Part shown: positions 1-64,000 of the stretch, one piece after another
How the letters are laid out: each line of letters begins with the position of its first letter
Position numbering within the stretch: position 1 is the stretch's first letter
Assembly (NCBI GenBank): GCA_029210625.1
Contig: JARGFU010000009.1
Location: forward strand, 1 to 64,000
DNA: 64,000 bases
DNA from: Deltaproteobacteria bacterium
Lineage (GTDB): Bacteria > Myxococcota > Myxococcia > SLRQ01
Direction: 5' to 3'
Notes under the pieces: generated by a model
The model's database searches: none
The model's input: only the letters and a program-made list of their open reading frames with translations
What the model was told of the DNA's origin: nothing
Position numbers and translations under genes: made by a program

Positions 1-163
1 GGCCGCGCCGGCCGCGCCGGCCGCCCCGGCGGTCGAGGCCGCCCCGGCGGTCGAGCCGGCACCGGCGCCCGCGCAGGCCGCCGAGCCCGCCGCCGAGGAG
101 GAGACCGAGGGGAAGAGCGACGCCGATCTCCTCACCGACTTCCTCCTTAAGAACCTGCGCTGA
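1..163 (+). CDS. C-terminal end of an Ala/Pro-rich protein (partial)
   Basis: The reading frame that starts at base 2 is open to a TGA at 161-163 and gives about 53 residues. The visible part is an Ala-Pro-Val-Glu low-complexity stretch, then an acidic segment, then a short amphipathic-looking end (ADLLTDFLLKNLR). Such Ala/Pro tails are common on cell-envelope and cytoskeletal proteins of high-GC proteobacteria, but nothing here identifies the family. The stop lies 5 bases before the next gene, so the two are probably co-transcribed. The 5' part is outside the window. Confidence 0.6.
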   Translation, partial: AAPAAPAAPAVEAAPAVEPAPAPAQAAEPAAEEETEGKSDADLLTDFLLKNLR

Positions 164-168
164 TCGTC

Positions 169-990
169 ATGCCGCACCTGCTGCTCAAGCTCTGCACGGT
201 CTTCTACGTGACCTCGGCCTTCGCCTACCTCGGGGTGCTCCTGGCCCCCAAACTGCGGCTGGACCGGCTGGGGATCTGGGCGCTCGGGGGCGGCATCACC
301 CTGCACCTGGCGAGCATCATCGACCGCTGGATCGAGCTCGAACTCACGCCGGTGACCAACTTCCAGGAGGGCCTCTCGGCCTTCGGCCTGGCCCTCTCGG
401 CGGTCTTCCTCTTCATGAACTGGCGCCTGCGGCGGCCGGTGATCGGCGCCTTCGTCACGCCCCTGATCGCGGTGATGATGATCACCGCGCTCCTGGTGCC
501 CTCCGGCGGCGGCGCGATCCCCGAGAGCCTGCGCAGCATCTGGCTGCCCATCCACATCTCGATGGCCTTCCTCGGCGACGCGTCCCTGGCCATTGCCGCC
601 TCGGCCGGCGTCCTCTACCTCCTCCTGGAGCGGAAGATGAAGCGGAAGGAGTTCGGCGGGATCTTCGGGCGGATGCCCTCCCTCGAGACCCTCGACTCCC
701 TCTCCTACAACCTGGTGCGCTTCGGCTTCGTCCTCCTGACCCTGGCCATCCTCACCGGCACCATCTGGGCCGGGCAGCAGTGGAAGAGCTACTTCTCCTG
801 GGAGCCGCGGCAGACCAGCGCGATGGTGGTCTGGGTGATCTTCGCCGCGCTCATCACCTCCCGCTGGATGGTGGGCTGGCAGGGCCGGCGCACCGCCGTC
901 ATCACCATCGTCGGCTTCGGTCTGATGCTGGGCTCCTTCCTGATCCTGCGCTTCCTGCAGATCGGCCGGCACTTCGGCAGCTACACCTAG
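169..990 (+). CDS. CcsA/HemX-like cytochrome c assembly family membrane protein
   Basis: The 273-residue protein has about eight hydrophobic segments and looks like the cytochrome c assembly (CcsA/CcmC/HemX) fold. It has histidines in hydrophobic context at about residues 46 and 129 that could be haem ligands. A degenerate tryptophan-rich stretch (WKSYFSWEPRQTSA, near residue 205) corresponds to the WWD-type signature of haem-handling proteins. Its position directly in front of hemA copies the hemX-hemA arrangement of Firmicutes and many deltaproteobacteria, where HemX modulates glutamyl-tRNA reductase levels. A role in cytochrome c maturation is the alternative. The ATG start lies 5 bases after the previous stop and has no clear Shine-Dalgarno sequence. 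Confidence 0.8.
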   Translation: MPHLLLKLCTVFYVTSAFAYLGVLLAPKLRLDRLGIWALGGGITLHLASIIDRWIELELTPVTNFQEGLSAFGLALSAVFLFMNWRLRRPVIGAFVTPLIAVMMITALLVPSGGGAIPESLRSIWLPIHISMAFLGDASLAIAASAGVLYLLLERKMKRKEFGGIFGRMPSLETLDSLSYNLVRFGFVLLTLAILTGTIWAGQQWKSYFSWEPRQTSAMVVWVIFAALITSRWMVGWQGRRTAVITIVGFGLMLGSFLILRFLQIGRHFGSYT

Positions 991-1003
991 ACCCGTCGTA
1001 TCC

Positions 1004-2488
1004 ATGCAGCTCTTCGTCACCGGTCTCTCGCACAAGACGGCGCCCATCGAGGTGCGCGAGCGGCTCGCCTTCTCGGGAGACGCCCTGGCCCTCGGCCTGG
1101 GCGCCCTGCGCAAGCTGCCGGACGTGCGCGAGGCGGTGATGGTCTGCACCTGCAACCGCACCGAGATCTACGGGCTCTCCGGGTCCCCGGAGGAGGCCGC
1201 GGCGCAGGTCAGCGACTGGATGGGAGATCACTCGGCGGCGGACCTCTCGGCCCACCTCTACGGCCACACCGGCCGGGACGCGCTGGTGCACCTCTTCCGG
1301 GTCGCCTCCTCCCTCGACTCCATGGTCGTGGGCGAGCCGCAGATCCTCGGGCAGGTGAAGAAGTCCTTCTCCGAGGCCCAGCTCCACCGCGCGGCCGGCC
1401 CGCGCCTGGAGCGGATCTTCAGCCGGGCCTTCCAGTGCGCCAAGAAGGTGCGCAGCGAGACCGGCATCGGCGAGTCGGCGGTCTCCATGTCCTTCGTGGC
1501 GGTGGAGCTCGCCCGCAAGATCTTCCAGGACCTGGTGGGCCGGAAGGTGCTGCTGGTCGGCGCTGGCGAGATGTGCGAGCTGGCCGCCGCTCACATGATG
1601 CAGAACGGCGCCAGCGAGGTGGTGGTCGCCAACCGCTCCCACGAGAACGCCCTGGCCCTGGCCGAGCGCTTCGACGGCGAGGCCGCCTCGCTCTCGGAGG
1701 TCGAGCGCCTGCTGGGCGAGGTGGACATCGTCCTCTCCTCCACCGCGGCCCCGGGCTACCTCGTCACCAAGGAGCAGATGGCGCGGGCGGTGAAGGCCCG
1801 GCGCTACCGCCCGATCCTCGTCATCGACCTGGCCGTGCCCCGGGACATCGATCCCGGCGTCAACTCCCTCTCCAACGTCTACGCCTACGACGTCGACGAC
1901 ATGCAGAAGGTCGTCGAGGACAACCTGCGGCAGCGCAGCGACGAGGCGAACCGGGGCGAGCGGATGGTGCGCCTGGAGGTCGCCGCCTTCCTCGAGCAGG
2001 AGCGGGGCCGGGCGGTGCTGCCGGTGGTCGCCGCCTTCCGCCACACCGCCGATCGGATCGCGCGGGAGCAGGCCGAGAAGACCCTGGCCTACCTCGAGCG
2101 CGAGGAGCTCTCGGACGAGGGGCGCGCGCGCATCGAGGCGCTGGCCCACGCGGTGGTGAAGCAGGTGCTCCACCAGCCGACGGTGCTCCTGCGCTCCAGC
2201 GCCTCCACCGACGACGGAGAGCAGCTCGCCGCGACCCTGGTGAAGCTCTTCGGGCTGGACGTCCAGAAGATCAACGACGAGATCACCGAGGAGAAGGCCC
2301 GCCGCCGGGAGGAGCGCCTCGCCGCCCTCCAGGCCGAGGCCGCCGAGGCGAAGGTCACCGAGAAGAAACCATCACGCATCCTGCCACCGAGCCCCCCCGC
2401 GGGGGACGAGCGCCCGGCGGCGCAGGAGGAGGGCATCGCCAAGGTGCTCCCCCTGCGGCCGACGGGGAACGATCGAGGAGAGGAATGA
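1004..2488 (+). CDS. hemA: Glutamyl-tRNA reductase
   Basis: The enzyme reduces glutamyl-tRNA to glutamate-1-semialdehyde, the first committed step of C5 tetrapyrrole synthesis. The N-terminal catalytic domain opens with GLSHKTAPIEVRE and carries the nucleophilic cysteine at position 50 in TCNRTE. An NADPH-binding Rossmann segment (LLVGAGEM) follows near residue 185, then the helical dimerisation domain. At 494 residues it is longer than the usual 420-450. The excess is a charged, Pro/Glu-rich tail after about residue 430 that is probably disordered. The stop overlaps the hemC ATG (ATGA), which indicates translational coupling in a hem operon. Confidence 0.95.
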   Translation: MQLFVTGLSHKTAPIEVRERLAFSGDALALGLGALRKLPDVREAVMVCTCNRTEIYGLSGSPEEAAAQVSDWMGDHSAADLSAHLYGHTGRDALVHLFRVASSLDSMVVGEPQILGQVKKSFSEAQLHRAAGPRLERIFSRAFQCAKKVRSETGIGESAVSMSFVAVELARKIFQDLVGRKVLLVGAGEMCELAAAHMMQNGASEVVVANRSHENALALAERFDGEAASLSEVERLLGEVDIVLSSTAAPGYLVTKEQMARAVKARRYRPILVIDLAVPRDIDPGVNSLSNVYAYDVDDMQKVVEDNLRQRSDEANRGERMVRLEVAAFLEQERGRAVLPVVAAFRHTADRIAREQAEKTLAYLEREELSDEGRARIEALAHAVVKQVLHQPTVLLRSSASTDDGEQLAATLVKLFGLDVQKINDEITEEKARRREERLAALQAEAAEAKVTEKKPSRILPPSPPAGDERPAAQEEGIAKVLPLRPTGNDRGEE

Positions 2489-3420
2489 GCCGCACCCTGA
2501 AGATTGGAACCCGCAAGAGCCCCCTCGCGCTCTGGCAGGCCGAGCACGTCAAGGCCGTCCTGGAGGCCACCCACGCCGATCTGCGGGTCGAGCTGGTGAA
2601 GGTCGTCACCAAGGGCGACAAGATCCTCGACGTGCCCCTGGCCAAGGTCGGCGGCAAGGCCCTCTTCGTGAAGGAGATCGAGGATCAGCTCCTCAACGGC
2701 GAGATCGATCTGGCCGTGCACTCGATGAAGGACGTGCCCACGGTCCTGCCCGAGGGGCTGGGCCTGGTGGCGACCTCGCTGCGCGCCGATCCCCGGGACG
2801 CCTTCGTGGCCCGGGACCCGGCCGCCACCCCCACCGTCGCCTCCCTGCCCGAAGGGGCCCGGGTGGGCACCAGCAGCCTGCGCCGCTCGGTGCAGCTCCT
2901 CTCGGAGCGCCCGGACCTGGTGATCGTCCCGGTGCGCGGCAACGTCGGCACCCGCCTCTCGAAGCTCGAGGCCGACGATCTCGCCTGCGTGATCCTCGCC
3001 TGCGCCGGCCTCGACCGCCTGGAGGAGGGCGACAAGATCACCGAGCGCATCGCGCCGGAGACCATGCTGCCGGCCATCGGCCAGGCCGCCCTCGGCCTCG
3101 AGGCCCGCCTCGACGACGACGTCACCCGCGAGCTGATCGCGGTCCTCCACGACGAGGAGACCCACGACTGCGTCGCCGCCGAGCGGGCCTTCCTGACCCG
3201 CCTGGAGGGCAGCTGCCAGGTGCCCATCGGGGGCTACGCCCTCATCGAGGAGGGCAGGCTCTGGATGCGCTCCCTGGTCGGCACCCTCGACGGCTCGAAG
3301 ATCCTCCGGGCAGAGGCGAGGGGCGATCGCGCCGACGCCGAGGCCCTCGGCGTCTCGCTGGCGGAGAAGCTCCTCTCGGAGGGCGCCGACGCCATCCTGG
3401 CGGAGATCTTCGACACTTGA
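2485..3420 (+). CDS. hemC: Porphobilinogen deaminase (hydroxymethylbilane synthase)
   Basis: HemC polymerises four porphobilinogen units into hydroxymethylbilane. The 311-residue protein has the family's landmarks: IGTRKSPLALWQA at the start, the active-site aspartate segment EIDLAVHSMKDVP, the arginine-rich SSLRR region, and Cys244 in LEGSCQVPIGG. That cysteine anchors the dipyrromethane cofactor. The ATG at 2485 overlaps the hemA stop, and the hemC stop overlaps the hemD start, so the three genes form one coupled unit. AGGAGAGG just upstream provides a ribosome binding site inside the hemA end. Confidence 0.96.
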   Translation: MSRTLKIGTRKSPLALWQAEHVKAVLEATHADLRVELVKVVTKGDKILDVPLAKVGGKALFVKEIEDQLLNGEIDLAVHSMKDVPTVLPEGLGLVATSLRADPRDAFVARDPAATPTVASLPEGARVGTSSLRRSVQLLSERPDLVIVPVRGNVGTRLSKLEADDLACVILACAGLDRLEEGDKITERIAPETMLPAIGQAALGLEARLDDDVTRELIAVLHDEETHDCVAAERAFLTRLEGSCQVPIGGYALIEEGRLWMRSLVGTLDGSKILRAEARGDRADAEALGVSLAEKLLSEGADAILAEIFDT

Positions 3421-4148
3421 GCCGGAGGGGGGTGGTGCTCACCGGCCGCAAGGCCGGGGAGGCCCGCGACCTGCTCGAGGCCGCGGGCCTGGAGGTCCAC
3501 CACCTGCCCGCCATCGCCCTCTGCCCGCCCGCCGATCCGGGGGCCCTCTCCCGGGCCGTGGCCGAGCAGTCGGAGCACGACGATCTGGTCTTCACCTCCG
3601 CCGCGGCGGTGACCGCCTTCGTCGAGGCCGCCGAGGCCCTCGGAGTGCCGACCTTCGGCAGCGCCCGGATCGTCGCGGTGGGAATGGCGACCGCCCGGGC
3701 CCTCGAGGCTGCCGGCGCCGAGGTCGCCCTGGTGGGGGAGGGTGGAGGTGCCGAGCTGGCCGCCGCCTATCCCGAGGGGAGCCTGGTGGGGCGGAGGATC
3801 CTGCTTCCCCGGGCCGAGGCCGGGAGGGAGGAGTTTCCCGAGGCCGCCCGGGCGGCCGGGGCCGAGGTCACGGTCGTGGCGGCCTACTGCACGCTGCCTC
3901 GCCCGGAGGTGGGGGAGGCGATCGGTGAGCTGATCGCTTCGGGGGGAGTGAAGGCGGTCTGCTTCGCTTCGCCTTCGGCGGTGGAGGCCGTCGCGGCGGG
4001 GCTCTCGGAGTCATCCTGGGAGAGCTTCACCGCCGTGGCGATCGGGGAGACCACCGCGTCGGCGCTGCGGGCGATCGGGGTCGAGCCGGTGGTCGCTGGC
4101 GAGCCGTCGGGGACCGGGCTCGCGGAGGCAGTCCTCTCCCTGAGCTGA
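3417..4148 (+). CDS. hemD: Uroporphyrinogen-III synthase
   Basis: HemD cyclises hydroxymethylbilane with inversion of ring D. The 243-residue size and position after hemC fit the HEM4 family. Sequence in this family is poorly conserved, but typical segments are present: VVLTGRKAGEARDL at the start, DLVFTSAAAVTAF near residue 60, and a C-terminal AIGETTASALRAIGVEP motif. The called start is a TTG at 3417 overlapping the hemC stop. A GTG at 3432 is the alternative and would remove five residues. Directly behind the stop lies the first of two GTNNAC repeat elements that fill the gap to the convergent lipoprotein gene. Confidence 0.88.
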   Translation: MSRRGVVLTGRKAGEARDLLEAAGLEVHHLPAIALCPPADPGALSRAVAEQSEHDDLVFTSAAAVTAFVEAAEALGVPTFGSARIVAVGMATARALEAAGAEVALVGEGGGAELAAAYPEGSLVGRRILLPRAEAGREEFPEAARAAGAEVTVVAAYCTLPRPEVGEAIGELIASGGVKAVCFASPSAVEAVAAGLSESSWESFTAVAIGETTASALRAIGVEPVVAGEPSGTGLAEAVLSLS

Positions 4149-4155
4149 GTGCTCC

Positions 4156-4200
4156 TGGGAGAGGCCGTGTACGTGTACGTGGACGTGTACGTCCACGACC
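4156..4200 (+). repeat. GTNNAC pentad element, copy 1
   Basis: The core at 4167-4196 is five hexamers: GTGTAC, GTGTAC, GTGGAC, GTGTAC, GTCCAC. The left flank is GGGAGAGGCC. The right flank (GACC) is weaker than in other copies. It begins 18 bases after the hemD stop. Confidence 0.85.
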
Positions 4201-4229
4201 TGATCACGCAGGCTCCCTGCGCTGACTCC

Positions 4230-4287
4230 AGGAGAACTTGCCGTGCACGTACACGTACACGTACACGTCCACGTACACGGCTTTTCC
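4230..4287 (+). repeat. GTNNAC element, copy 2 (six hexamers)
   Basis: The core at 4243-4278 is six hexamers: GTGCAC, three GTACAC, GTCCAC, GTACAC. The left flank is AGGAGAACTTGCC and the right flank GGCTTTTCC, the clearest example of both ends. It lies 25 bases from the stop of the convergent lipoprotein gene, so 4149-4303 consists almost entirely of two such elements. Confidence 0.88.
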
Positions 4288-4303
4288 TACGGCTCGCTCT
4301 GCC

Positions 4304-5407
4304 CTAGGGAAGGGCTCCCTGCGGCGAGAACAGAGTCACCGAGTCCGGGAACACCGGAACGGTGTACGTCGCCAACGTCTCGACGGTCCCGTTCAGGGTG
4401 TGCTTCAGGGTCAGGGTCCGGGTCCCGGCCTTGATGTTGATGGCCGCGAAGACGCCGTCGATGTTGGTGGCGCTGCGGCGGACATCGGGGTTCTCGTTGC
4501 CGTCGGTGAAGGCCAGCCGGCCCTCGACGCCCGCCTCGCTGTCCACGATGCGGCTCGCGTCCATCCCGTCGATCTCGACGATGATGTTGGCCATCTCCCG
4601 CCGGTTGCAGGCGGAGATGGTGCCGGCCAGGGCGGCCCGGCCCACGCCGTCGGTGAGATCGTCGGCGCCGTCGATGCCGGCGCTGATGCCCGCGGTCTGG
4701 GGGAAGACCTGATAGGTCGAGACGGCGATCACGGTGGCCGGCTCCTCGATGGCCTGCAGGCCGGCGGGATCCGCCGCGGCCCGATCGGCCCGCAGGACGA
4801 CCCCGTACTCGTAGGTGTCGGCGAACTCGCCGGTGGCGTCGGTGACCTTCACGATCAGGGTGGTGTTGGTCGGGACCACCTCGGCGCCGAGGTCGAAGGC
4901 GCCGCCGTTGCTGCAGTTCAGGCCGGTGAAGGCGCTGTCGACGTCGGAGGTCGCGGTGCCCAGGGGGGTGCCGGTGGCGCCGTCGGACATCCGGTAGACG
5001 GTGACGACGAGGCCGCCGGAGGTGTCGAGGTCGAGGCCGAAGACGTCCACGCAGCCCCGGAAGTTCACCATCGCCGGGCCGGCGGGGGTGGCGGGGGTGG
5101 CGTAGCAGCTCACGTCCGGCACCTCGAAGTCGCCCGAGCCGGGGATGGCCAGGGACTCGAAGGTGCACATCCCGTCGCCGCCGCGATCGGCCAGGTTGCA
5201 GATCGTGCCGCCCCGATCCTCCTCGCAGACCGAGCGGGCCTTGCAGTGGAAGTGCTCGGTGCAGCTGGTCTCGGCGCCGGCGGTGCATTCGTCGCCGCCG
5301 TCGGGGGTGCCGCCGCCGCCGTCGGTGCCCCCGCCGCCACCGTCACAGGCGGGCAGGAGGAGGAGACCGGAGAGCAGGGCGAGGGAGAAGAGCCGGGCGA
5401 GCTTCAT
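4304..5407 (-). CDS. Putative lipoprotein with Gly/Asp-rich linker and Cys-rich segment
   Basis: The predicted start at 5407 gives MKLARLFSLALLSG, a lipoprotein signal ending in LLPAC, with AAGGAG correctly spaced upstream. A Gly/Asp linker follows, then a short cysteine-rich module (CTAGAETSC, HCKARSVC) and about 280 residues with no catalytic motif I recognise. The C-terminal region looks beta-rich and may hold immunoglobulin-like domains. The 367-residue protein is probably anchored in the outer membrane. It resembles the lipoprotein on the other side of the DciA-like gene in overall design (lipobox, DGG linker, cysteine-rich module) but not in detailed sequence. The function is unknown. 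A longer reading frame to 5476 lacks a signal peptide at its start and was not chosen. Confidence 0.72.
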   Translation of the reverse strand: MKLARLFSLALLSGLLLLPACDGGGGGTDGGGGTPDGGDECTAGAETSCTEHFHCKARSVCEEDRGGTICNLADRGGDGMCTFESLAIPGSGDFEVPDVSCYATPATPAGPAMVNFRGCVDVFGLDLDTSGGLVVTVYRMSDGATGTPLGTATSDVDSAFTGLNCSNGGAFDLGAEVVPTNTTLIVKVTDATGEFADTYEYGVVLRADRAAADPAGLQAIEEPATVIAVSTYQVFPQTAGISAGIDGADDLTDGVGRAALAGTISACNRREMANIIVEIDGMDASRIVDSEAGVEGRLAFTDGNENPDVRRSATNIDGVFAAINIKAGTRTLTLKHTLNGTVETLATYTVPVFPDSVTLFSPQGALP

Positions 5408-5433
5408 GACCACTCCTTGGCAGTGGAAGTCGT

Positions 5434-5453
5434 GCAAAGTTGGCGCACTTTGC
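5434..5453. promoter_or_regulatory. 20-bp perfect inverted repeat upstream of the lipoprotein gene
   Basis: The arms GCAAAGT and ACTTTGC are separated by six bases. It sits between the DciA-like stop (5473) and the lipoprotein start (5407), both on the minus strand. It could be an operator for the lipoprotein gene or a hairpin ending the preceding transcript. No uridine run follows, which favours an operator. Confidence 0.45.
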
Positions 5454-5472
5454 TCGGGAGAGGGCGATCTGG

Positions 5473-5808
5473 TCAAGGGCCGTCCACGGGTCCGGGGATC
5501 ACCCGGAGCTCCAGGGACCTCACCTTGCCCTCGCCGAGCACCCCGGCCAGCCGCTCGAGGATCGCCTCCTCGTGGCGGCGGATCTCGGCGGCCCAGGACT
5601 CGGCCTCCACCCGCAGGACCAGCGTCTTGCCCTCCAGGCGCAGGGGGCGGGCCCGCTGACGCAGGCGGGCGTCGGCCACCTGGGCCCAGGCGAGGCCCAG
5701 GCCCAGCGGGGTGCCGCCCAGGCTGCGGGCCAGGCTGCCGAGGGCCTCACCGGCCGCGACGTTCTGGCGGATCCGGTCGGGCCGGTTGGTCTTGCGTCGG
5801 GAGCTCAT
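5473..5808 (-). CDS. DUF721 / DciA-like protein
   Basis: The 111-residue basic protein matches the DUF721 family in layout. It has a short basic N-terminus, a GEALGSLARSLGG segment, WAQVADARLRQRARPLRL, and a KTLVLRVEAESWAAEIRRHEE block, the family's most recognisable part. DciA members load the replicative helicase in bacteria without DnaC, so a role in replication initiation is possible. Many short DUF721 proteins remain uncharacterised. It stands alone between two lipoprotein genes, with no replication gene visible nearby. Confidence 0.75.
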   Translation of the reverse strand: MSSRRKTNRPDRIRQNVAAGEALGSLARSLGGTPLGLGLAWAQVADARLRQRARPLRLEGKTLVLRVEAESWAAEIRRHEEAILERLAGVLGEGKVRSLELRVIPGPVDGP

Positions 5809-5873
5809 CTGCGATCGAAGGGGGTCATGGCGCGGTGCGTCGGAAACCGGGAGCTTACGTCACCGGAGGCCGC

Positions 5874-5904
5874 TTGACACCCGCATTTTCAGCGTGGGAA
5901 CAAT
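5874..5904 (+). promoter_or_regulatory. Possible promoter of the Cys-rich lipoprotein gene
   Basis: There is a perfect TTGACA at 5874-5879. A weak AACAAT at 5899-5904 follows after a 19-base spacer, longer than optimal. It lies about 90 bases before the ATG at 5996 and is the only promoter-like site in the 5809-5995 gap. Confidence 0.35.
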
Positions 5905-5995
5905 GCGCCACTTCGTCGCGGTGATCACCGCGCAAGGTATTCAATTCTGGATCGAAACTCCGGTCTCACAACGCAGGGCCGGAAGAGGAGGGACG

Positions 5996-8236
5996 ATGCG
6001 TAGGCTTCAGACTCTTGCTCTCATTCCGGTGATGGCCTTCGGGCTGCTGCTGACCGCCTGCCCGGGTGAGCCCGGCGATCCGGATGGGGGAACCCCGGAC
6101 GGCAGCACCGTGTGCAATCTCGGCGAAGAGAACTGCTGCACCCGGAACCGCGACTGCTCGCACCTGACCACGAGCACCTACACCGCGGTCTGCGGGGAGA
6201 ACGACGCCTGCGAGTTCCTCTGCAACGTCGCCTCCGACTGCGCCGGCGCCGACTTCGAGCCCGTGGCCTGCGCCGCCGGCGACTGCGTCTGCGACCTGGG
6301 CACCTGCACCCTGCCTTCCTGCTCCAACGACGCCGACTGCGGCGGCACCGGCCTCTGCGTCGGCGGCTCCTGCGAGGCCGGCGAGGCCGCGCCCGACGGC
6401 TGCGTGCTCGCCCCGAACCCGATCTTCACCCAGACCGGCGCCACCGTGCAGCTCTACGGCTACGCCACCAAGGGCGGCGAGTTCGTGGTCTCCGACGGCA
6501 CCTGGAGCTACGCCTCGGGTGACACCGCCATCGCCGACGTGAGCGCGGCGGGCGTGGTCACCGGCGGCGCCTCCGCCGGCACCGCCCAGATCACCGCCAC
6601 CATCACCGGCAGCGGCGGCACGGGCACCTGCACCGTGGCCGTGAACAACTACGTGACCGCCGGCGCCGACGAGGTGCAGGTCGCCGTCTTCGACGAGCTC
6701 TCCCGCACCCCGGTGGAGGGCGCCGTGGTCGTGGTCGAGGATGCGTCCAACGGCACCGAGGTCGGCCAGGGCGCCACCGCCACCGACGGCTCGGTGACCC
6801 TCTCGGGCATCACCGCCGCCAGCATCAACGTCCACGTCTTCACCGAGGTGGACGCGACCTCCGCCATGGCGCCGAACGGCTACGCCTACATCTCGGCCAT
6901 GAGCATCAGCGACAAGGACGTCGCCGTCTACCTGCCCCGCAACGCCAACGGCTCCAAGGCCGGCGGCTACCAGGGTGAGATGACCGTCCAGGACTTCATG
7001 GCCATCAGCGGCGACGACGTCCACGTCATGCTGGCCGGCGTCTCCCTGCCCGGCAACTTCATCGACCTCGACCTCGAGGTGCTCATCGGCGAGATGATCC
7101 CGACCCACGTGGTCTTCGGCAGCCTCCTCGACGACACCCTCCCGCTCCCCTCCGGCCTCGTGCTGGGCGTGGGCTCCGAGTTCTTCAAGGCCGACTACAA
7201 GCCCCTGGGTCACCCCGGCACCCGCACCGCCTGGGCCCTCGGCGGCAACCTGCCCATCCAGGACGTGACCAACGTGCTCGGCCCGGTCGTCGGCGGCGGC
7301 ACCTCCGACCTGCCCATCGGCCAGCTCCTCGGCGCGCTGCTCCCGCTCTTCAACGGCTTCAACTCCGCCGTCGAGCCGGGCGTGGCCATCTCCGAGTACG
7401 ACCGCGTCGCCGGCACCGATCCGGACGGCAACCCGATCATGGTCCCGGACTTCGGGCAGTTCCCGCAGCAGGACGTGAACCTCGACACCAAGCTCGCGCT
7501 CAAGGGTGAGGTCTCGATCCCGAACCTGCCGCAGCTCCCCGACGGCACCTACCTCGACGGCACCGTGATCCTCGCGGGCGTGCTGGTCGACGGCCAGGGC
7601 CTCGTGCCCCTGGGCATCACCGCCGGCCTCGACGTGGCCGACGCCACCACCCAGACCCCCAACGGCATCGTCAACGACGAGGGCGACGACGCGACCCCGG
7701 GCAAGGCCATCATCCGGATGGCCCCGCAGCACGGTGGCATCGAGGGCAGCCGCTACGTCCTGGTGGCCCTCTCCCTGGGCTTCGACAGCATGGGCACCAC
7801 CGGCGGCGGCACCCAGGCCCTCTCCGGCGCCGTGCACTTCTTCGACGGCCTCAGCTGGGAGGAGAACATCTCGCTGGGCTCGAGCTTCCTGACCTTCGCC
7901 GACTCGGCCACCTACGATGCCGGCACCCGCGCCTACACCCCGGCCTCCGTCACCGGCGCCGACTTCTACCGCCTGGCGGTGGACGGCACCGACGACCGGA
8001 CCTGGATCATCTACCACGACGGCACCACCGCCATGACGCTGGTCGATCCGGCCGGCTACACCTGCGGCGCCGGCGCCTGTGAGGACCGGGCCATCGCGGG
8101 CGCGAACCTCGACGCCCAGGCCGTCGGCAGCGGCGGCGTGAGCGCCAGCGACCTCTTCGGCTGGAACGGCACCAACCTCGACGGCCTCGTCGAGACGGTG
8201 CAGAGCTTCAGCACCATCGACGTGACCGTGCCTTGA
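5996..8236 (+). CDS. Large Cys-rich lipoprotein with Ig-like and regulatory-like domains
   Basis: The start at 5996 is preceded by GGAAGAGGAGGG and gives a lipoprotein signal ending in LLLTAC. The 746-residue protein continues with a DGG-rich linker. Next come about 110 residues holding more than 15 cysteines in EGF/disulphide-knot-like spacing (for example NDADCGGTGLCVGGSC). A bacterial Ig-like (Big_2) segment around residues 140-220 (WSYASGDTAIADVSAAGVVT) is followed by a carboxypeptidase-regulatory-like stretch (VAVFDELSRTPVEGAVVVVE). The last 400 residues are beta-rich and unassigned. It is probably a surface-exposed structural or adhesive lipoprotein. No enzymatic residues are evident, and the function is unknown. 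Confidence 0.75.
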   Translation: MRRLQTLALIPVMAFGLLLTACPGEPGDPDGGTPDGSTVCNLGEENCCTRNRDCSHLTTSTYTAVCGENDACEFLCNVASDCAGADFEPVACAAGDCVCDLGTCTLPSCSNDADCGGTGLCVGGSCEAGEAAPDGCVLAPNPIFTQTGATVQLYGYATKGGEFVVSDGTWSYASGDTAIADVSAAGVVTGGASAGTAQITATITGSGGTGTCTVAVNNYVTAGADEVQVAVFDELSRTPVEGAVVVVEDASNGTEVGQGATATDGSVTLSGITAASINVHVFTEVDATSAMAPNGYAYISAMSISDKDVAVYLPRNANGSKAGGYQGEMTVQDFMAISGDDVHVMLAGVSLPGNFIDLDLEVLIGEMIPTHVVFGSLLDDTLPLPSGLVLGVGSEFFKADYKPLGHPGTRTAWALGGNLPIQDVTNVLGPVVGGGTSDLPIGQLLGALLPLFNGFNSAVEPGVAISEYDRVAGTDPDGNPIMVPDFGQFPQQDVNLDTKLALKGEVSIPNLPQLPDGTYLDGTVILAGVLVDGQGLVPLGITAGLDVADATTQTPNGIVNDEGDDATPGKAIIRMAPQHGGIEGSRYVLVALSLGFDSMGTTGGGTQALSGAVHFFDGLSWEENISLGSSFLTFADSATYDAGTRAYTPASVTGADFYRLAVDGTDDRTWIIYHDGTTAMTLVDPAGYTCGAGACEDRAIAGANLDAQAVGSGGVSASDLFGWNGTNLDGLVETVQSFSTIDVTVP

Positions 8237-8262
8237 TCTAGGCCGGACGCTCGACGAGTTTC

Positions 8263-8300
8263 AGGGCGCTCTCCTTCGGGGGGGCGCCCTTTCTCGTTTC
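8263..8300 (+). terminator. Rho-independent-like terminator after the lipoprotein gene
   Basis: The stem arms AGGGCGC (8263-8269) and GCGCCCT (8284-8290) flank a 14-base loop. The run TTTCTCGTTTC follows. It lies 27 bases after the stop at 8236. Confidence 0.7.
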
Positions 8301-8403
8301 GGGCTACGAGCTTTGAGCTTTGAGCCCTTGGCTCGAGGGATCAGCTCCGGTGACCCGGTGATCCAAGCTCACAGCTCCAAGCTCACAGATCAAAGCTCGC
8401 AGC
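8301..8403. repeat. AGCTCNN heptamer element, copy 1, with inverted left arm
   Basis: The right arm at 8366-8400 is five 7-base units: AGCTCAC, AGCTCCA, AGCTCAC, AGATCAA, AGCTCGC. The left arm at 8301-8328 reads GGGCTAC, GAGCTTT, GAGCTTT, GAGCCCT, which is the same motif on the other strand. The element fills the space between two convergent genes and ends 5 bases from the acyltransferase stop. Confidence 0.7.
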
Positions 8404-8408
8404 CGAAA

Positions 8409-9803
<1,395 letters not shown>

Positions 9804-9822
9804 GGCTACTTCCAGTGCTCCT

Positions 9823-10863
9823 TCAGGACTCGGCCCGGACCAGATCGCCGAGCTTCCGTCCGCCGGCGAAGGCGATCAGGGCGTCGCGGGTGGAGTAGCG
9901 GGGCCGGAAGCCCATCTCCTCCCGGGCGCGCCGGCCGTCGGCGACACAGACGTACTTCAAGAGGTTCACGAAGGTCGGCGGCGTGCTGACCAGCTGGGCC
10001 AGCCAGAGGGTCCTCACCCAGCCCCGGGCCAGGGGACCGGGCAGGGGCATGCCCACCCGGCCGCAGGCCTTGAGGGCCGCCGAGAGGGGAAGCACTCCGT
10101 CCCCCGAGAGGTTGAAGGCGCCGTCGTGATCCCGGTGGACCGCCAGCGCGAGGGCGTCGGTCACGTCGGTCTCGTGCACCAGCTGGATCAGCGGATCGAA
10201 GCCGAGGACCGTCAGGGGGGTGGGGAAGGTGAGGTAGCGGGTGATCCAGTTGCGCACGGTGGGGCCGACCACCGGCGCGAAGCGGAGGGAGGTGCAGACG
10301 GTGTCCGGGTGCTCCTGCTTGAAGCGCTGGAGCTGCCGCTCGTTCTCGATCCGATCGCCCACGTAGCGCGATCCCTGCAGGCCTCGCAGGGGCGCGTCCT
10401 CGGAGAGGTAGTTCGGGTTCTTGGAGTGGGGGCCGTAGACCAGGGTCGAGGAGAGCAGGACGAACTTGCGGACCCGGTGCTCGGCGCAGGCGTTGAGCAC
10501 GTGCACCGTCCCGATCGCCTCGACCTCGTGGGCCCAGGCCGAGTGGTGGCTCGGGGAGGAGAGGAGGGCGAGGTGCACCACGGTGTCGATGGCGTGGTTC
10601 TGCAGGTGGATCAGCAGCTCGGAGCCCGCGCTCGGGCGGGTGAGGTCGACGGCGCGGTAGAGGATCTTCTCGTCGTGGATGTGCGGTGCGCGGTGATCGA
10701 TCGCGAGGATCAGCTCACAGCGCTCGCTGCCCACCAGGCGCTCGAGGAGGGCGCGGCCGAAGAAGCCAGCGGCGCCGATCACCGCCACCCGGCTGCGCTC
10801 GGGGCGCACCAGCTCGCTCGCCGAAGAACCGGCGGTGCTGCCATTTCCGGTCTCTGGGCTCAT
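9823..10863 (-). CDS. NAD-dependent epimerase/dehydratase (extended SDR)
   Basis: The 346-residue protein begins its Rossmann fold at VAVIGAAGFFGRALLERL (GxxGxxG) near residue 30 and has an SSTLVYGP active-site strand near residue 140. The usual YxxxK catalytic pair appears as YVGDR (Tyr followed by Arg), so classical SDR chemistry may be altered. A substrate such as a nucleotide sugar or a lipid-linked ketone is plausible but not shown. The start at 10863 was chosen over 10923 because it has GGGAGGA upstream and fits the fold. Pairing with the downstream acyltransferase suggests a lipid modification unit. Confidence 0.78.
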   Translation of the reverse strand: MSPETGNGSTAGSSASELVRPERSRVAVIGAAGFFGRALLERLVGSERCELILAIDHRAPHIHDEKILYRAVDLTRPSAGSELLIHLQNHAIDTVVHLALLSSPSHHSAWAHEVEAIGTVHVLNACAEHRVRKFVLLSSTLVYGPHSKNPNYLSEDAPLRGLQGSRYVGDRIENERQLQRFKQEHPDTVCTSLRFAPVVGPTVRNWITRYLTFPTPLTVLGFDPLIQLVHETDVTDALALAVHRDHDGAFNLSGDGVLPLSAALKACGRVGMPLPGPLARGWVRTLWLAQLVSTPPTFVNLLKYVCVADGRRAREEMGFRPRYSTRDALIAFAGGRKLGDLVRAES

Positions 10864-10929
10864 CGCGAAGGAGTCCTCCCTCTCCCAGCCCGGGGAAATA
10901 GAACAAGGGCTGCCGCCGGTCAAACCCGC

Positions 10930-10959
10930 TTGCCGCTCCGCGCACCGGGAGCGTACCTT
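10930..10959 (+). promoter_or_regulatory. Possible mutL promoter
   Basis: TTGCCG (10930-10935), an 18-base spacer and TACCTT (10954-10959). The -10-like box ends 8 bases before the GTG start, which would give a leaderless or near-leaderless transcript. No Shine-Dalgarno sequence precedes the start. Confidence 0.4.
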
Positions 10960-10967
10960 GCAACGCC

Positions 10968-12815
<1,848 letters not shown>

Positions 12816-12825
12816 GGCCGCCCCC

Positions 12826-13800
12826 GTGTCCGCCGCGCGAGAGCCCCGGTCCCCGATCGTCGTCCTGGCCGGACCGACGGCGAGCGGCAAGTCCTCGCTG
12901 GCCCTCCTCCTGGCGGAGCGCCTCGGCGCGGAGCTGCTCTCGGTCGACTCCCAGCAGGTCTACCGGGGCATGGACATCGGCACCGCCAAGCCCAGCGCCG
13001 AGGAGCAGGCGAGGGTGCCCCACCACGGCATCGATCTGGTCGAGCCCGACACCCAGCTCACCGCCGCCGACTTCGTGGCCCTGGCCGACGAGGCCATCGA
13101 GGGGATCGCCGCCCGCGGCGGCCGGACGCTGGTCGTGGGGGGGACCGGCCTGTGGGTGCGGGCGCTCCTGCGGGGCCTGGCGCCGGCGCCGCCGCGGGAC
13201 GAGGCCCTGCGCGCCGAGCTGGAGGCGACCCTCGAGCGCGAGGGCTCGCCGGCCCTCCACCGCCGCCTCTTGTCCCAGGATCCCGAGACCGCGGCGCGCC
13301 TCCACCCCAACGATCACGTCCGGATCATCCGGGCCCTGGAGGTGGCGGCCTCGAGCGGCGAGCCGATCTCCCGCCACCAGGCCCGGCACGGCTTCCGGGA
13401 CTTCCGCTACCGCCACCGCTACCTGGCGTTGCGCCTGCCCCGGGAGCTGCACCGGGCGCGGATCCGCCGGCGGGTGGAGGAGATGCTGGCGGCGGGCTGG
13501 AAGGCGGAGGTGGAGCGCCTGCTGGCGGCGGGCCACGGGGCGCGGCTCCGCAGGGTGCTCGGCTACGCCCAGCTCGTCGATCACCTCGAGGGGAGGCTGG
13601 CCGGGGGCGAGCTGGTCGACCGGACCACCTCCCGGACCTGGGCCTACGCCAAGCGCCAGCTGACCTGGCTCCAGGGCGAGCCGGGGGTGGAGTGGCTCGC
13701 GCCCGAGCCCCCCGACGCCGCGGGGCTCGAGGCCCTCGCCGGGAGGCTGGCGCCCGAGCTCGAGGCCTGGTTCGTTGGGTCGGCCCCCGAGCGATGCTAG
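12826..13800 (+). CDS. miaA: tRNA dimethylallyltransferase
   Basis: MiaA transfers an isoprenyl group to N6 of A37 in tRNAs reading UNN codons. The 324-residue protein shows the P-loop AGPTASGKSS (Lys22) and DSQQVYRGMDIGTAKPS, which contains the catalytic aspartate. The family segments HHGIDLVEP and VVGGTGLW are followed by the insertion domain and a C-terminal WLQGEPGVEWL. The GTG start lies 10 bases after the mutL stop. Its TAG stop forms part of a -10-like box for the next gene. Confidence 0.95.
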   Translation: MSAAREPRSPIVVLAGPTASGKSSLALLLAERLGAELLSVDSQQVYRGMDIGTAKPSAEEQARVPHHGIDLVEPDTQLTAADFVALADEAIEGIAARGGRTLVVGGTGLWVRALLRGLAPAPPRDEALRAELEATLEREGSPALHRRLLSQDPETAARLHPNDHVRIIRALEVAASSGEPISRHQARHGFRDFRYRHRYLALRLPRELHRARIRRRVEEMLAAGWKAEVERLLAAGHGARLRRVLGYAQLVDHLEGRLAGGELVDRTTSRTWAYAKRQLTWLQGEPGVEWLAPEPPDAAGLEALAGRLAPELEAWFVGSAPERC

Positions 13801-13803
13801 AGT
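13775..13803 (+). promoter_or_regulatory. Possible promoter of the Hsp70-like gene
   Basis: TTGGGT (13775-13780), a 17-base spacer and an extended -10 TGC-TAGAGT (hexamer 13798-13803). The GTG start follows after only 6 bases, implying a leaderless transcript. The box overlaps the miaA stop codon. Confidence 0.45.
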
Positions 13804-13809
13804 CGCCGC

Positions 13810-14949
13810 GTGACGACGCGCGTTGCCCTCGACCTCGGAACCACCAACACCTCCGCCGCCGTCGTCTGGAAGGAGCGGAGCCGGCTGGTGCCGGTCCGCA
13901 ACCGGGCGACCTCGATCCCCACCGCGGTGGCCGTGGATCCGCAGGGCCGCTGGCTGGTGGGGCGAGAGGCCCGGGCCCAGCTCATCTCCCGGCCGGCCGA
14001 CACGGTCGTGGGCCTGAAGACCTTCCTGGGGCGGGACCACACCTCCACCGCCTTCCGGCAGGCGCAGCAGGCCGTGCCCTACGAGATCCTGGACGCCGGG
14101 GGGAAGGTGAGCGCCCGGGTGGGCGGCAGCGTGGTGGGCCTGGTCGAGATCGCCGCGATGGTGCTCCACGAGACGAAGGACCAGGTGCAGAACACCCTCG
14201 GGCAGAAGCTCGACGCCGCGATCATGCCGGTGCCCGACTACTTCACCCAGAGCCAGCGCGACGCCTTCGCCCTCTCGGCCCGGACGGCGGGCTTCAAGGA
14301 CACCCGGGTGGTCGACGAGTCCGCCGCGGTCACGGCGCTGGTCGAGTGCGCCGGCCGGGGCCGGGACACCCGCCTGGTCTTCCTCTACGGGCTGGGCGGG
14401 GGCGCCTTCACGGCCACGGTGCTCGAGCGCACCAGCGGGGGGCACTACGAGATCGTCGCCTCCACCGGTGAGGATCTGGGCGGCCAGCTCTTCGACCGGG
14501 AGATCGCCCGCCACCTCTATCACCGCTTCCTCCAGTCCCGGGGGATCCCCGCCCTCGAGGATCCGGTGGGCCTGCAGCGGATCCTCGACGCCGCCGAGGG
14601 CGCCAAGTTGGCCCTCGACGCGGCCGAGCAGACCGCGGTCTCGGTGCCCTACCTCCTGGCGGACGCCAACGGGCAGCCGATCGATCTGGTCGACCAGCTC
14701 GGCCGGCCGGAGCTGATCGATCTGAGCGGCGATCTGGTGCGGCGCACCCTGAAGATCAGCGAGTCGGCGCTGCGCGCCGCCGGCGTGGTCCGCAGCCAGA
14801 TCGACGCCGTCTACCTCTACGGGCGGCCCTGCGGGGCGCAGGAGGTCGCGGCCGCCACCTTCCGCTTCTTCGAGCAGACGCCCATCCGGCTGCCGGTCGG
14901 CGCGCCGGCGCTCGGGGCCGCGATCCTCGCCAAGCGCGAGGCGTTCTAG
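13810..14949 (+). CDS. Truncated Hsp70-like protein (nucleotide-binding domain only)
   Basis: The 379 residues cover only an actin-like Hsp70 nucleotide-binding domain. The substrate-binding domain and lid of DnaK (about 640 residues) are absent. The first phosphate loop is good (DLGTTNTSAAVV at residue 8), as is VVDESAAVTALVE. The second loop, normally DLGGGTFD, reads LYGLGGGAFTA near residue 193 and so lacks the leading aspartate. The adenosine-side motif, normally VGGSTRxP, is replaced by YLYGRPCGAQ. ATP turnover may thus be weak or lost. Its role is unknown; related minimal Hsp70s have been proposed as regulatory or scaffolding ATPases. It is separate from the mutL-miaA pair by its own promoter-like site. 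Confidence 0.82.
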   Translation: MTTRVALDLGTTNTSAAVVWKERSRLVPVRNRATSIPTAVAVDPQGRWLVGREARAQLISRPADTVVGLKTFLGRDHTSTAFRQAQQAVPYEILDAGGKVSARVGGSVVGLVEIAAMVLHETKDQVQNTLGQKLDAAIMPVPDYFTQSQRDAFALSARTAGFKDTRVVDESAAVTALVECAGRGRDTRLVFLYGLGGGAFTATVLERTSGGHYEIVASTGEDLGGQLFDREIARHLYHRFLQSRGIPALEDPVGLQRILDAAEGAKLALDAAEQTAVSVPYLLADANGQPIDLVDQLGRPELIDLSGDLVRRTLKISESALRAAGVVRSQIDAVYLYGRPCGAQEVAAATFRFFEQTPIRLPVGAPALGAAILAKREAF

Positions 14950-15009
14950 CCGCACTGCGTCGTAGACCCGGGTGGCCACGGGCCGGCTTCCGGTGTAATC
15001 ACCGCTGCG

Positions 15010-15975
15010 ATGGCCGGCGCCCGCACCATGCCCCTGGAGTTCGAGAAGCCCCTCGTGGAGCTCGAGCAGAAGATCGAGGAGCTCCGTCAGCTCTCCGAGA
15101 GCGGAACGATGGACTTCGAGTCCGAGATCCGGAAGCTCGAGAAGAAGGCGGCGAAGCTGCAGAAGGAGATCTACGCCGATCTCGACCGCTGGCAGATCGT
15201 CCAGCTCTCCCGGCACTCGGCGCGGCCCTTCACCCTCGACTACGTCGGGCACCTCTGCACCGACTTCGTCGAGATCCACGGCGACCGCCGCTTCGCCGAT
15301 GATCCCTCGATGATCACCGGCTTCGCCTTCTTCCGGAACGAGCCGGTCTGCGTGATCGGTCACCAGAAGGGGCGCACCACCAAGGAGAACATGGTGCGCA
15401 ACTTCGGGATGTCCCGGCCCGAGGGCTACCGCAAGGCGGCCCGGGTGATGCAGCTGGCCGAGCGCTTCGGCCGGCCGATCCTCACCTTCGTCGACACCCC
15501 CGGGGCCTACCCCGGGATCGGCGCCGAGGAGCGGGGACAGGCCGAGGCGGTGGCCGAGAACCTCGAGCTGATGGCGGGCCTGAAGGTGCCCATCGTCAGC
15601 GTGGTGATCGGGGAGGGCGGCTCGGGGGGCGCCCTGGCGATCGCCGTGGCCGACCGCCTCCTGATGCTCGAGTACAGCACCTTCAGCGTGATCACCCCCG
15701 AGGCCTGCTCGTCGATCCTCTACCGGGATCCGGGGCAGGCGAAGAAGGCCGCCGAGTCGCTGAAGCTGACCGCGCGCGACCTCGACGGCTTCGGCATCTG
15801 CGACGAGGTGCTGCCCGAGCCCTCGGGCGGCGCCCACCGCGACCCCCTCGCCATCGCGAAGACCGTCGGCGACGCGCTGAAGAAGCACCTGACCTCCCTC
15901 CAGGAGCTGCCCCTCGAGCAGCTCCTCGAGACGCGCTTCGAGAAGTACCGGAGCATGGGCGAGTTCATCAGCTGA
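15010..15975 (+). CDS. accA: Acetyl-CoA carboxylase carboxyltransferase subunit alpha
   Basis: AccA with AccD transfers the carboxyl group from biotin carboxyl carrier protein to acetyl-CoA, making malonyl-CoA for fatty acid synthesis. The 321-residue protein has the family's N-terminal helix (FEKPLVELEQKIEEL). It also has the crotonase-like carboxyltransferase core with GHQKGRTTKENMVRNFGM, PGAYPGIGAEERGQ, GEGGSGGALAI and TPEACSSILYRD. The ATG at 15010 is used; an internal ATG at 15028 matches the usual family start and is possible. A TGTAAT hexamer at 14994-14999 lies 10 bases before the start and may be its -10 box. Directly followed by hisC. Confidence 0.96.
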   Translation: MAGARTMPLEFEKPLVELEQKIEELRQLSESGTMDFESEIRKLEKKAAKLQKEIYADLDRWQIVQLSRHSARPFTLDYVGHLCTDFVEIHGDRRFADDPSMITGFAFFRNEPVCVIGHQKGRTTKENMVRNFGMSRPEGYRKAARVMQLAERFGRPILTFVDTPGAYPGIGAEERGQAEAVAENLELMAGLKVPIVSVVIGEGGSGGALAIAVADRLLMLEYSTFSVITPEACSSILYRDPGQAKKAAESLKLTARDLDGFGICDEVLPEPSGGAHRDPLAIAKTVGDALKKHLTSLQELPLEQLLETRFEKYRSMGEFIS

Positions 15976-15990
15976 CCGAAGGAGGTCGCC

Positions 15991-17094
15991 ATGGCCCTCG
16001 TCTCCGAGAACATCGAGACCCTCTTCCCCTACGTCCCCGGTAAGCCCATCGAGGAGACCGAGCGGGAGCTGGGCATCTCGGGCGTCGCGAAGCTGGCCTC
16101 GAACGAGAACGCCCTGGGGCCCTCGCCGAAGGCGGTCGCCGCCGTCCAGGAGGGCGTGCGCAGCGCTCACCTCTACCCCGACGGGAGCTGCTACTACCTC
16201 AAGAACCGCCTGGCCGAGCACCTGGACGTCTCCCCCGAGGAGCTGGTCGTGGGCAACGGCTCGAACGAGGTGATCGTCCTCCTGGTCCGCACCTTCCTCC
16301 AGCGCGCGGGCAGCGGCGCGGTGGACCACGAGGCGATCATCTCGGACGGCAGCTTCATCGTCTATCGCCTCGCCCTCCAGGCCCACGGCGTGAAGACCGT
16401 GCGGGTGCCCCTCGGCGCGGACCGGCGCTTCGACCTCGACGCGATGGCCGCCGCCATCACGCCGGCCACCCGGATGATCTTCATCGCCAACCCGAACAAC
16501 CCGACCGGCACCTACGTCGGGCGGGCGGCGATGGAGGCCTTCCTGAAGAAGGTGCCCGAGGAGGTCATCGTCGTCCTCGACGAGGCCTACACCGAGTACG
16601 TCGAGAAGGAGGACTACCCCGACGGCCTGCAGCTGCGAAAGCTGCACCCCCGGGTGGTGGTGCTGCGCACCTTCTCCAAGATCCACGGCCTCGCCGCCCT
16701 GCGGGTCGGCTACGGGGTGATGTCCGCCGAGCTGGCGTCCTACCTCAACCGGGTGCGCGACCCCTTCAACGTCGGCGCCCTCGGCCAGCTCGCCGCCCGG
16801 GCGGCCCTCGACGATCCCGAGCACGCCAGCAAGAGCCGGGCGCTGAACAGCGCCGAGCTCGCGCGCCTCGAGGCGGCCCTGCCCGGCCTGGGCGTGACCG
16901 TCACCCCCAGCGTCTGCAACTTCGTCCTCTGCGACTTCGGCCGGGAGGGGAAGGGGGTCTACGAGGCGCTCCTCCACGAGGGGATCATCGTCCGGCCGAT
17001 GGCGGGCTACGGCTTCACCGAGAGCGCGAGGATCACCGTCGGGCTCCCCGGAGAGAACGAGCGCCTGCTGGCCGCCCTGAAGAAGGTCCTGTGA
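15991..17094 (+). CDS. hisC: Histidinol-phosphate aminotransferase family enzyme
   Basis: A fold-type I PLP aminotransferase of 367 residues. The start SNENALGPSPKAV, NPNNPTGTYV near residue 170, the Schiff-base lysine at residue 230 in FSKIHGLAALRVGYG, and VGLPGENERLL at the end match HisC. Some HisC-like enzymes in this chromosomal setting (hisC-aroA-cmk-rpsA) transaminate aromatic amino acid precursors, so phenylalanine/tyrosine synthesis is a second possibility. GAAGGAGG precedes the ATG. The stop overlaps the aroA GTG. Confidence 0.9.
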   Translation: MALVSENIETLFPYVPGKPIEETERELGISGVAKLASNENALGPSPKAVAAVQEGVRSAHLYPDGSCYYLKNRLAEHLDVSPEELVVGNGSNEVIVLLVRTFLQRAGSGAVDHEAIISDGSFIVYRLALQAHGVKTVRVPLGADRRFDLDAMAAAITPATRMIFIANPNNPTGTYVGRAAMEAFLKKVPEEVIVVLDEAYTEYVEKEDYPDGLQLRKLHPRVVVLRTFSKIHGLAALRVGYGVMSAELASYLNRVRDPFNVGALGQLAARAALDDPEHASKSRALNSAELARLEAALPGLGVTVTPSVCNFVLCDFGREGKGVYEALLHEGIIVRPMAGYGFTESARITVGLPGENERLLAALKKVL

Positions 17095-18437
17095 GCAGCA
17101 GCCCCGCGCAGCGCCTGAAGGTCGAGCCCGCGCAGGCCCCCCTGCACGGCGAGCTGCGCCTGCCCGGGGACAAGTCCATCGCCCACCGCGCGCTGATCCT
17201 GGCGGCGCTGGCCACCGGCGAGAGCACGGTCGCCGGGCTGCCCGACGGCGAGGACGTGGCCTCGACCCGGCGGGTCCTCCAGGGGATGGGCGTCGAGATC
17301 CTCGAGGACGGGCCGGGGGTGCTGCGGATCGAGGGCGTCGAGATCGGCGGCCTGCGTCCCGGACCCGCGCCCCTCGACTGCGGCAACTCCGGGACGAGCG
17401 TCCGGCTGCTCGCCGGCGCCGTGGCCCAGGGGGAGGGGACCTTCGTCTTCACCGGGGACGTCTCGCTCTCCCGGCGCCCGATGGAGCGCATCGCCGCGCC
17501 GCTGCGGGCGATGGGGGTGCAGGTCGAGCCCGGCCCGGGCGGCGGGCTCCCCCTTCAGGTGAGCGGCCCGGTCCGGCAGGCCCTGGACCACACCTGCCCG
17601 GTGGCCTCGGCCCAGGTGAAGTCGGCGGTGCTCCTGGCCGGCCTCGCCGCGCCCGGACGGACGATCTTCCGGGCCCCGGCGGCCTCCCGGAACCACACCG
17701 AGCGGATGCTCCGCTCCATGGGCTGGCCGGTGGAGGAGAGCGAGGAGGGCCGCGTGGTCTCCCTCGTGGGGCAGGCCGGGATCCTGCGGCCCCTGGACCT
17801 GAAGGTCCCGGGGGATCCCTCCTCGGCGGCCTTCCACCTGGTCGCGGCCTCCCTGCTCCCCGGCAGCGAGCTCAACCTGGAGGGCGTCCTCGCCAACCGA
17901 GGGCGCCTGAGCTTCCTGGACTGGCTGGTGCGGATGGGGGCGCCGGTCGAGGCGCGCAACGAGTCGGACGCCGCCGGCGAGCCGGTGGCCACCCTGCGGG
18001 CGAGCTTCGCGGGCGGCCTCTCGGCCGTCGAGATCCACGCCGGGGCCCTGCCCTCGGTGATCGACGAGGTCCCGATCCTGGCGGTGGCCGCCGCCCACGC
18101 GGAAGGGACGACCGTCTTCCGGGGCGCGGGGGAGCTGCGGCACAAGGAGTCGGACCGCCTGCAGGCGGTGATCGACCTGCTCGGCACCGCGGGGATCGCG
18201 GCCCACGCCGAGGGCGACGATCTCTTCGTCGAGGGTGAACCCGGCCTGCGGGAGCGGGCCCCGACCGGGACCTACGAGGCCCGCGGTGACCACCGCCTCG
18301 CCATGGCCGCCACCGTCCTCGCCCTCACCACCGGCGGCGGCGAGGTGAGCGGCGCCGAGTCGATCGCCGTCTCCTATCCCGCCTTTGTCAGCGACCTGTC
18401 ACGCCTGGGCGCGCAGCTCGAAGCTCACGGCTCGTAG
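17091..18437 (+). CDS. aroA: 5-enolpyruvylshikimate-3-phosphate synthase
   Basis: AroA joins phosphoenolpyruvate and shikimate-3-phosphate in the shikimate pathway. Typical motifs are LRLPGDKSIAHRALI near residue 20, DCGNSGTSVRLLAG, DVSLSRRPMERI, the central DPSSAAFHLVAA, RHKESDRL, and DHRLAMAA near the C-terminus. The 448-residue length is normal. The GTG start overlaps the hisC stop by four bases. The last residues and the TAG stop lie inside an AGCTCNN heptamer array, so this repeat forms the end of the reading frame. Confidence 0.96.
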   Translation: MSSSPAQRLKVEPAQAPLHGELRLPGDKSIAHRALILAALATGESTVAGLPDGEDVASTRRVLQGMGVEILEDGPGVLRIEGVEIGGLRPGPAPLDCGNSGTSVRLLAGAVAQGEGTFVFTGDVSLSRRPMERIAAPLRAMGVQVEPGPGGGLPLQVSGPVRQALDHTCPVASAQVKSAVLLAGLAAPGRTIFRAPAASRNHTERMLRSMGWPVEESEEGRVVSLVGQAGILRPLDLKVPGDPSSAAFHLVAASLLPGSELNLEGVLANRGRLSFLDWLVRMGAPVEARNESDAAGEPVATLRASFAGGLSAVEIHAGALPSVIDEVPILAVAAAHAEGTTVFRGAGELRHKESDRLQAVIDLLGTAGIAAHAEGDDLFVEGEPGLRERAPTGTYEARGDHRLAMAATVLALTTGGGEVSGAESIAVSYPAFVSDLSRLGAQLEAHGS

Positions 18438-18449
18438 CTCACAGCCCGC
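18415..18449 (+). repeat. AGCTCNN heptamer element, copy 2
   Basis: Five 7-base units: AGCTCGA, AGCTCAC, GGCTCGT, AGCTCAC, AGCCCGC. The aroA stop codon (18435-18437) is within the array, which fills most of the gap between aroA and the convergent gene ending at 18467. Confidence 0.72.
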
Positions 18450-18466
18450 GGCGGCGGACGCCGCCG

Positions 18467-19495
18467 CTACTCCAGCGCCGCGCAGTCCAGGGGCGAGAGC
18501 TTCTCGACGCCGCTGATCTCGAAGGGCGTGTAGGCCGTCTGCCCGCGCTCGCGGCTGGTGTAGTACCAGACCCGCTTCAGCTCGCACTTGCCCTCGGGGC
18601 TGCGGGTGCCCAGCAGGGCCGGGAGGCTCTGGCGCTCGGCCCCGCTCTTGGCCTCGATCCAGAGGGCCGGCTGCTCGGGGAAGGTGAAGCGCTTGATCGA
18701 GCTCATGGGATCGCGGCGGTAGTAGGCCGCCTTCAGCTCGTCCTTGAAGCGCGCGAGGGAGGCCTGATCCGCGTCGGGGAAGAGGCGGGGGAGGGCCTTG
18801 CGGCGGCTCAGATCCTCGTAGCGCTTCTGGTGGTAGGCCCCCAGGCGGGTGATGAGGGCCATCATCTCGCCGTTCTCGGGGTCGAGGGCGCGCACCTGCA
18901 GGAGGCTCACGTGGACCGCCGGCGGGACGGCCTCCTCGCGCGAGACGGCGAGGTCGAACTGCTCGTTGGCCTGCCGCAGCCAGGCCGCGGTGGCCCGGCT
19001 GCGCTCGGCCTCGAGGTTCTTCCGGGCGCTGGCCAGCTTCTTGATGGGCGGGCTCTGGTCGGCCTCGGAGAAGGCCTTCACGTAGGAGGCCGAGAGCTTC
19101 TCGGCCTCGTCGAGGCGGCGCAGCAGGTCGGCGTACTTCTCGAAGCGCTCCTTGCCGCCCTGGAAGAGGCCCAGGTTCCAGGTGCCGGTCGCCAGCTCGT
19201 CGGCGGTGGTCACCAGCTCGGCGTAGAAGTTCAGCTGGGGGTCCAGCCACTTGCGCAGCCGGGCGACCCGGTCCCGGGTGGCCCGGGTGTAGGCGTCGCT
19301 CTCGGAGAGGAAGCCCATCTGGACCCGCCGGCCCAGCTCCTGGTGGATCAGATCCAGGGACAGCTTCAGGTTCGCCAGATCACCGATCTTCTGGTGCTTC
19401 TCGACGGACTTCCAGTGGAGCTCGATCTCCTGGATCGAGTCCGCGCCTCTGGCGGGTCCGGCGCCGAAGAGGAGCGCCAGGACCGCCACCCTCAT
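18467..19495 (-). CDS. Secreted protein of unknown function
   Basis: The start at 19495 has GAGAGGGA 8 bases upstream and gives a clean signal peptide (MRVAVLALLFGAGPARG). A start at 19513 is possible but its ribosome site is too close. The 342-residue mature protein is mostly helical and charged, with coiled-coil-like stretches around residues 60-170. A more globular C-terminal part has a cysteine pair (KCELKRVWYY and SPLDCAALE) that could form a disulphide. No known family was recognised. It interrupts the usual aroA-cmk adjacency and faces away from cmk, so it is probably regulated separately. Likely periplasmic. Confidence 0.65.
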   Translation of the reverse strand: MRVAVLALLFGAGPARGADSIQEIELHWKSVEKHQKIGDLANLKLSLDLIHQELGRRVQMGFLSESDAYTRATRDRVARLRKWLDPQLNFYAELVTTADELATGTWNLGLFQGGKERFEKYADLLRRLDEAEKLSASYVKAFSEADQSPPIKKLASARKNLEAERSRATAAWLRQANEQFDLAVSREEAVPPAVHVSLLQVRALDPENGEMMALITRLGAYHQKRYEDLSRRKALPRLFPDADQASLARFKDELKAAYYRRDPMSSIKRFTFPEQPALWIEAKSGAERQSLPALLGTRSPEGKCELKRVWYYTSRERGQTAYTPFEISGVEKLSPLDCAALE

Positions 19496-19557
19496 GAGCA
19501 GAGTCCCTCTCATAGCCCCTCGAAGTTAGATCGTGAGCGGGGAGGGGCTCAAGTTCG

Positions 19558-19566
19558 TGCTAGATC
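19558..19566 (+). promoter_or_regulatory. Possible extended -10 box of cmk
   Basis: TGCTAGATC ends 8 bases before the cmk ATG. It repeats the TGCTANNNT pattern seen before other genes in this window. No good -35 box was found. Confidence 0.3.
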
Positions 19567-19574
19567 TACGACCC

Positions 19575-20249
19575 ATGGCCACCTTCATCCTCGCCATCGA
19601 CGGGCCCGCCGGCGCGGGCAAGAGCACCGTGGCCCGGCGCTGCGCCCAGGCCCTCGGCTACTGCCTCGTGGACACCGGCGCCATCTACCGGGCGGTGGCC
19701 CTGCGGGCCGATCGGGCCGGGGTGGCCTTCGAGGACGAGGCCGGGGTGGCCTCGGGCCTCTCGGACCTGGCCCTGCGCTTCGAGCTGCAGGGGGAGACGA
19801 ACCACGTCTTCCTGGAGGGCGAGGACGTCTCCCGGGACATCCGGACGCCCCGGATCTCCATGGGCGCCTCGACGGTCAGCGCCCACCCGGCGGTGAGGGC
19901 CGGCCTGCTCGAGCTCCAGCGCCGCCTGGCCCGGGAGACCGATCTGCCCGGCTCGGTCCTGGAGGGCCGGGACATCGGCACCGTGGTCTTCCCGGACGCC
20001 GACCTGAAGATCTTCCTCACCGCCAGCCCCGAGGCCCGGGCCGAGCGCCGCTACCTGGAGCTGAAGGCCCGGGGGGAGGCCACCACCTTCGAGGACGTCC
20101 TGGAGGAGCAGCGGCGGCGGGACGCCCAGGACAGCGGCCGGGAGGTCGCGCCCCTGAGGGAGGCCGAGGACGCGGTGCGGGTCGACACCACCGGTCTGGG
20201 CATCGACGAGGTCGTCGGCCGGATCGTCGAGCTGGCCCGGTCCGCTTGA
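19575..20249 (+). CDS. cmk: Cytidylate kinase
   Basis: Cmk phosphorylates CMP and dCMP. The 224-residue protein has the P-loop DGPAGAGKSTVA at residues 9-20 and LVDTGAIYRAVAL, the CMP-binding region. GRDIGTVVFPDADLKIFLTA and RAERRYLEL are also present, all as in the family. The start at 19575 was chosen because the product then opens exactly as other Cmk proteins do; a GTG at 19533 would add 14 unsupported residues. It precedes rpsA, the usual order in many proteobacteria. Confidence 0.95.
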   Translation: MATFILAIDGPAGAGKSTVARRCAQALGYCLVDTGAIYRAVALRADRAGVAFEDEAGVASGLSDLALRFELQGETNHVFLEGEDVSRDIRTPRISMGASTVSAHPAVRAGLLELQRRLARETDLPGSVLEGRDIGTVVFPDADLKIFLTASPEARAERRYLELKARGEATTFEDVLEEQRRRDAQDSGREVAPLREAEDAVRVDTTGLGIDEVVGRIVELARSA

Positions 20250-20293
20250 CCTTGGGGGGGCGTCCCCATAGGTTGCGCCCTCCAATACGAGCC

Positions 20294-20343
20294 CCGGGAC
20301 GTCCCGGTGCTTGGCCCCGGGTCGAGTCGATTCCCTGCTCGAC
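20294..20343 (+). other. Hairpins in the rpsA leader
   Basis: A 14-base perfect palindrome (CCGGGACGTCCCGG, 20294-20307) is followed by a stem with arms GTCGAG (20321-20326) and CTCGAC (20338-20343). Both lie between the cmk stop and rpsA and could act in attenuation or autogenous control by S1. No uridine run was seen, so a terminator is unlikely. Confidence 0.4.
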
Positions 20344-20393
20344 CGGGAAGAATCAACCAAGGGGACTGCAGTTGCATTCGTAGAGGAATACGT

Positions 20394-22208
<1,815 letters not shown>

Positions 22209-22269
22209 CGGCCCGCCCCACGGGTCCTTCAGCGCCGGCGCCGGGAGGCGCCGGCGTCACGAAGAGAGG

Positions 22270-22326
22270 ACGGCCCGCTCGCCCGACCTCCGCCAGCGCG
22301 GAGGGGAGGCGGACGGGCCGTTTCTC
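22270..22326 (+). terminator. Terminator after rpsA
   Basis: The outer arms ACGGCCCG (22270-22277) and CGGGCCGT (22314-22321) enclose an inner stem CCTCCGC/GCGGAGG. The outer stem is followed by TTTCTCG. A GC-rich hairpin (GCGCCGGC palindromes, about 22231-22256) lies just before it. The rest of 22327-22446 shows only a GC-rich imperfect stem. Confidence 0.7.
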
Positions 22327-22446
22327 GTCGGGGCCGGGGGGCGACCCGCCGCAGCGGGGCGGGTGGCGCTCCCCCCCCAAGGCGCGATAGGAAAACGGTT
22401 CGCTTCCCGCGGCGACGCCAAGAAGGGGAGCACGGAAGGAAGCTGA

Positions 22447-23358
22447 ATGGACAAGCGTGCCATCGTCGTGCTCGGGGTGATCTTCGGAGGCCTCTTCCTG
22501 GTCTTCTTCGGGTTCCTCGCCCTCGCCATGGTCTCGGGGCCCGGCACCGGTCCCTCCCTGGGCTCCGGCCCGCGGATCGGCGTCATCGAGGTGACCGACG
22601 CCATCATGGACTCGAAGCAGACCCTCGAGGATCTCAAGGCCTTCCGGGAGGACAAGGCCATCAAGGCCATCCTGGTCCGGATCGACTCTCCCGGCGGCGC
22701 CGTGGCGCCCAGCCAGGAGATCCACGACGCCATCCTCGGCGCCCGCAAGGAGAAGAAGGTGGTCGTCTCGATGGCGAACACCGCCGCCTCCGGGGGCTAC
22801 TACATCGCGGTCGCCGCCGACGAGATCATCGCCAACCCCGGGACCGTGACCGGCTCCATCGGCGTCATCTCCCAGTTCACCATCGTCAAGGACCTGGTCG
22901 AGTGGGCCAAGGTCGACGTCGAGACCATCAAGTCCGGCGCCCTCAAGGACGCGGGCTCGCCCTTCCGCGAGATGAGCGAGGAGGAGCGCAGCTACTGGCA
23001 GGCCCTGGTGATGGACATCTACGAGCAGTTCGTGGGCGCCGTGGCCGCCGGGAGGAAGATGGATCCCGAGAAGGTCCGCGCCATCGCCGACGGCCGCGTC
23101 CTCACCGGCAAGCAGGCCAAGGAGGCGGGGCTGGTCGACGCCCTGGGCGGCTTCGACTTCGCGGTGGAGCGCACCGCCGAGCTGGCCGGCCTCGAGGGCA
23201 AGCCCCGGCTGGTCTACCCCGAGAAGGACGAGCAGGAGGTGCTGCGCGAGCTGCTCGCCGGCGGCGCCCGCTCCATGACGAAGGCCGCGCTCTCCGAGCT
23301 GGAGCTGAAGCTCCGCGATCACGGCCGTGGTCCCAACCTCATGCTCCTGGCCCGCTGA
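22447..23358 (+). CDS. sppA: Signal peptide peptidase SppA (short form)
   Basis: A membrane-anchored serine protease that degrades cleaved signal peptides. The 303 residues include one N-terminal membrane segment (residues 6-30) and a crotonase-like protease domain. The nucleophile is Ser115 in NTAASGGYYIA and the likely general base Lys167 in SGALKDAGSP. DGRVLTGKQAKEAGLVD is the usual C-terminal signature. The size matches the short, single-domain SppA class that assembles as an octamer rather than the 67-kDa tandem form. GGAAGGAAG precedes the ATG. Its stop overlaps the next start. Confidence 0.92.
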   Translation: MDKRAIVVLGVIFGGLFLVFFGFLALAMVSGPGTGPSLGSGPRIGVIEVTDAIMDSKQTLEDLKAFREDKAIKAILVRIDSPGGAVAPSQEIHDAILGARKEKKVVVSMANTAASGGYYIAVAADEIIANPGTVTGSIGVISQFTIVKDLVEWAKVDVETIKSGALKDAGSPFREMSEEERSYWQALVMDIYEQFVGAVAAGRKMDPEKVRAIADGRVLTGKQAKEAGLVDALGGFDFAVERTAELAGLEGKPRLVYPEKDEQEVLRELLAGGARSMTKAALSELELKLRDHGRGPNLMLLAR

Positions 23359-23666
23359 TGACGAAGAGCGAGCTCATCGCCCGGGTGGCCGCGGCCTCGC
23401 CGCACCTCGCCAAGAAGGACATCGAGGCCTCGGTGAACGCGGTCTTCGCCGCCATGACCGAGGCCCTCTGCCAGGACGACCGCATCGAGATCCGGGGCTT
23501 CGGCTCCTTCGCGGTGAAGCGCCGGCCCGCCCGCGAGGGGCGCAACCCCCGCACCGGCAAGAAGGTCTTCGTGCCCACCCGCCGGATCGCGGTCTTCACC
23601 CCGGGCAAGGCGGTGCGGCTGCGTCTCAACGACGAGGACGACTTGGAAGGAGGAGACGAGCGATGA
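23358..23666 (+). CDS. HU/IHF family DNA-binding protein (IHF beta-like)
   Basis: The 102-residue protein carries the IHF/HU fold: an N-terminal MTKSELIARVA helix and IEIRGFGSFAVKRRPAREGRNPRTGKK (read in two parts around residue 50). The beta-arm Pro that intercalates into DNA is in GRNPRTG, and VRLRLN follows near the end. It bends DNA and supports recombination, replication or sigma-54 promoter activation. Its position after rpsA (here after sppA) and before lapA mirrors ihfB in gammaproteobacteria. HU is the alternative. It overlaps both neighbours by one to four bases, so it is translationally coupled. Confidence 0.9.
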   Translation: MTKSELIARVAAASPHLAKKDIEASVNAVFAAMTEALCQDDRIEIRGFGSFAVKRRPAREGRNPRTGKKVFVPTRRIAVFTPGKAVRLRLNDEDDLEGGDER

Positions 23667-23992
23667 AGAAGGTCCCCACCATCATCGGGCTGGTCGTCGG
23701 GGTGCTGGTCGGCGCCTACCTGGTCGCCTTCGCGCTCTTCAACCGGGACGTGGTCCTGGTGGACCTCACGCCCTTCCCGACGGTCGAGGTCCCCATCTAC
23801 GGGGTGGCGGCCCTCGGCGTGCTGGGTGGCGCCATCGTGATGGGGGTGGTGACCCTCCTCACGGCCTTCCGGGGCGCTCGCCTCCGCAAGGGGATGCGCC
23901 AGCGCATCCAGAGCCTCACCGAGGAGGTCAACCGGCTCCGGAACCTCCCCCTGCAGGGTGAGGCCGGCCAGGAGCCCGGGAAGGATGCCTGA
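23663..23992 (+). CDS. lapA: LapA-domain membrane protein
   Basis: The 109-residue protein has two membrane segments (about residues 6-26 and 45-68) separated by the DUF1049-like stretch FNRDVVLVDLTPF. A short cytoplasmic coiled coil (RLRKGMRQRIQSLTEEVNRL) follows. LapA works with LapB in controlling lipopolysaccharide synthesis through LpxC turnover in Enterobacteria. The order ihf-lapA-lapB is conserved across proteobacteria. The ATG overlaps the upstream stop, and AGGAGG is well placed. Confidence 0.82.
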   Translation: MKKVPTIIGLVVGVLVGAYLVAFALFNRDVVLVDLTPFPTVEVPIYGVAALGVLGGAIVMGVVTLLTAFRGARLRKGMRQRIQSLTEEVNRLRNLPLQGEAGQEPGKDA

Positions 23993-25169
23993 GGAGACCC
24001 TCTTCTGGATCGCCACCGGGGTGGTGGCGGCGCTCGGGGTCGCCAGCCTCGCCCTCTGGGGGCGGATCAGCGGCGGCCGTCAGCGGGCGGTGGACGAGAA
24101 GCAGGCCTACCTCAAGGGCGTGCACTACCTGCTGGTCGATGACACCGACGCGGCCATCGAGGCCCTGACCCGGGTGGTCGAGGTGAACACCGAGACCATC
24201 GACACCTACTTCGCCCTCGGAGTGCTCTTCCGGCGCAAGGGGGAGCTGGAGCGGGCCACCCGCATCCACCAGAACATCCTGCTGCGGCCCGGGATCTCTC
24301 CGCGGATCGAGGCGCAGGCCCACTGCGAGCTGGCCGAGGACTACCGCGCCTCGGGCCTGCAGGAGGAGTCGGCCGCCGCCTACGAGAAGGCCGAGAAGGT
24401 GGCGCCCAAGGGCTGGGACCGCCTGCCGGAGGTCCTCGAGGGGCTGCGGGACGTGCGCATCCTCCAGGGACGCCTCGAGGCCGCCGTCGAGGTGCAGCGC
24501 CGCCGGATGCGGCTGGTCGACGGCGACGAGCGCGGGGTGCTCGCCCACCTCCTGGCCGCCCTCGGGGCGCGGCTGGCGGGGGAGGGGGCCACCGAGGAGG
24601 CCCGCCGCTTCCTGAAGGAGGCCCTCAAGGCCGACGCCGACTGCGTCGAGGCTCACCTGGAGATGGGGCGCTTCGCCGCGAAGCAGCTCGCCGACCGGAA
24701 GCTGGCGCAGAAGCACCTCGAGCGGGCGATCGATCTGCAGCCCGAGGTCATCGTGCTGGCCTATCCCATCCTGGCCGACCTCCACTTCGAGGGAGGGGAC
24801 TTCGAGGCCTTCGGCGCCTTCCTGCAGGCCGCGGTCGGCCGCCACCCCGACGACCCCCACCTGCGGCTGGCCCTGGCCCGGCACCTCCGGGCCCGGAAGC
24901 TGAACGACCGGGCGGTGGAGGAGCTGCGGCTGGCCCTCGACCTCGATCCGGACTTCCGGGCCGCCCGGCAGGAGCTGGGCCGGATCCTCCTGGAGGAGGA
25001 CAAGGGGCGAGAGCTGCGGGAGCAGTTCGCGGCCATCCTCGAGGGGGCACCTCCGAAGGCCTCGGACTTCACCTGCGCGCGCTGCGGGCAGCCGGTCGGG
25101 GCGCTGCTCTTCCGCTGCCCCCGCTGCCAGGCCTTCGGGACGATCCGCTGGAGGGCGGCGACGGCCTGA
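23985..25169 (+). CDS. lapB: LapB-like tetratricopeptide protein with C-terminal rubredoxin-type metal site
   Basis: The 394-residue protein starts with a membrane anchor (FWIATGVVAALGVASLALW) and continues with about nine TPR units. The end holds a CxxC...CxxC metal site (CARCGQPVGALLFRCPRC), exactly the LapB/YciM layout (389 residues in E. coli). In E. coli LapB adapts FtsH to degrade LpxC. The ATG at 23985 overlaps lapA. A longer frame from 23958 has no support. Confidence 0.9.
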   Translation: MPEETLFWIATGVVAALGVASLALWGRISGGRQRAVDEKQAYLKGVHYLLVDDTDAAIEALTRVVEVNTETIDTYFALGVLFRRKGELERATRIHQNILLRPGISPRIEAQAHCELAEDYRASGLQEESAAAYEKAEKVAPKGWDRLPEVLEGLRDVRILQGRLEAAVEVQRRRMRLVDGDERGVLAHLLAALGARLAGEGATEEARRFLKEALKADADCVEAHLEMGRFAAKQLADRKLAQKHLERAIDLQPEVIVLAYPILADLHFEGGDFEAFGAFLQAAVGRHPDDPHLRLALARHLRARKLNDRAVEELRLALDLDPDFRAARQELGRILLEEDKGRELREQFAAILEGAPPKASDFTCARCGQPVGALLFRCPRCQAFGTIRWRAATA

Positions 25170-25182
25170 GCGCGCCGCCCCC

Positions 25183-25216
25183 GTTGCCGTCCCCGTCCTC
25201 GTCCCCGTCTTTTCCC
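25183..25216 (+). repeat. Degenerate GT-phased hexamer array behind lapB
   Basis: Five hexamers at 25183-25212 all begin with GT: GTTGCC, GTCCCC, GTCCTC, GTCCCC, GTCTTT. They run into CTTTTCC, which resembles the GGCTTTTCC flank of the GTNNAC elements. It starts 13 bases after the lapB stop. It may be a divergent relative of the GTNNAC family. Confidence 0.5.
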
Positions 25217-25242
25217 GGGGAACCCGGGATGGGACGCATTTC

Positions 25243-25270
25243 TTGACGGATCCGGATCCCGTTGCAGGAT
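25243..25270 (+). promoter_or_regulatory. Possible argS promoter
   Basis: TTGACG (25243-25248), a 16-base spacer and CAGGAT (25265-25270). This would give a leader of about 90 bases before the GTG start at 25365. No riboswitch-like fold was recognised. Confidence 0.35.
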
Positions 25271-25364
25271 GAGTGTGCCGAGGTAGGCAAAGGGTGCCGT
25301 CAGGATCCGGCGGTCCCCCGAACTCCTACCCCCGACGACATCGAGAGAGACGGAAGGCGAGAAC

Positions 25365-27077
25365 GTGCAAGAGCGAGTGAGAGAGCTGGTCGAGGCGGCC
25401 CTGAAGGCGGCCGTGGAGGCCGGAGAGCTGGACCTGGGCGAGGCCGGGCTGGCGGGGGCTCCCCCCGTGACCCTGGAGGCTCCCCGCCGTCCCGAGCACG
25501 GGGACTTCGCCACCAACATCGCGATGAGCCTGGCCCGCGTGGCCCGGAAGAAGCCCCGGGAGATCGCCGAGGTGCTGGCCGCGCGCCTGAAGGAGACCGA
25601 GCTCTCCGAGGTCGACGTGGCCGGACCGGGCTTCATCAACCTGCGCCTCCCGCCCGCCGCCTGGGGGAGGGCCCTGGGCGCCGTCCACGAGGCCGGCGAC
25701 GCCTTCGGCCACACCGAGGGCGGCGCGGGCAAGCGGGTGCTGGTCGAGTACGTCAGCGCGAACCCCACCGGCCCGATGCACGTCGGCCACGGCCGCGGGG
25801 CCGTCACCGGCGACGTCGTCGCGACGCTCCTCACCTGGGCGGGCTACGAGGTCGGCCGCGAGTTCTACGTGAACGACGCCGGCAACCAGATCAAGAACCT
25901 CGTGGCCAGCGTCCACGCCCGCTACCTCGAGCTGCTCGGCGAGACGGTCGAGTTCCCCGAGGACGGCTACCCGGGCGACTACATCATGGACTGCGCGAAG
26001 GCTCTCCACGCGAAGGAGGGTGAGCGCTTCCGGGAGGCCGACGAGGCCGCCCTGGCCGAGGTGCGGGCCTTCAGCGTCGAGTACATGCTCGACTGGATCC
26101 ACGAGGATCTCGCGGCCTTCGGCATCGTCTTCGACGACTTCGCCTCCGAGCTCTCGATCTTCGAGCGGGGCCTGGTGAAGGAAGCCCTCGAGGAGCTGCG
26201 GGGGAAGGGCCTGCTCCAGGACGAGCCCGACGGCGCGGTGCTCTTCCGGGCCACCGAGTTCGGGGACGACAAGGACCGCGCGGTGCTCAAGCGCGACGGG
26301 ACCCACACCTACCTGGCCGCCGATCTGGCCTACCACCGCGACAAGCTCAAGCGGGGCAACGACTGGCTGATCAACATCTGGGGCGCCGACCACGCGGGCT
26401 ACGTCAGCCGGATGAAGGCCTCGATCCAGGCCCTCGGCCGCGATCCCGAGGCCCTCACCGTCGTGCTGGTCCAGATGGTCAACCTCACCCGGGACGGCGA
26501 GCCGGTGCGGATGGGCAAGCGCTCGGGCACCTTCGTCCCCCTGCGGGAGGTCATCGACGAGGTCGGCCGCGACGCGGCGCGCCTCTTCTTCATCATGCGG
26601 CGCTCGGACGCCCAGTTCGACTTCGATCTCGAGCTGGCCAAGAAGAGCTCCCTGGACAACCCGGTCCACTACGTGAAGTACGGCCACGCCCGCTGCGCCA
26701 GCCTCCTGGCGAAGGCCGAGGAGCGGGGCCTGCCCATCCCCGCGGGGGTGCCCGGGGAGGCGGCCCTCGCCGCGCTCGGCCTCCCGGAGGAGGTCGCGCT
26801 CTGCCGGGAGATCCTCTCCTTCCCTCAGGTGGTGGCCGGCGCCGCCCAGAACCTCGAGCCCCACCGCATCGTCTACTACCTCCAGGAGACGATCGCGGCC
26901 TTTCACAGCTACTACACCCGCACCGGCAAGGACGATCCGATCCTCTCGGACGACCCGGCCAAGCTCGCGGGACGCCTCTTCCTCGTTCAATCCCTCAAGC
27001 AGGTCCTCAAGAACGGCCTCCTCATCCTCGGGGTCGAGGCCCCCGAGCGCATGGACTGGTCGGAAGGAGAGCAATAG
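25365..27077 (+). CDS. argS: Arginyl-tRNA synthetase
   Basis: The 570-residue class I synthetase has the N-terminal Arg-tRNA synthetase additional domain (residues 1-110). The HIGH-equivalent is NPTGPMHVGHGRG near residue 132, and EFYVNDAGNQIKNL is typical of ArgRS. The KMSKS-equivalent is MGKRSGTFV. The anticodon-binding domain ends in ILGVEAPERM, the usual ArgRS terminus. The start is GTG; no strong ribosome site is visible although GGCGAGAAC lies near. It is followed without gap by the SPOR gene. Confidence 0.96.
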   Translation: MQERVRELVEAALKAAVEAGELDLGEAGLAGAPPVTLEAPRRPEHGDFATNIAMSLARVARKKPREIAEVLAARLKETELSEVDVAGPGFINLRLPPAAWGRALGAVHEAGDAFGHTEGGAGKRVLVEYVSANPTGPMHVGHGRGAVTGDVVATLLTWAGYEVGREFYVNDAGNQIKNLVASVHARYLELLGETVEFPEDGYPGDYIMDCAKALHAKEGERFREADEAALAEVRAFSVEYMLDWIHEDLAAFGIVFDDFASELSIFERGLVKEALEELRGKGLLQDEPDGAVLFRATEFGDDKDRAVLKRDGTHTYLAADLAYHRDKLKRGNDWLINIWGADHAGYVSRMKASIQALGRDPEALTVVLVQMVNLTRDGEPVRMGKRSGTFVPLREVIDEVGRDAARLFFIMRRSDAQFDFDLELAKKSSLDNPVHYVKYGHARCASLLAKAEERGLPIPAGVPGEAALAALGLPEEVALCREILSFPQVVAGAAQNLEPHRIVYYLQETIAAFHSYYTRTGKDDPILSDDPAKLAGRLFLVQSLKQVLKNGLLILGVEAPERMDWSEGEQ

Positions 27078-27809
27078 ATGGCAACCTCCAAGAACAACCG
27101 CAGGCACGATGTCGACGTGGAGCTCACGCTGGAGCGCGGTCAGGTCACCTCCCTGATCGTCGGCTCGGTGGTCGCCCTGGGGGCCGTCTTCCTGGTGGGC
27201 GTGGGCGTCGGACGGCGCCTGGCTCCGGTGCCCGAGGCGGGCGCCGCCAAGACCGAGGCCCGGGAGGGCACCGCCGCGGTGCCGACCCTGACCTTCCACG
27301 ACACCCTGACCCAGGAGACCGTGGAGGAGGCCGTCGCCGTCGCGCCGGCCGCGCCCGCGCCGGCCGCCAAGCCCGCCCCGGAGAAGGCCGCGCCGAAGCC
27401 CGAGAAGGCGCCGGCGCCGAAGGCCGACGCCGAGGCCCTCGCGAAGACCCACGCCTCGGTGGCCGCCACCGTCGCGGCCCTGGCCAAGCCCGCGGCCAAG
27501 CCCGAGGCGGAGCCGAAGGCCGTCGAGAAGACCGCCGTGGCCACCGCGAAGGCCGCCACCGACGCCGCCAGCGAGACCCGCTTCTCGGTGCAGGTCGCCT
27601 CCTCCCAGAAGGAGGCCGACGTCACCCGGCTGGCCGCCCGCATCAAGGAGGCCGGCTACGAGGCCACCATCGTCCCCGCCGAGATCCCCGGCCGGGGCCG
27701 CTGGTACCGCCTGCGGGTGGGCAGCTTCGCCAGCCGCGAGGACGCCGCGATGAAGCAGGCCGAACTGAAGGTCGCCCTCGATCTCTCCGGGATGGTGGTC
27801 GCCATCTGA
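27078..27809 (+). CDS. SPOR-domain membrane protein
   Basis: The 243-residue protein has a cytoplasmic basic N-terminus, one membrane helix (about residues 27-47) and a long periplasmic Ala/Pro/Lys/Glu spacer. A C-terminal SPOR domain covers residues 165-243 (RFSVQVASSQKEADVTRLAA ... YRLRVGSFASREDA). SPOR domains bind denuded glycan strands at the division septum, so a role in septal wall remodelling like FtsN or DedD is likely. It starts immediately after the argS stop; the argS-SPOR pairing is common in this part of the proteobacteria. Confidence 0.88.
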   Translation: MATSKNNRRHDVDVELTLERGQVTSLIVGSVVALGAVFLVGVGVGRRLAPVPEAGAAKTEAREGTAAVPTLTFHDTLTQETVEEAVAVAPAAPAPAAKPAPEKAAPKPEKAPAPKADAEALAKTHASVAATVAALAKPAAKPEAEPKAVEKTAVATAKAATDAASETRFSVQVASSQKEADVTRLAARIKEAGYEATIVPAEIPGRGRWYRLRVGSFASREDAAMKQAELKVALDLSGMVVAI

Positions 27810-27833
27810 AGCCTCCGGCGGTAGGCTCCGGCC

Positions 27834-28196
27834 ATGATCCGCCGAGTCGAGAAGCCCTGGGGCCACGAGATCATCTGGGCCCACACCGACCGGTACGTCG
27901 GGAAGCTGCTCCACATCGACGCCGGACAGCAGCTCTCCTACCAGTACCACGAGCTCAAGGAGGAGACGCTCCGCGTCGAGCGCGGGCGGATGCTCCTGGT
28001 CTACGACCACGGGCAGGGTGAGGGCCGGCAGGAGCGGGTGATGGAGGCCGGCGACGTGGTCCACATCCCGCCCGGGATGCGCCACCGGATGATCGCCGAG
28101 ACCGACGTCGACGTGATCGAGGTCTCGACCCCCGAGCTCGACGACGTCGTCCGCCTCGAGGACGCCTACGGGCGGGAAGGGACGAGCACGCCATGA
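27834..28196 (+). CDS. Cupin-fold protein similar to mannose-6-phosphate isomerase C-terminal domain
   Basis: The 120-residue single-domain cupin opens with RVEKPWGHEIIW, as in type II phosphomannose isomerases. It carries candidate metal ligands in the two cupin motifs: HIDAGQQLSYQYHELKEE (motif 1) and GDVVHIPPGMRHRM (motif 2). It may isomerise or epimerise a sugar phosphate, or only bind one. The domain alone does not decide this. A TAGGCT hexamer ends 6 bases before the ATG and may be a -10 box. It is coupled by overlap to the following lipoprotein. Confidence 0.78.
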   Translation: MIRRVEKPWGHEIIWAHTDRYVGKLLHIDAGQQLSYQYHELKEETLRVERGRMLLVYDHGQGEGRQERVMEAGDVVHIPPGMRHRMIAETDVDVIEVSTPELDDVVRLEDAYGREGTSTP

Positions 28197-28537
28197 CCCG
28201 CATCGCCAGCAGCACCGCAGCCCTCCTCCTCGGCCTCGCCCTCGTGGCCGGCGCGGGGGCCTGCGGCGAGTTCGATCCCGGGGACGAGGTCCTGCTCTTC
28301 GAGGTCGTCCCGCAGCAGGTGCCGGTGGGCGCCAGCGCCGAGCTGCGCGGCCAGAACCTGGGCGAGACCCAGGGGGCCGGGTGGGTGACCCTCGCGGGCG
28401 CCCCGGCGCCGGTCCAGGCCTGGGCGCCGGACCGCATCCTGGTCGAGGTCCCCCAGGTCGGCCCCGGCGAGGTCCTGGTCGTGGTGAACTGGCCCGACCA
28501 CCGCACCGAGCCGGTGGCCCTCACCGTCCTGCCCTGA
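28193..28537 (+). CDS. Small IPT/TIG-domain lipoprotein
   Basis: The 114-residue protein has a lipoprotein signal with a cysteine at residue 24 (GAGACGEFDPGD), followed by a single IPT/TIG immunoglobulin-like domain (residues 33-112). The domain shows the family's alternating pattern: VVPQQVPVGASAELRGQNL ... VQAWAPDRILVEVP. Such domains mediate binding in surface proteins. The ATG overlaps the cupin stop by four bases, so the two are made together although their functions look unrelated. Confidence 0.78.
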   Translation: MTRIASSTAALLLGLALVAGAGACGEFDPGDEVLLFEVVPQQVPVGASAELRGQNLGETQGAGWVTLAGAPAPVQAWAPDRILVEVPQVGPGEVLVVVNWPDHRTEPVALTVLP

Positions 28538-28547
28538 GCCGACGGCC

Positions 28548-29210
28548 GTGGAGCGGATCGCGCAGGGCGAGGGGTGGGTGGCGGTGGCCAAGCCCTCGGG
28601 GCTCCCGGTGGTGCCCACCCGCCAGGATCCAGAGGGGGAGACGGTCCAGCGCCTCCTGGAGGCCGAGCTCGGCCAGAAGGTCTGGGTGGTGCACCGCCTC
28701 GACATGCTGACCAGCGGGGTGCTGGTGCTGGCCACCGACCTGGAGGCCCACCGGCGGCTCTCCCTGGCCTTCGAGAAGCGCGAGGTGGAGAAGACCTACC
28801 TGGCCCTCTGCCGCCGGCAGGATCCCGACGCGCCCACGGCCGGGCGGATCGATCTGCCCATCGCCGAGAACCCCCTCGGGGGGATGCAGGTGGTGCGCGA
28901 GCCCGATCCCACGGTGAAGGCCCGGGCGTCGCAGACCCGCTTCCGCGTCCTGTCGCTCGAGAAGGATCTCGCGGCCATCGAGGCCAGGCCCCGGACCGGG
29001 CGGCGGCACCAGATCCGCCTGCACCTGGCCGCCGTGGGCTGGCCGCTCGCGATCGATCCCCTCTACGGCGGGAAGGAGCCCCTGGAGAAGGACGGCGTCC
29101 GCTGCGAGCGCCTCACCCTCCACGCCTGGCAGCTCTCCTTGCCCGGGGAGGAGACCCTCGTCTGCCCGCCGCCCCCCGACCTCGCGCCCTTCCTGGGAGG
29201 CCTGCCGTGA
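28548..29210 (+). CDS. RluA-family pseudouridine synthase (no S4 domain)
   Basis: The 220-residue protein is a bare catalytic domain of the RluA family. It has VAKPSGLPVVPT, the catalytic Asp52 in HRLDMLTSGVLVLA, KTYLAL, and RTGRRHQIRLHLA. Lack of the S4 domain and its length are like RluA or TruC, which modify 23S rRNA/tRNA or tRNA. The exact substrate cannot be told from sequence. The start is GTG 10 bases after the lipoprotein stop. Its stop overlaps the next gene's GTG. Confidence 0.88.
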   Translation: MERIAQGEGWVAVAKPSGLPVVPTRQDPEGETVQRLLEAELGQKVWVVHRLDMLTSGVLVLATDLEAHRRLSLAFEKREVEKTYLALCRRQDPDAPTAGRIDLPIAENPLGGMQVVREPDPTVKARASQTRFRVLSLEKDLAAIEARPRTGRRHQIRLHLAAVGWPLAIDPLYGGKEPLEKDGVRCERLTLHAWQLSLPGEETLVCPPPPDLAPFLGGLP

Positions 29211-30538
29211 AGGTAGTCACCGAGAAACGCCGCCATCCTCTGCCCGACGGGGAGGTCACCGTCCACGGCGCCGTGCGGAGCGTGACCGGGGCGATGCTCG
29301 AGGCCCGCCTGGGCGGCGCCCGGATCCTCATCGACTGCGGGGTGGCGCAGGGGAGGGACCGGGAGGGGTGGAGCTTCCCCGAGAGCGTGGCCGGGGTCGA
29401 CGCCGTGGTGCTCACCCACGGGCACAACGATCACGTGGGCAGCCTGCCGGAGCTGATGGCGCTGGGCTACGCGGGACCGATCTTCGCCACCAGGGCCACC
29501 CTCCAGATCACCCGGGTGGTGGTGACCGACTCCTTGCGCCTGCAGCGGCGGCGCAACGAGGTCCGCCCCTTCGAGGAGTGGTTCGCGGCCCGCAGCCGGC
29601 CGGTGGCGCACGACGCCTGGACCGAGCTGCCGGGGGGCGAGGCCCGCCTCGCCCTGCGGGAGGCCGGGCACATCCTCGGCAGCGCCAGCGTCGAGTTGCG
29701 CTCGAGCGCCTCGCGGGTGATCGTCTCGGGAGACCTGGGGCGCCCGGACGTGCCGATCCTGCGGGATCCGAACACCACCTGGGACGACGACGTGCCGGTG
29801 AACCTGGTGTTGATGGAGAGCACCTACGGCGACCGGCGGCACCGGGCCATCCCCGACGAGGTCGAGGAGGACCTCCTCGAGATCGTGAGGAAGGTGGAGG
29901 CCGCCCGCGGCCGGCTGCTGGTCCCGGCCTTCGCCATCGGCCGCACCCAGCTGCTCCTCTACCACCTCAACAGCCTCCACGAGGCGGGCCGGATCGGTCC
30001 GATGCTGGTGGCCCTCGACTCCCCGATGGGGATCGAGATCACCGAGCTGCACCAGGCCCACCGCCGCCTCTTCGATCGGGAGGCCCTCGACCGCCTGCAC
30101 CGGGGCGACGACCCCCTCGACTTCGACGGACTCTACGGGGTCCGCCGGGCCGAGGACTCCCGGCGCCTGCGGGAGGAGCCCGGACCGATGGTGGTGATCG
30201 CGGGCAGCGGGATGTGCACCGGCGGCCGCATCGTGGGCCACCTGGTGGAGCACCTCGACGACGCCTCGACCACCGTGCTCTTCGTGGGCTACCAGGCGGC
30301 GGGCACGCCCGGGCGGCGGATCCAGGAGGCCGCCGCCCAGAAGGGGTGGATCCGGCTCGAGGGGCGGGAGGTGCTGGTGCGGGCCCGGATCGCCACCCTG
30401 GAGGGCCTCTCGGCCCACGCGGACCAGGCGGAGCTGCAGGCCTGGCTCGCCGCCATCCCGGGGGTCGAGCGGGTGGGGCTCTACCACGGGGATCCCGGCG
30501 CCCAGGCGGCCCTCGCCGGCCTCCTCTCTCCGGGCTGA
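29207..30538 (+). CDS. Beta-CASP metallo-beta-lactamase fold RNase (CPSF/archaeal-type)
   Basis: The 443-residue protein has the zinc site THGHNDHVG (His71, His73, Asp75, His76), further ligands EAGHILGSAS and SGDLG, and the beta-CASP cap with SPMG and GSGMCTGGRIVGHL. The last ligands are LSAHADQ near residue 400. This is the YSH1/CPSF-73-like class widespread in bacteria as a predicted exonuclease/endonuclease acting on RNA. The RNA target is unknown. The start is GTG at 29207, overlapping the pseudouridine synthase stop, so the two RNA enzymes are coupled. Confidence 0.9.
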   Translation: MKVVTEKRRHPLPDGEVTVHGAVRSVTGAMLEARLGGARILIDCGVAQGRDREGWSFPESVAGVDAVVLTHGHNDHVGSLPELMALGYAGPIFATRATLQITRVVVTDSLRLQRRRNEVRPFEEWFAARSRPVAHDAWTELPGGEARLALREAGHILGSASVELRSSASRVIVSGDLGRPDVPILRDPNTTWDDDVPVNLVLMESTYGDRRHRAIPDEVEEDLLEIVRKVEAARGRLLVPAFAIGRTQLLLYHLNSLHEAGRIGPMLVALDSPMGIEITELHQAHRRLFDREALDRLHRGDDPLDFDGLYGVRRAEDSRRLREEPGPMVVIAGSGMCTGGRIVGHLVEHLDDASTTVLFVGYQAAGTPGRRIQEAAAQKGWIRLEGREVLVRARIATLEGLSAHADQAELQAWLAAIPGVERVGLYHGDPGAQAALAGLLSPG

Positions 30539-30543
30539 AGCGC

Positions 30544-30552
30544 TGCTATCCT
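30544..30552 (+). promoter_or_regulatory. Possible extended -10 box of the cyclase gene
   Basis: TGCTATCCT ends 7 bases before the ATG at 30560. No convincing -35 box was found. Confidence 0.3.
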
Positions 30553-30559
30553 CCGGGGC

Positions 30560-31897
30560 ATGACCACGCCCCTCCAGACCCGGCTCGGGGTCCTTCGGGA
30601 CCAGGGTGTCTCCCAGACGATCTGTGACCGGCTCGGTGAGCTGATCGAACAGGGCCCGCCCGAGATCCTGGCCAAGGCGGTGCCGCCGCGGCTGGCGGCG
30701 GGGTGGGGGACGGATCCCGAGGAGACCCTCGAGGCCTTCCTGCACGCGACGCGGGTGGGGCTCTTCGATCTGGAGTGGGATCTGCGCTGCCCCAGCTGCA
30801 CCGGCCCGGTGCAGAACACGACCCACCTGCGCGAGCTGCGCTCGAAGGCGAGCTGTGACCTCTGCCAGATCGACTTCGAGGGCGGCTTCGACGACGCGGT
30901 CGAGGTGACCTTCCGCGTGCACCCCGATCTGCGAGACCTCTCCGGCCTCGATCTGGTGCAGGTGGTCCTGGCTCACATCGAGCCCTCGCCGGTGCTGCAG
31001 CTGCAGGCCGGGGCGGGGGGCAGGGCCGAGGGCGAGGTGGAGCTGAAGGAGGGGAACTACCACTGGATCGTGCCCGGGCAGATGGCCGCGGTCGGGATGC
31101 GGGTCGACGCCGCGGCGCCCGCCGGGGAGGCCGTGATCCGCCTGCGCAGCGACGGGCACCTGATCGATCGCGGCGCCTGGCTGCGGGCGCCGGGCACCTA
31201 CCGGGTCGTGCTGGAGGCGAGGCCGGAGGCCGACGACGAGATCCTCCTGACCCGGGCCTCGGACGCCCCCTGGATCTCGGCCGCGGAGATCGCCTGCCGC
31301 CAGAGCTTCCGGGATCTCTTCTCCTCGGAGCTGATCCGCGCCGACCAGACCTTCTCGGTGAAGAACCTCGCCTTCGTCTTCACCGACATCAAGGGCTCGA
31401 CCGAGCTCTACGAGCGCCTCGGTGACGCCCGGGCCTTCGAGCTGGTGCGGGAGCACTTCGACATCATCATCGAGCTGGTGAAGCGCCACCGGGGCGCCAT
31501 CGTGAAGACCATCGGCGACGCGGTGATGGCGACCTTCCAGTCCTCCGAGGACGCCCTGCGCTTCATCTTCGAGATGCACACCGACTTCGACCGCTTCAAC
31601 GAGGCCGAGGCCGTGCGCGACGACATCATCGTGAAGGTGGGCCTGCACCGGGGCCCCTGCATCGCGGTGAACCTGAACGACCGGATCGACTACTTCGGCC
31701 GCAGCGTGAACACCGCGGCCCGGGTCCAGGGGCTCTCGGTGGGGGGGGACATCGTGATCTCCGCCCGGACGGTCGAGGATCCGCGGGTCGAGGCCCTCCT
31801 CGGGGACGGGGGCTGGGGGCGAGAGGCCTTCGAGGCGGAGCTGAAGGGGATCGAGGGGAAGGTTCCCCTCCTGCGGCTCGCGCGCGCCGGTTCCTAG
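30560..31897 (+). CDS. Adenylate/guanylate cyclase with N-terminal DUF5939-like and zinc-ribbon region
   Basis: The C-terminal 180 residues are a class III nucleotide cyclase. Both metal aspartates are visible, in FVFTDIKGSTELY (near residue 275) and KTIGDAVMATF (near residue 318). FGRSVNTAARVQ near residue 380 covers the transition-state region. The first 250 residues resemble the DUF5939-type input domain and hold two CxxC pairs (CPSC and CDLC, near residues 77 and 98) that probably bind zinc. Cytosolic, no membrane segment. It should make cAMP or cGMP in response to an unknown signal. A CNMP-domain protein at 57815 could be a downstream reader. The stop is followed at once by a GTNNAC element. 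Confidence 0.87.
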   Translation: MTTPLQTRLGVLRDQGVSQTICDRLGELIEQGPPEILAKAVPPRLAAGWGTDPEETLEAFLHATRVGLFDLEWDLRCPSCTGPVQNTTHLRELRSKASCDLCQIDFEGGFDDAVEVTFRVHPDLRDLSGLDLVQVVLAHIEPSPVLQLQAGAGGRAEGEVELKEGNYHWIVPGQMAAVGMRVDAAAPAGEAVIRLRSDGHLIDRGAWLRAPGTYRVVLEARPEADDEILLTRASDAPWISAAEIACRQSFRDLFSSELIRADQTFSVKNLAFVFTDIKGSTELYERLGDARAFELVREHFDIIIELVKRHRGAIVKTIGDAVMATFQSSEDALRFIFEMHTDFDRFNEAEAVRDDIIVKVGLHRGPCIAVNLNDRIDYFGRSVNTAARVQGLSVGGDIVISARTVEDPRVEALLGDGGWGREAFEAELKGIEGKVPLLRLARAGS

Positions 31898-31948
31898 GAA
31901 AAGCCGTGCACGTCGACGTGCACGTGCACGTGCACGGGTTGGTCTACC
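31896..31948 (+). repeat. GTNNAC pentad element, copy 4
   Basis: The core at 31906-31935 is GTGCAC, GTCGAC and three GTGCAC. GGAAAAGCC precedes it and fuses with the cyclase stop codon (TAG at 31895-31897). GGGTTGGTCTACC follows. Confidence 0.88.
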
Positions 31949-31964
31949 GATTGCAGCTCCCGCG

Positions 31965-31991
31965 TTGACACCCTCTCGAAGGGCCGATACC
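31965..31991 (+). promoter_or_regulatory. Possible alr promoter
   Basis: A perfect TTGACA at 31965-31970 is followed after 15 bases by GATACC (31986-31991), a poor -10. It lies between the repeat element and the alr start. Confidence 0.3.
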
Positions 31992-32011
31992 GACTGCCGA
32001 GGTAATCCATC

Positions 32012-33229
32012 ATGTCCGCGACAACACCCCCCGTGTACCCCGCCCCACGCCTCCACCGTCCCACCCGGGTCGAGATCGATCTCGCGGCCCTGCAGCGCAA
32101 CGCCGTCGCCTGCCACCGGCTGGTGAGCGGCGCGGCGACGGGGGAGGGGGCCCCGCCCCGGACGCTGGTGGTGGTGAAGGCGGACGCCTACGGGCACGGC
32201 GCCACCCTGGTCGCCCCGGCCCTCCAGGCCGTCGCCGAGGAGGCCGACATCGCCTTCTTCGGGGTCGCCCTCATCGAGGAGGGGCTGGAGCTGCGCGCCG
32301 CCGGGATCGCCCTGCCGATCCTGGTGCTCGGCGGCGCCTTCGGCCAGGAGGGGCTGGTCGATGCGGTGCGCGAGGAGCTGACCCCGGTCGTCTTCCGGCC
32401 CGAGCACCTCCGCGACCTCTCCCTGGCGGCGGCCGCCGCGGGGCTGGAGGAGCCCTTCCCGGTGCACCTGAAGATCGACACCGGGATGGGGCGGATCGGG
32501 CTGCTCCCCGAGGAGCTGCCCGCCTTCCTCGACCACTTCGCCGACCACCCCCGCCTGCTCCTGGACGGAGTGCTCTCCCACTTCGCCAACGCCGATCTGG
32601 CCGACGACGAGGAGACCGAGGCCCAGTTCGAGCGCTTCGCCCGGGCGGTGGACGCCGTGCGCGAGGCCGGCCACCGGCCCCGCTGGATCCACCTGGCCAA
32701 CAGCGCCGCGACCCTGACCCGGACGGCGCGCGTCGCCGCCGGCGGGCAGCGGGTCTCCCACACCCTCATCCGCCCCGGGCTCGCCCTCTACGGCTACCCT
32801 CCCTCCGATCAGGCGCGCTCGGCGGCGAAGCTCGAGCCGGTGCTGCGCTGGAGCACCCGGATCTCGCACCTCAAGCGGGTCGGCAGCGGCTTCAAGGTCT
32901 CCTACGGTCAGACCTGGACCTCCCGCCGCGAGAGCCTCATCGCGACCCTCCCGGTGGGCTACGCCGACGGCTACGACCGCCGCAACTCGAACGGCGCGCC
33001 GGTGCTGGTCCACGGCCAGCGCTGCCCCGTCATCGGGCGGGTCTGCATGGATCTGATGATGATCGACGTCACCGACGTCCCCGAGGCCGCCGTGGGCGAC
33101 GAGGTCGTGCTCCTCGGGGCGCAGGGGGAGGGCTTCATCGGCGCCGACGAGCTCGCGGAGCGGGCGGGGACCATCTCCTACGAGGTGCTGTGTGGGGTCG
33201 GTCCCCGGGTTCCCCGCGGGGCCAAGTAG
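32012..33229 (+). CDS. alr: Alanine racemase
   Basis: Alr interconverts L- and D-alanine for peptidoglycan. The 405-residue fold-type III PLP enzyme has the cofactor lysine at residue 56 (VVKADAYGHGA). HLKIDTGMGRIGLLPEEL and SHFANAD are present, as is the second catalytic base tyrosine region (VSYGQTW) with LPVGYADGYDRR. The C-terminal VCMDLMMIDVT strand also matches. The N-terminus before PTRVEIDL is about 10 residues longer than usual. GTNNAC elements lie on both sides of the gene. Confidence 0.95.
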   Translation: MSATTPPVYPAPRLHRPTRVEIDLAALQRNAVACHRLVSGAATGEGAPPRTLVVVKADAYGHGATLVAPALQAVAEEADIAFFGVALIEEGLELRAAGIALPILVLGGAFGQEGLVDAVREELTPVVFRPEHLRDLSLAAAAAGLEEPFPVHLKIDTGMGRIGLLPEELPAFLDHFADHPRLLLDGVLSHFANADLADDEETEAQFERFARAVDAVREAGHRPRWIHLANSAATLTRTARVAAGGQRVSHTLIRPGLALYGYPPSDQARSAAKLEPVLRWSTRISHLKRVGSGFKVSYGQTWTSRRESLIATLPVGYADGYDRRNSNGAPVLVHGQRCPVIGRVCMDLMMIDVTDVPEAAVGDEVVLLGAQGEGFIGADELAERAGTISYEVLCGVGPRVPRGAK

Positions 33230-33235
33230 CTGCCC

Positions 33236-33287
33236 CGGGCCAGACCCGTACACGTGTACGTGCACGTCGACGTGTACGGCTTCTCGG
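33236..33287 (+). repeat. GTNNAC pentad element, copy 5
   Basis: The core at 33248-33277 is GTACAC, GTGTAC, GTGCAC, GTCGAC, GTGTAC. The left flank is CCAGACCC and the right flank GGCTTCTCGGGG. The core starts 18 bases after the alr stop. Confidence 0.88.
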
Positions 33288-33312
33288 GGCTCCCCGCTGG
33301 ACTTCCTCTTTC

Positions 33313-33321
33313 TGCTATCTT
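33313..33321 (+). promoter_or_regulatory. Possible extended -10 box of the mla operon
   Basis: TGCTATCTT lies 53 bases before the mlaE-like GTG start. No matching -35 was identified between it and the repeat element. Confidence 0.3.
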
Positions 33322-33374
33322 CGGCGGTCCGGGGTCCGCGAGGGGCGGACCTCCCCAGAGGGTAGAGTCACGCA

Positions 33375-34157
33375 GTGAGAGCCATCCGGGCATTCTTCGA
33401 GTCCATCGGTCAGTCGGTGCTCTCCTTCTTCACGGCGCTGGGGGGGATGATGGTGCTCCTCTTCCAGACCCTGGTCTGGGGTCTCCGGCCGCCCTACCGC
33501 TTCTCCCTCTTCTTCATCCAGGCCGAGTCCATCGGCGTGGGCTCCCTCTTCATCGTCGCCCTGACCGGCCTCTTCACCGGGATGGTCTTCGCCGAGCAGT
33601 CGAACTACGCCTTCGGGCTCTTCGGCGCCGAGGGGCTGACCGGCGCGACCGTGACCCTCTCCCTGACCCGCGAGCTGGCGCCGGTGCTCACCGCCCTGAT
33701 GGTCACCGGCCGCTCGGGCTCCGCGATGACCTCCGAGCTGGGCACCATGCGGGTCACCGAGCAGATCGACGCGCTGACCACCATGGCGGTGAACCCGATC
33801 CAGTACCTGGTGGTGCCCCGGATCACGGCCTCCACCCTGATGGTGCCGGCCCTCTGCATGGTCTTCAACGTGGTCGGGGTGATGGGCGCCTACGGGGTGA
33901 GCGTGGTCTTCGGAGACCAGAGCGCCGGCACCTTCATCGACCGGACCCGCTACCTGGTCGACCCCATCGACATCTGGTCCGGCGCGGTGAAGGCCACGGT
34001 CTTCGGCACCGTCATCGCGCTCATCGCCTGTTTCCGGGGCTTCTACGCCTCGGGCGGCTCCAAGGGCGTGGGGCTGGCCACCACCGAGGCTGTGGTGACG
34101 GCCTCCATCGCCATCTTCATCCTCGACTACTTCCTCACGGTCCTCCTCCTCATCTGA
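33375..34157 (+). CDS. mlaE: MlaE-family ABC transporter permease
   Basis: The 260-residue integral membrane protein shows the MlaE signature. It has FTGMVFAEQ near residue 65, LTRELAPVLTALMVTGRSG near residue 95, and the EQIDAL segment that couples to the ATPase, with five to six membrane helices. It moves phospholipids between inner and outer membrane with MlaF and an MCE protein. The start is GTG at 33375. The stop shares a base with the mlaF ATG. Confidence 0.92.
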   Translation: MRAIRAFFESIGQSVLSFFTALGGMMVLLFQTLVWGLRPPYRFSLFFIQAESIGVGSLFIVALTGLFTGMVFAEQSNYAFGLFGAEGLTGATVTLSLTRELAPVLTALMVTGRSGSAMTSELGTMRVTEQIDALTTMAVNPIQYLVVPRITASTLMVPALCMVFNVVGVMGAYGVSVVFGDQSAGTFIDRTRYLVDPIDIWSGAVKATVFGTVIALIACFRGFYASGGSKGVGLATTEAVVTASIAIFILDYFLTVLLLI

Positions 34158-34906
34158 TGCCCGAGCCCATCATCAAGATCCGGGGGCTCCACAAGTCCTT
34201 CGGGGACCACCACGTCCTGCGGGGCATCGATCTCGACATCGAGGCCGGCAGCACCGTGGTCATCCTCGGGGCCTCGGGCTCGGGCAAGAGCGTGCTGATG
34301 AAGCACATGATCGGCCTGCTCAAGCCCGACGCGGGCCAGGTCCTCGTGGACGACGAGGACATCGTGAGCATGGGCGAGTCCGAGCTGCAGCGGGTCCGCC
34401 AGAAATTCGGGATGGTCTTCCAGCAGGCGGCCCTCTTCGACTCGATGACCGTCTTCGACAACGTCGCCTTCCCCCTGCGCGAGCACAGCCGCCGGATGCC
34501 CTTGAAGGAGGTCCGGGAGAGGGTCGCCGAGAAGCTCGGCGCCGTGGGCCTCTCGGGCACCGAGGAGAAGCTCCCCGCTGAGCTCTCCGGCGGCATGCGC
34601 AAGCGGGTCGGCCTGGCCCGGGGCCTGGTCCTCGATCCCAAGATCGTCCTCTACGACGAGCCCACCACGGGGCTCGATCCCCTCACCACCGACGACGTGG
34701 ACGAGATGATCCTCGAGGCCCGCAGGGCCTTCGAGGTGACCAGCGTGGTCATCTCCCACGACATCGCCAGCGCCTTCAAGGTGGCGACCAAGCTGGCGGT
34801 CCTCTACCATGGGGAAATCGTCGCGGAGGGGAACCAGGACGAGCTTCGAGCCCATCCTCATCCTCATGTGCAGGAGTTCCTGGGCATGTGGTTCTCCAAG
34901 AACTGA
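34157..34906 (+). CDS. mlaF: MlaF-family ABC transporter ATPase
   Basis: The 249-residue ATPase has Walker A GASGSGKSV near residue 38, the Q-loop FGMVFQQAALFDS, signature LSGGMRKRVGLARG, Walker B IVLYDEPTTGLDP, and the switch histidine in VISHD. It powers the MlaE permease in lipid transport. The translational overlap with mlaE and the next gene 7 bases on indicate one operon, mlaE-mlaF-MCE. Confidence 0.93.
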   Translation: MPEPIIKIRGLHKSFGDHHVLRGIDLDIEAGSTVVILGASGSGKSVLMKHMIGLLKPDAGQVLVDDEDIVSMGESELQRVRQKFGMVFQQAALFDSMTVFDNVAFPLREHSRRMPLKEVRERVAEKLGAVGLSGTEEKLPAELSGGMRKRVGLARGLVLDPKIVLYDEPTTGLDPLTTDDVDEMILEARRAFEVTSVVISHDIASAFKVATKLAVLYHGEIVAEGNQDELRAHPHPHVQEFLGMWFSKN

Positions 34907-34912
34907 CACCTC

Positions 34913-36499
34913 ATGCAGAACTTCTGGTCACCTCTGAAAGTCGGCGTGCTCACCATGGGCGCGCTCCTCTCGGCGATCTACGGCATCGCCGAGGTCACCA
35001 AGAGCAGCCTCGACGACGACAACTCCTACGTGCTCACCGCGGTCTTCCAGGACGCCTCGGGGCTGCGCACCAAGAGCAGGGTGCAGATCGCCGGCATCGA
35101 GGTCGGACAGATCGACGACATCCGCCTCGAGGGCGCCCGCGCGCGGGTCTACCTGCGGGTGAAGAAAGAGGTGCCCCTCCACCTCGACGCCCGCGCCAGC
35201 AAGCGCAGCGAGGGCTTCATCGGCGACATGGCCCTCGACCTCTGGCCGGGCACCGAGGAGAAGGCCCTGCTCAAGCACGGGGACGAGATCAAGGACGTGC
35301 AGTCCATGGGCGACATGGACAAGGTCTTCGCCACCCTCGGGGACATCACCGAGGACATCCAGGCGATGACCTCCAACCTGCGCACTCTGCTGGCCGGCGA
35401 CGACGTCGGCGGCATCAAGAAGATCATCGACGAGATCGGGCTGCTCACCGAGAAGGTGAACGAGACCATCGGCGAGGCCGGCGTGAAGCTGAAGGCCATC
35501 CTGGAGGACGTCCAGGAGGTCACCGGCTCGGTCACCGACCTGGCCGACGAGGAGGCGAAGACGGTCAGCAGCATCCTGCGCAACGTCGACAAGGTCTCCC
35601 AGCAGATGCAGGCCGCCATCACCGACGTCCAGGACGTCCTGGCCACGGTGAAGGGGGTCCTGGGGACCTCCGAGGGGGAGCTCAAGGACGGGGTCGCGGG
35701 CATCCGCCAGAGCCTGGAGAAGGTGAACAGCTCCCTCGATCAGCTCAACTCGGTCACCACCAAGATCTCGGAGGGGGAGGGGACCATCGGCCGGCTGGTC
35801 ACCGACGACACCCTCATCCGCGAGATCGAGGAGACCGTCGGCGACGCCGCCGACTTCGTGGACCGCCTGATCAAGCTGCAGACCGAGGTCAGCCTGATCT
35901 CCGAGTTCCACACCCGCAAGGCCTCCAGCCGGGAGAACCTGGGCCTGCGCCTGATCCCCTCCGAGGACAAGTGGTACGAGGTGGCGGTGATCAGCCCGCC
36001 CCGGGGCATCCCCGAGATCGAGACCACGGACGTCATCGACGAGAACGGGAACGTCACCACCACCACCCTGCGCACCACCAAGAACGGGATCGGCTTCAAC
36101 CTCCTCTTCGCCCACCGCTGGCGGATGAAGGGCTGGTCGGTCACCGGCAAGTTCGGCCTCATCGAGACCACCGGCGGCCTGGCCGGCGACGTGGGCCTCT
36201 TCGGGGAGCACCTGCGCCTCTCGGTGGAGGCCTACGAGTTCACCAGCATGGACCGGAAGTACCCGCGGGTGCGGGCCTTCGCCACGATCTCCTTCCTCAA
36301 GCACCTCTACGTCACCGGCGGCGTGGACGATGCCCTGAACCCCACGACCGTCGCTCCGGCGGGGGTCGGCGGGGCGGACGCGGCCCGCTTCGAGCTGCCC
36401 GCCCGGGACTTCTTCGTGGGCGCGGGCTTCTACTTCACCGACGAGGACCTCAAGACCCTCCTCACCACGGTCGGGGTCCCGAGCATGGGGGGTGGGTAG
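34913..36499 (+). CDS. MCE-domain protein with long helical region and C-terminal extension
   Basis: The protein starts with a single membrane anchor (VGVLTMGALLSAIYGIAEV) followed by an MCE domain (about residues 38-125, ASGLRTKSRVQIAGIEVGQI). Next come some 180 residues of helix/coiled coil with repeated TDVQ/NSVT pattern, and about 200 residues at the end that look beta-rich (WYEVAVISPP, LLFAHRWRMKGW, FAGAGFYFTDEDL-like). At 528 residues it is far longer than E. coli MlaD (183). The extension may form part of a tunnel across the periplasm or contact the outer membrane. It serves as the lipid shuttle partner of MlaE/MlaF. No mlaC or mlaB follows. Confidence 0.87.
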   Translation: MQNFWSPLKVGVLTMGALLSAIYGIAEVTKSSLDDDNSYVLTAVFQDASGLRTKSRVQIAGIEVGQIDDIRLEGARARVYLRVKKEVPLHLDARASKRSEGFIGDMALDLWPGTEEKALLKHGDEIKDVQSMGDMDKVFATLGDITEDIQAMTSNLRTLLAGDDVGGIKKIIDEIGLLTEKVNETIGEAGVKLKAILEDVQEVTGSVTDLADEEAKTVSSILRNVDKVSQQMQAAITDVQDVLATVKGVLGTSEGELKDGVAGIRQSLEKVNSSLDQLNSVTTKISEGEGTIGRLVTDDTLIREIEETVGDAADFVDRLIKLQTEVSLISEFHTRKASSRENLGLRLIPSEDKWYEVAVISPPRGIPEIETTDVIDENGNVTTTTLRTTKNGIGFNLLFAHRWRMKGWSVTGKFGLIETTGGLAGDVGLFGEHLRLSVEAYEFTSMDRKYPRVRAFATISFLKHLYVTGGVDDALNPTTVAPAGVGGADAARFELPARDFFVGAGFYFTDEDLKTLLTTVGVPSMGGG

Positions 36500-36512
36500 A
36501 AATACCTACTCC

Positions 36513-36541
36513 GGAACCAAAGTGCTTGATCTTTGGGTTCC
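36513..36541. promoter_or_regulatory. Imperfect inverted repeat between the mla operon and rpsP
   Basis: The arms GGAACCAAAG (36513-36522) and CTTTGGGTTCC (36531-36541) match except for one extra G. It could be the mla terminator, though only a C run follows, or an operator overlapping the -35 of rpsP. Confidence 0.4.
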
Positions 36542-36554
36542 CCCCACATAAATA
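36526..36554 (+). promoter_or_regulatory. Possible rpsP promoter
   Basis: TTGATC (36526-36531) is followed by an AT-rich CATAAATA box (about 36547-36554). This is the most AT-rich spot for kilobases around, and it lies about 80 bases before rpsP. Confidence 0.4.
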
Positions 36555-36633
36555 CGCGTGCTTCGACCCGCCCGTGGCAGCTGTGCCGACGGGGCGCGCG
36601 CGAATTCCCGCAAGATTTCACGAGAGGTAATCC

Positions 36634-36894
36634 ATGGCGACTGTCCTTCGACTGGCCCGTGCCGGTGCCAAGAAGAAGCCCTTCTACCACGTGGTGGCGG
36701 CCGATACCCGGTCTCCCCGCGACGGCCGTTTCATCGAGAAGATCGGGACCTACGACCCCTCCAACAAGGAGAGCGGCGTGAACTTCAAGGCCGATCGCGT
36801 CGATCACTGGCTCTCCGTCGGCGCTCGTCAGAGCCCGACCGTGGCCGGTCTGATCAAAGCCTGGAAGAAGCAGGCCGCTTCTTCCGAGGCCTGA
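36634..36894 (+). CDS. rpsP: 30S ribosomal protein S16
   Basis: The 86-residue protein begins [20 protein letters not shown] and continues with [13 protein letters not shown], the standard S16 signature. It starts the classic rpsP-khpA-rimM-trmD-rplS operon. GAGAGG is placed 6 bases before the ATG. Confidence 0.95.
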
Positions 36895-36916
36895 AGCTCT
36901 CGATCGCGGTACGTGT

Positions 36917-36941
36917 GAGGGCCTCGAGCAGCGAGGCCCTC
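36917..36941 (+). terminator. Hairpin between rpsP and khpA
   Basis: Perfect 10-base arms GAGGGCCTCG and CGAGGCCCTC flank a 5-base loop. No uridine run follows, so it is more likely an attenuator or mRNA-stability hairpin than a full terminator. Confidence 0.45.
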
Positions 36942-36976
36942 GCGGCGTTCCTCCGCTCGACCGACGACCCCGCTCT

Positions 36977-37234
36977 ATGAACAGCGGAGCCACCACGCCC
37001 GTGCTCGAGGAACTGGTGACGCAGATCGCCTGCGCCCTGGTCGACGAGGTCGATCAGGTCCAGGTGAACGTCATCCAGGGCGAGCAGACCTCGGTGATCG
37101 AGCTGAAGGTCGCCAAGAGCGACCTCGGCAAGATCATCGGGCGCAAGGGCCGGACGGCGACCGCCATGCGCACCATCCTCGCCGCCGCCTCCACCAAGCT
37201 GCGGCAGCGCACGGTGCTCGAGATCATCGAGTAG
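36977..37234 (+). CDS. khpA: KH-domain RNA-binding protein KhpA
   Basis: The 85-residue protein contains one KH domain with the GxxG loop in [16 protein letters not shown]. It sits between rpsP and rimM, exactly where KhpA (YlqC) is found. KhpA binds RNA, often with KhpB, and affects cell division in other bacteria. Confidence 0.92.
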
Positions 37235-37266
37235 GTCTCCTCTTCGCGCCGCTCGAAGGACTCGCG

Positions 37267-37788
37267 ATGCGTGGCACCTCGCAGGATCGGGTCATCCTCG
37301 GCACCCTCGGCCGCCCCCACGGCCTGAAGGGCGAGCTGCGCTTCTTCCCCGGGCACCCGGAGTCGGAGCTGCTGGAGTCCCTCGAGGTGGTCCACCTGGG
37401 CGAGCGCGGCGAGCGCGGCGTCCTCGGGGCGCGCCCGGCGGGGCGCTTCTGGATCCTCGAGCTGGAGGGGGTGAGGGATCGCGACGCCGCCGAGGCCCTC
37501 AAGGGGGTCGAGGTCTGGGTCCCGCGGGACACGCTGCCGGAGCCCGAGGAGGGCGAGACCTACCTCACCGACCTGATCGGCTGCGAGGTGTGCAGCCAGG
37601 AGGGTGAGCGCCTCGGCCGGATCACCGGCCTCGAGGTGGGGGGGAGCCAGGCCTTCCTCACCGTGGAGGCCAGCGGAGGGGACTGGCTCCTGCCTGCGGT
37701 GGAGGCCTTCCTCGTCGAGCTGGACGAGGCGTCCCGGATCCTGACCGTCTCCCTCCCCGAGGGTCTGGTGGAGAGCCAGAGGGAGTAG
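37267..37788 (+). CDS. rimM: Ribosome maturation factor RimM
   Basis: RimM binds S19 and assists 30S head assembly. The 173-residue protein starts with [20 protein letters not shown] and has the second-domain motif [14 protein letters not shown]-barrel end, [14 protein letters not shown], matches the family. GAAGGA precedes the ATG, and trmD starts 4 bases after the stop. Confidence 0.94.
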
Positions 37789-37792
37789 GGCG

Positions 37793-38545
37793 ATGCGCTT
37801 CGAGATCCTGACCCTCTTCCCCGAGCTGCTCCAGGAGCCCCTCCAGGGGAGCATCCTCGGCCGGGCGGAGACCGCGGGGCACGTGCGCTACGACTTCCGG
37901 AACATCCGGGATCACGCGGAGGGGAAGCACCGCATCGTCGACGACTCGCCCTACGGGGGCGGGGCCGGGATGGTGATGAAGCCCGAGCCGCTGGTGGCCG
38001 CCATCGAGGCGGCCCGGGGAGGCGGCGAGAGCGCCGCGGGGCAGCGGGTGGTCCTCCTGGGGCCGGCCGGGGCGCCCTTCACCCAGGAGAAGGCCCGGGA
38101 GCTCGCCACCCTGGAGCACCTGATCCTCGTCTGCGGCCGCTACGAGGGCGTGGACGAGCGGGTCCGGAGCTTCATCGACGAGGAGATCTCGGTGGGGGAC
38201 TTCGTCCTCTCCGGGGGCGAGCCTGCCGCCTGGGTGGTGGTGGACGCCGTGACCCGCCTCCTGCCCGGGGTCCTGGGCAACGCCGAGTCCGCGGAGGCCG
38301 AGTCCTTCGAGGACGGCTGCCTGGAGCACCCCCACTACACGCGCCCCCCCGTCTTCCGGGGCCTGGAGGTCCCGGAGGTCCTGAAGTCCGGGGATCACGC
38401 CAAGATCGCCCGCTATCGCCGGATCGCGTCGCTGCAGCGCACCCGCGCCCGCCGGCCGGACCTCTTCGCCCGCCTCCAGCTAGACCCGAAGGAGGCGGCC
38501 CTCCTGGCCGCCGAGGGGCCGGGCGAGGAAGGTGAAGGCGAATGA
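37793..38545 (+). CDS. trmD: tRNA (guanine-N1)-methyltransferase
   Basis: TrmD methylates G37 of tRNAs. The 250-residue SPOUT enzyme has [10 protein letters not shown], the substrate loop [30 protein letters not shown] near residue 115, and the trefoil-knot segment [17 protein letters not shown]. The C-terminal domain segment [13 protein letters not shown] is also present. Confidence 0.95.
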
Positions 38546-38556
38546 AGCGAAAAGAC

Positions 38557-38597
38557 TTGAGTTATCGAGCCAATGCCGGTAAACACGCCGGCTCCCA
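38557..38597 (+). other. Leader hairpin before rplS
   Basis: GCCGG and CCGGC arms around TAAACACG, flanked by an AT-richer stretch ending in AAGCTTTGTAG, lie in the 71 bases between trmD and rplS. It may be a ribosomal-protein leader. No known L19 leader consensus was recognised. Confidence 0.3.
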
Positions 38598-38616
38598 AGC
38601 TTTGTAGAGGTACGCC

Positions 38617-39084
38617 ATGCGTCAGAAGGCCATCAACGATATCGAGAGCCGTTGTCTCCGCACCGACATCCCGCGGATCCACCCGGGCGACACCGTCCGC
38701 GTCCACCTGCGCATCAGCGAGGGTGACAAGGAGCGCGTCCAGGTCTTCGAGGGCGTCGTCCTCCGCGTGAAGGGCCAGAACGCGCTCGCCACCTTCACCG
38801 TGCGCAAGGTCTCCTTCGGCATCGGCGTCGAGCGGATCTTCCCGCTCTACTCCCCGCGGATCGAGAAGGTGGAGATCGCCGCCTCCGGCCGCGTGCGCCG
38901 CGCTCGCCTCTACTACCTCCGCGCGCTCTCCGGGAAGAAGGCCCGCCTCAAGGGCACCCAGATCGGCGATCGCGGTCGCGAGCTGCCCGCCTCGCTCGTC
39001 TCCAGCTCGGACCCCGAGGCCAGCGTGGCCCCCGAGGCGGTCCCGGCCGCGGACGCCGCTGGCGACGAGGCCTCCGCCGAGTGA
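38617..39084 (+). CDS. rplS: 50S ribosomal protein L19
   Basis: L19 lies at the subunit interface. The first 115 residues match the family ([68 protein letters not shown]). An Ala/Glu/Pro-rich tail of about 40 residues extends beyond the usual length of 115-125. The gene ends the rpsP operon and has a strong hairpin behind it. Confidence 0.95.
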
Positions 39085-39090
39085 GCCGAA

Positions 39091-39126
39091 GGGCGCCCGG
39101 GACCGGGCGCCCACTCCAGCATTTGG
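39091..39126 (+). terminator. Terminator after rplS
   Basis: Perfect 10-base arms GGGCGCCCGG (39091-39100) and CCGGGCGCCC (39103-39112) flank a 2-base centre and are followed by CAGCATTTGG. The stem is very stable, the uridine run weak. Confidence 0.65.
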
Positions 39127-39187
39127 CCACGTGAGTCGCGGCCGGGACTTGAGGTAGAGTGAGTCCCGTTCGCCAGCGAAGCGTGCC

Positions 39188-41278
39188 ATGCTGATTCACG
39201 AGATCGTACTTCAAGGGGTGCCGGGGAGCCCGGGGATGTCCCGGCTCACCATCGGGCGGGGGCTCACCGTGCTGGTGCCCACGCCGGGGCAGCCGCCGCT
39301 CCCGCTGGTCCGGCTGATCGCCCACATCCTCTTCGACGAGAGCGTGGAGCCGCCGCCGGATCTGGTCGCGCCCGGCGCCGAGGCCTCGCGCGCCGGCCTG
39401 ACCCTCCAGGACGCCGGCGGGCGGGTCTATCGCATCCTCCGGGATCTGAAGCGCGGGAGCGTTCAGCTCCTCGTCCTCGATCCCGCGACCCAGCAGTTCA
39501 ACCCGGTCTCCACCCGCGCCGCCGAGGTCGGGCAGTACCTCCGCTCGCAGGCGCAGGTGCCCGCGCTCGACCTGATCGAGGGGCTCTTCTCCCTCCAGGC
39601 CAGCGACTCGCCCTCGCGGCGCCCCCTGGCGGCGGCCGCCCCGGAGCCAGCCTCCGCGAGCTCGCCCTTCGGCGGGCTCGCCGGCCGCACGGCCACGCCG
39701 CCCGGCGGGCTGCCGGCCAAGCGCTCGCTGCCGCCCTCCGACGCCCACTTCCCGGGCTTCACGGGAGGGCTGGACGCGGGGCCCGCGGCGGGCGGCGGGA
39801 CCGGGCTGGGGATGAGCCGGGAGGAGCTCGAGAAGCGGATCGCCGAGCTGGAGGTCCAGGCCACGGCCCTCGCCGAGGTCGATCAGGTGCAGTTCGAGCT
39901 CGACGGGCTGCAGCAGAAGGTCGACGCCATCGACCAGCAGCTCTCCAGCGTGAAGGAGCTCGAGGCCCGCCTCGAGGAGCTCGACCGCCAGCTCGAGCGC
40001 TTCGGTGATCTCTCGGCGTTGCCCGAGGACTTCGGCTCCAAGGTGGCAGGCTTCGCCGCCTCCAAGGACCGCCTCGACCGGGCCCTGGAGCGGATCGAGG
40101 TCGAGCGGGGCTCCTTCGAGGAGCACGCCGCGGTGCCCGGAGAGCCCCTGCAGCGCAACCGCATCTTCCTGGGTGGCCTGGCCGGCGGGCTCGTCCCCTT
40201 CGGCCTCTCCATCGCGGTCGACGTGCGCAGCCTGGCGCTCCTCGCGCCCATCGGGCTGGGGGCCGCCGCCTTCGGGCTGCTGCGCCACTTCGACGGCCAG
40301 GAGGATCACGCCGGCCTGGGCCGCCGCATCGCGGCCCTGGACGAGCGGGCGGAGAAGGCCCGGCGCACCTTCGAGCTCGAGACCTCCCTCGTGCGCCGCA
40401 CCATGGAGCAGGTGGGCGCCGAGTCGCCCGAGGAGCTGGTGGCGCGGCTGGGCAAGCGCGAGCAGGCCCTCCAGGCCCGCCACGCGGCCGACGCGCAGCT
40501 CGCGGCGAAGCGAGACAGCCCCGAGGCCCAGGCGAGCATGGCGGAGCGGGGCCGGCACTCCGTGCGGATCGCCGAGCTCGAGGGCAAGCTCGCCGGCGCG
40601 GGCGGCTTCGTCCAGGACCCCGCGGATCTGCGCCGGGAGATCGAGGGCCTGAAGGCCGAGCTGGCCCGGATGGAGGGGGGCGGCGTCTCCCTCGAGCTCG
40701 GCGGACCGCCCACCGGCGGCTACGGGGCGACTCCCCCGGGGCAGCCCGGCTTCGGCAGCCTGGGCGGCGGCTCCTTCGGCGCGACCTCGCCCCTGATGGG
40801 AGGCCCCTCCGAGGCGCCCTCGGCCGAGGTGGCCGCGCCGCCGAACCCCGGGCCCGAGCTGCTCTCCCTGCTCTCGGACGTCCTCCACCGGCCCATCGAG
40901 GAGCTCCTCGGCGCGGTGGGGCCGCGACTCTCCCAGTACGTCGCCGCGCTCTCCCAGGGCCGCTGGCGAGGCGCCAGCTTCGTGGGCAAGGCCGACCTCC
41001 AGATCGACGAGGCGACCGGCCCCTCCCTCGACTGGGCCTCGCTCTCGCCCGCCGACCGCGACCTGGCCTACCTGGGCCTGCGGCTGACCGTCGCCGAGCT
41101 GGCGGTGCGCCAGAGCGCGACCCCCTTCGTCCTCGACGAGCCCCTCCTGGGATCGGCCCCCCAGGGGCTGGTCATGAAGATGCTCGCCGCCCTCGGCGGC
41201 GTCACCCAGATCCTCCTCCAGAGCTCGGACCCCGCCTGGCAGCAGGCGGCGACGACGGTCCACCCCCTGGGCAGCTGA
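39188..41278 (+). CDS. Degenerate SMC/YhaN-like coiled-coil ATPase homologue
   Basis: The ends of this 696-residue protein match the Rad50/YhaN-type ABC ATPase pattern. The N-terminus reads LTIGRGLTVLVPTPGQPP, where functional relatives carry a P-loop. The C-terminus reads LSPADRDLAYLGLRLTVAEL and FVLDEPLLGSAP, in place of the signature and Walker B segments. The lysine/serine of Walker A and the signature glycine are gone, so ATP binding is doubtful. The middle holds long coiled coils (about residues 215-300 and 375-500) split by two membrane-like segments near residue 330-360, a layout seen in YhaN-type proteins. The function is unknown. It is placed between rplS and rnhB, 2 bases before rnhB, which suggests co-expression. 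Confidence 0.68.
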   Translation: MLIHEIVLQGVPGSPGMSRLTIGRGLTVLVPTPGQPPLPLVRLIAHILFDESVEPPPDLVAPGAEASRAGLTLQDAGGRVYRILRDLKRGSVQLLVLDPATQQFNPVSTRAAEVGQYLRSQAQVPALDLIEGLFSLQASDSPSRRPLAAAAPEPASASSPFGGLAGRTATPPGGLPAKRSLPPSDAHFPGFTGGLDAGPAAGGGTGLGMSREELEKRIAELEVQATALAEVDQVQFELDGLQQKVDAIDQQLSSVKELEARLEELDRQLERFGDLSALPEDFGSKVAGFAASKDRLDRALERIEVERGSFEEHAAVPGEPLQRNRIFLGGLAGGLVPFGLSIAVDVRSLALLAPIGLGAAAFGLLRHFDGQEDHAGLGRRIAALDERAEKARRTFELETSLVRRTMEQVGAESPEELVARLGKREQALQARHAADAQLAAKRDSPEAQASMAERGRHSVRIAELEGKLAGAGGFVQDPADLRREIEGLKAELARMEGGGVSLELGGPPTGGYGATPPGQPGFGSLGGGSFGATSPLMGGPSEAPSAEVAAPPNPGPELLSLLSDVLHRPIEELLGAVGPRLSQYVAALSQGRWRGASFVGKADLQIDEATGPSLDWASLSPADRDLAYLGLRLTVAELAVRQSATPFVLDEPLLGSAPQGLVMKMLAALGGVTQILLQSSDPAWQQAATTVHPLGS

Positions 41279-41279
41279 G

Positions 41280-41996
41280 GTGGCGGTGGCGTCGGGCTCC
41301 CGGCAGATGGTCCTGCGCCTCGACGCGGCCCCGGGTGAGGAGGGGCCGGTCCTGGGCTGGGGCGAGCGCTGGGCTCGGAGCCGGGGCCTGGAGGCGATCT
41401 GCGGGGTCGACGAGGTGGGCCGGGGGCCCCTGGCCGGTCCGGTGGTGGCCGCCGCGGTGGTCCTGCCCCGGCCCCTGGAGGAGGCCCTCTGCGCGGAGGG
41501 GCTCGACGACTCCAAGAAGCTCGACGCCCGCCGCCGCGAGCGCCTCGACCGGCGGATCCGGGAGGGAGCGGCCTGGGGCCTCGCCGAGGTCGACGTCGAG
41601 ACCATCGATCGGATCAACATCCTCCAGGCGAGCCAGCTGGCCATGCGGCGGGCGATCGACGACCTGGCCGGGCGGCACCCCGGGGTCGAGCCCGCCTGCC
41701 TCCTGGTGGACGGTCACCTCGTCCTCGAGCCCTCTCCCCTGCCGCGGGCGGTCCAGCGCGCGGTGGTGAAGGGAGACAGCCGCTCGGTGGCCATCGCCGC
41801 GGCCTCGGTGGTGGCGAAGGTGCACCGGGACGCCCTGATGGTGACCCTGAACGGCCGCTACCCCGGCTACGATCTGGCGAGGAACAAGGGGTACCCGACC
41901 AAGGTGCATCGGGAGGCCCTGGCCGCCCTCGGGCCCACCCCGATCCACCGCCGCAGCTTCAAGGGCGTGCTCCCCGAGGAGGGGGCGAGCGAATGA
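41280..41996 (+). CDS. rnhB: Ribonuclease HII
   Basis: RNase HII removes ribonucleotides from DNA and RNA in hybrids. The 238-residue protein has the catalytic aspartates in GVDEVGRGPLAGP (near residue 43) and LLVDGHL (near residue 142). KGDSRSVAIAAASVVAKVHRD and the Tyr/Gly-rich NKGYPTKVH also match the family. About 35 extra residues precede the core. The start is GTG at 41280, 1 base after the previous stop. The stop overlaps rsmI by four bases. Confidence 0.94.
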   Translation: MAVASGSRQMVLRLDAAPGEEGPVLGWGERWARSRGLEAICGVDEVGRGPLAGPVVAAAVVLPRPLEEALCAEGLDDSKKLDARRRERLDRRIREGAAWGLAEVDVETIDRINILQASQLAMRRAIDDLAGRHPGVEPACLLVDGHLVLEPSPLPRAVQRAVVKGDSRSVAIAAASVVAKVHRDALMVTLNGRYPGYDLARNKGYPTKVHREALAALGPTPIHRRSFKGVLPEEGASE

Positions 41997-42841
41997 GCGA
42001 GGCCGGACAGGGGATGGGGACCCTCTACCTCCTGGGGACCCCCATCGGGCACCTCGGCGACGTCAGCGACCGCCTGCGGGAGGTGCTCGCCTCGGTCTCG
42101 GTGCTCGCCTGCGAGGACACCCGCACCACCCGCAAGCTGCTGGAGCGCTTCCAGATCAAGGGCCCGAAGCTGGTGGCCTTGCCCTCCCACGACGAGGCCC
42201 GCCGCGCCGAGCCCCTCCTCGAGGTGCTGCGGGAGGGCCGGGACGTGGGCCTGGTCTCGGAGGCGGGGATGCCGGTGGTCAGCGATCCCGGCGCCCTCCT
42301 GGTGGCCGGCGCGGAGGCCCTCGGCGCGCCCGTCGTGGTGGTGCCGGGCCCCAGCGCCGTGACGACCGCCCTGGCGGCGAGCGCCTTCCCGGGGGGCCGC
42401 TTCCACTTCCTCGGCTTCCTCCCCCGCAAGGGGAGCGATCGCCGCGAGCTGATCGCCGAGGCCGGCCGGTGGCCGGGGACCCTGGTGCTCTTCGAGGCGC
42501 CCGCCCGGCTGAAGAAGACCCTCGGCGATCTGGCCGAGGCCTGGGGTGGGTCGCGGCGGGCCGTGATCTGCCGGGAGCTGACCAAGCTCCACGAGGAGCA
42601 CCGGCGGGGCACCCTCGCCGAGCTCCGCGACGGGCTCGAGGAGAAGGTCCGCGGGGAGATCACCCTGGTCATCGCGCCCGCCGAGCGGGCCGAGGGACCC
42701 TCTCTCGGCCTCGAGGAGGCGCTGGAGCAGGTCCAGGCGAGGGTCGAGGGGGGTGAGCGGCTGAAGGATGCCTGCAAGGCCGTGGCGAGCGAGAGCGGGC
42801 TCTCGTCGCGAGAGCTCTACCAGGCGGCGCAGGCCCGCTGA
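41993..42841 (+). CDS. rsmI: 16S rRNA (cytidine-2'-O)-methyltransferase
   Basis: RsmI methylates C1402 of 16S rRNA. The 282-residue tetrapyrrole-methylase-fold protein has LYLLGTPIGHLGDVSDR, CEDTRTTRKLL, VSEAGMPVVSDPGALL, and VPGPSAVTTALAAS. FLGFLPRKGSDRR and EAPARLKKTL, all standard, follow. The ATG overlaps the rnhB stop. Confidence 0.95.
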   Translation: MSEAGQGMGTLYLLGTPIGHLGDVSDRLREVLASVSVLACEDTRTTRKLLERFQIKGPKLVALPSHDEARRAEPLLEVLREGRDVGLVSEAGMPVVSDPGALLVAGAEALGAPVVVVPGPSAVTTALAASAFPGGRFHFLGFLPRKGSDRRELIAEAGRWPGTLVLFEAPARLKKTLGDLAEAWGGSRRAVICRELTKLHEEHRRGTLAELRDGLEEKVRGEITLVIAPAERAEGPSLGLEEALEQVQARVEGGERLKDACKAVASESGLSSRELYQAAQAR

Positions 42842-42845
42842 CGCT

Positions 42846-42875
42846 GAGGCGGATGCCGAGGCCGAGGCCAGGGTC
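42846..42875 (+). repeat. Five-unit degenerate hexamer array between convergent genes
   Basis: Units GAGGCG, GATGCC, GAGGCC, GAGGCC, AGGGTC fill the 36 bases between the rsmI stop and the stop of the convergent outer-membrane gene. Five units again, but the consensus differs from the GTNNAC elements. Confidence 0.45.
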
Positions 42876-42877
42876 GC

Positions 42878-44266
42878 CTAGAAGTTGACCTCGCCCGTGA
42901 GCATGATCCCGAAGAGCGTCGTCTCCTCGACGCGGAAGCGGCGGCCCGGCTGATCGTAGCGGAAGTCGTAGTTCGGGTTCTGCTCGGGGTTGGGGCTAAC
43001 GTCGGAGGTGGGATCGGTGTCGATGCCCGGCAGCTCGACCAGCCCCGTGTCGTCGAGATCCTTGCCGATCGACTCGCCGGTGAGGAAGTGCTCGGTCTCG
43101 TGGCCGTAGGTGGCCAGGACGTGGAACTTCGCGTAGCGCGAGGCCTGGACCCGCACGCCCAGGGTGCCCGAGAGGCGCAGGAACTCGTCGCCGTAGAGGG
43201 ACTTCTGCAGGGCGTCGGAGAGCTCGTTGAAGACCCGGCCCTCGGAGACGTAGTCGGCGGTGAAGGAGAGCTGGAAGGCCACCCGGACGTAGCGCTCCGG
43301 ATCGACGTAGGGGAGGAACTCGGCGCCGAAGGTCATGCCGCCCACGTGGGAGGGCATGTAGCCGCCGCGGTTGTTGCCCTCCCGCACCCACTCGTGGCCG
43401 ATGGGGTCGTTGGTGCAGGTCGTGCCGACCTGGTCGTCGTCGGGATCGAAGTCGGCCAGGTTCGAGGGGTTCTCGCAGTTGTGCCAGGCGTGAGGCACCT
43501 GGGGGGAGGGCAGGCGGTAGTGGAAGTCCACGAAGGGATCGACCAGGCCCAGGTTCTTGGAGAGCGCGGTGTAGAAGGTGAAGTAGTTGGTCTTCTCTCC
43601 GATGGCCGCGGGGTTGGCGCTGTCGTGGGAGACGTTGGACTGGCTGCGCTTGTCGGCGGTCGGGGCCTGCCAGTCGAAGCCGATGGTCCAGGAGGGATCG
43701 TAGCGATCGCGCTCGTCGTTGAGGATTCCCCAGGCCAGGCCGACGTGGAAGTCACCCAGGCCGCCGCGGTAGGAGTTGTTGTCCGAACCCACGAAGGGGT
43801 CGAAGTCGAACATCGCGCCGGTGCAGTTCACCGTGTCGATGGTGCCGTTCGGACAGATGCCGTCCTGCTGGAAGATCGTCGACTGCTGGGGCAGCCCGTC
43901 GAGATCCGCCGATCGCCAGGTCTGGGTGTCGGCGAAGACGATGGGCAGCATGAAGTTGATCTCGAGATCCTTGTAGAGGCCCGCCCGGGCCCGGATCTGC
44001 ATCTCGCTGATCACCTGCTTGTGGCGCAGCTCCGTCACGTCGAGGATGCCGCCGCCCTGGAGGTTCTCCCGGGTGATCTTGCTCTGCTTGAGCACCCGGT
44101 TCCACCCGAGCTCGAGCTCGAGGTCGAAGGGGTCCTCGCCGTCGGCGGCGTCGGCGACCTCGGTGATCTCGGCGGCCCGGGCAGCGCCCGGGACGGCGAG
44201 GGCCGGCGGGATCAGCGCCAGACAGAGTGCGAGAATCAGCGGATGGCGGCTCGGCTGGACGCGCAT
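42878..44266 (-). CDS. Outer-membrane beta-barrel-like protein of unknown function
   Basis: The start at 44266 was chosen over a TTG at 44284 because GGGAGGGAG lies 8 bases before it. The signal peptide (RHPLILALCLALIPPALAV) ends near AARAAE. The 462-residue product alternates polar and aromatic residues over the whole length and ends in phenylalanine (LTGEVNF). Both are marks of an outer-membrane barrel; strand-like pieces include VRVAFQLSFTADYV and FHVLATYGHE. There are four to six cysteines, perhaps in loops. No transporter family could be assigned. The neighbouring NtrC-type regulator gene may control it. Confidence 0.7.
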   Translation of the reverse strand: MRVQPSRHPLILALCLALIPPALAVPGAARAAEITEVADAADGEDPFDLELELGWNRVLKQSKITRENLQGGGILDVTELRHKQVISEMQIRARAGLYKDLEINFMLPIVFADTQTWRSADLDGLPQQSTIFQQDGICPNGTIDTVNCTGAMFDFDPFVGSDNNSYRGGLGDFHVGLAWGILNDERDRYDPSWTIGFDWQAPTADKRSQSNVSHDSANPAAIGEKTNYFTFYTALSKNLGLVDPFVDFHYRLPSPQVPHAWHNCENPSNLADFDPDDDQVGTTCTNDPIGHEWVREGNNRGGYMPSHVGGMTFGAEFLPYVDPERYVRVAFQLSFTADYVSEGRVFNELSDALQKSLYGDEFLRLSGTLGVRVQASRYAKFHVLATYGHETEHFLTGESIGKDLDDTGLVELPGIDTDPTSDVSPNPEQNPNYDFRYDQPGRRFRVEETTLFGIMLTGEVNF

Positions 44267-44308
44267 CGGCACGCTCCCTCCCAAGAAAAATCAAGCAGTT
44301 ACCGGCAA

Positions 44309-44338
44309 ACCGTAACAGCGCCCGATCTGGCGAGTCAA
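44309..44338 (-). promoter_or_regulatory. Possible promoter of the outer-membrane protein gene
   Basis: On the minus strand, TTGACT, an 18-base spacer and TACGGT, about 45 bases before the start. An imperfect inverted repeat (GTTACCGG / CCGTAAC, about 44298-44316) overlaps the -10 and could be an operator. Confidence 0.4.
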
Positions 44339-44364
44339 GGAATCGAAGGGCCGGGAAAACGCCC

Positions 44365-45789
<1,425 letters not shown>

Positions 45790-45854
45790 GGGTCTTTCCT
45801 CCAGACGAGCGCACGGTAGCGGTGGGGGTCGGGGGATGTCCATGGGGGCGAGTT

Positions 45855-45906
45855 GCAGAAGCCGCGTTCACGTCCACGTGCACGTCCACGTACACGGGTT
45901 CTCCCG
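45855..45906 (-). repeat. GTNNAC pentad element, copy 6
   Basis: The core at 45866-45895 on the plus strand is GTTCAC, GTCCAC, GTGCAC, GTCCAC, GTACAC, followed by GGGTTCTCCCG. Read on the minus strand it has the full GGGAGAACCC left flank. It lies 76 bases upstream of the regulator's start. Confidence 0.88.
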
Positions 45907-45932
45907 TGTACCTCGGGTAGGGGACGGGCTCC

Positions 45933-45984
45933 CGGGAAAGGCCGTGTACGTAGACGTGGACGTGTACGTGGACGGGGCTTTTCA
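45933..45984 (+). repeat. GTNNAC pentad element, copy 7
   Basis: The core at 45944-45973 is GTGTAC, GTAGAC, GTGGAC, GTGTAC, GTGGAC. GGGAAAGGCC precedes it and GGGGCTTTTCA follows. The last three bases are the complement of the kinase gene's stop codon, so the element abuts that gene directly. With copy 6 it forms a large, roughly inverted pair separated by about 48 bases. Confidence 0.88.
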
Positions 45985-48195
45985 GTCCTTCCGCCGAAGC
46001 GGCACCACGACCCCCCCGGGCCCCTCGTCGATCTCCTCCTCCTCGACGCTCTCGGTCCCCAGGCGTTCGCCACCGGAGAGCGGCAGCCGGACCACGAACT
46101 CGGTGCCCATCCCGGTCCGGGAGAAGACCTCGAGGGTGCCGCCGTGGTTGCGGATGAGGCGCTGGCAGATGGGCAGGCCCAGGCCGGTGCCCCGCTCCTT
46201 GGTGGTGAAGAAGGGGATGAAGAGGTTGGCGCGGTCGGTGGCGGAGATGCCGGGGCCGGTGTCGGCGACCCGCAGCTCGATGATGTCGCTGCCGGGGCCG
46301 GGCTGATGAGGACCGCCGCCGGGGGCGGGTCGCAGCCGGGTGCGCAGCTCGAGTCTCCCCTCGCCCCCCATGGCCTGCACGGCGTTGAGGGCGAGGTTGA
46401 TCAGGACCTGCTGGAGCTGCTCGGGGTCCGCCTGGATCGGGGGCAGGCCCTCCTCGAGGGCGAGGCTGATGCCGACGGTCTCGGGGATCTCCCGCTTCTC
46501 GAGGAGGCGGAGGGTCTTGCGGACGACCTCGTTGAGGTCGGTGTCGGTGAACTTCGCCTTCAGGGGCCGGGCGTAGTCGAGGAACTGGGAGACGACGCCG
46601 TTGAGGCGGTCGGTCTCGTCGATGATGATCTGGAGGAACTCGCCCTCGTCGCCCTTCATGCTCTCGGGATCGAGGTACTGGGCGGCCGCCTTGATGGCCC
46701 CGAGGGGGTTGCGGATCTCGTGGGCGAGGCCGGCGGCCATCTCGCCGAGGGCGGCGAGGCGGTCGCGCTCCTTCATCCGCTCGTAGAGCTTCGAGTTCTC
46801 GACCAGGGTGGCCAGGACCTCGCTGACCATGATCAGGGCCGCGATCTCGTTGGAGGAGAAGGCCTCGTAGACCCGCTCGTCCCGCAGGTTGAGGAAGCCC
46901 ACGACCCCGTGGCTGGTGCCCAGGAGGGGCACGGCCACCCCCGAGCCCATCCGCTCCATGGCCTCGAAGGAGCGGGCGAGGCGGGCGACCGCCGGAGGCT
47001 CGTGGTGGGTGTCCTCCTCGGTGCGCACCGGCCGCTCCACCTGGCGGAGGCTGGAGCGGGCCTGGGTGAGGGAGAGCTCCAGGGTCTCGCGCAGGACGGC
47101 CTTCTTGCCCTCCTGGGCGTTCTCCACCAGGGGCGCCAGGCTGGTGGCGTCGATCCAGCGGGGCGGCTCGGGGCCCCGGTGGGCCACCCTCCGGTAGCCG
47201 GTGGCGTCGGCCGAGAGGACGTAGAAGCTGGCGTGGGTGATCCGGTTGGTCTCGTAGATCCGCTCGAGGAGGCGCTCGGCGGCCATCGTGGGATCGATGA
47301 TGCCGGGCAGCTCCCGGCGCAGGCGGCCGAGGACCCCGGTGAGCTCGTAGCGCTCGGCGAAGAGCCAGGCCATCACCCGCCGCTCGATCCGCGAGCGCAG
47401 GGGATCGGAGATCGTCAGGAGGACCAGCGCCGTGAGCAGGAGGTTGAAGAGGAGGATCGGGGGCGAGTCGCCCACGGCCACCACGATGAAGCCGAAGACC
47501 AGGGCCAGGAGGAGGGCGAGGCCCGAGAGCACCACGATCCGGCCGAGGAGCTCGTTCAGATCCAGCAGGCGGTGCTGGAGGACCGCCTGGGAGAGGAAGA
47601 AGAGGTAGACGACGATGCCGATGTTGCCGATGGCGGCGAAGAGCCCGGAGAGGCCGGGGATGAAGGCCGTGCCGGCGAAGCCCAGGGCGATGATCCCGCC
47701 GACGACGACGTAGTTCACCCGGGTGCGCTCGATGCGGCTCTCCGCCAGGTTCCGCTGCTGGTGGGCCAGGTAGAAGAGGGTCAGCAGGGAGCCGAAGGCG
47801 AAGGTCGCCACCACCGAGCGGGCGATGAAGCTGCGGACCAGGGGGGAGAAGGCCACCGCGGTCGAGAGGATGGCGCCGCCCAGGAGCGCCCGCTCGAAGC
47901 CCTTGCGCATGATCGGCGGCGGCGTGGGGGCGTGGGTGTGGAGAGCGGGGAAGGCCTGGAAGAAGCGGTAGGCCGAGACCGGCATCGCCGCGCCGGAGAC
48001 GAGGATCAGGCGGGAGAAGATCTCCCCGCCGGTCGCCGCCAGCAGGAAGTCGGTGAGGAGCCAGACCGAGAGGTTGCCCGAGAGCAGGGCGAAGAGCTGG
48101 GCGTGGCGCCGCTCGGTGGCTCGCAGGGAGACCGCGACCGCCAGCACGGCGGCGATGAGCGCGGCCATGAAGGCCGACTGTGCTCTCAGGTCCAT
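45982..48195 (-). CDS. Membrane histidine kinase with 7-helix N-terminus and GAF-like domain
   Basis: The 737-residue protein has about seven hydrophobic helices in the first 270 residues. A GAF-like sensor (about residues 300-460, GSGVAVPLLGTSHGVVGFLNLR) follows, then a HisKA domain with His492 in LAHEIRNPLGAIKAAAQ. The HATPase domain has NLALNAVQAM, DTGPGIS and GTGLGLPICQRLI. The layout resembles kinases that sense membrane or redox signals and control NtrC-like regulators. The start at 48195 was chosen over 48234. It has a promoter-like TTGCGG-16-TACATT upstream on the minus strand, and the regulator gene follows downstream. Confidence 0.93.
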   Translation of the reverse strand: MDLRAQSAFMAALIAAVLAVAVSLRATERRHAQLFALLSGNLSVWLLTDFLLAATGGEIFSRLILVSGAAMPVSAYRFFQAFPALHTHAPTPPPIMRKGFERALLGGAILSTAVAFSPLVRSFIARSVVATFAFGSLLTLFYLAHQQRNLAESRIERTRVNYVVVGGIIALGFAGTAFIPGLSGLFAAIGNIGIVVYLFFLSQAVLQHRLLDLNELLGRIVVLSGLALLLALVFGFIVVAVGDSPPILLFNLLLTALVLLTISDPLRSRIERRVMAWLFAERYELTGVLGRLRRELPGIIDPTMAAERLLERIYETNRITHASFYVLSADATGYRRVAHRGPEPPRWIDATSLAPLVENAQEGKKAVLRETLELSLTQARSSLRQVERPVRTEEDTHHEPPAVARLARSFEAMERMGSGVAVPLLGTSHGVVGFLNLRDERVYEAFSSNEIAALIMVSEVLATLVENSKLYERMKERDRLAALGEMAAGLAHEIRNPLGAIKAAAQYLDPESMKGDEGEFLQIIIDETDRLNGVVSQFLDYARPLKAKFTDTDLNEVVRKTLRLLEKREIPETVGISLALEEGLPPIQADPEQLQQVLINLALNAVQAMGGEGRLELRTRLRPAPGGGPHQPGPGSDIIELRVADTGPGISATDRANLFIPFFTTKERGTGLGLPICQRLIRNHGGTLEVFSRTGMGTEFVVRLPLSGGERLGTESVEEEEIDEGPGGVVVPLRRKD

Positions 48196-48206
48196 CGTCC
48201 GCCGGC

Positions 48207-48234
48207 AATGTAGCAGGCAGGCTGGCAGCCGCAA
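48207..48234 (-). promoter_or_regulatory. Possible histidine kinase promoter
   Basis: On the minus strand, TTGCGG (48229-48234), a 16-base spacer and TGC-TACATT (hexamer 48207-48212). It ends 11 bases before the ATG. It repeats the TGCTANNNT pattern. Confidence 0.4.
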
Positions 48235-48260
48235 CGACCGGGATCACAGCCGGCTGGCAC

Positions 48261-48282
48261 TCCTGTCACGATCCTGACAGGA
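48261..48282. promoter_or_regulatory. Inverted repeat between the divergent kinase and transglycosylase genes
   Basis: Perfect 7-base arms TCCTGTC and GACAGGA flank 8 bases. It lies between the two divergent starts (48195 and 48309) and overlaps a CTGACA/TATCGA promoter-like pair reading toward the transglycosylase. A shared operator is plausible. Confidence 0.4.
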
Positions 48283-48308
48283 GGCCGCGTCCTTTGTTAT
48301 CGAGGTTC

Positions 48309-50438
48309 ATGGTGTCCGTCCCGCAGCGCCTCCTCGCCCCGGTCTCCCTCGGCCTGCTGGGGCTCTGCCTCGGCGCCACCGGGCCTGCCCGCGCCGGGCC
48401 GGAGAGCGTCCGGCTCGAGGCGGCGGAGCTGGTCCCGGCGCCGAGCGACGCCTGGGCCGGGGCCGACCCGGCCCTGCAGGGCTGGCTGGAGGTGCGAGCG
48501 CTGCGCGAGGCCCTCGCCGCGCCGGGGAGGGCGCCCGCGGGGCTGGCGGCCCGGATCCAGGCGCTGCCGGCGGGGCACCCGGCGAAGGTGGGACTGGTCG
48601 TGGCCTGGGTGGAGCGGCACCTCGCCTCGCCGCCGGCCCCGGCCACCCTGGAGGAGGGGCTCTCCCTGGTCGGCGACGCCCTGGGGACCGAGCCCGAGCT
48701 CGAGGCCGAGCCGCCCCTGCGGGTGGCGTACGCCCGCCTGCTCGAGGCGGCCGGCCGCGGCCCGGAGGCTCGCCATCAGCGCCTCACCCTCCTGCGCCGG
48801 GGTCCGGCCTCGGCGGAGGGGCTCGCCGCCACCGCCGCCGACCCCACGCTGCCCTCCGCGCTGGAGCCCGCCGCCCAGGTCGATCGCCTCGCGGCCCTGG
48901 TCGCCGCCAACCACAGCGCCCTGGCCATCCCCGAGGCCCTGCGCCTGCGGGCGAGCCTGGAGCCCGGCGGAGAGGTCGCCTGCCGCCTCTCCCTGATCCT
49001 GGGCAAGGCCCACCGCCTGGAGCGCAACTACCGGGAGGCCATCGACGAGCTGGAGGCCTACGGCGAGCGCTGCCCGCAGCGGGCGGATCAGGTGCTGGAG
49101 GCCGAGTGGCTCCGCGCCTCGGCCGCCTCCATCGCCCTGCGGGATCCCGCCATCCCGCTCTACCAGCGCCTCATCGAGCGCCACCCGGACGACCCCCGGA
49201 TCGACGACGCCCTCTTCTTCATCGCCGACCTCCACCTCCTCGCCGGCCGGGACGACGAGGCCGCGCGGGTGCTCGAGACGATCCTGGCGGAGCACCCGCA
49301 GGGGAACTTCGCCCTGAAGGCGGCCTGGCGCCTGGCCCGGCGCTGGCTGCGGGTCGGGAGGCCGGGCAAGGCGATGGTGGCCCTCAAGCGCTACGAGAAG
49401 CTGGCGGCCCGGCGGGCCTCGGGCTTCGACCTGCGCCGGGCGCGCTACTTCCAGGCCCTGACCCTGCTCTCCCGGGGCGGCAGCAAGGGGAGGGCGGCGG
49501 CCCTGCGCCTGCTGCGGCAGGTGATCGACGAGGGGCCCCTGACCTTCCACGGCAGCTTCGCCCGGGCCCTCCTGCGCGAGCACGCGCCGGCGGAGGCGGC
49601 CGCGCGCGATCGGCGGCTGCTGGCGACCCCCCGCCCGCCGGGCACCTTCCCCCCGCAGACCGTCTCCCGGGACTTCCTCGAGGGCGAGGCGGTGCGGGTG
49701 GGGCGTCGCCTCCTCGCCCTGGGCCTGGAGGCGGAGGCCCGGGAGGTGCTCGGCGAGATCCCCCGGCGGGGGCTGAAGGGCCCCGAGGTCCTCGTGCTGG
49801 CCGGGCTGCTCGCGCGGGCCGGTGGCGTCCGGGAGGCGCAGCTCCTCCTGCGCGCGACCCGCGCCGGGCGGGCGGCGCTGGGCAAGCGCCCGACCCGCCG
49901 GAACCTCTGGGTCTGGCAGACCGCCTATCCTCGCGCCTACCGCTCGCTGATCGAGGCGGCCTGCGCCCCCGTCGCGGTGCCGCCCGACCTGGTGCAGGCC
50001 ATCATCCGGGAGGAGAGCGCCCTCGATCCGGGCGCCCGCTCCTGGGCCGGCGCGGTGGGCCTGGCGCAGCTGATGCCGACCACCGCCGGGGACACCGGCC
50101 GGCGGATGGGGCTGCCCGAGCCGGTCACGGCCGAGCGGCTCCTCGATCCCGAGCTCAACCTCCGGGTCTCCTGCCGCTACCTCTCGGACCTGCGCAGCCA
50201 GGTCGGAGAGGCGCTGCCCCTGATGGTCGCCGCCTACAACGGCGGGGGCCGCAGCGTGCAGGGCTGGCAGGAGGAGCGGGGTGAGCTCCCCCTGGTGCTC
50301 TTCCTGGAGACCATGGGCTACGCCGAGACCCGGCGCTACACGCGGCGCGTGCTCGAGACCCTGGCCGCCTACCGCTTCCTCTACGGTGCGGATGGGGAGA
50401 GACTCTTCCTGCCGGACGCCCCGGCCCGGAGCGAGTGA
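48309..50438 (+). CDS. Lytic murein transglycosylase with TPR-like helical domain
   Basis: The start at 48309 gives a signal peptide (LLAPVSLGLLGLCLG). Residues 30-530 are Ala/Leu-rich helical hairpins resembling the superhelical ring of Slt70, with TPR-like repeats (LYQRLIERHPDDPRIDDALFF). The C-terminal SLT domain has the catalytic glutamate (Glu569) in IIREESALDP, then GAVGLAQLMPTTA, NLRVSCRYL, and VAAYNGGGRSV. It cleaves peptidoglycan glycan strands to anhydro-muropeptides in the periplasm. At 709 residues it is a little longer than Slt70. The selA start overlaps its stop. Confidence 0.92.
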   Translation: MVSVPQRLLAPVSLGLLGLCLGATGPARAGPESVRLEAAELVPAPSDAWAGADPALQGWLEVRALREALAAPGRAPAGLAARIQALPAGHPAKVGLVVAWVERHLASPPAPATLEEGLSLVGDALGTEPELEAEPPLRVAYARLLEAAGRGPEARHQRLTLLRRGPASAEGLAATAADPTLPSALEPAAQVDRLAALVAANHSALAIPEALRLRASLEPGGEVACRLSLILGKAHRLERNYREAIDELEAYGERCPQRADQVLEAEWLRASAASIALRDPAIPLYQRLIERHPDDPRIDDALFFIADLHLLAGRDDEAARVLETILAEHPQGNFALKAAWRLARRWLRVGRPGKAMVALKRYEKLAARRASGFDLRRARYFQALTLLSRGGSKGRAAALRLLRQVIDEGPLTFHGSFARALLREHAPAEAAARDRRLLATPRPPGTFPPQTVSRDFLEGEAVRVGRRLLALGLEAEAREVLGEIPRRGLKGPEVLVLAGLLARAGGVREAQLLLRATRAGRAALGKRPTRRNLWVWQTAYPRAYRSLIEAACAPVAVPPDLVQAIIREESALDPGARSWAGAVGLAQLMPTTAGDTGRRMGLPEPVTAERLLDPELNLRVSCRYLSDLRSQVGEALPLMVAAYNGGGRSVQGWQEERGELPLVLFLETMGYAETRRYTRRVLETLAAYRFLYGADGERLFLPDAPARSE

Positions 50439-51841
50439 TGAGCCACGACGATCTCCAGCGGCGCCTGCGGGCGCTCCCCGCGGTGGACGCCCTCAAGGCG
50501 CGGCCGGCGGTGCAGGCCCTGGAGGCCGAGCACGGCGCGGCCCTCCTGCTCTCGGTCCTGCGGGAGTGCGTCGAGCGCGCCCGCCAGCGGCTGCGCGAGA
50601 GCGACGCGCCCGCCGAGGCGGTGATCGACGCCGAGTGCGGCGACGCGGCCATCGAGGCGGCGCTCGGGCGAGCGCTGGCCCCCACGCTGCCCCCGCTGCA
50701 CAACGCCACCGGGGTGCTGCTGCACACCAACCTCGGGCGGGCGCCGCTGGCCCTCGAGGCCCGGGAGGCGATGCTCGCGGCGGCGGCCTTCGTGCCCCTG
50801 GAGATCGATCTGGGCTCCGGCCGGCGCGGCCCGCGGGCCCCGGGGGTGGTCGCGCACCTGAAGGCGCTCTCGGGGGCCGAGGGCGCGCTGGTGGTGAACA
50901 ACTGCGCGGCGGCGGTGATGCTGGTCCTGGCCGAGCTGGCCCAGGGGCGGGAGGTGCCCGTCTCCCGGGGCGAGCTGGTCGAGATCGGCGGCGGCTTCCG
51001 GGTGCCCGAGGTGATGGAGCGCAGCGGCTGCCAGCTGCGCGAGGTGGGGACGACCAACCGCACGCGCCTCCGGGACCACGCCGCCGCCGTCGGGCCCCGG
51101 ACCGGGGCGCTGCTCAAGGTCCACCGCTCGAACTTCAGCATCGAGGGCTTCACCGAGGAGGCCTCCCTCGAGGAGCTGGCGGGTCTGGCCCGCGAGACCG
51201 GCCTGCCCCTCGTGGTGGACCTGGGCTCGGGCCTCTTCTCGACAGCCGCGCAGGGCACCGTGCTGGAGTCGGAGGCCACGGTGGACGGCTGCATCGCCGG
51301 CGGCGCCGATCTGGTCTGCTTCTCGGGCGACAAGCTCCTGGGCGGGCCGCAGGCCGGCATCGTGGTCGGGAAGGGCGCGCTGATCGAGCGCCTGGGCCGC
51401 CACCCCCTGATGCGCAGCCTGCGCTGCGACAAGGTCACCCTGGCGGCCCTGGAGGCGACCCTGGCCCTCTACCGCCGCGGCGCCCACGCCCGGGTCCCCC
51501 TCCAGCGGATGGTGCGGGCGACGGTGCCGGATCTGGCCGCCCTCGGCGCCTTCCTGCTGGAGCCGCTCTGCGCCGCCGGCCTGGACGCCAGCCTGGAGCC
51601 CTGCACCGATCGCGTCGGCGGCGGCAGCTCGCACCGGCTCGCGCTCCCCGGGATGGCGGTGCGCCTGCGGGTGCCGACGCCGGAGCGGGTCTCGGCCCGC
51701 CTGCGCCGCGGAGAGGGGGGGCACCCGGGGGTCGTCGCCGTGGTCCGCGAGGACGCCCTCTGGCTGCACCTGCGCACCCTCGAGCCCGAGCTCCCGGTGC
51801 TGGAGGCGGTGGCCGCCGCGGTGATCGCCGCGGCGCGCTAG
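50438..51841 (+). CDS. selA: L-seryl-tRNA(Sec) selenium transferase
   Basis: SelA converts seryl-tRNA(Sec) to selenocysteinyl-tRNA. The 467-residue PLP enzyme has LPPLHNATGVLLHTNLGRAP near residue 88, GALVVNNCAAAVML, EVGTTNRTRL, the PLP lysine (Lys299) in CFSGDKLLGGPQAGI, and RTLEPELP near the end. Its presence implies that this organism encodes selenoproteins, although no selB, selC or selD is in the window. An overlapping GTG at 50435 is an alternative start. Confidence 0.94.
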   Translation: MSHDDLQRRLRALPAVDALKARPAVQALEAEHGAALLLSVLRECVERARQRLRESDAPAEAVIDAECGDAAIEAALGRALAPTLPPLHNATGVLLHTNLGRAPLALEAREAMLAAAAFVPLEIDLGSGRRGPRAPGVVAHLKALSGAEGALVVNNCAAAVMLVLAELAQGREVPVSRGELVEIGGGFRVPEVMERSGCQLREVGTTNRTRLRDHAAAVGPRTGALLKVHRSNFSIEGFTEEASLEELAGLARETGLPLVVDLGSGLFSTAAQGTVLESEATVDGCIAGGADLVCFSGDKLLGGPQAGIVVGKGALIERLGRHPLMRSLRCDKVTLAALEATLALYRRGAHARVPLQRMVRATVPDLAALGAFLLEPLCAAGLDASLEPCTDRVGGGSSHRLALPGMAVRLRVPTPERVSARLRRGEGGHPGVVAVVREDALWLHLRTLEPELPVLEAVAAAVIAAAR

Positions 51842-51885
51842 AGGCGCCGGGGCCTCGATCGGGAAAGCCTCGCAGAGGCGGGGAC

Positions 51886-51916
51886 TTGCGGAGCCTCCTT
51901 GTCGGATCGCTATAAT
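51886..51916 (+). promoter_or_regulatory. Promoter of the HNH gene
   Basis: A perfect TATAAT at 51911-51916 is the only one noticed in the intergenic parts of the window. A TTGCGG lies at 51886-51891 (19-base spacer). The ATG at 51927 follows 10 bases later, so the mRNA would have almost no leader. Confidence 0.55.
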
Positions 51917-51926
51917 GTCGGTGTTG

Positions 51927-52517
51927 ATGTTGAACACCGCAGTCCTGGTGCTGAACAAGCACTATCAGCCGATCCATGTGACCACCGTGCGGCGCGCCTT
52001 CGTCCTGCTCTACCAGGGGGCGGCCAAGGCCGTGGACGAGCGCTACCAGCTCTACGACTTTCCCTCCTGGTCGGCCCTCTCGGCCCACGAGGACAGCATC
52101 GGGACCGTGCGGACCCGGATCCGCGTCCCGCGGGTGGTGCTGCTGCAGGCCTGCGCTGCGCTGCCCCGGCGGCAGGTGCGCTTCTCCCGCCTCAACATCT
52201 ACCTGCGGGACGGGAACACCTGCCAGTACTGCGGCCGGACCCTGCCCCGGGAGGGCCTGAACCTCGATCACGTGAAGCCGCGCACCCAGGGGGGCGTGAC
52301 CTCCTGGGAGAACATCGTCTGCTGCTGCATCCGCTGCAACCTGAAGAAGGGCGGCCGGACCCCGGAGCAGGCGGGGATGCGTCTCCTGCGCCGACCCCAC
52401 AAGCCCCGGTGGTCTCCCCTGATCCGGAAGGGCCTGCGGCCGGGCATCCTGGCCCAGTGGCGGCCCTTCCTCTCCGAGGCGGACGCCGCCTACTGGAACA
52501 CCGAACTCTTGCCTTGA
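51927..52517 (+). CDS. HNH endonuclease family protein
   Basis: The 196-residue protein starts MLNTAVLVLNKHYQPIHV, the usual opening of this HNH group. It has a zinc-finger-supported HNH motif: CQYCGR, then NLDHVKPRTQGG with the catalytic histidine, then ENIVCCCIRCNLKKG. The family is widespread in bacterial chromosomes, and its cellular role is not established. An ATG at 51915 falls inside the TATAAT box, so the later ATG at 51927 was preferred. A GTG at 51921 is also possible. Confidence 0.85.
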   Translation: MLNTAVLVLNKHYQPIHVTTVRRAFVLLYQGAAKAVDERYQLYDFPSWSALSAHEDSIGTVRTRIRVPRVVLLQACAALPRRQVRFSRLNIYLRDGNTCQYCGRTLPREGLNLDHVKPRTQGGVTSWENIVCCCIRCNLKKGGRTPEQAGMRLLRRPHKPRWSPLIRKGLRPGILAQWRPFLSEADAAYWNTELLP

Positions 52518-52544
52518 GCGCCCTTTCGGGCGAGGAATTGACCC

Positions 52545-52811
52545 ATGGCCCTCATCGACACCAAGGAAGCCGCCTGGCGTCGCGCTCGCGCGATCGCCTC
52601 GGACATCTCCCTCTACAACGAGAAGAAGGTGGTCGAGGGGATCGAGAACGACGATCTCTTCACCCGCCTCGCCGACGAGATCGAGGAGGGCCGAGAGCAC
52701 TACAAGAGCGGCATCCACCCGGAGCTCTACGCGAGCACGAACTACTTCGACCGTGCCCTGGTCGACATCGTGATCCGGCCCAAGGGGCACATCAAGTCGA
52801 AGATCTGGTAG
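52545..52811 (+). CDS. Small soluble protein of unknown function
   Basis: The 88-residue charged protein has three predicted helices and no signal or membrane segment. It begins MALIDTKEAAWRRARAIASD and ends in DIVIRPKGHIKSKIW. I do not recognise a family. It has normal codon use and sits 27 bases after the HNH gene. It ends at the RluD-like start with one shared base, so it is a real gene in an operon. The arginine/lysine distribution would permit nucleic-acid or ribosome binding, but this is speculation. Confidence 0.7.
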   Translation: MALIDTKEAAWRRARAIASDISLYNEKKVVEGIENDDLFTRLADEIEEGREHYKSGIHPELYASTNYFDRALVDIVIRPKGHIKSKIW

Positions 52812-53773
52812 TGCCTGGACTTCACCGGCTGGAGGTGGAGGCGGCCGAGGCCGGGCAGCGGATCGACCGCCTGCTCGCCGGACGCCTCCCCGGGCTCTCC
52901 CGCTCCCGCTGCCAGCAGCTCATCGAGGAGGGGAGGGTGACCCTCGAGGGGGTCGCCGTGGATCGGCCCTCCCGGAAGGTGGACGCCGGGATGACCCTGG
53001 AGGTCGAGGTCCCGGAGGTCGTCTCCCCGGACGACGCGCCGGCCGCCCAGGATCTCCCCCTGCCGATCCTCTACCAGGACGGGGCGATCGTGGTCGTGGA
53101 CAAGCCGGCCGGGATGGCGGTGCACCCGGCGCCGGGCTCGGTCGACGGGACGGTGGTCAACGCCATCCTCTTCCACGTGCCCGACCTGAAGGGGATCGGG
53201 GGCGAGCTGCGGCCCGGGGTGGTGCACCGCCTGGACAAGGACACCACCGGGGTCCTCGTCCTGGCCAAGTCGGACGCGGCGCTCCAGGGGCTGCAGGCCC
53301 AGTTCAAGGAGCGGACGGTGGAGAAGGTCTACCTCGCCCTGGCCCGCGGGCGCTTCGACGACGACGAGGGGGCGAGCGACGCGCCGCTGGCCCGCCACCC
53401 CGTGGACCGCAAGCGCTTCACCGGTCAGCGGACCGGGGGGCGGCCGGACGCCCGGGCGGCCCTGACCCGCTGGCGGGTGCTGCGCCGCTTCACGGGCGCG
53501 GCCGAGCTGGAGGTGAGGCCGAAGACCGGGCGGACGCACCAGATCCGGGTGCACCTGGCCGAGGCGGGCCACCCGCTGATCGGCGAGGGGATCTACGACC
53601 TCGGGCGGGGCAAGCCGGGGCCGAAGGTCGTCCGGGCGGCGAAGGTGCTCGGGCACCACGCGCTCCACGCGCACCGGCTCTCCTTCGAGCATCCGGAGAC
53701 GGGTGAACGGATGACCTTCGAGGCGCCGCTGCCGCCGGAGTGGGCGAGGGCCGTCGAGATCCTCTCCGAGTAG
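52811..53773 (+). CDS. RluD-like pseudouridine synthase with S4 domain
   Basis: The 320-residue protein has an N-terminal S4 RNA-binding domain (QRIDRLLAGRLPGLSRSRCQ), then the catalytic domain. That domain has Asp142 in HRLDKDTTGVLVLAK, VVDKPAGMAVHPAPG, KTGRTHQIRVHLA, and an end typical of RluC/RluD (HHALHAHRLSFEHPETGE). RluD modifies helix 69 of 23S rRNA, and this is the most likely role. It starts with GTG overlapping the previous stop. A second pseudouridine synthase of the short type is at 28548. Confidence 0.92.
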   Translation: MPGLHRLEVEAAEAGQRIDRLLAGRLPGLSRSRCQQLIEEGRVTLEGVAVDRPSRKVDAGMTLEVEVPEVVSPDDAPAAQDLPLPILYQDGAIVVVDKPAGMAVHPAPGSVDGTVVNAILFHVPDLKGIGGELRPGVVHRLDKDTTGVLVLAKSDAALQGLQAQFKERTVEKVYLALARGRFDDDEGASDAPLARHPVDRKRFTGQRTGGRPDARAALTRWRVLRRFTGAAELEVRPKTGRTHQIRVHLAEAGHPLIGEGIYDLGRGKPGPKVVRAAKVLGHHALHAHRLSFEHPETGERMTFEAPLPPEWARAVEILSE

Positions 53774-53792
53774 CCCGCGAGCCCCTGGGCCC

Positions 53793-55088
53793 CTAACCCA
53801 TGGTCACCTTGCGTTTACCCTTCGCGAGCACCCGCACCGGCTGGATGGCCATCACCTTCATGAAGACCTGCAGCAGCTCGGGGTCGAACTTGTGGCGCAT
53901 CTCGCTCCACATGAGGGTCAGCGCGATCTCGGGGCCGTAGGCGTCGCGGAAGGGGCGGTTCGAGGTGAGGGCGTCGTAGGTGTTCGTGATGGCGAGGATC
54001 TTCGAATAGATCGCCAGGTGGGTCTTCGGGATGATCATCTGGATCTGTCCCTTGGAGTCCTTCACCGCGGTGCCGAAGTCCTCGTGGTGCTCGATGGTCG
54101 AGACCAGGCGGGAGACCTCGGTGCGCGAGAGGCCGCCCCGGGAGAGGATGTCCTCGACCGCCCGCAGCGGCGCCCGGTTGATCTCGGCCTTCTCGGCCAC
54201 GGAGAGCGCGCCCCTCTTGCGCATCAGGTCGGGGTCGATCACCGCCATGCCCACGTCGTGGAAGAGGGCGATGAGCCCGAGCTGCTTGAGCTGCGCCTTG
54301 GACAGGCCGAGCTCCGAGCCGAAGACGATCGAGATCAGCGCCGTGTTGACCGAGTGGAAGACCAGGTAGTCCTGCTCCCGGTCCATGGTCGTCATCCCCA
54401 GGAAGTGGGTGCGCTGCTCGAAGCAGATGTCGACCAGATCCTGGATGAAGCGGTCGGCGGTCCGGAGGGAGATGGTCTTCCCCTCGCGCAGCCGCTCCAT
54501 GTAGGTCCGCATGTAGAAGATCGCCCGGGCGTAGACGGTGACCGCGTACTTCTTGCGATCGACGGCGTCCTCGTTGTCGTCCTTGAGCTTCTCCTTGATC
54601 TTCTTCCACTTGCTGACCTTGATGTTGACCAGCTTGCGGCCCATGACGCCGTCCTCGTCGGCGTCGTCCTCGTTCTTGGCGGAGAAGATCCAGACGAAGT
54701 TGCGCAGCTCGTCCATGTTGATGGGGTGCTGGAGCACGAAGCCGCCGACCCCCTTCTCCTGGAACTCGGCGACCAGGGCCCGGACGTTCTCCAGGCTGTT
54801 GTAGTCGGTCTTCACCAGCATGTTGTTGAGGTAGAAGGACTCCTTCATCGCCTGGAGGACGAGCTGGTTGTCCGCCGCGATGATGGTGTTGATGGTGTCC
54901 TTGAGCACCTCGAGGGGCTTCACGAAGATCGCGTTCTCGGGGTCGTAGAGCTTCACCGAGCGCACGAGCATGTAGAGGGAGGAGACCAGCTGCTTGCCGA
55001 GGGACTGCAGCTTGTCGCTGTGCTCCCGTCCGAACTCGTCGATCCGCTCGTCGCTGCCGGATCCGGTGATCTTCATCCCGCCGCTCAT
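53793..55088 (-). CDS. HD-GYP-like protein with N-terminal sensor module
   Basis: The 431-residue protein is cytoplasmic. Residues 35-135 form a helical-beta module that resembles the first part of the HEAT-repeat protein encoded just upstream. The C-terminal 200 residues are an HD-GYP domain: HD in ALFHDVGM (near residue 278), then EHHEDFG, then AITNTYDALTSNRPFRD. It departs from active c-di-GMP phosphodiesterases: the HDxGK lysine is Met, the histidine of the mid-helix is missing (NRAPLRA), and the GYP tripeptide is absent. It may bind c-di-GMP or only signal. The stop and start of the pair touch, so they are one operon. Confidence 0.85.
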   Translation of the reverse strand: MSGGMKITGSGSDERIDEFGREHSDKLQSLGKQLVSSLYMLVRSVKLYDPENAIFVKPLEVLKDTINTIIAADNQLVLQAMKESFYLNNMLVKTDYNSLENVRALVAEFQEKGVGGFVLQHPINMDELRNFVWIFSAKNEDDADEDGVMGRKLVNIKVSKWKKIKEKLKDDNEDAVDRKKYAVTVYARAIFYMRTYMERLREGKTISLRTADRFIQDLVDICFEQRTHFLGMTTMDREQDYLVFHSVNTALISIVFGSELGLSKAQLKQLGLIALFHDVGMAVIDPDLMRKRGALSVAEKAEINRAPLRAVEDILSRGGLSRTEVSRLVSTIEHHEDFGTAVKDSKGQIQMIIPKTHLAIYSKILAITNTYDALTSNRPFRDAYGPEIALTLMWSEMRHKFDPELLQVFMKVMAIQPVRVLAKGKRKVTMG

Positions 55089-56930
55089 CTAGTCCTCTTC
55101 CTCCTCACCGAAGAGCTCCTTGCGCACCGCCGCCATGCCTCGCTTGGCCGCCGTGATCACCTCCGGGGCGTTGCCCTTCCGCTCGGCCTCCGCCTGGAGG
55201 AGCTGGAAGGAGGGGATGGAGGCCAGCTGGGAGAGGCCGGCGATGGCCAGCTGCTGCTCCTCGGTCTGGGCCTTCTTGAAGAGCCCCTTGGGCTTGAGGA
55301 GGTCGGCGAAGTAGGAGAGGGCGCCCGGCTGCTGGGTGGCGCCGAGGGCCCCGTAGACCTGCATGCGCTCCTTCAGGTCGCGCTTCTGGAACTCGTCGGA
55401 CTTCACCAGCTTCAGGAGGGCCTGGTAGGCCTTCTGCTGGTCGTAGATGGGGAGCAGGCGGGCGGCCTGGATCCGCATCTGGGCGTTGTCGTCGTCGAGG
55501 CGCTCGGAGATGAGGGCCCGGCACTCCTCGGTGCGGGAGCGGGCGATGACGCCGAGGGCCTCGAGGCGGACCGCGAGGTTGGGGTTCTTCAGGGCCTGCC
55601 CGAACATCTGGATCTTGTTGGGCGCGTCGATGCGGTCGATGATGTACATCATGTCGCGCACGAGCTGGCTGCGCTCGGAGTTCAGCCGCGCGGCGAAGGG
55701 CTCGGGGGTCTCCTTGCCGATGGCGACCAGGGCGTCGCAGATGATGACCCGGTTCTCCTGGATCTCGATGGTGTCGAGGATGTCCAGCAGGGGCGGGATG
55801 ACCGTGGCGTCGAGGACGTAGAGGTAGCGGAAGACCTCCTTGGGGTTCCTCGGCCGGCTCGTGTTCAGGATCTCGCCGATCTTCCGCAGCCGCTCCTCGT
55901 CACCCATCCGGCCGACGAAGTACTCGTGGGTCTGGTGGAAGAAGTCCCCGTGGGTGGGGTCGCGCTCGGCGGCCCGGAACTTGGTGAGGATCTGGTTGAT
56001 GGAGGAGAAGTCCTCCTGGAGGAGCATCGCGTCGAGGAGCTGGAGGAAGACCTCGCGCACCGCCCGCTCGTCGCCCTGCTGCCCCGCCGACTCGGTGACC
56101 TTGAAGACGATGTTCACCAGCTTGGGGAGCATCCGCTCGCGCTCGTCGAGCTCGATCTCGGTCTGGAGGCGGGCGGCCAGCTCGTCCTCGCAGGGCTGGC
56201 CGGAGATGATGGCGCCGCGGATCTGCTCGACGTCGTCGATCTCCCGGTCGAGATCCTCGGCGGAGAGGCGGGCGAAGCGCAGGTAGTCCTTGGAGTCCGA
56301 CTTGAGGCGCGAGTAGAGGTAGTTGACGATCTTGTCGACCTCGATCTCGACGTCGTCCTCCTCCATGTCGTCGATCTTGAAGCTGTCGACGACGACGTAC
56401 TCGATGTCCTCGAACTGCGACTCCCACATCAGGGAGAGGGCGTTCTTGCCGAGGTAGTCGGCCGAGTTCAGGTTGGCCATGCAGATCTGAATCCAGGCCT
56501 GGAACTCGGGCATCGTCAGGGTGGGCCGGAAGATCAGCCGGCGCACGCCCTCCCGGTAGAACTTGTAGGGGATCGACTCGTTCTGGAAGGTCTCGCTGAA
56601 GACGTGCTGCTTGTTGAAGATGAAGCCCGAGGCCTCCACCGAGACCACCATCGGCCCGTAGGCCTCACCGTAGCGGTGGATCGCCTCCAGCGCCGGCTCG
56701 AGATACTCGGGGTGCCGGGCGGTGTTGTGCATGTAGATGCCGATGTTCTTGATGCCCTTCGCGATCTGCGAATAGGCCTCGTGCACGGCCCTGGTCTTGG
56801 CCTTCAGCGTGGCCTCGTCCGCCGACTCGGCGTCGACGGAGACCGCCGCCTGCCGCTGGGGCTGGACCGTCGTCTGCTGCTCGTGGAGGTCGACGTCGGA
56901 AAAGAGCTTGTCTAGGCTGGAGTCCGCCAT
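55089..56930 (-). CDS. HEAT-repeat-like protein paired with the HD-GYP gene
   Basis: The 613-residue cytoplasmic protein has a low-complexity start, a helical module at about residues 50-160 (GIKNIGIYMHNTARHPEYL ... VEASGFIFNKQHVF) and an acidic middle. A HEAT-like solenoid from about 380 to 590 (FGQALKNPNLAVRLEALGVI) follows. It has no catalytic motifs, so it is probably a scaffold. A -10-like TAGTAT lies about 14 bases before its ATG on the minus strand. The neighbouring lipoprotein's longest possible ATG would overlap this gene's start codon on the opposite strand. Confidence 0.82.
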   Translation of the reverse strand: MADSSLDKLFSDVDLHEQQTTVQPQRQAAVSVDAESADEATLKAKTRAVHEAYSQIAKGIKNIGIYMHNTARHPEYLEPALEAIHRYGEAYGPMVVSVEASGFIFNKQHVFSETFQNESIPYKFYREGVRRLIFRPTLTMPEFQAWIQICMANLNSADYLGKNALSLMWESQFEDIEYVVVDSFKIDDMEEDDVEIEVDKIVNYLYSRLKSDSKDYLRFARLSAEDLDREIDDVEQIRGAIISGQPCEDELAARLQTEIELDERERMLPKLVNIVFKVTESAGQQGDERAVREVFLQLLDAMLLQEDFSSINQILTKFRAAERDPTHGDFFHQTHEYFVGRMGDEERLRKIGEILNTSRPRNPKEVFRYLYVLDATVIPPLLDILDTIEIQENRVIICDALVAIGKETPEPFAARLNSERSQLVRDMMYIIDRIDAPNKIQMFGQALKNPNLAVRLEALGVIARSRTEECRALISERLDDDNAQMRIQAARLLPIYDQQKAYQALLKLVKSDEFQKRDLKERMQVYGALGATQQPGALSYFADLLKPKGLFKKAQTEEQQLAIAGLSQLASIPSFQLLQAEAERKGNAPEVITAAKRGMAAVRKELFGEEEED

Positions 56931-56967
56931 GGGTGATCTTCGTCATACTATCCCTTTGACCGGGGCC

Positions 56968-57795
56968 GTGTCCCGCGAGGGCCGCTCCCGGGCCCGCAGC
57001 CGCCTCCCGGTCCTCCTGATCCCTCTCCTCCTCGCCGCCTGCTCGATCGGGCCGAAGCGGGGGCGCCCCTCGGACCAGCCGCCGGCCGTGGCCGAGGACG
57101 AGGTGCTGATCCTCGAGCCCAAGCTGCGCGGCGTGCCCCAGGAGGTGCTGCCGGACGTCCTGCGGGTGCTCGAGGGCGTGGTGGCCCGCGAGGGCCAGCG
57201 CGCGGTCCGCGAGGGCGAGCACGAGGCGCTGCGGGACGTGGAGAGCCGGGCCGCCCTGCGGGGCGACGGCAGCCCCGCAGCCCTGGGCGAGATGGCCTCT
57301 CACCTGCGGATCGGGCGGATCATCGACGGCTGGGTCGGGCAGAACGCCGATCGCTTCGTCTGGGTGCTCTCGGTGGTGGATCACGAAGGCGTTCGCCAGG
57401 GCGTGATCGGCGGCTCGGCGGCCCTGGACGACGAGGGGCGCTGGGCCCTGATGGCCCGCAGCGCCCGGGAGGTGCTCTTCCCCGGCAAGGCCCCCCTCGA
57501 GCCGGGGGCGGCCTGGCTGACCGAGCGCCTCGAGCAGCGGCGCGACGCCTGGCTCTGCCTGGGCGAGCACCTCCTCACGGCGGTGGTGCCCAGCGGGCGG
57601 GCGACCCTCGAGATCCGGATCGAGGACGACGGCCGCGCCTCCCAGGTCTCGGTGCTGGAGAGCAGCCTGGGCGATCGCAGCCTGGAGATCTGCCTGGAGG
57701 AGGCGGGGCGGGCGATCCGCCTGACGGGCACCAGGCCGGCCAAGGCCGAGCGGGTGCGCATCCCCGTGGTGCTCTCGACGGGGACCGGTCCGTAG
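56968..57795 (+). CDS. Lipoprotein with AgmX/PglI-like C-terminal domain
   Basis: The GTG at 56968 gives a short basic n-region and lipobox LLLAACS. The ATG at 56929 would overlap the start codon of the HEAT gene and lengthen the n-region without benefit. The C-terminal 90 residues resemble the AgmX/PglI (TonB C-like) domain of myxobacterial motility proteins: a conserved cysteine in DAWLCLGEHL, ATLEIRIEDDGRASQVSV, and LGDRSLEICLEEAGR. The middle part is unassigned. The protein is probably an outer-membrane lipoprotein; a motility or transport role is inferred only from the domain. Confidence 0.75.
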   Translation: MSREGRSRARSRLPVLLIPLLLAACSIGPKRGRPSDQPPAVAEDEVLILEPKLRGVPQEVLPDVLRVLEGVVAREGQRAVREGEHEALRDVESRAALRGDGSPAALGEMASHLRIGRIIDGWVGQNADRFVWVLSVVDHEGVRQGVIGGSAALDDEGRWALMARSAREVLFPGKAPLEPGAAWLTERLEQRRDAWLCLGEHLLTAVVPSGRATLEIRIEDDGRASQVSVLESSLGDRSLEICLEEAGRAIRLTGTRPAKAERVRIPVVLSTGTGP

Positions 57796-57814
57796 TAGGC
57801 TGCGGGCGAGCCCC

Positions 57815-58252
57815 ATGCTGACCACCGTCGAGAAAGTCCTCTTCCTGAAGTCGATCGATCTCTTCGCCCGGATCCCGGGCGAGGATCTGGCGCAGATCAG
57901 CGTGATCACCGAGGAGGTCACCTTCGAGGACGGCGAGGCGATCTTCGAGGAGGGCGAGCTGGGCGACGCGCTCTTCCTGGTCGTCTCGGGGAAGGTGAAG
58001 GTGCACAAGGGCAGCCGGGAGGTCGCGCGCCTCGGGGCCGGCGAGTGCTTCGGCGAGATGGCCATCCTCGACAGCGCGCCGCGCTCGGCCTCGGTGAGCG
58101 CCATCGACGACGTCGACTGCCTGAAGATCGCCCGCGAGGACTTCTACGACATCCTCGGCGAGAAGCCGGAGATCGCCCAGGGCATCATCCGGGTCCTCAC
58201 GGCCCGGCTGCGGCGAACCCTGGACGACGTGGCAGGCTCGCGAGCTTCCTGA
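57815..58252 (+). CDS. Single-domain cyclic-nucleotide-binding protein
   Basis: The 145-residue protein is a CNMP-binding domain and little else. It has FKSIDLFARIPGEDL-like opening, EEGELGDALFLVVSGKVKVH, and the phosphate-binding cassette GECFGEMAILDSAPRSASV, with the conserved Glu and Arg for the cyclic phosphate. No DNA-binding or kinase domain follows. It may act as a sensor that binds a partner. A TAGGCT box lies 13 bases before the ATG. Its end overlaps the convergent transporter gene by 56 bases. Confidence 0.85.
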   Translation: MLTTVEKVLFLKSIDLFARIPGEDLAQISVITEEVTFEDGEAIFEEGELGDALFLVVSGKVKVHKGSREVARLGAGECFGEMAILDSAPRSASVSAIDDVDCLKIAREDFYDILGEKPEIAQGIIRVLTARLRRTLDDVAGSRAS

Positions 58253-61079
58253 CCAGGGGGCTGGGATCCTCGGCCAGGCGGTCGAGGACCCGCCGCGCCT
58301 CGGGCTCCTCGAGGTGGTGGCCCGCGACCCAGCCGGCGGTCTCCCGCACCAGCGGATCCGCGGCGTCGAGGAAGGGGAGCGCGCGCTGGCCCACCGCGGG
58401 ATCGGTGGTGGCGGCGCGGTCCGAGAGGTAGCGCAGGGCGCAGGCGCAGACCCAGGGGGAGGGGTCGGCCAGCAGCTGCTCCAGGGCGTCGCTGGCCGGC
58501 AGCACCTCGAGCTCGAAGAGCCCCCGGCCCACCTCCAGCGTCTCCTCGACGGGGGTGTCGTCCACCAGGGGCAGGACGATGCCCCGGTGCTCCTTGGTCA
58601 GGGTGTTGTCGAGGACCTCCAGGGCGTTGGCGCGGATGGCGGGCACCTCGGAGGAGAGGCCGGCGTGGACCACCTCGATGGTCTTGGTCGGGTAGATCAC
58701 GCCCAGGAGCAGGAAGATCCGCTCCCGGGAGAGCCCCGCGGTCTCCTCCAGCGCGGCGGCGAGGAGGCCGCCCTCGGCGAGGGCCCGTCCCCGCAGCTCG
58801 AGATCCTCGAGGCGCTGGAGGGCCTCGAAGGCGACTCGCGCCTCGCGGGAGAGCGCGCGCTCGATGGCGCCGCGCGGGGTCGCGAGGCCGGGGTGGCGGT
58901 AGAGGATCCGGTTGAGCGCCCGGCAGACCCGCGAGCGCAGCAGGCCGTCCACCTCGTCGAGGTGCCGGGCCAGGAGGTTGGCGGCCTCGACGGTGGCCAG
59001 GCGCCCGAGCACCGGGGGGATGTTGCGGCGGATGGCGATCTCCTCGCCGGAGTTGGCCAGCACCTTGGAGAGGGTGCGCTCGACCCCCGCGCCGTAGAGG
59101 GCCAGCGCGGTGATGGCCGCCGGCGCGGTCTCCTTCGAGCCGAGCTTGTAGATCAGCGGCAGGACCAGCTCCGGGCTGCGCATCTGCCCCGCCGACTCGA
59201 TGGCGGCCAGGCGCACCCGCAGATCGGGATCTCCCAGGAGGCGGAGCACCGGCTGGTAGAAGTTGCGCACCCGGATGGCGCCCAGCACCCGCGCGCCGTG
59301 CCGGCGCAGGACGGGGTCCTCGTTCTCCAGCATGGCCTTGAGGGACTCGGCGGCCGCCAGCACCCCGTCGAGGCCGCCGAAGCGGATCATCCCGACCATC
59401 GCGGCGGCGCGGATCTCCGGGCTCTCGTCCTCCAGGAAGGGCTGCACCGCCCGGATGGCCTTCTCCCGTCCGATGGCGCAGTAGGCGGTGATGGCCTCGG
59501 CTCGCACCGTCTGCTCCGGATCCTCGACCCGGCGGAAGACCTCGGCGCCGTACTCGAGGGAGCCCCGGTGGGCCAGGTGGGCCAGCGCCCGGGTGCGGAC
59601 CTCGGGGCTCTCGTGATCGAGGAGGCCCACGACCACCGGATCCCAGTCGTGCCTCTCCACGTGGCGGATCAGCTCGAGGGCGTTCTTCACCTCGCTGACG
59701 TCGTCGCTGCCCAGGGAGCGCACCAGGGCCTGGATGGTGGCGTCGTCGCTGATCCGCAGGGGGCTCTGCTCGAGGTCCAGGCGCCGGCGGCGCAGGGTCT
59801 CCAGCAGGGTCTTCACGTACTCGGAGCGGGTGCCCAGCACCAGGCCGATCCAGGCCACGCAGAGCACCGCCGAGGGGAGGGCGAGCCAGTGCACGTTGGC
59901 CTTGAGGGTCTCGAAGCTGCCCATCAGGAGGGCCAGGGTCAGCCCGGTCCCTCCGTAGGCCACGGGCTTGAGGATGCCGTCGATGAAGGCCTTGGCCTTC
60001 AGCCGGCTCTGGGCGGGCACCGGCAGGTAGAGGAGCTGGGTGGTGGCGTCGTTGACCGTGTAGCGGAAGACCGCGTCGCCGCCCTTGGCCAGGGCCGCGA
60101 CCATCGCGCTCGGGAAGAGGAAGACCGCGGCGCTGCCCAGGCCCAGGGAGAAGGGCAGCAGCGAGAGGGCCGCCACGATGCCGAAGCGCTCGAGGAGGCG
60201 GCCGGTGACGAAGAGCTGGATGAAGAAGGAGAGCAGCCCGGTGAAGCCGTAGAGCAGGGCGAAGAAGGCCGTCAGCTCGTTCTTGTCGTAGGTGGCCCGG
60301 GCCAGGATCTTGAACTGGTAGTCCACCAGGGTGGTGACCACGAAGGTGAGCATCACCATCCCGGCGATGATCCGCAGGTGCTTCGAGGCGAAGATCCGGG
60401 CGCTGCCGCCGGCGAGGGCCGACTTCTTCTTCGTCCCCCCGGCGCCCCGCACCTGCGCGGCGAGGAGCTGCTGCCGGCCGCTGCGGCCGAGGAGGACGAC
60501 CATCGCCGCGACCATCACCAGCGCGAGGGCCATCACGAAGAGCAGGTTCTCGGTGCCGAGGGTGGCGACCAGGGCGGCGGAGCCGAAGCCGACGATGATG
60601 TTGGCCAGCACGCCGCCGGCGCCGATGACGCCGAAGAGGCGCTTCGCCTCGCGGGTGTTGTGGACCGTGTTGGCGAAGGACCAGAACTGGATGATGAGCA
60701 GGCTGCCCATCACCTCCACCAGCACGTAGAGGAGGGCGAGGACCCCCGGGAGCTCCACGCCGATCGCCACCCGGGCGCAGAGGATGGCGCCCAGGAGGAT
60801 GAGGGTCGTGGCGAGGATCAGCCGGTCGAGGCGGGTGCCCGCGGTGAGGCGCGAGTAGATCCAGGAGGCGGCCGAGACCGCGGCCGCGCTGGCCACGTAC
60901 ATCCAGGGCAGGAGCGCGGGATCGTAGCGGGTGAGGAAGAGGGAGGACGCGACGGTCCGCCCGATGATGATCACCCCGACGACGTTCAGCAGGTAGAAGA
61001 AGTGGAGGGCGGTGGCGCGGAGCTCGTGCGAGCGGATCTTGAGAACCGCGTATAGGAATCCCGTTGCTGACGACGCCAT
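58197..61079 (-). CDS. ATP/ADP-translocase-like transporter fused to HEAT repeats
   Basis: The first ~430 of 960 residues hold about twelve membrane helices of the NTT/MFS-like nucleotide-carrier type (LLNVVGVIIIGRTVASSLFL, SFANTVHNTREAKRLFGVIG). From about residue 440 to 950 there are HEAT repeats (VRTRALAHLAHRGSLEYGAE, LRVRLAAIESAGQM). Similar proteins in other bacteria often carry a C-terminal CNMP domain; here the CNMP domain is the separate convergent gene at 57815. The substrate is unknown; true NTTs of obligate intracellular bacteria move ATP/ADP, but free-living homologues may not. The two genes overlap at their 3' ends. Confidence 0.82.
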   Translation of the reverse strand: MASSATGFLYAVLKIRSHELRATALHFFYLLNVVGVIIIGRTVASSLFLTRYDPALLPWMYVASAAAVSAASWIYSRLTAGTRLDRLILATTLILLGAILCARVAIGVELPGVLALLYVLVEVMGSLLIIQFWSFANTVHNTREAKRLFGVIGAGGVLANIIVGFGSAALVATLGTENLLFVMALALVMVAAMVVLLGRSGRQQLLAAQVRGAGGTKKKSALAGGSARIFASKHLRIIAGMVMLTFVVTTLVDYQFKILARATYDKNELTAFFALLYGFTGLLSFFIQLFVTGRLLERFGIVAALSLLPFSLGLGSAAVFLFPSAMVAALAKGGDAVFRYTVNDATTQLLYLPVPAQSRLKAKAFIDGILKPVAYGGTGLTLALLMGSFETLKANVHWLALPSAVLCVAWIGLVLGTRSEYVKTLLETLRRRRLDLEQSPLRISDDATIQALVRSLGSDDVSEVKNALELIRHVERHDWDPVVVGLLDHESPEVRTRALAHLAHRGSLEYGAEVFRRVEDPEQTVRAEAITAYCAIGREKAIRAVQPFLEDESPEIRAAAMVGMIRFGGLDGVLAAAESLKAMLENEDPVLRRHGARVLGAIRVRNFYQPVLRLLGDPDLRVRLAAIESAGQMRSPELVLPLIYKLGSKETAPAAITALALYGAGVERTLSKVLANSGEEIAIRRNIPPVLGRLATVEAANLLARHLDEVDGLLRSRVCRALNRILYRHPGLATPRGAIERALSREARVAFEALQRLEDLELRGRALAEGGLLAAALEETAGLSRERIFLLLGVIYPTKTIEVVHAGLSSEVPAIRANALEVLDNTLTKEHRGIVLPLVDDTPVEETLEVGRGLFELEVLPASDALEQLLADPSPWVCACALRYLSDRAATTDPAVGQRALPFLDAADPLVRETAGWVAGHHLEEPEARRVLDRLAEDPSPLVRKLASLPRRPGFAAAGP

Positions 61080-61110
61080 CTGGAGGCCGAGCCTAGCGCA
61101 AGCGCCAGCC

Positions 61111-64000
61111 TCAGAACACGCCTCCGAGCCCGGCGAAGGGTTCGGTGACCCCCGCGCCGGTCAGGCCGCGGGCCAGCCCCAGGCGCAGCTGCAGGGGCAG
61201 GAGGTAGCCCACCGTCAGCTCCAGGCGCAGCTCGGCGCCCACCCCGACCCCCGGGGTGCCGCCCTGGAAGACCCCCGGGAGATCGTCGGCGGTGCCCACG
61301 TCGAGGAAGAGGGCGCCGGTGATCCGCCGCAGGAAGAGGGGGAGGAAGCCCTTGCCGCGATCGATCTCCCAGATCGGGAAGCGGTACTCGCTGCTGGTGG
61401 CCAGCAGGGCGTCGCCGGCGAAGGCCCCCGAGGGGTAGCCGCGCAGCACCGTCAGGGGCAGGGAGCCCCCGATCAGCGCGGCCTGGAAGGGGTCCTGGAG
61501 GCCCGGGCCGCCCAGGAGGTAGCGGCTGCGCCCGCTGCCGCCGCCGAGGGTGACGCTCGCCCGCCCCCGGAAGGCCAGGACGTGGCGGCGGGCGAAGGGC
61601 AGGGGCTGGAAGGCGAAGAGGTAGAGGGTCAGGTCGAGGGAGTCGCTGGCCGAGCCGAGCAGGCGGGAAGAGAGGCCCGCCTGCACGGTGAGGCGCACCC
61701 CCTCCTCGGCGGAGATGCTCTCGGCGAAGGCGTGGATCGTGGAGGCGGTCCAGCTGAAGGAGAGCTGGTTGAGCCAGATGCTCTCGGGCAGGAGGTAGGG
61801 GAGCTCGCCCGCCCAGGGGCCGGGGACCGCCTCCAGCACCGCGAGGCGGCGCAGGTCGAGGTTCAGGCCCAGGCCCTGGAAGCGATCGTAGTGGGCGTCC
61901 TCGAGGGAGAGGGAGAGGGAGAGCCCGCTGACCCGCTGCTGGAAGTAGAGGCGGCCGGCGGGGCGGGGCGTGCTCGCGGCGAGGCCGAGGTAGGAGTGGG
62001 AGGAGACCTCGAGGGAGGGCACCGAGCCGGCGTGGCGGTAGGCGAGGGAGTAGCCCGGCTCGAGGCTCGTGGTGCCCAGCCAGATCGAGGCGCCCCAGGC
62101 GTGCTTGCCGACGACGTCGGCGCCGCCGGTGACCACGCCGAGGGTGGCGCCGAGGGCGTCCCCGCCGAGGCTGGGGATCCAGTAGTGCGGGCGCAGGGTG
62201 GCCAGGGGCCGGTAGGGCCGCACGGGGTGGACCCGGGGCCGGGAGACGAAGCGGCTCGGCCGCGCCGGGGGGCCGGGGGCCGCCGGTGGCGCGTCCTCCT
62301 CGGGGGCGAGCGCGGCCAGGGCCTCGGCGTCGAGCGGGAGGCGGTAGATGTCGTAGCCCTCCCGGGTGTAGCCGATGTAGGCCAGGCTCTCGCCGTCCGG
62401 GAAGTAGCGGGGCTCGAAGGCGCCGGTGCGCACCCGGGTGAGGCGGCGGGGGACCGAGAGGGGCGCCTCGAGGGGGAGGGCGAAGAGGTCGAAGATGCCC
62501 TCCCGATCCGCGCTGTAGATCAGGAAGCGGTGGTCGGGGGAGAAGGCCGGGTGGATCTCGTCCTCGGGGCTCGCGGCGAGGAGCTGCAGGGCATCCTCGC
62601 CGACCGGCCCGGCGTCCGGCGCGGCGGACTCCCGGGCCTCGCCCTCGGCGTCGGGCGGGAGGGAGAGGAGGCCCACGTCCCAGCTGCCGCCGAGGGGGTG
62701 GAGGGCGAGGGCGAGGTGATCCCCCTCCGGACAGAAGACGATCCGGTCGAGGGGGGTCCCCGGGCGCGCGAAGATCCGGCGAGGGGGGCCGAGTCGAACC
62801 ACCGGGGCGCTGCCCTCGGCCGCCGCCGGGGGCGGCAGGTGCAGGCTCGCCAGGTAGACCGCCATCTCGCCTCGCCGCTGGGCGATCCAGGCGACCCGGT
62901 CGCCCGCCGGCGAGACGGCCAGGTGCGTGGCCCTCATCCCGGCGGTGAGGCGGAGCCCCTCGGGCTGCAGCGCCGTGCCCTCCTCGCCGAGGGGGGCGAC
63001 GAAGAGATCGGTGGTGAACTGGAAGGTCTGATGATCCTCCCGCGCCAGGTAGAGGAGGGTCTCGCCGTGGGGCGCGGGCGCGAGGTCCGAGAGCCCCGAC
63101 TGCCGGCGCAGGCGGAGGGCCTCGCGGGTCCGGGGGCTCCAGCGGTAGACCCCCGGGAAGTCCTCGCCGTTCGAGGCCTGGAAGAGCACGCTGCCGTCCC
63201 CCATCGGGCGCGGCGAGCCCACGACCCGGCCCAGCCGGGTCAGGCGGCGGCCCTCCCGGCGCCCCCGGGCCTCGACCTCCGCGAGCCGCTCGAGGTGCCG
63301 CGCGGTCTCCTTGCGCCGCCAGGTCTCGTAGTGCTCCTCCATCCCGACCCCGGTGGTGGCCTCGGCCGAGAGGTTGTAGGCGAAGGGCAGCACCCGCCCG
63401 GCGTAGTCGGTGGTCATCCGTGCCGTGGCCGCCTCGCCGGACTCCTGGAGGATCGACTCCCAGACCCGGCCTCCGTAGATCCAGAGCAGGCCCGGCCCGG
63501 GCCACTCGGTGGGGCCGGCGTTCATCCGCCCGAGGGGCCAGAGCTCGCCTCGCCCGCGCTCCTCGTCGATGAGCTGGGTCCGCAGGAGCATGTCCACCCG
63601 GGCGCTGCGGTTGCGGCCCTTGCCCGAGAGCTGGCTCTCGTGGCGGGTGGCGACCCCCTCGACGATCCAGCCGGGCTGGTAGCCGTTGGGGGAGAAGAGG
63701 GGCCCGAAGATCCGGTTGCCCAGGGCCGGCAGCCCCTCGGTGTGATCGAGGTGGAGGACGTGCACGTACTCGTGCACCAGCAGCAGCCAGAGGTAGTCGT
63801 CGTAGTGGCCGAGGCTGCTGTCGGGGCCCGGCGGCGTGAGCCGGGCGTGGAGCTGGGGGAAGGGGAAGGAGGTCGCCATCCCGTTGGGGTCCTCGTGCTG
63901 ATCGGTGAGGACCACCTCGGTGCGCCGCGCGGGGCGGTGGTTCAGGAGGGGGACCAGCTGGCGGTGCGCCTCCTCCAGCCGCTCGGCGGCCGCGACCGCC
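61111..64000 (-). CDS. Metallopeptidase / TolB-type propeller / outer-membrane barrel protein (5' partial)
   Basis: The reading frame is open to the window end, so the N-terminus is missing; about 963 residues are visible. Near the start there is a zinc site HEYVHVLHLDH (HExxH) followed by WIVEGVATRHES, with the third ligand as in gluzincins. About residues 160-560 are PD40/TolB-like propeller repeats (SPDHRFLIYSADREGIFDL). The last ~350 residues resemble an Omp85/surface antigen D15 barrel, with LRGYPSGAFAGD matching the conserved loop, and end in phenylalanine. The fusion suggests a surface protease or a transport pore gated by a propeller. There is a 31-base gap to the next gene. Confidence 0.8.
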   Translation of the reverse strand, partial: AVAAAERLEEAHRQLVPLLNHRPARRTEVVLTDQHEDPNGMATSFPFPQLHARLTPPGPDSSLGHYDDYLWLLLVHEYVHVLHLDHTEGLPALGNRIFGPLFSPNGYQPGWIVEGVATRHESQLSGKGRNRSARVDMLLRTQLIDEERGRGELWPLGRMNAGPTEWPGPGLLWIYGGRVWESILQESGEAATARMTTDYAGRVLPFAYNLSAEATTGVGMEEHYETWRRKETARHLERLAEVEARGRREGRRLTRLGRVVGSPRPMGDGSVLFQASNGEDFPGVYRWSPRTREALRLRRQSGLSDLAPAPHGETLLYLAREDHQTFQFTTDLFVAPLGEEGTALQPEGLRLTAGMRATHLAVSPAGDRVAWIAQRRGEMAVYLASLHLPPPAAAEGSAPVVRLGPPRRIFARPGTPLDRIVFCPEGDHLALALHPLGGSWDVGLLSLPPDAEGEARESAAPDAGPVGEDALQLLAASPEDEIHPAFSPDHRFLIYSADREGIFDLFALPLEAPLSVPRRLTRVRTGAFEPRYFPDGESLAYIGYTREGYDIYRLPLDAEALAALAPEEDAPPAAPGPPARPSRFVSRPRVHPVRPYRPLATLRPHYWIPSLGGDALGATLGVVTGGADVVGKHAWGASIWLGTTSLEPGYSLAYRHAGSVPSLEVSSHSYLGLAASTPRPAGRLYFQQRVSGLSLSLSLEDAHYDRFQGLGLNLDLRRLAVLEAVPGPWAGELPYLLPESIWLNQLSFSWTASTIHAFAESISAEEGVRLTVQAGLSSRLLGSASDSLDLTLYLFAFQPLPFARRHVLAFRGRASVTLGGGSGRSRYLLGGPGLQDPFQAALIGGSLPLTVLRGYPSGAFAGDALLATSSEYRFPIWEIDRGKGFLPLFLRRITGALFLDVGTADDLPGVFQGGTPGVGVGAELRLELTVGYLLPLQLRLGLARGLTGAGVTEPFAGLGGVF

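Follow-up and report, generated by a model that had tools for sequence, protein, structure and literature searches.

Myxobacteria and their relatives possess a probably membrane-anchored cousin of Rad50 and YhaN that, except in one sister family, has no ATP-binding loop. The representative described here (X) is encoded in a stretch of DNA of 64,000 nucleotides, referred to below as the window. Our description of X is supported by homology, the predicted fold, the loss of motifs, frequent synteny, and purifying selection. We lean, with modest confidence, towards reading it as a YhaN-derived membrane protein of the Rad50 fold whose ATP site is gone and which most likely serves as a passive tether. 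SMC/Rad50 proteins are known as ATPases; X belongs to a widespread, selectively maintained family that combines the head fold with the absence of an ATP site.

The gene and its predicted fold

The reading frame of X starts with ATG and is open, with no internal stop (ORF analysis). It begins 104 bp after the end of rplS and ends 1 bp before the start of rnhB (Table 1). The original prediction had placed X in an rplS-rnhB-rsmI cluster; the ORF was borne out, and the neighbours were identified with Pfam. In the case of the tetrapyrrole-methylase gene, Pfam provides the family and we take the gene to be rsmI. A KH-domain gene (Pfam) is also found upstream of X in the window, together with what are presumably rpsP, rimM, and trmD, names that we assigned from gene position.

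Table 1. Coordinates of X, its neighbours and its parts in the window (residue numbers are those of X)
Feature	Position	Strand	Basis
X, P-loop-less YhaN/Rad50-like protein, 696 aa	39188..41278	+	ORF, orthologues, predicted fold
rplS (L19), upstream neighbour of X	38617..39084	+	Pfam Ribosomal_L19, E 2.9e-45
rnhB (RNase HII), downstream neighbour of X	41280..41996	+	Pfam RNase_HII, E 7.4e-42
rsmI, presumed (tetrapyrrole-methylase family)	41993..42841	+	Pfam TP_methylase, E 2.6e-31
N-terminal head lobe, residues 1-148	39188..39631	+	pLDDT 89-96 in most ten-residue blocks; hhalign to YhaN N-lobes
Missing Walker A site, residues 30-40, VPTPGQPPLPL	39275..39307	+	alignment; P-loop here in f11 orthologues
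Linker 1, Pro/Gly/Ala-rich, predicted disordered, residues 149-210	39632..39817	+	pLDDT <50 at 149-160 and 162-207
Coiled-coil arm 1, residues 211-314	39818..40129	+	model helices; coiled-coil family noise matches
Putative membrane hairpin at arm tip, residues 325-366	40160..40285	+	hydropathy; model helices H325-344, H347-409
Coiled-coil arm 2, residues 367-496	40286..40675	+	model helices
Linker 2, Pro/Gly-rich, predicted disordered, residues 497-553	40676..40846	+	pLDDT <50 at 498-534 and 536-546
C-terminal head lobe, residues 554-696	40847..41275	+	Rad50 profile match, E 6.3e-10; YhaN 61 bits
Degenerate ABC signature LSPADRD, residues 619-625	41042..41062	+	alignment at signature site
Retained Walker B LDEP, residues 649-652	41132..41143	+	alignment

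Searches of Pfam, NCBIfam, and the PDB with the window protein alone returned coiled-coil noise and no usable family match; both orthologues and a fold were therefore needed to interpret X. An AlphaFold2 model built from 24 sequences has a mean pLDDT of 80.9 and a pTM of just 0.48, and one should accordingly regard the geometry of the head relative to the arms as being of low reliability. Along the chain, the model passes from the N-lobe through a disordered linker, a coiled coil, a helical hairpin, a second coiled coil, and a second disordered linker to the C-lobe. The best Foldseek matches of the model in the PDB include the heads of Rad50, SMC, JetC, and Lamassu proteins, with 7zr1_D at the top (E 5.6e-12) and 3qku_A also present (E 2.0e-8). 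Pairwise comparison (VIA) with Pyrococcus furiosus Rad50 4ncj_D gave a Z of 25.1 over 277 aligned residues (rmsd 2.9), SMC heads gave Z values of about 19-22 (VIA), and a P-loop-bearing orthologue from the sister family f11 (L121) aligned to the same Rad50 structure with a Z of 26.0 over 279 residues (rmsd 3.0). A PDB search with a profile of 20 P-loop-less members also found the C-lobe of Rad50 (E 6.3e-10). These results support a complete, predicted two-lobe Rad50/SMC head made by the two ends of the protein. The original prediction, which had aligned these ends with Rad50/YhaN-type ATPases by pattern and proposed structure prediction as a check for an ABC-head fold, thus agrees with both the profile and the model.

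It had also described coiled coils with a membrane hairpin in the middle of the protein, and two hydrophobic segments, starting at residues 326 and 346, do lie between the predicted helices of the coiled-coil arms, with QRNR before them and R366 after. Hydropathy and the predicted helices favour a putative transmembrane hairpin, which would insert into the inner membrane. Across 50 members, the middle part holds two hydrophobic segments in 28 proteins, one in 21, and none in 1, counts that depend on the threshold chosen in this analysis. The window protein contains 0 cysteines and its arm tip is hydrophobic; no zinc hook (CxxC) was found there.

The two linkers of the window protein measure 65 and 55 residues by our script. 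Their length varies widely across 50 rows, from 5 to 131 residues for linker 1 and from 2 to 355 for linker 2, and they are nearly absent, at a few residues, in L107, L108, L039, and L046. Because the linkers shrink to almost nothing in some members, flexibility of the head does not extend to the whole family.

The ATP site and the kinship with YhaN

According to the original prediction, the P-loop lysine and the signature glycine are gone from X and the DEP of Walker B is kept. This was confirmed: VPTPGQPPLPL occupies the Walker A position, the signature LSGG has become LSPA (in LSPADRD), and Walker B is retained as LDEP. The pattern [AG]xxxxGK[ST] is absent from the entire protein. Whether all orthologues lack the P-loop, a check that the original prediction had proposed, has a two-part answer. 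The N-lobe could be read in 156 of the 169 matching genomes (the 13 left out are fragments or partial matches); the P-loop is absent from 147 of these and present in nine, all of which belong to f11 (G097-G105, 9/9, compared with 0/147 elsewhere). In the 50-member alignment, nine f11 proteins likewise carry a P-loop where the window protein has VPTPGQPPLPL, and among the 25 loci from a pattern-limited contig scan it occurs in three, each on an f11 contig. Since the P-loop is confined to f11, its absence is an old, clade-wide difference and not a matter of one decayed gene. The Walker A stretch itself varies from lineage to lineage.

The remaining motifs were tallied over 151 distinct rows (9 from f11 and 142 others). 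The signature is lost even in f11, where the serine is replaced by P, A, E, or L in 9/9 rows and S-x-G occurs in 0/9; outside f11 the serine is present in 13/142. Only two of 111 distinct signature segments contain S-x-G, one from G110, a true YhaN, and the other from G164 (VSAG), which we judged to be out of register. Among seven control proteins, the P-loop is present in 7/7 and an S-x-G signature in 5/7, L166 being cut off and L173 having none. Myxococcus proteins carry an MSDG string at their very C-terminus, outside the signature site.

Walker B is better preserved. Its first acid is D in 9/9 f11 rows and an acid in 131/142 others (E in 81, D in 50); the second is D in 8/9 f11 rows and, among the 142 others, D in 103 rows, with E in a further 13. 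By genome, hh[DE][DE] is found in 129 of the 146 with a C-lobe read and fails in 17, including the f11 genome G097 (LDN). R82 is present in 9/9 f11 rows and 140/142 others, and Q674 in 9/9 and 133/142, the remaining nine rows being gaps. Judging from these motifs, X presumably does not bind ATP; with Walker B largely kept, some nucleotide or metal binding could remain.

Ancestry was assessed with HMMs of the head lobes alone, with the coiled coil left out and with few references (three or four YhaN and two SbcC sequences). For the C-lobe of the P-loop-less members, YhaN-type proteins scored 61.2, 61.2, and 52.2 bits and SbcC 7.8 and 2.9 (best shuffled 8.7); for that of f11, the corresponding values were 46.1, 44.2, and 42.9 bits, and 14.6 and 8.0 (best shuffled 9.9). 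In hhalign, the C-lobe gave 98.5% to YhaN versus 27.9% to SbcC. With the N-lobe of the P-loop-less members, the HMM score exceeded the shuffled controls by little, a single YhaN-type protein reaching 15.4 bits (shuffled sequences up to 11.6, the others noise); hhalign gave 83.0% to YhaN versus 5.1% to SbcC. The N-lobe of f11 scored 13.8 bits with a Rad50-like protein, 13.3 and 13.1 with SbcC, and at most 5.8 with YhaN (best shuffled 7.7), and hhalign favoured neither (94.8% YhaN versus 95.2% SbcC). Because the N-lobe of f11 shows no preference for YhaN over SbcC or Rad50, the kinship rests on the C-lobe and the P-loop-less N-lobe; within this small set of reference sequences, these support X as a relative of YhaN. 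Kinship with SbcC in place of YhaN was rejected on the C-lobe (61 versus 8 bits), the f11 N-lobe being indecisive.

By the Pfam cut-off, X is no member of AAA_27, the window protein giving no match up to E 1. Two of the nine f11 members score 15.3 and 17.3 bits, short of the 22 required, and 5/9 f11 proteins exceed the curated Pfam cut-off for AAA_23 or AAA_29. The window genome has one marginal AAA_27 match, at 21.7 bits in a 1286-aa frame; as 13/14 control genomes contain AAA_27 matches, these are not specific to YhaN. A YhaO-type metallophosphoesterase (PF00149) directly precedes YhaN at 4/4 loci examined, out of six fetched. No YhaO-type nuclease was found beside X in the window, where its flanks are rplS and rnhB.

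Three quick trees, made without bootstrap, bear on the history of the P-loop. With the P-loop columns removed, a tree of 49 members places f11 in one clade (SH-aLRT 100) that joins the window family f1 (97); a neighbour-gene tree of 39 rows keeps the f11 clade (100) and does not join f1 to it; and a head tree rooted with YhaN and SbcC has a weak root (79) and nests f11 among P-loop-less lineages. Such a nested position would need several losses of the P-loop or a regain. Because the root is weak and the trees disagree on the placement of f1 and f11, they do not separate one loss from several or from a regain, and we claim no number of losses. That the signature was lost first would be the most direct reading of f11, which keeps the P-loop and has no signature. 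A tentative scenario, rather doubtful as a whole, is that within Myxococcota an ATP-driven DNA machine of the YhaN/Rad50 type became an ATP-free membrane tether for the nucleoid (or ribosomes), losing its signature first and its P-loop later, perhaps repeatedly, with f11 as an intermediate.

Spread, gene order and selection

Matches to X at E <= 0.001 were found in 93/97 near genomes, and the profile of 20 members (A1) matched 169/195 genomes of the phylum; G106, G110, G168, and G170 gave partial matches only, with G110 being the true YhaN mentioned above. The window genome has a single match and no sibling. Members range from 535 to 1037 aa in the 50-member alignment, most being 580-760. Beyond the phylum, the scope is that of the pattern-limited contig scan, whose 25 loci carry Myxococcota-type or 'Deltaproteobacteria' titles, with one exception labelled Comamonas.

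The original prediction spoke of a stable position among translation genes. As regards rplS this largely stands, since it adjoins X in 42/49 stretches checked, frequently in the upstream order rpsP-rimM-trmD-rplS; the position is not strict, given the 7/49 without it. By set, rplS is beside X in 18/19 stretches of the first (the miss is L044), in 17/20 further ones from mostly distant lineages (the exceptions being L092 and two at contig ends, L090 and L091), and in 7/10 shorter ones, where the exceptions (L101, L102, and L104) are f25 genomes whose stretches cover 1.3-1.5 kb upstream. Directly after X, rnhB is found in the window and in 13/20 stretches (L081-L100); in the first set of 19, no rnhB was found next to X, and most of these stretches have a gap of ~400 bp before rsmI. 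Where a genome has no X, this interval holds an ORF that we take to be YraN-like.

Three small genomes of one genus (G006, G053, and G090) have no X and show the order rplS, YraN-like ORF, rsmI. The order rplS-rnhB without X is seen in G165, G166, and G171; in G087 neither X nor rplS was found. Being absent from three small genomes and several sister lineages, X is not universally needed.

Where present, it is maintained. Over 21 pairs from seven Myxococcus-type loci (Nei-Gojobori, own script), whole-gene dN/dS was 0.113-0.293; by region, it was 0.092-0.273 for the first 150 codons, 0.112-0.349 for the last 150, and 0.092-0.402 for the middle. In 21/21 pairs the middle had a higher dN than either head end, though the dN/dS ratio itself was not always lower in the ends. 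The P-loop-less head is thus under purifying selection. Internal stops are absent from every match shown except one (G183). The dN/dS of 0.11-0.29 and the clade-wide absence of the P-loop outside f11 led us to reject single-gene decay.

Proposed role and comparison with known systems

We suggest that the hairpin, at the tip of the antiparallel coiled coil and in the place taken in Rad50 by the hook, would sit in the inner membrane, and that two arms of ~100 residues each would extend from it into the cytoplasm. The N- and C-lobes would fold into one head, carried in the window protein on flexible linkers that would uncouple it from the arms. In the ATP-driven Rad50 and SMC relatives, two heads are joined by ATP and come apart on hydrolysis. 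Because the Walker A motif and the signature, the two halves of the composite site, are both gone, no ATP-driven head engagement would be expected in X, and its head would bind a ligand without an ATP switch. Its place behind rplS would couple the amount of X to ribosome production. As for the ligand, nucleoid DNA is slightly preferred because YhaN and Rad50 relatives go with nucleases; the ribosome or a protein partner may also serve. Taken together, the predicted anatomy would be more in keeping with a passive tether than with a motor.

There are other ways to read X. It may still depend on nucleotide, either by pairing in trans with the ATP-competent head of a YhaN, SbcC, or SMC protein or by using Walker B together with an atypical loop to bind nucleotide. 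We consider this fairly unlikely: the Walker B acids are largely kept, Q674 is invariant in ungapped rows (133/133 outside f11 and 9/9 within), f11 members retain the P-loop, and a Myxococcus-type genome also has a hairpin-bearing YhaN with an intact P-loop (L168), but the window genome offers one X match and one marginal AAA_27 match (21.7 bits), the signature that a partner's ATP would require is also gone, and the Walker A stretch varies among lineages. The position directly behind rplS in 42/49 stretches, often in the rpsP-rimM-trmD-rplS order, invites a different proposal, namely a ribosome- or translation-linked membrane adaptor whose head binds the ribosome or the nascent-chain machinery and brings it to the membrane. 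A place in an operon is, however, weak evidence by itself, and 7/49 stretches have no rplS beside X (two of these at contig ends); the cluster exists without X in genomes lacking it, and the YhaN relatives examined sit with an Mre11-type metallophosphoesterase, that is, with DNA. This adaptor role is in our opinion unlikely.

The loss of motifs and the absence of X from small genomes could also be taken to mean that X is the decaying remnant of a YhaN-like ATPase, kept by chance. This seems quite improbable in view of the dN/dS of 0.11-0.29, the lower dN of the head ends (21/21 pairs), the frequent synteny, and the lack of internal stops in the matches shown other than G183. Finally, single-sequence searches reveal a coiled coil alone, as would be the case for an ordinary coiled-coil membrane protein that resembles SMC ends by chance; against a Rad50 fold at Z 25.1 and head-only profiles that still match when free of coiled coil, such a coincidence is very unlikely and can practically be discounted.

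If X is indeed a passive tether, it may show a route from an ATP-driven machine to a static one. X and its P-loop-keeping f11 sisters offer a ready-made series in which to study the capabilities of an SMC-type head that works without ATP, and they draw attention to a conserved but uncharacterised Myxococcus protein. Neither Pfam nor NCBIfam was found to cover the X family above a cut-off, and no description of it was found among the matches listed in open-licence full-text literature.

Several known systems share parts of this architecture. The resemblance to Lamassu LmuB and Wadjet JetC consists of a weak PADLOC match to LmuB (E 3.2e-5) and Foldseek matches to the head fold; the PADLOC match, however, is confined to the coiled coil (residues 211-275) and the neighbours of X are translation genes, and membership in Lamassu or Wadjet was therefore rejected. 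With SMC proteins and the archaeal ASRPs (coalescin, Sph), X has the superfamily architecture in common. SMC-related proteins beyond the classic families are described in passages of PMC9389158, according to which ASRPs have Walker A and Walker B at their two ends and, in the vast majority, a zinc hook. The same passages state that 13 of 111 ASRP candidates were discarded for high divergence or because Walker A, Walker B, or the signature was missing (PMC9389158).

The likeness to Rad50/SbcC lies in the predicted head fold (Z 25.1) and in lobes that occupy both ends of the antiparallel coiled coil. Rad50 is an ATP-hydrolysing protein with a zinc hook and with Mre11 as its partner, whereas X has a hydrophobic hairpin, no cysteine (in the window), and no P-loop, and its C-lobe resembles SbcC at the level of noise. 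YhaN (AAA_27, PF13514) comes closest. It differs in size (1059-1170 aa in three YhaN-type proteins versus mostly 580-760 for X), and X lacks the Walker A motif, the signature, and, in the window, the YhaO neighbour, and usually lies behind rplS. The two share C-lobe homology at 61 bits, a split head with a long coiled coil, and aligned stretches such as RDQLFLALRLA / RDLAYLGLRLT and TQV. A central hydrophobic hairpin was not found in the full-length YhaN proteins L165 and L167 at the threshold used for X, but one YhaN-type protein with an intact P-loop, L168 from a Myxococcus-type genome, does possess such a hairpin (486, 507).

Genomic position and absence of X

In family f25, one of those carrying the P-loop-less YhaN/Rad50-like protein X, rplS adjoins X in genome G183, whereas it was not found in the 1.3-1.5 kb 5' of X in G184 (locus L104), G185 (L101), or G186 (L102); this contrast indicates that either X or rplS has been relocated. 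X is absent from L257 (G090), L258 (G053), and L259 (G006), loci of a single genus with small genomes (2.1-2.7 Mb) that belongs to the same family as the Myxococcus-type genomes. Here, rplS, a YraN-like ORF, and rsmI are mutually adjacent.

A Myxococcus-type X gene also lies on contig BNCN01000016.1 (L130), titled Comamonas sp. KCTC 72670, which is probably a case of mislabelling or contamination.

Reading frames and linker length

The profile match to X in G183 (L094) lists one internal TGA; nevertheless, the open frame is 705 aa and spans model positions 3-619. In the X members of family f17 (L103, L105, and L110), the open frames measure 754-1037 aa, and linker 2, the stretch between coiled-coil arm 2 and the C-lobe, is very long (110-355 by the script's measure).

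Neighboring genes and hairpin-bearing relatives

The consecutive ORFs in the window presumably resemble an Mla-type permease, an ATPase, and an MCE-domain protein.

Coordinates of additional features
Feature	Location	Source
Three consecutive ORFs	33375-36499	Window
YhaO-YhaN-type pair	2138-5317 and 798-2141	L168, Myxococcus-type genome
Rad50-like protein, 1161 aa	2022-5507	L173, G105 (f11)

The Rad50-like protein, in whose last 200 residues the S-x-G signature was not found, possesses a P-loop and a central hydrophobic hairpin. The YhaN-type protein of L168 likewise combines an intact P-loop with a central hydrophobic hairpin.
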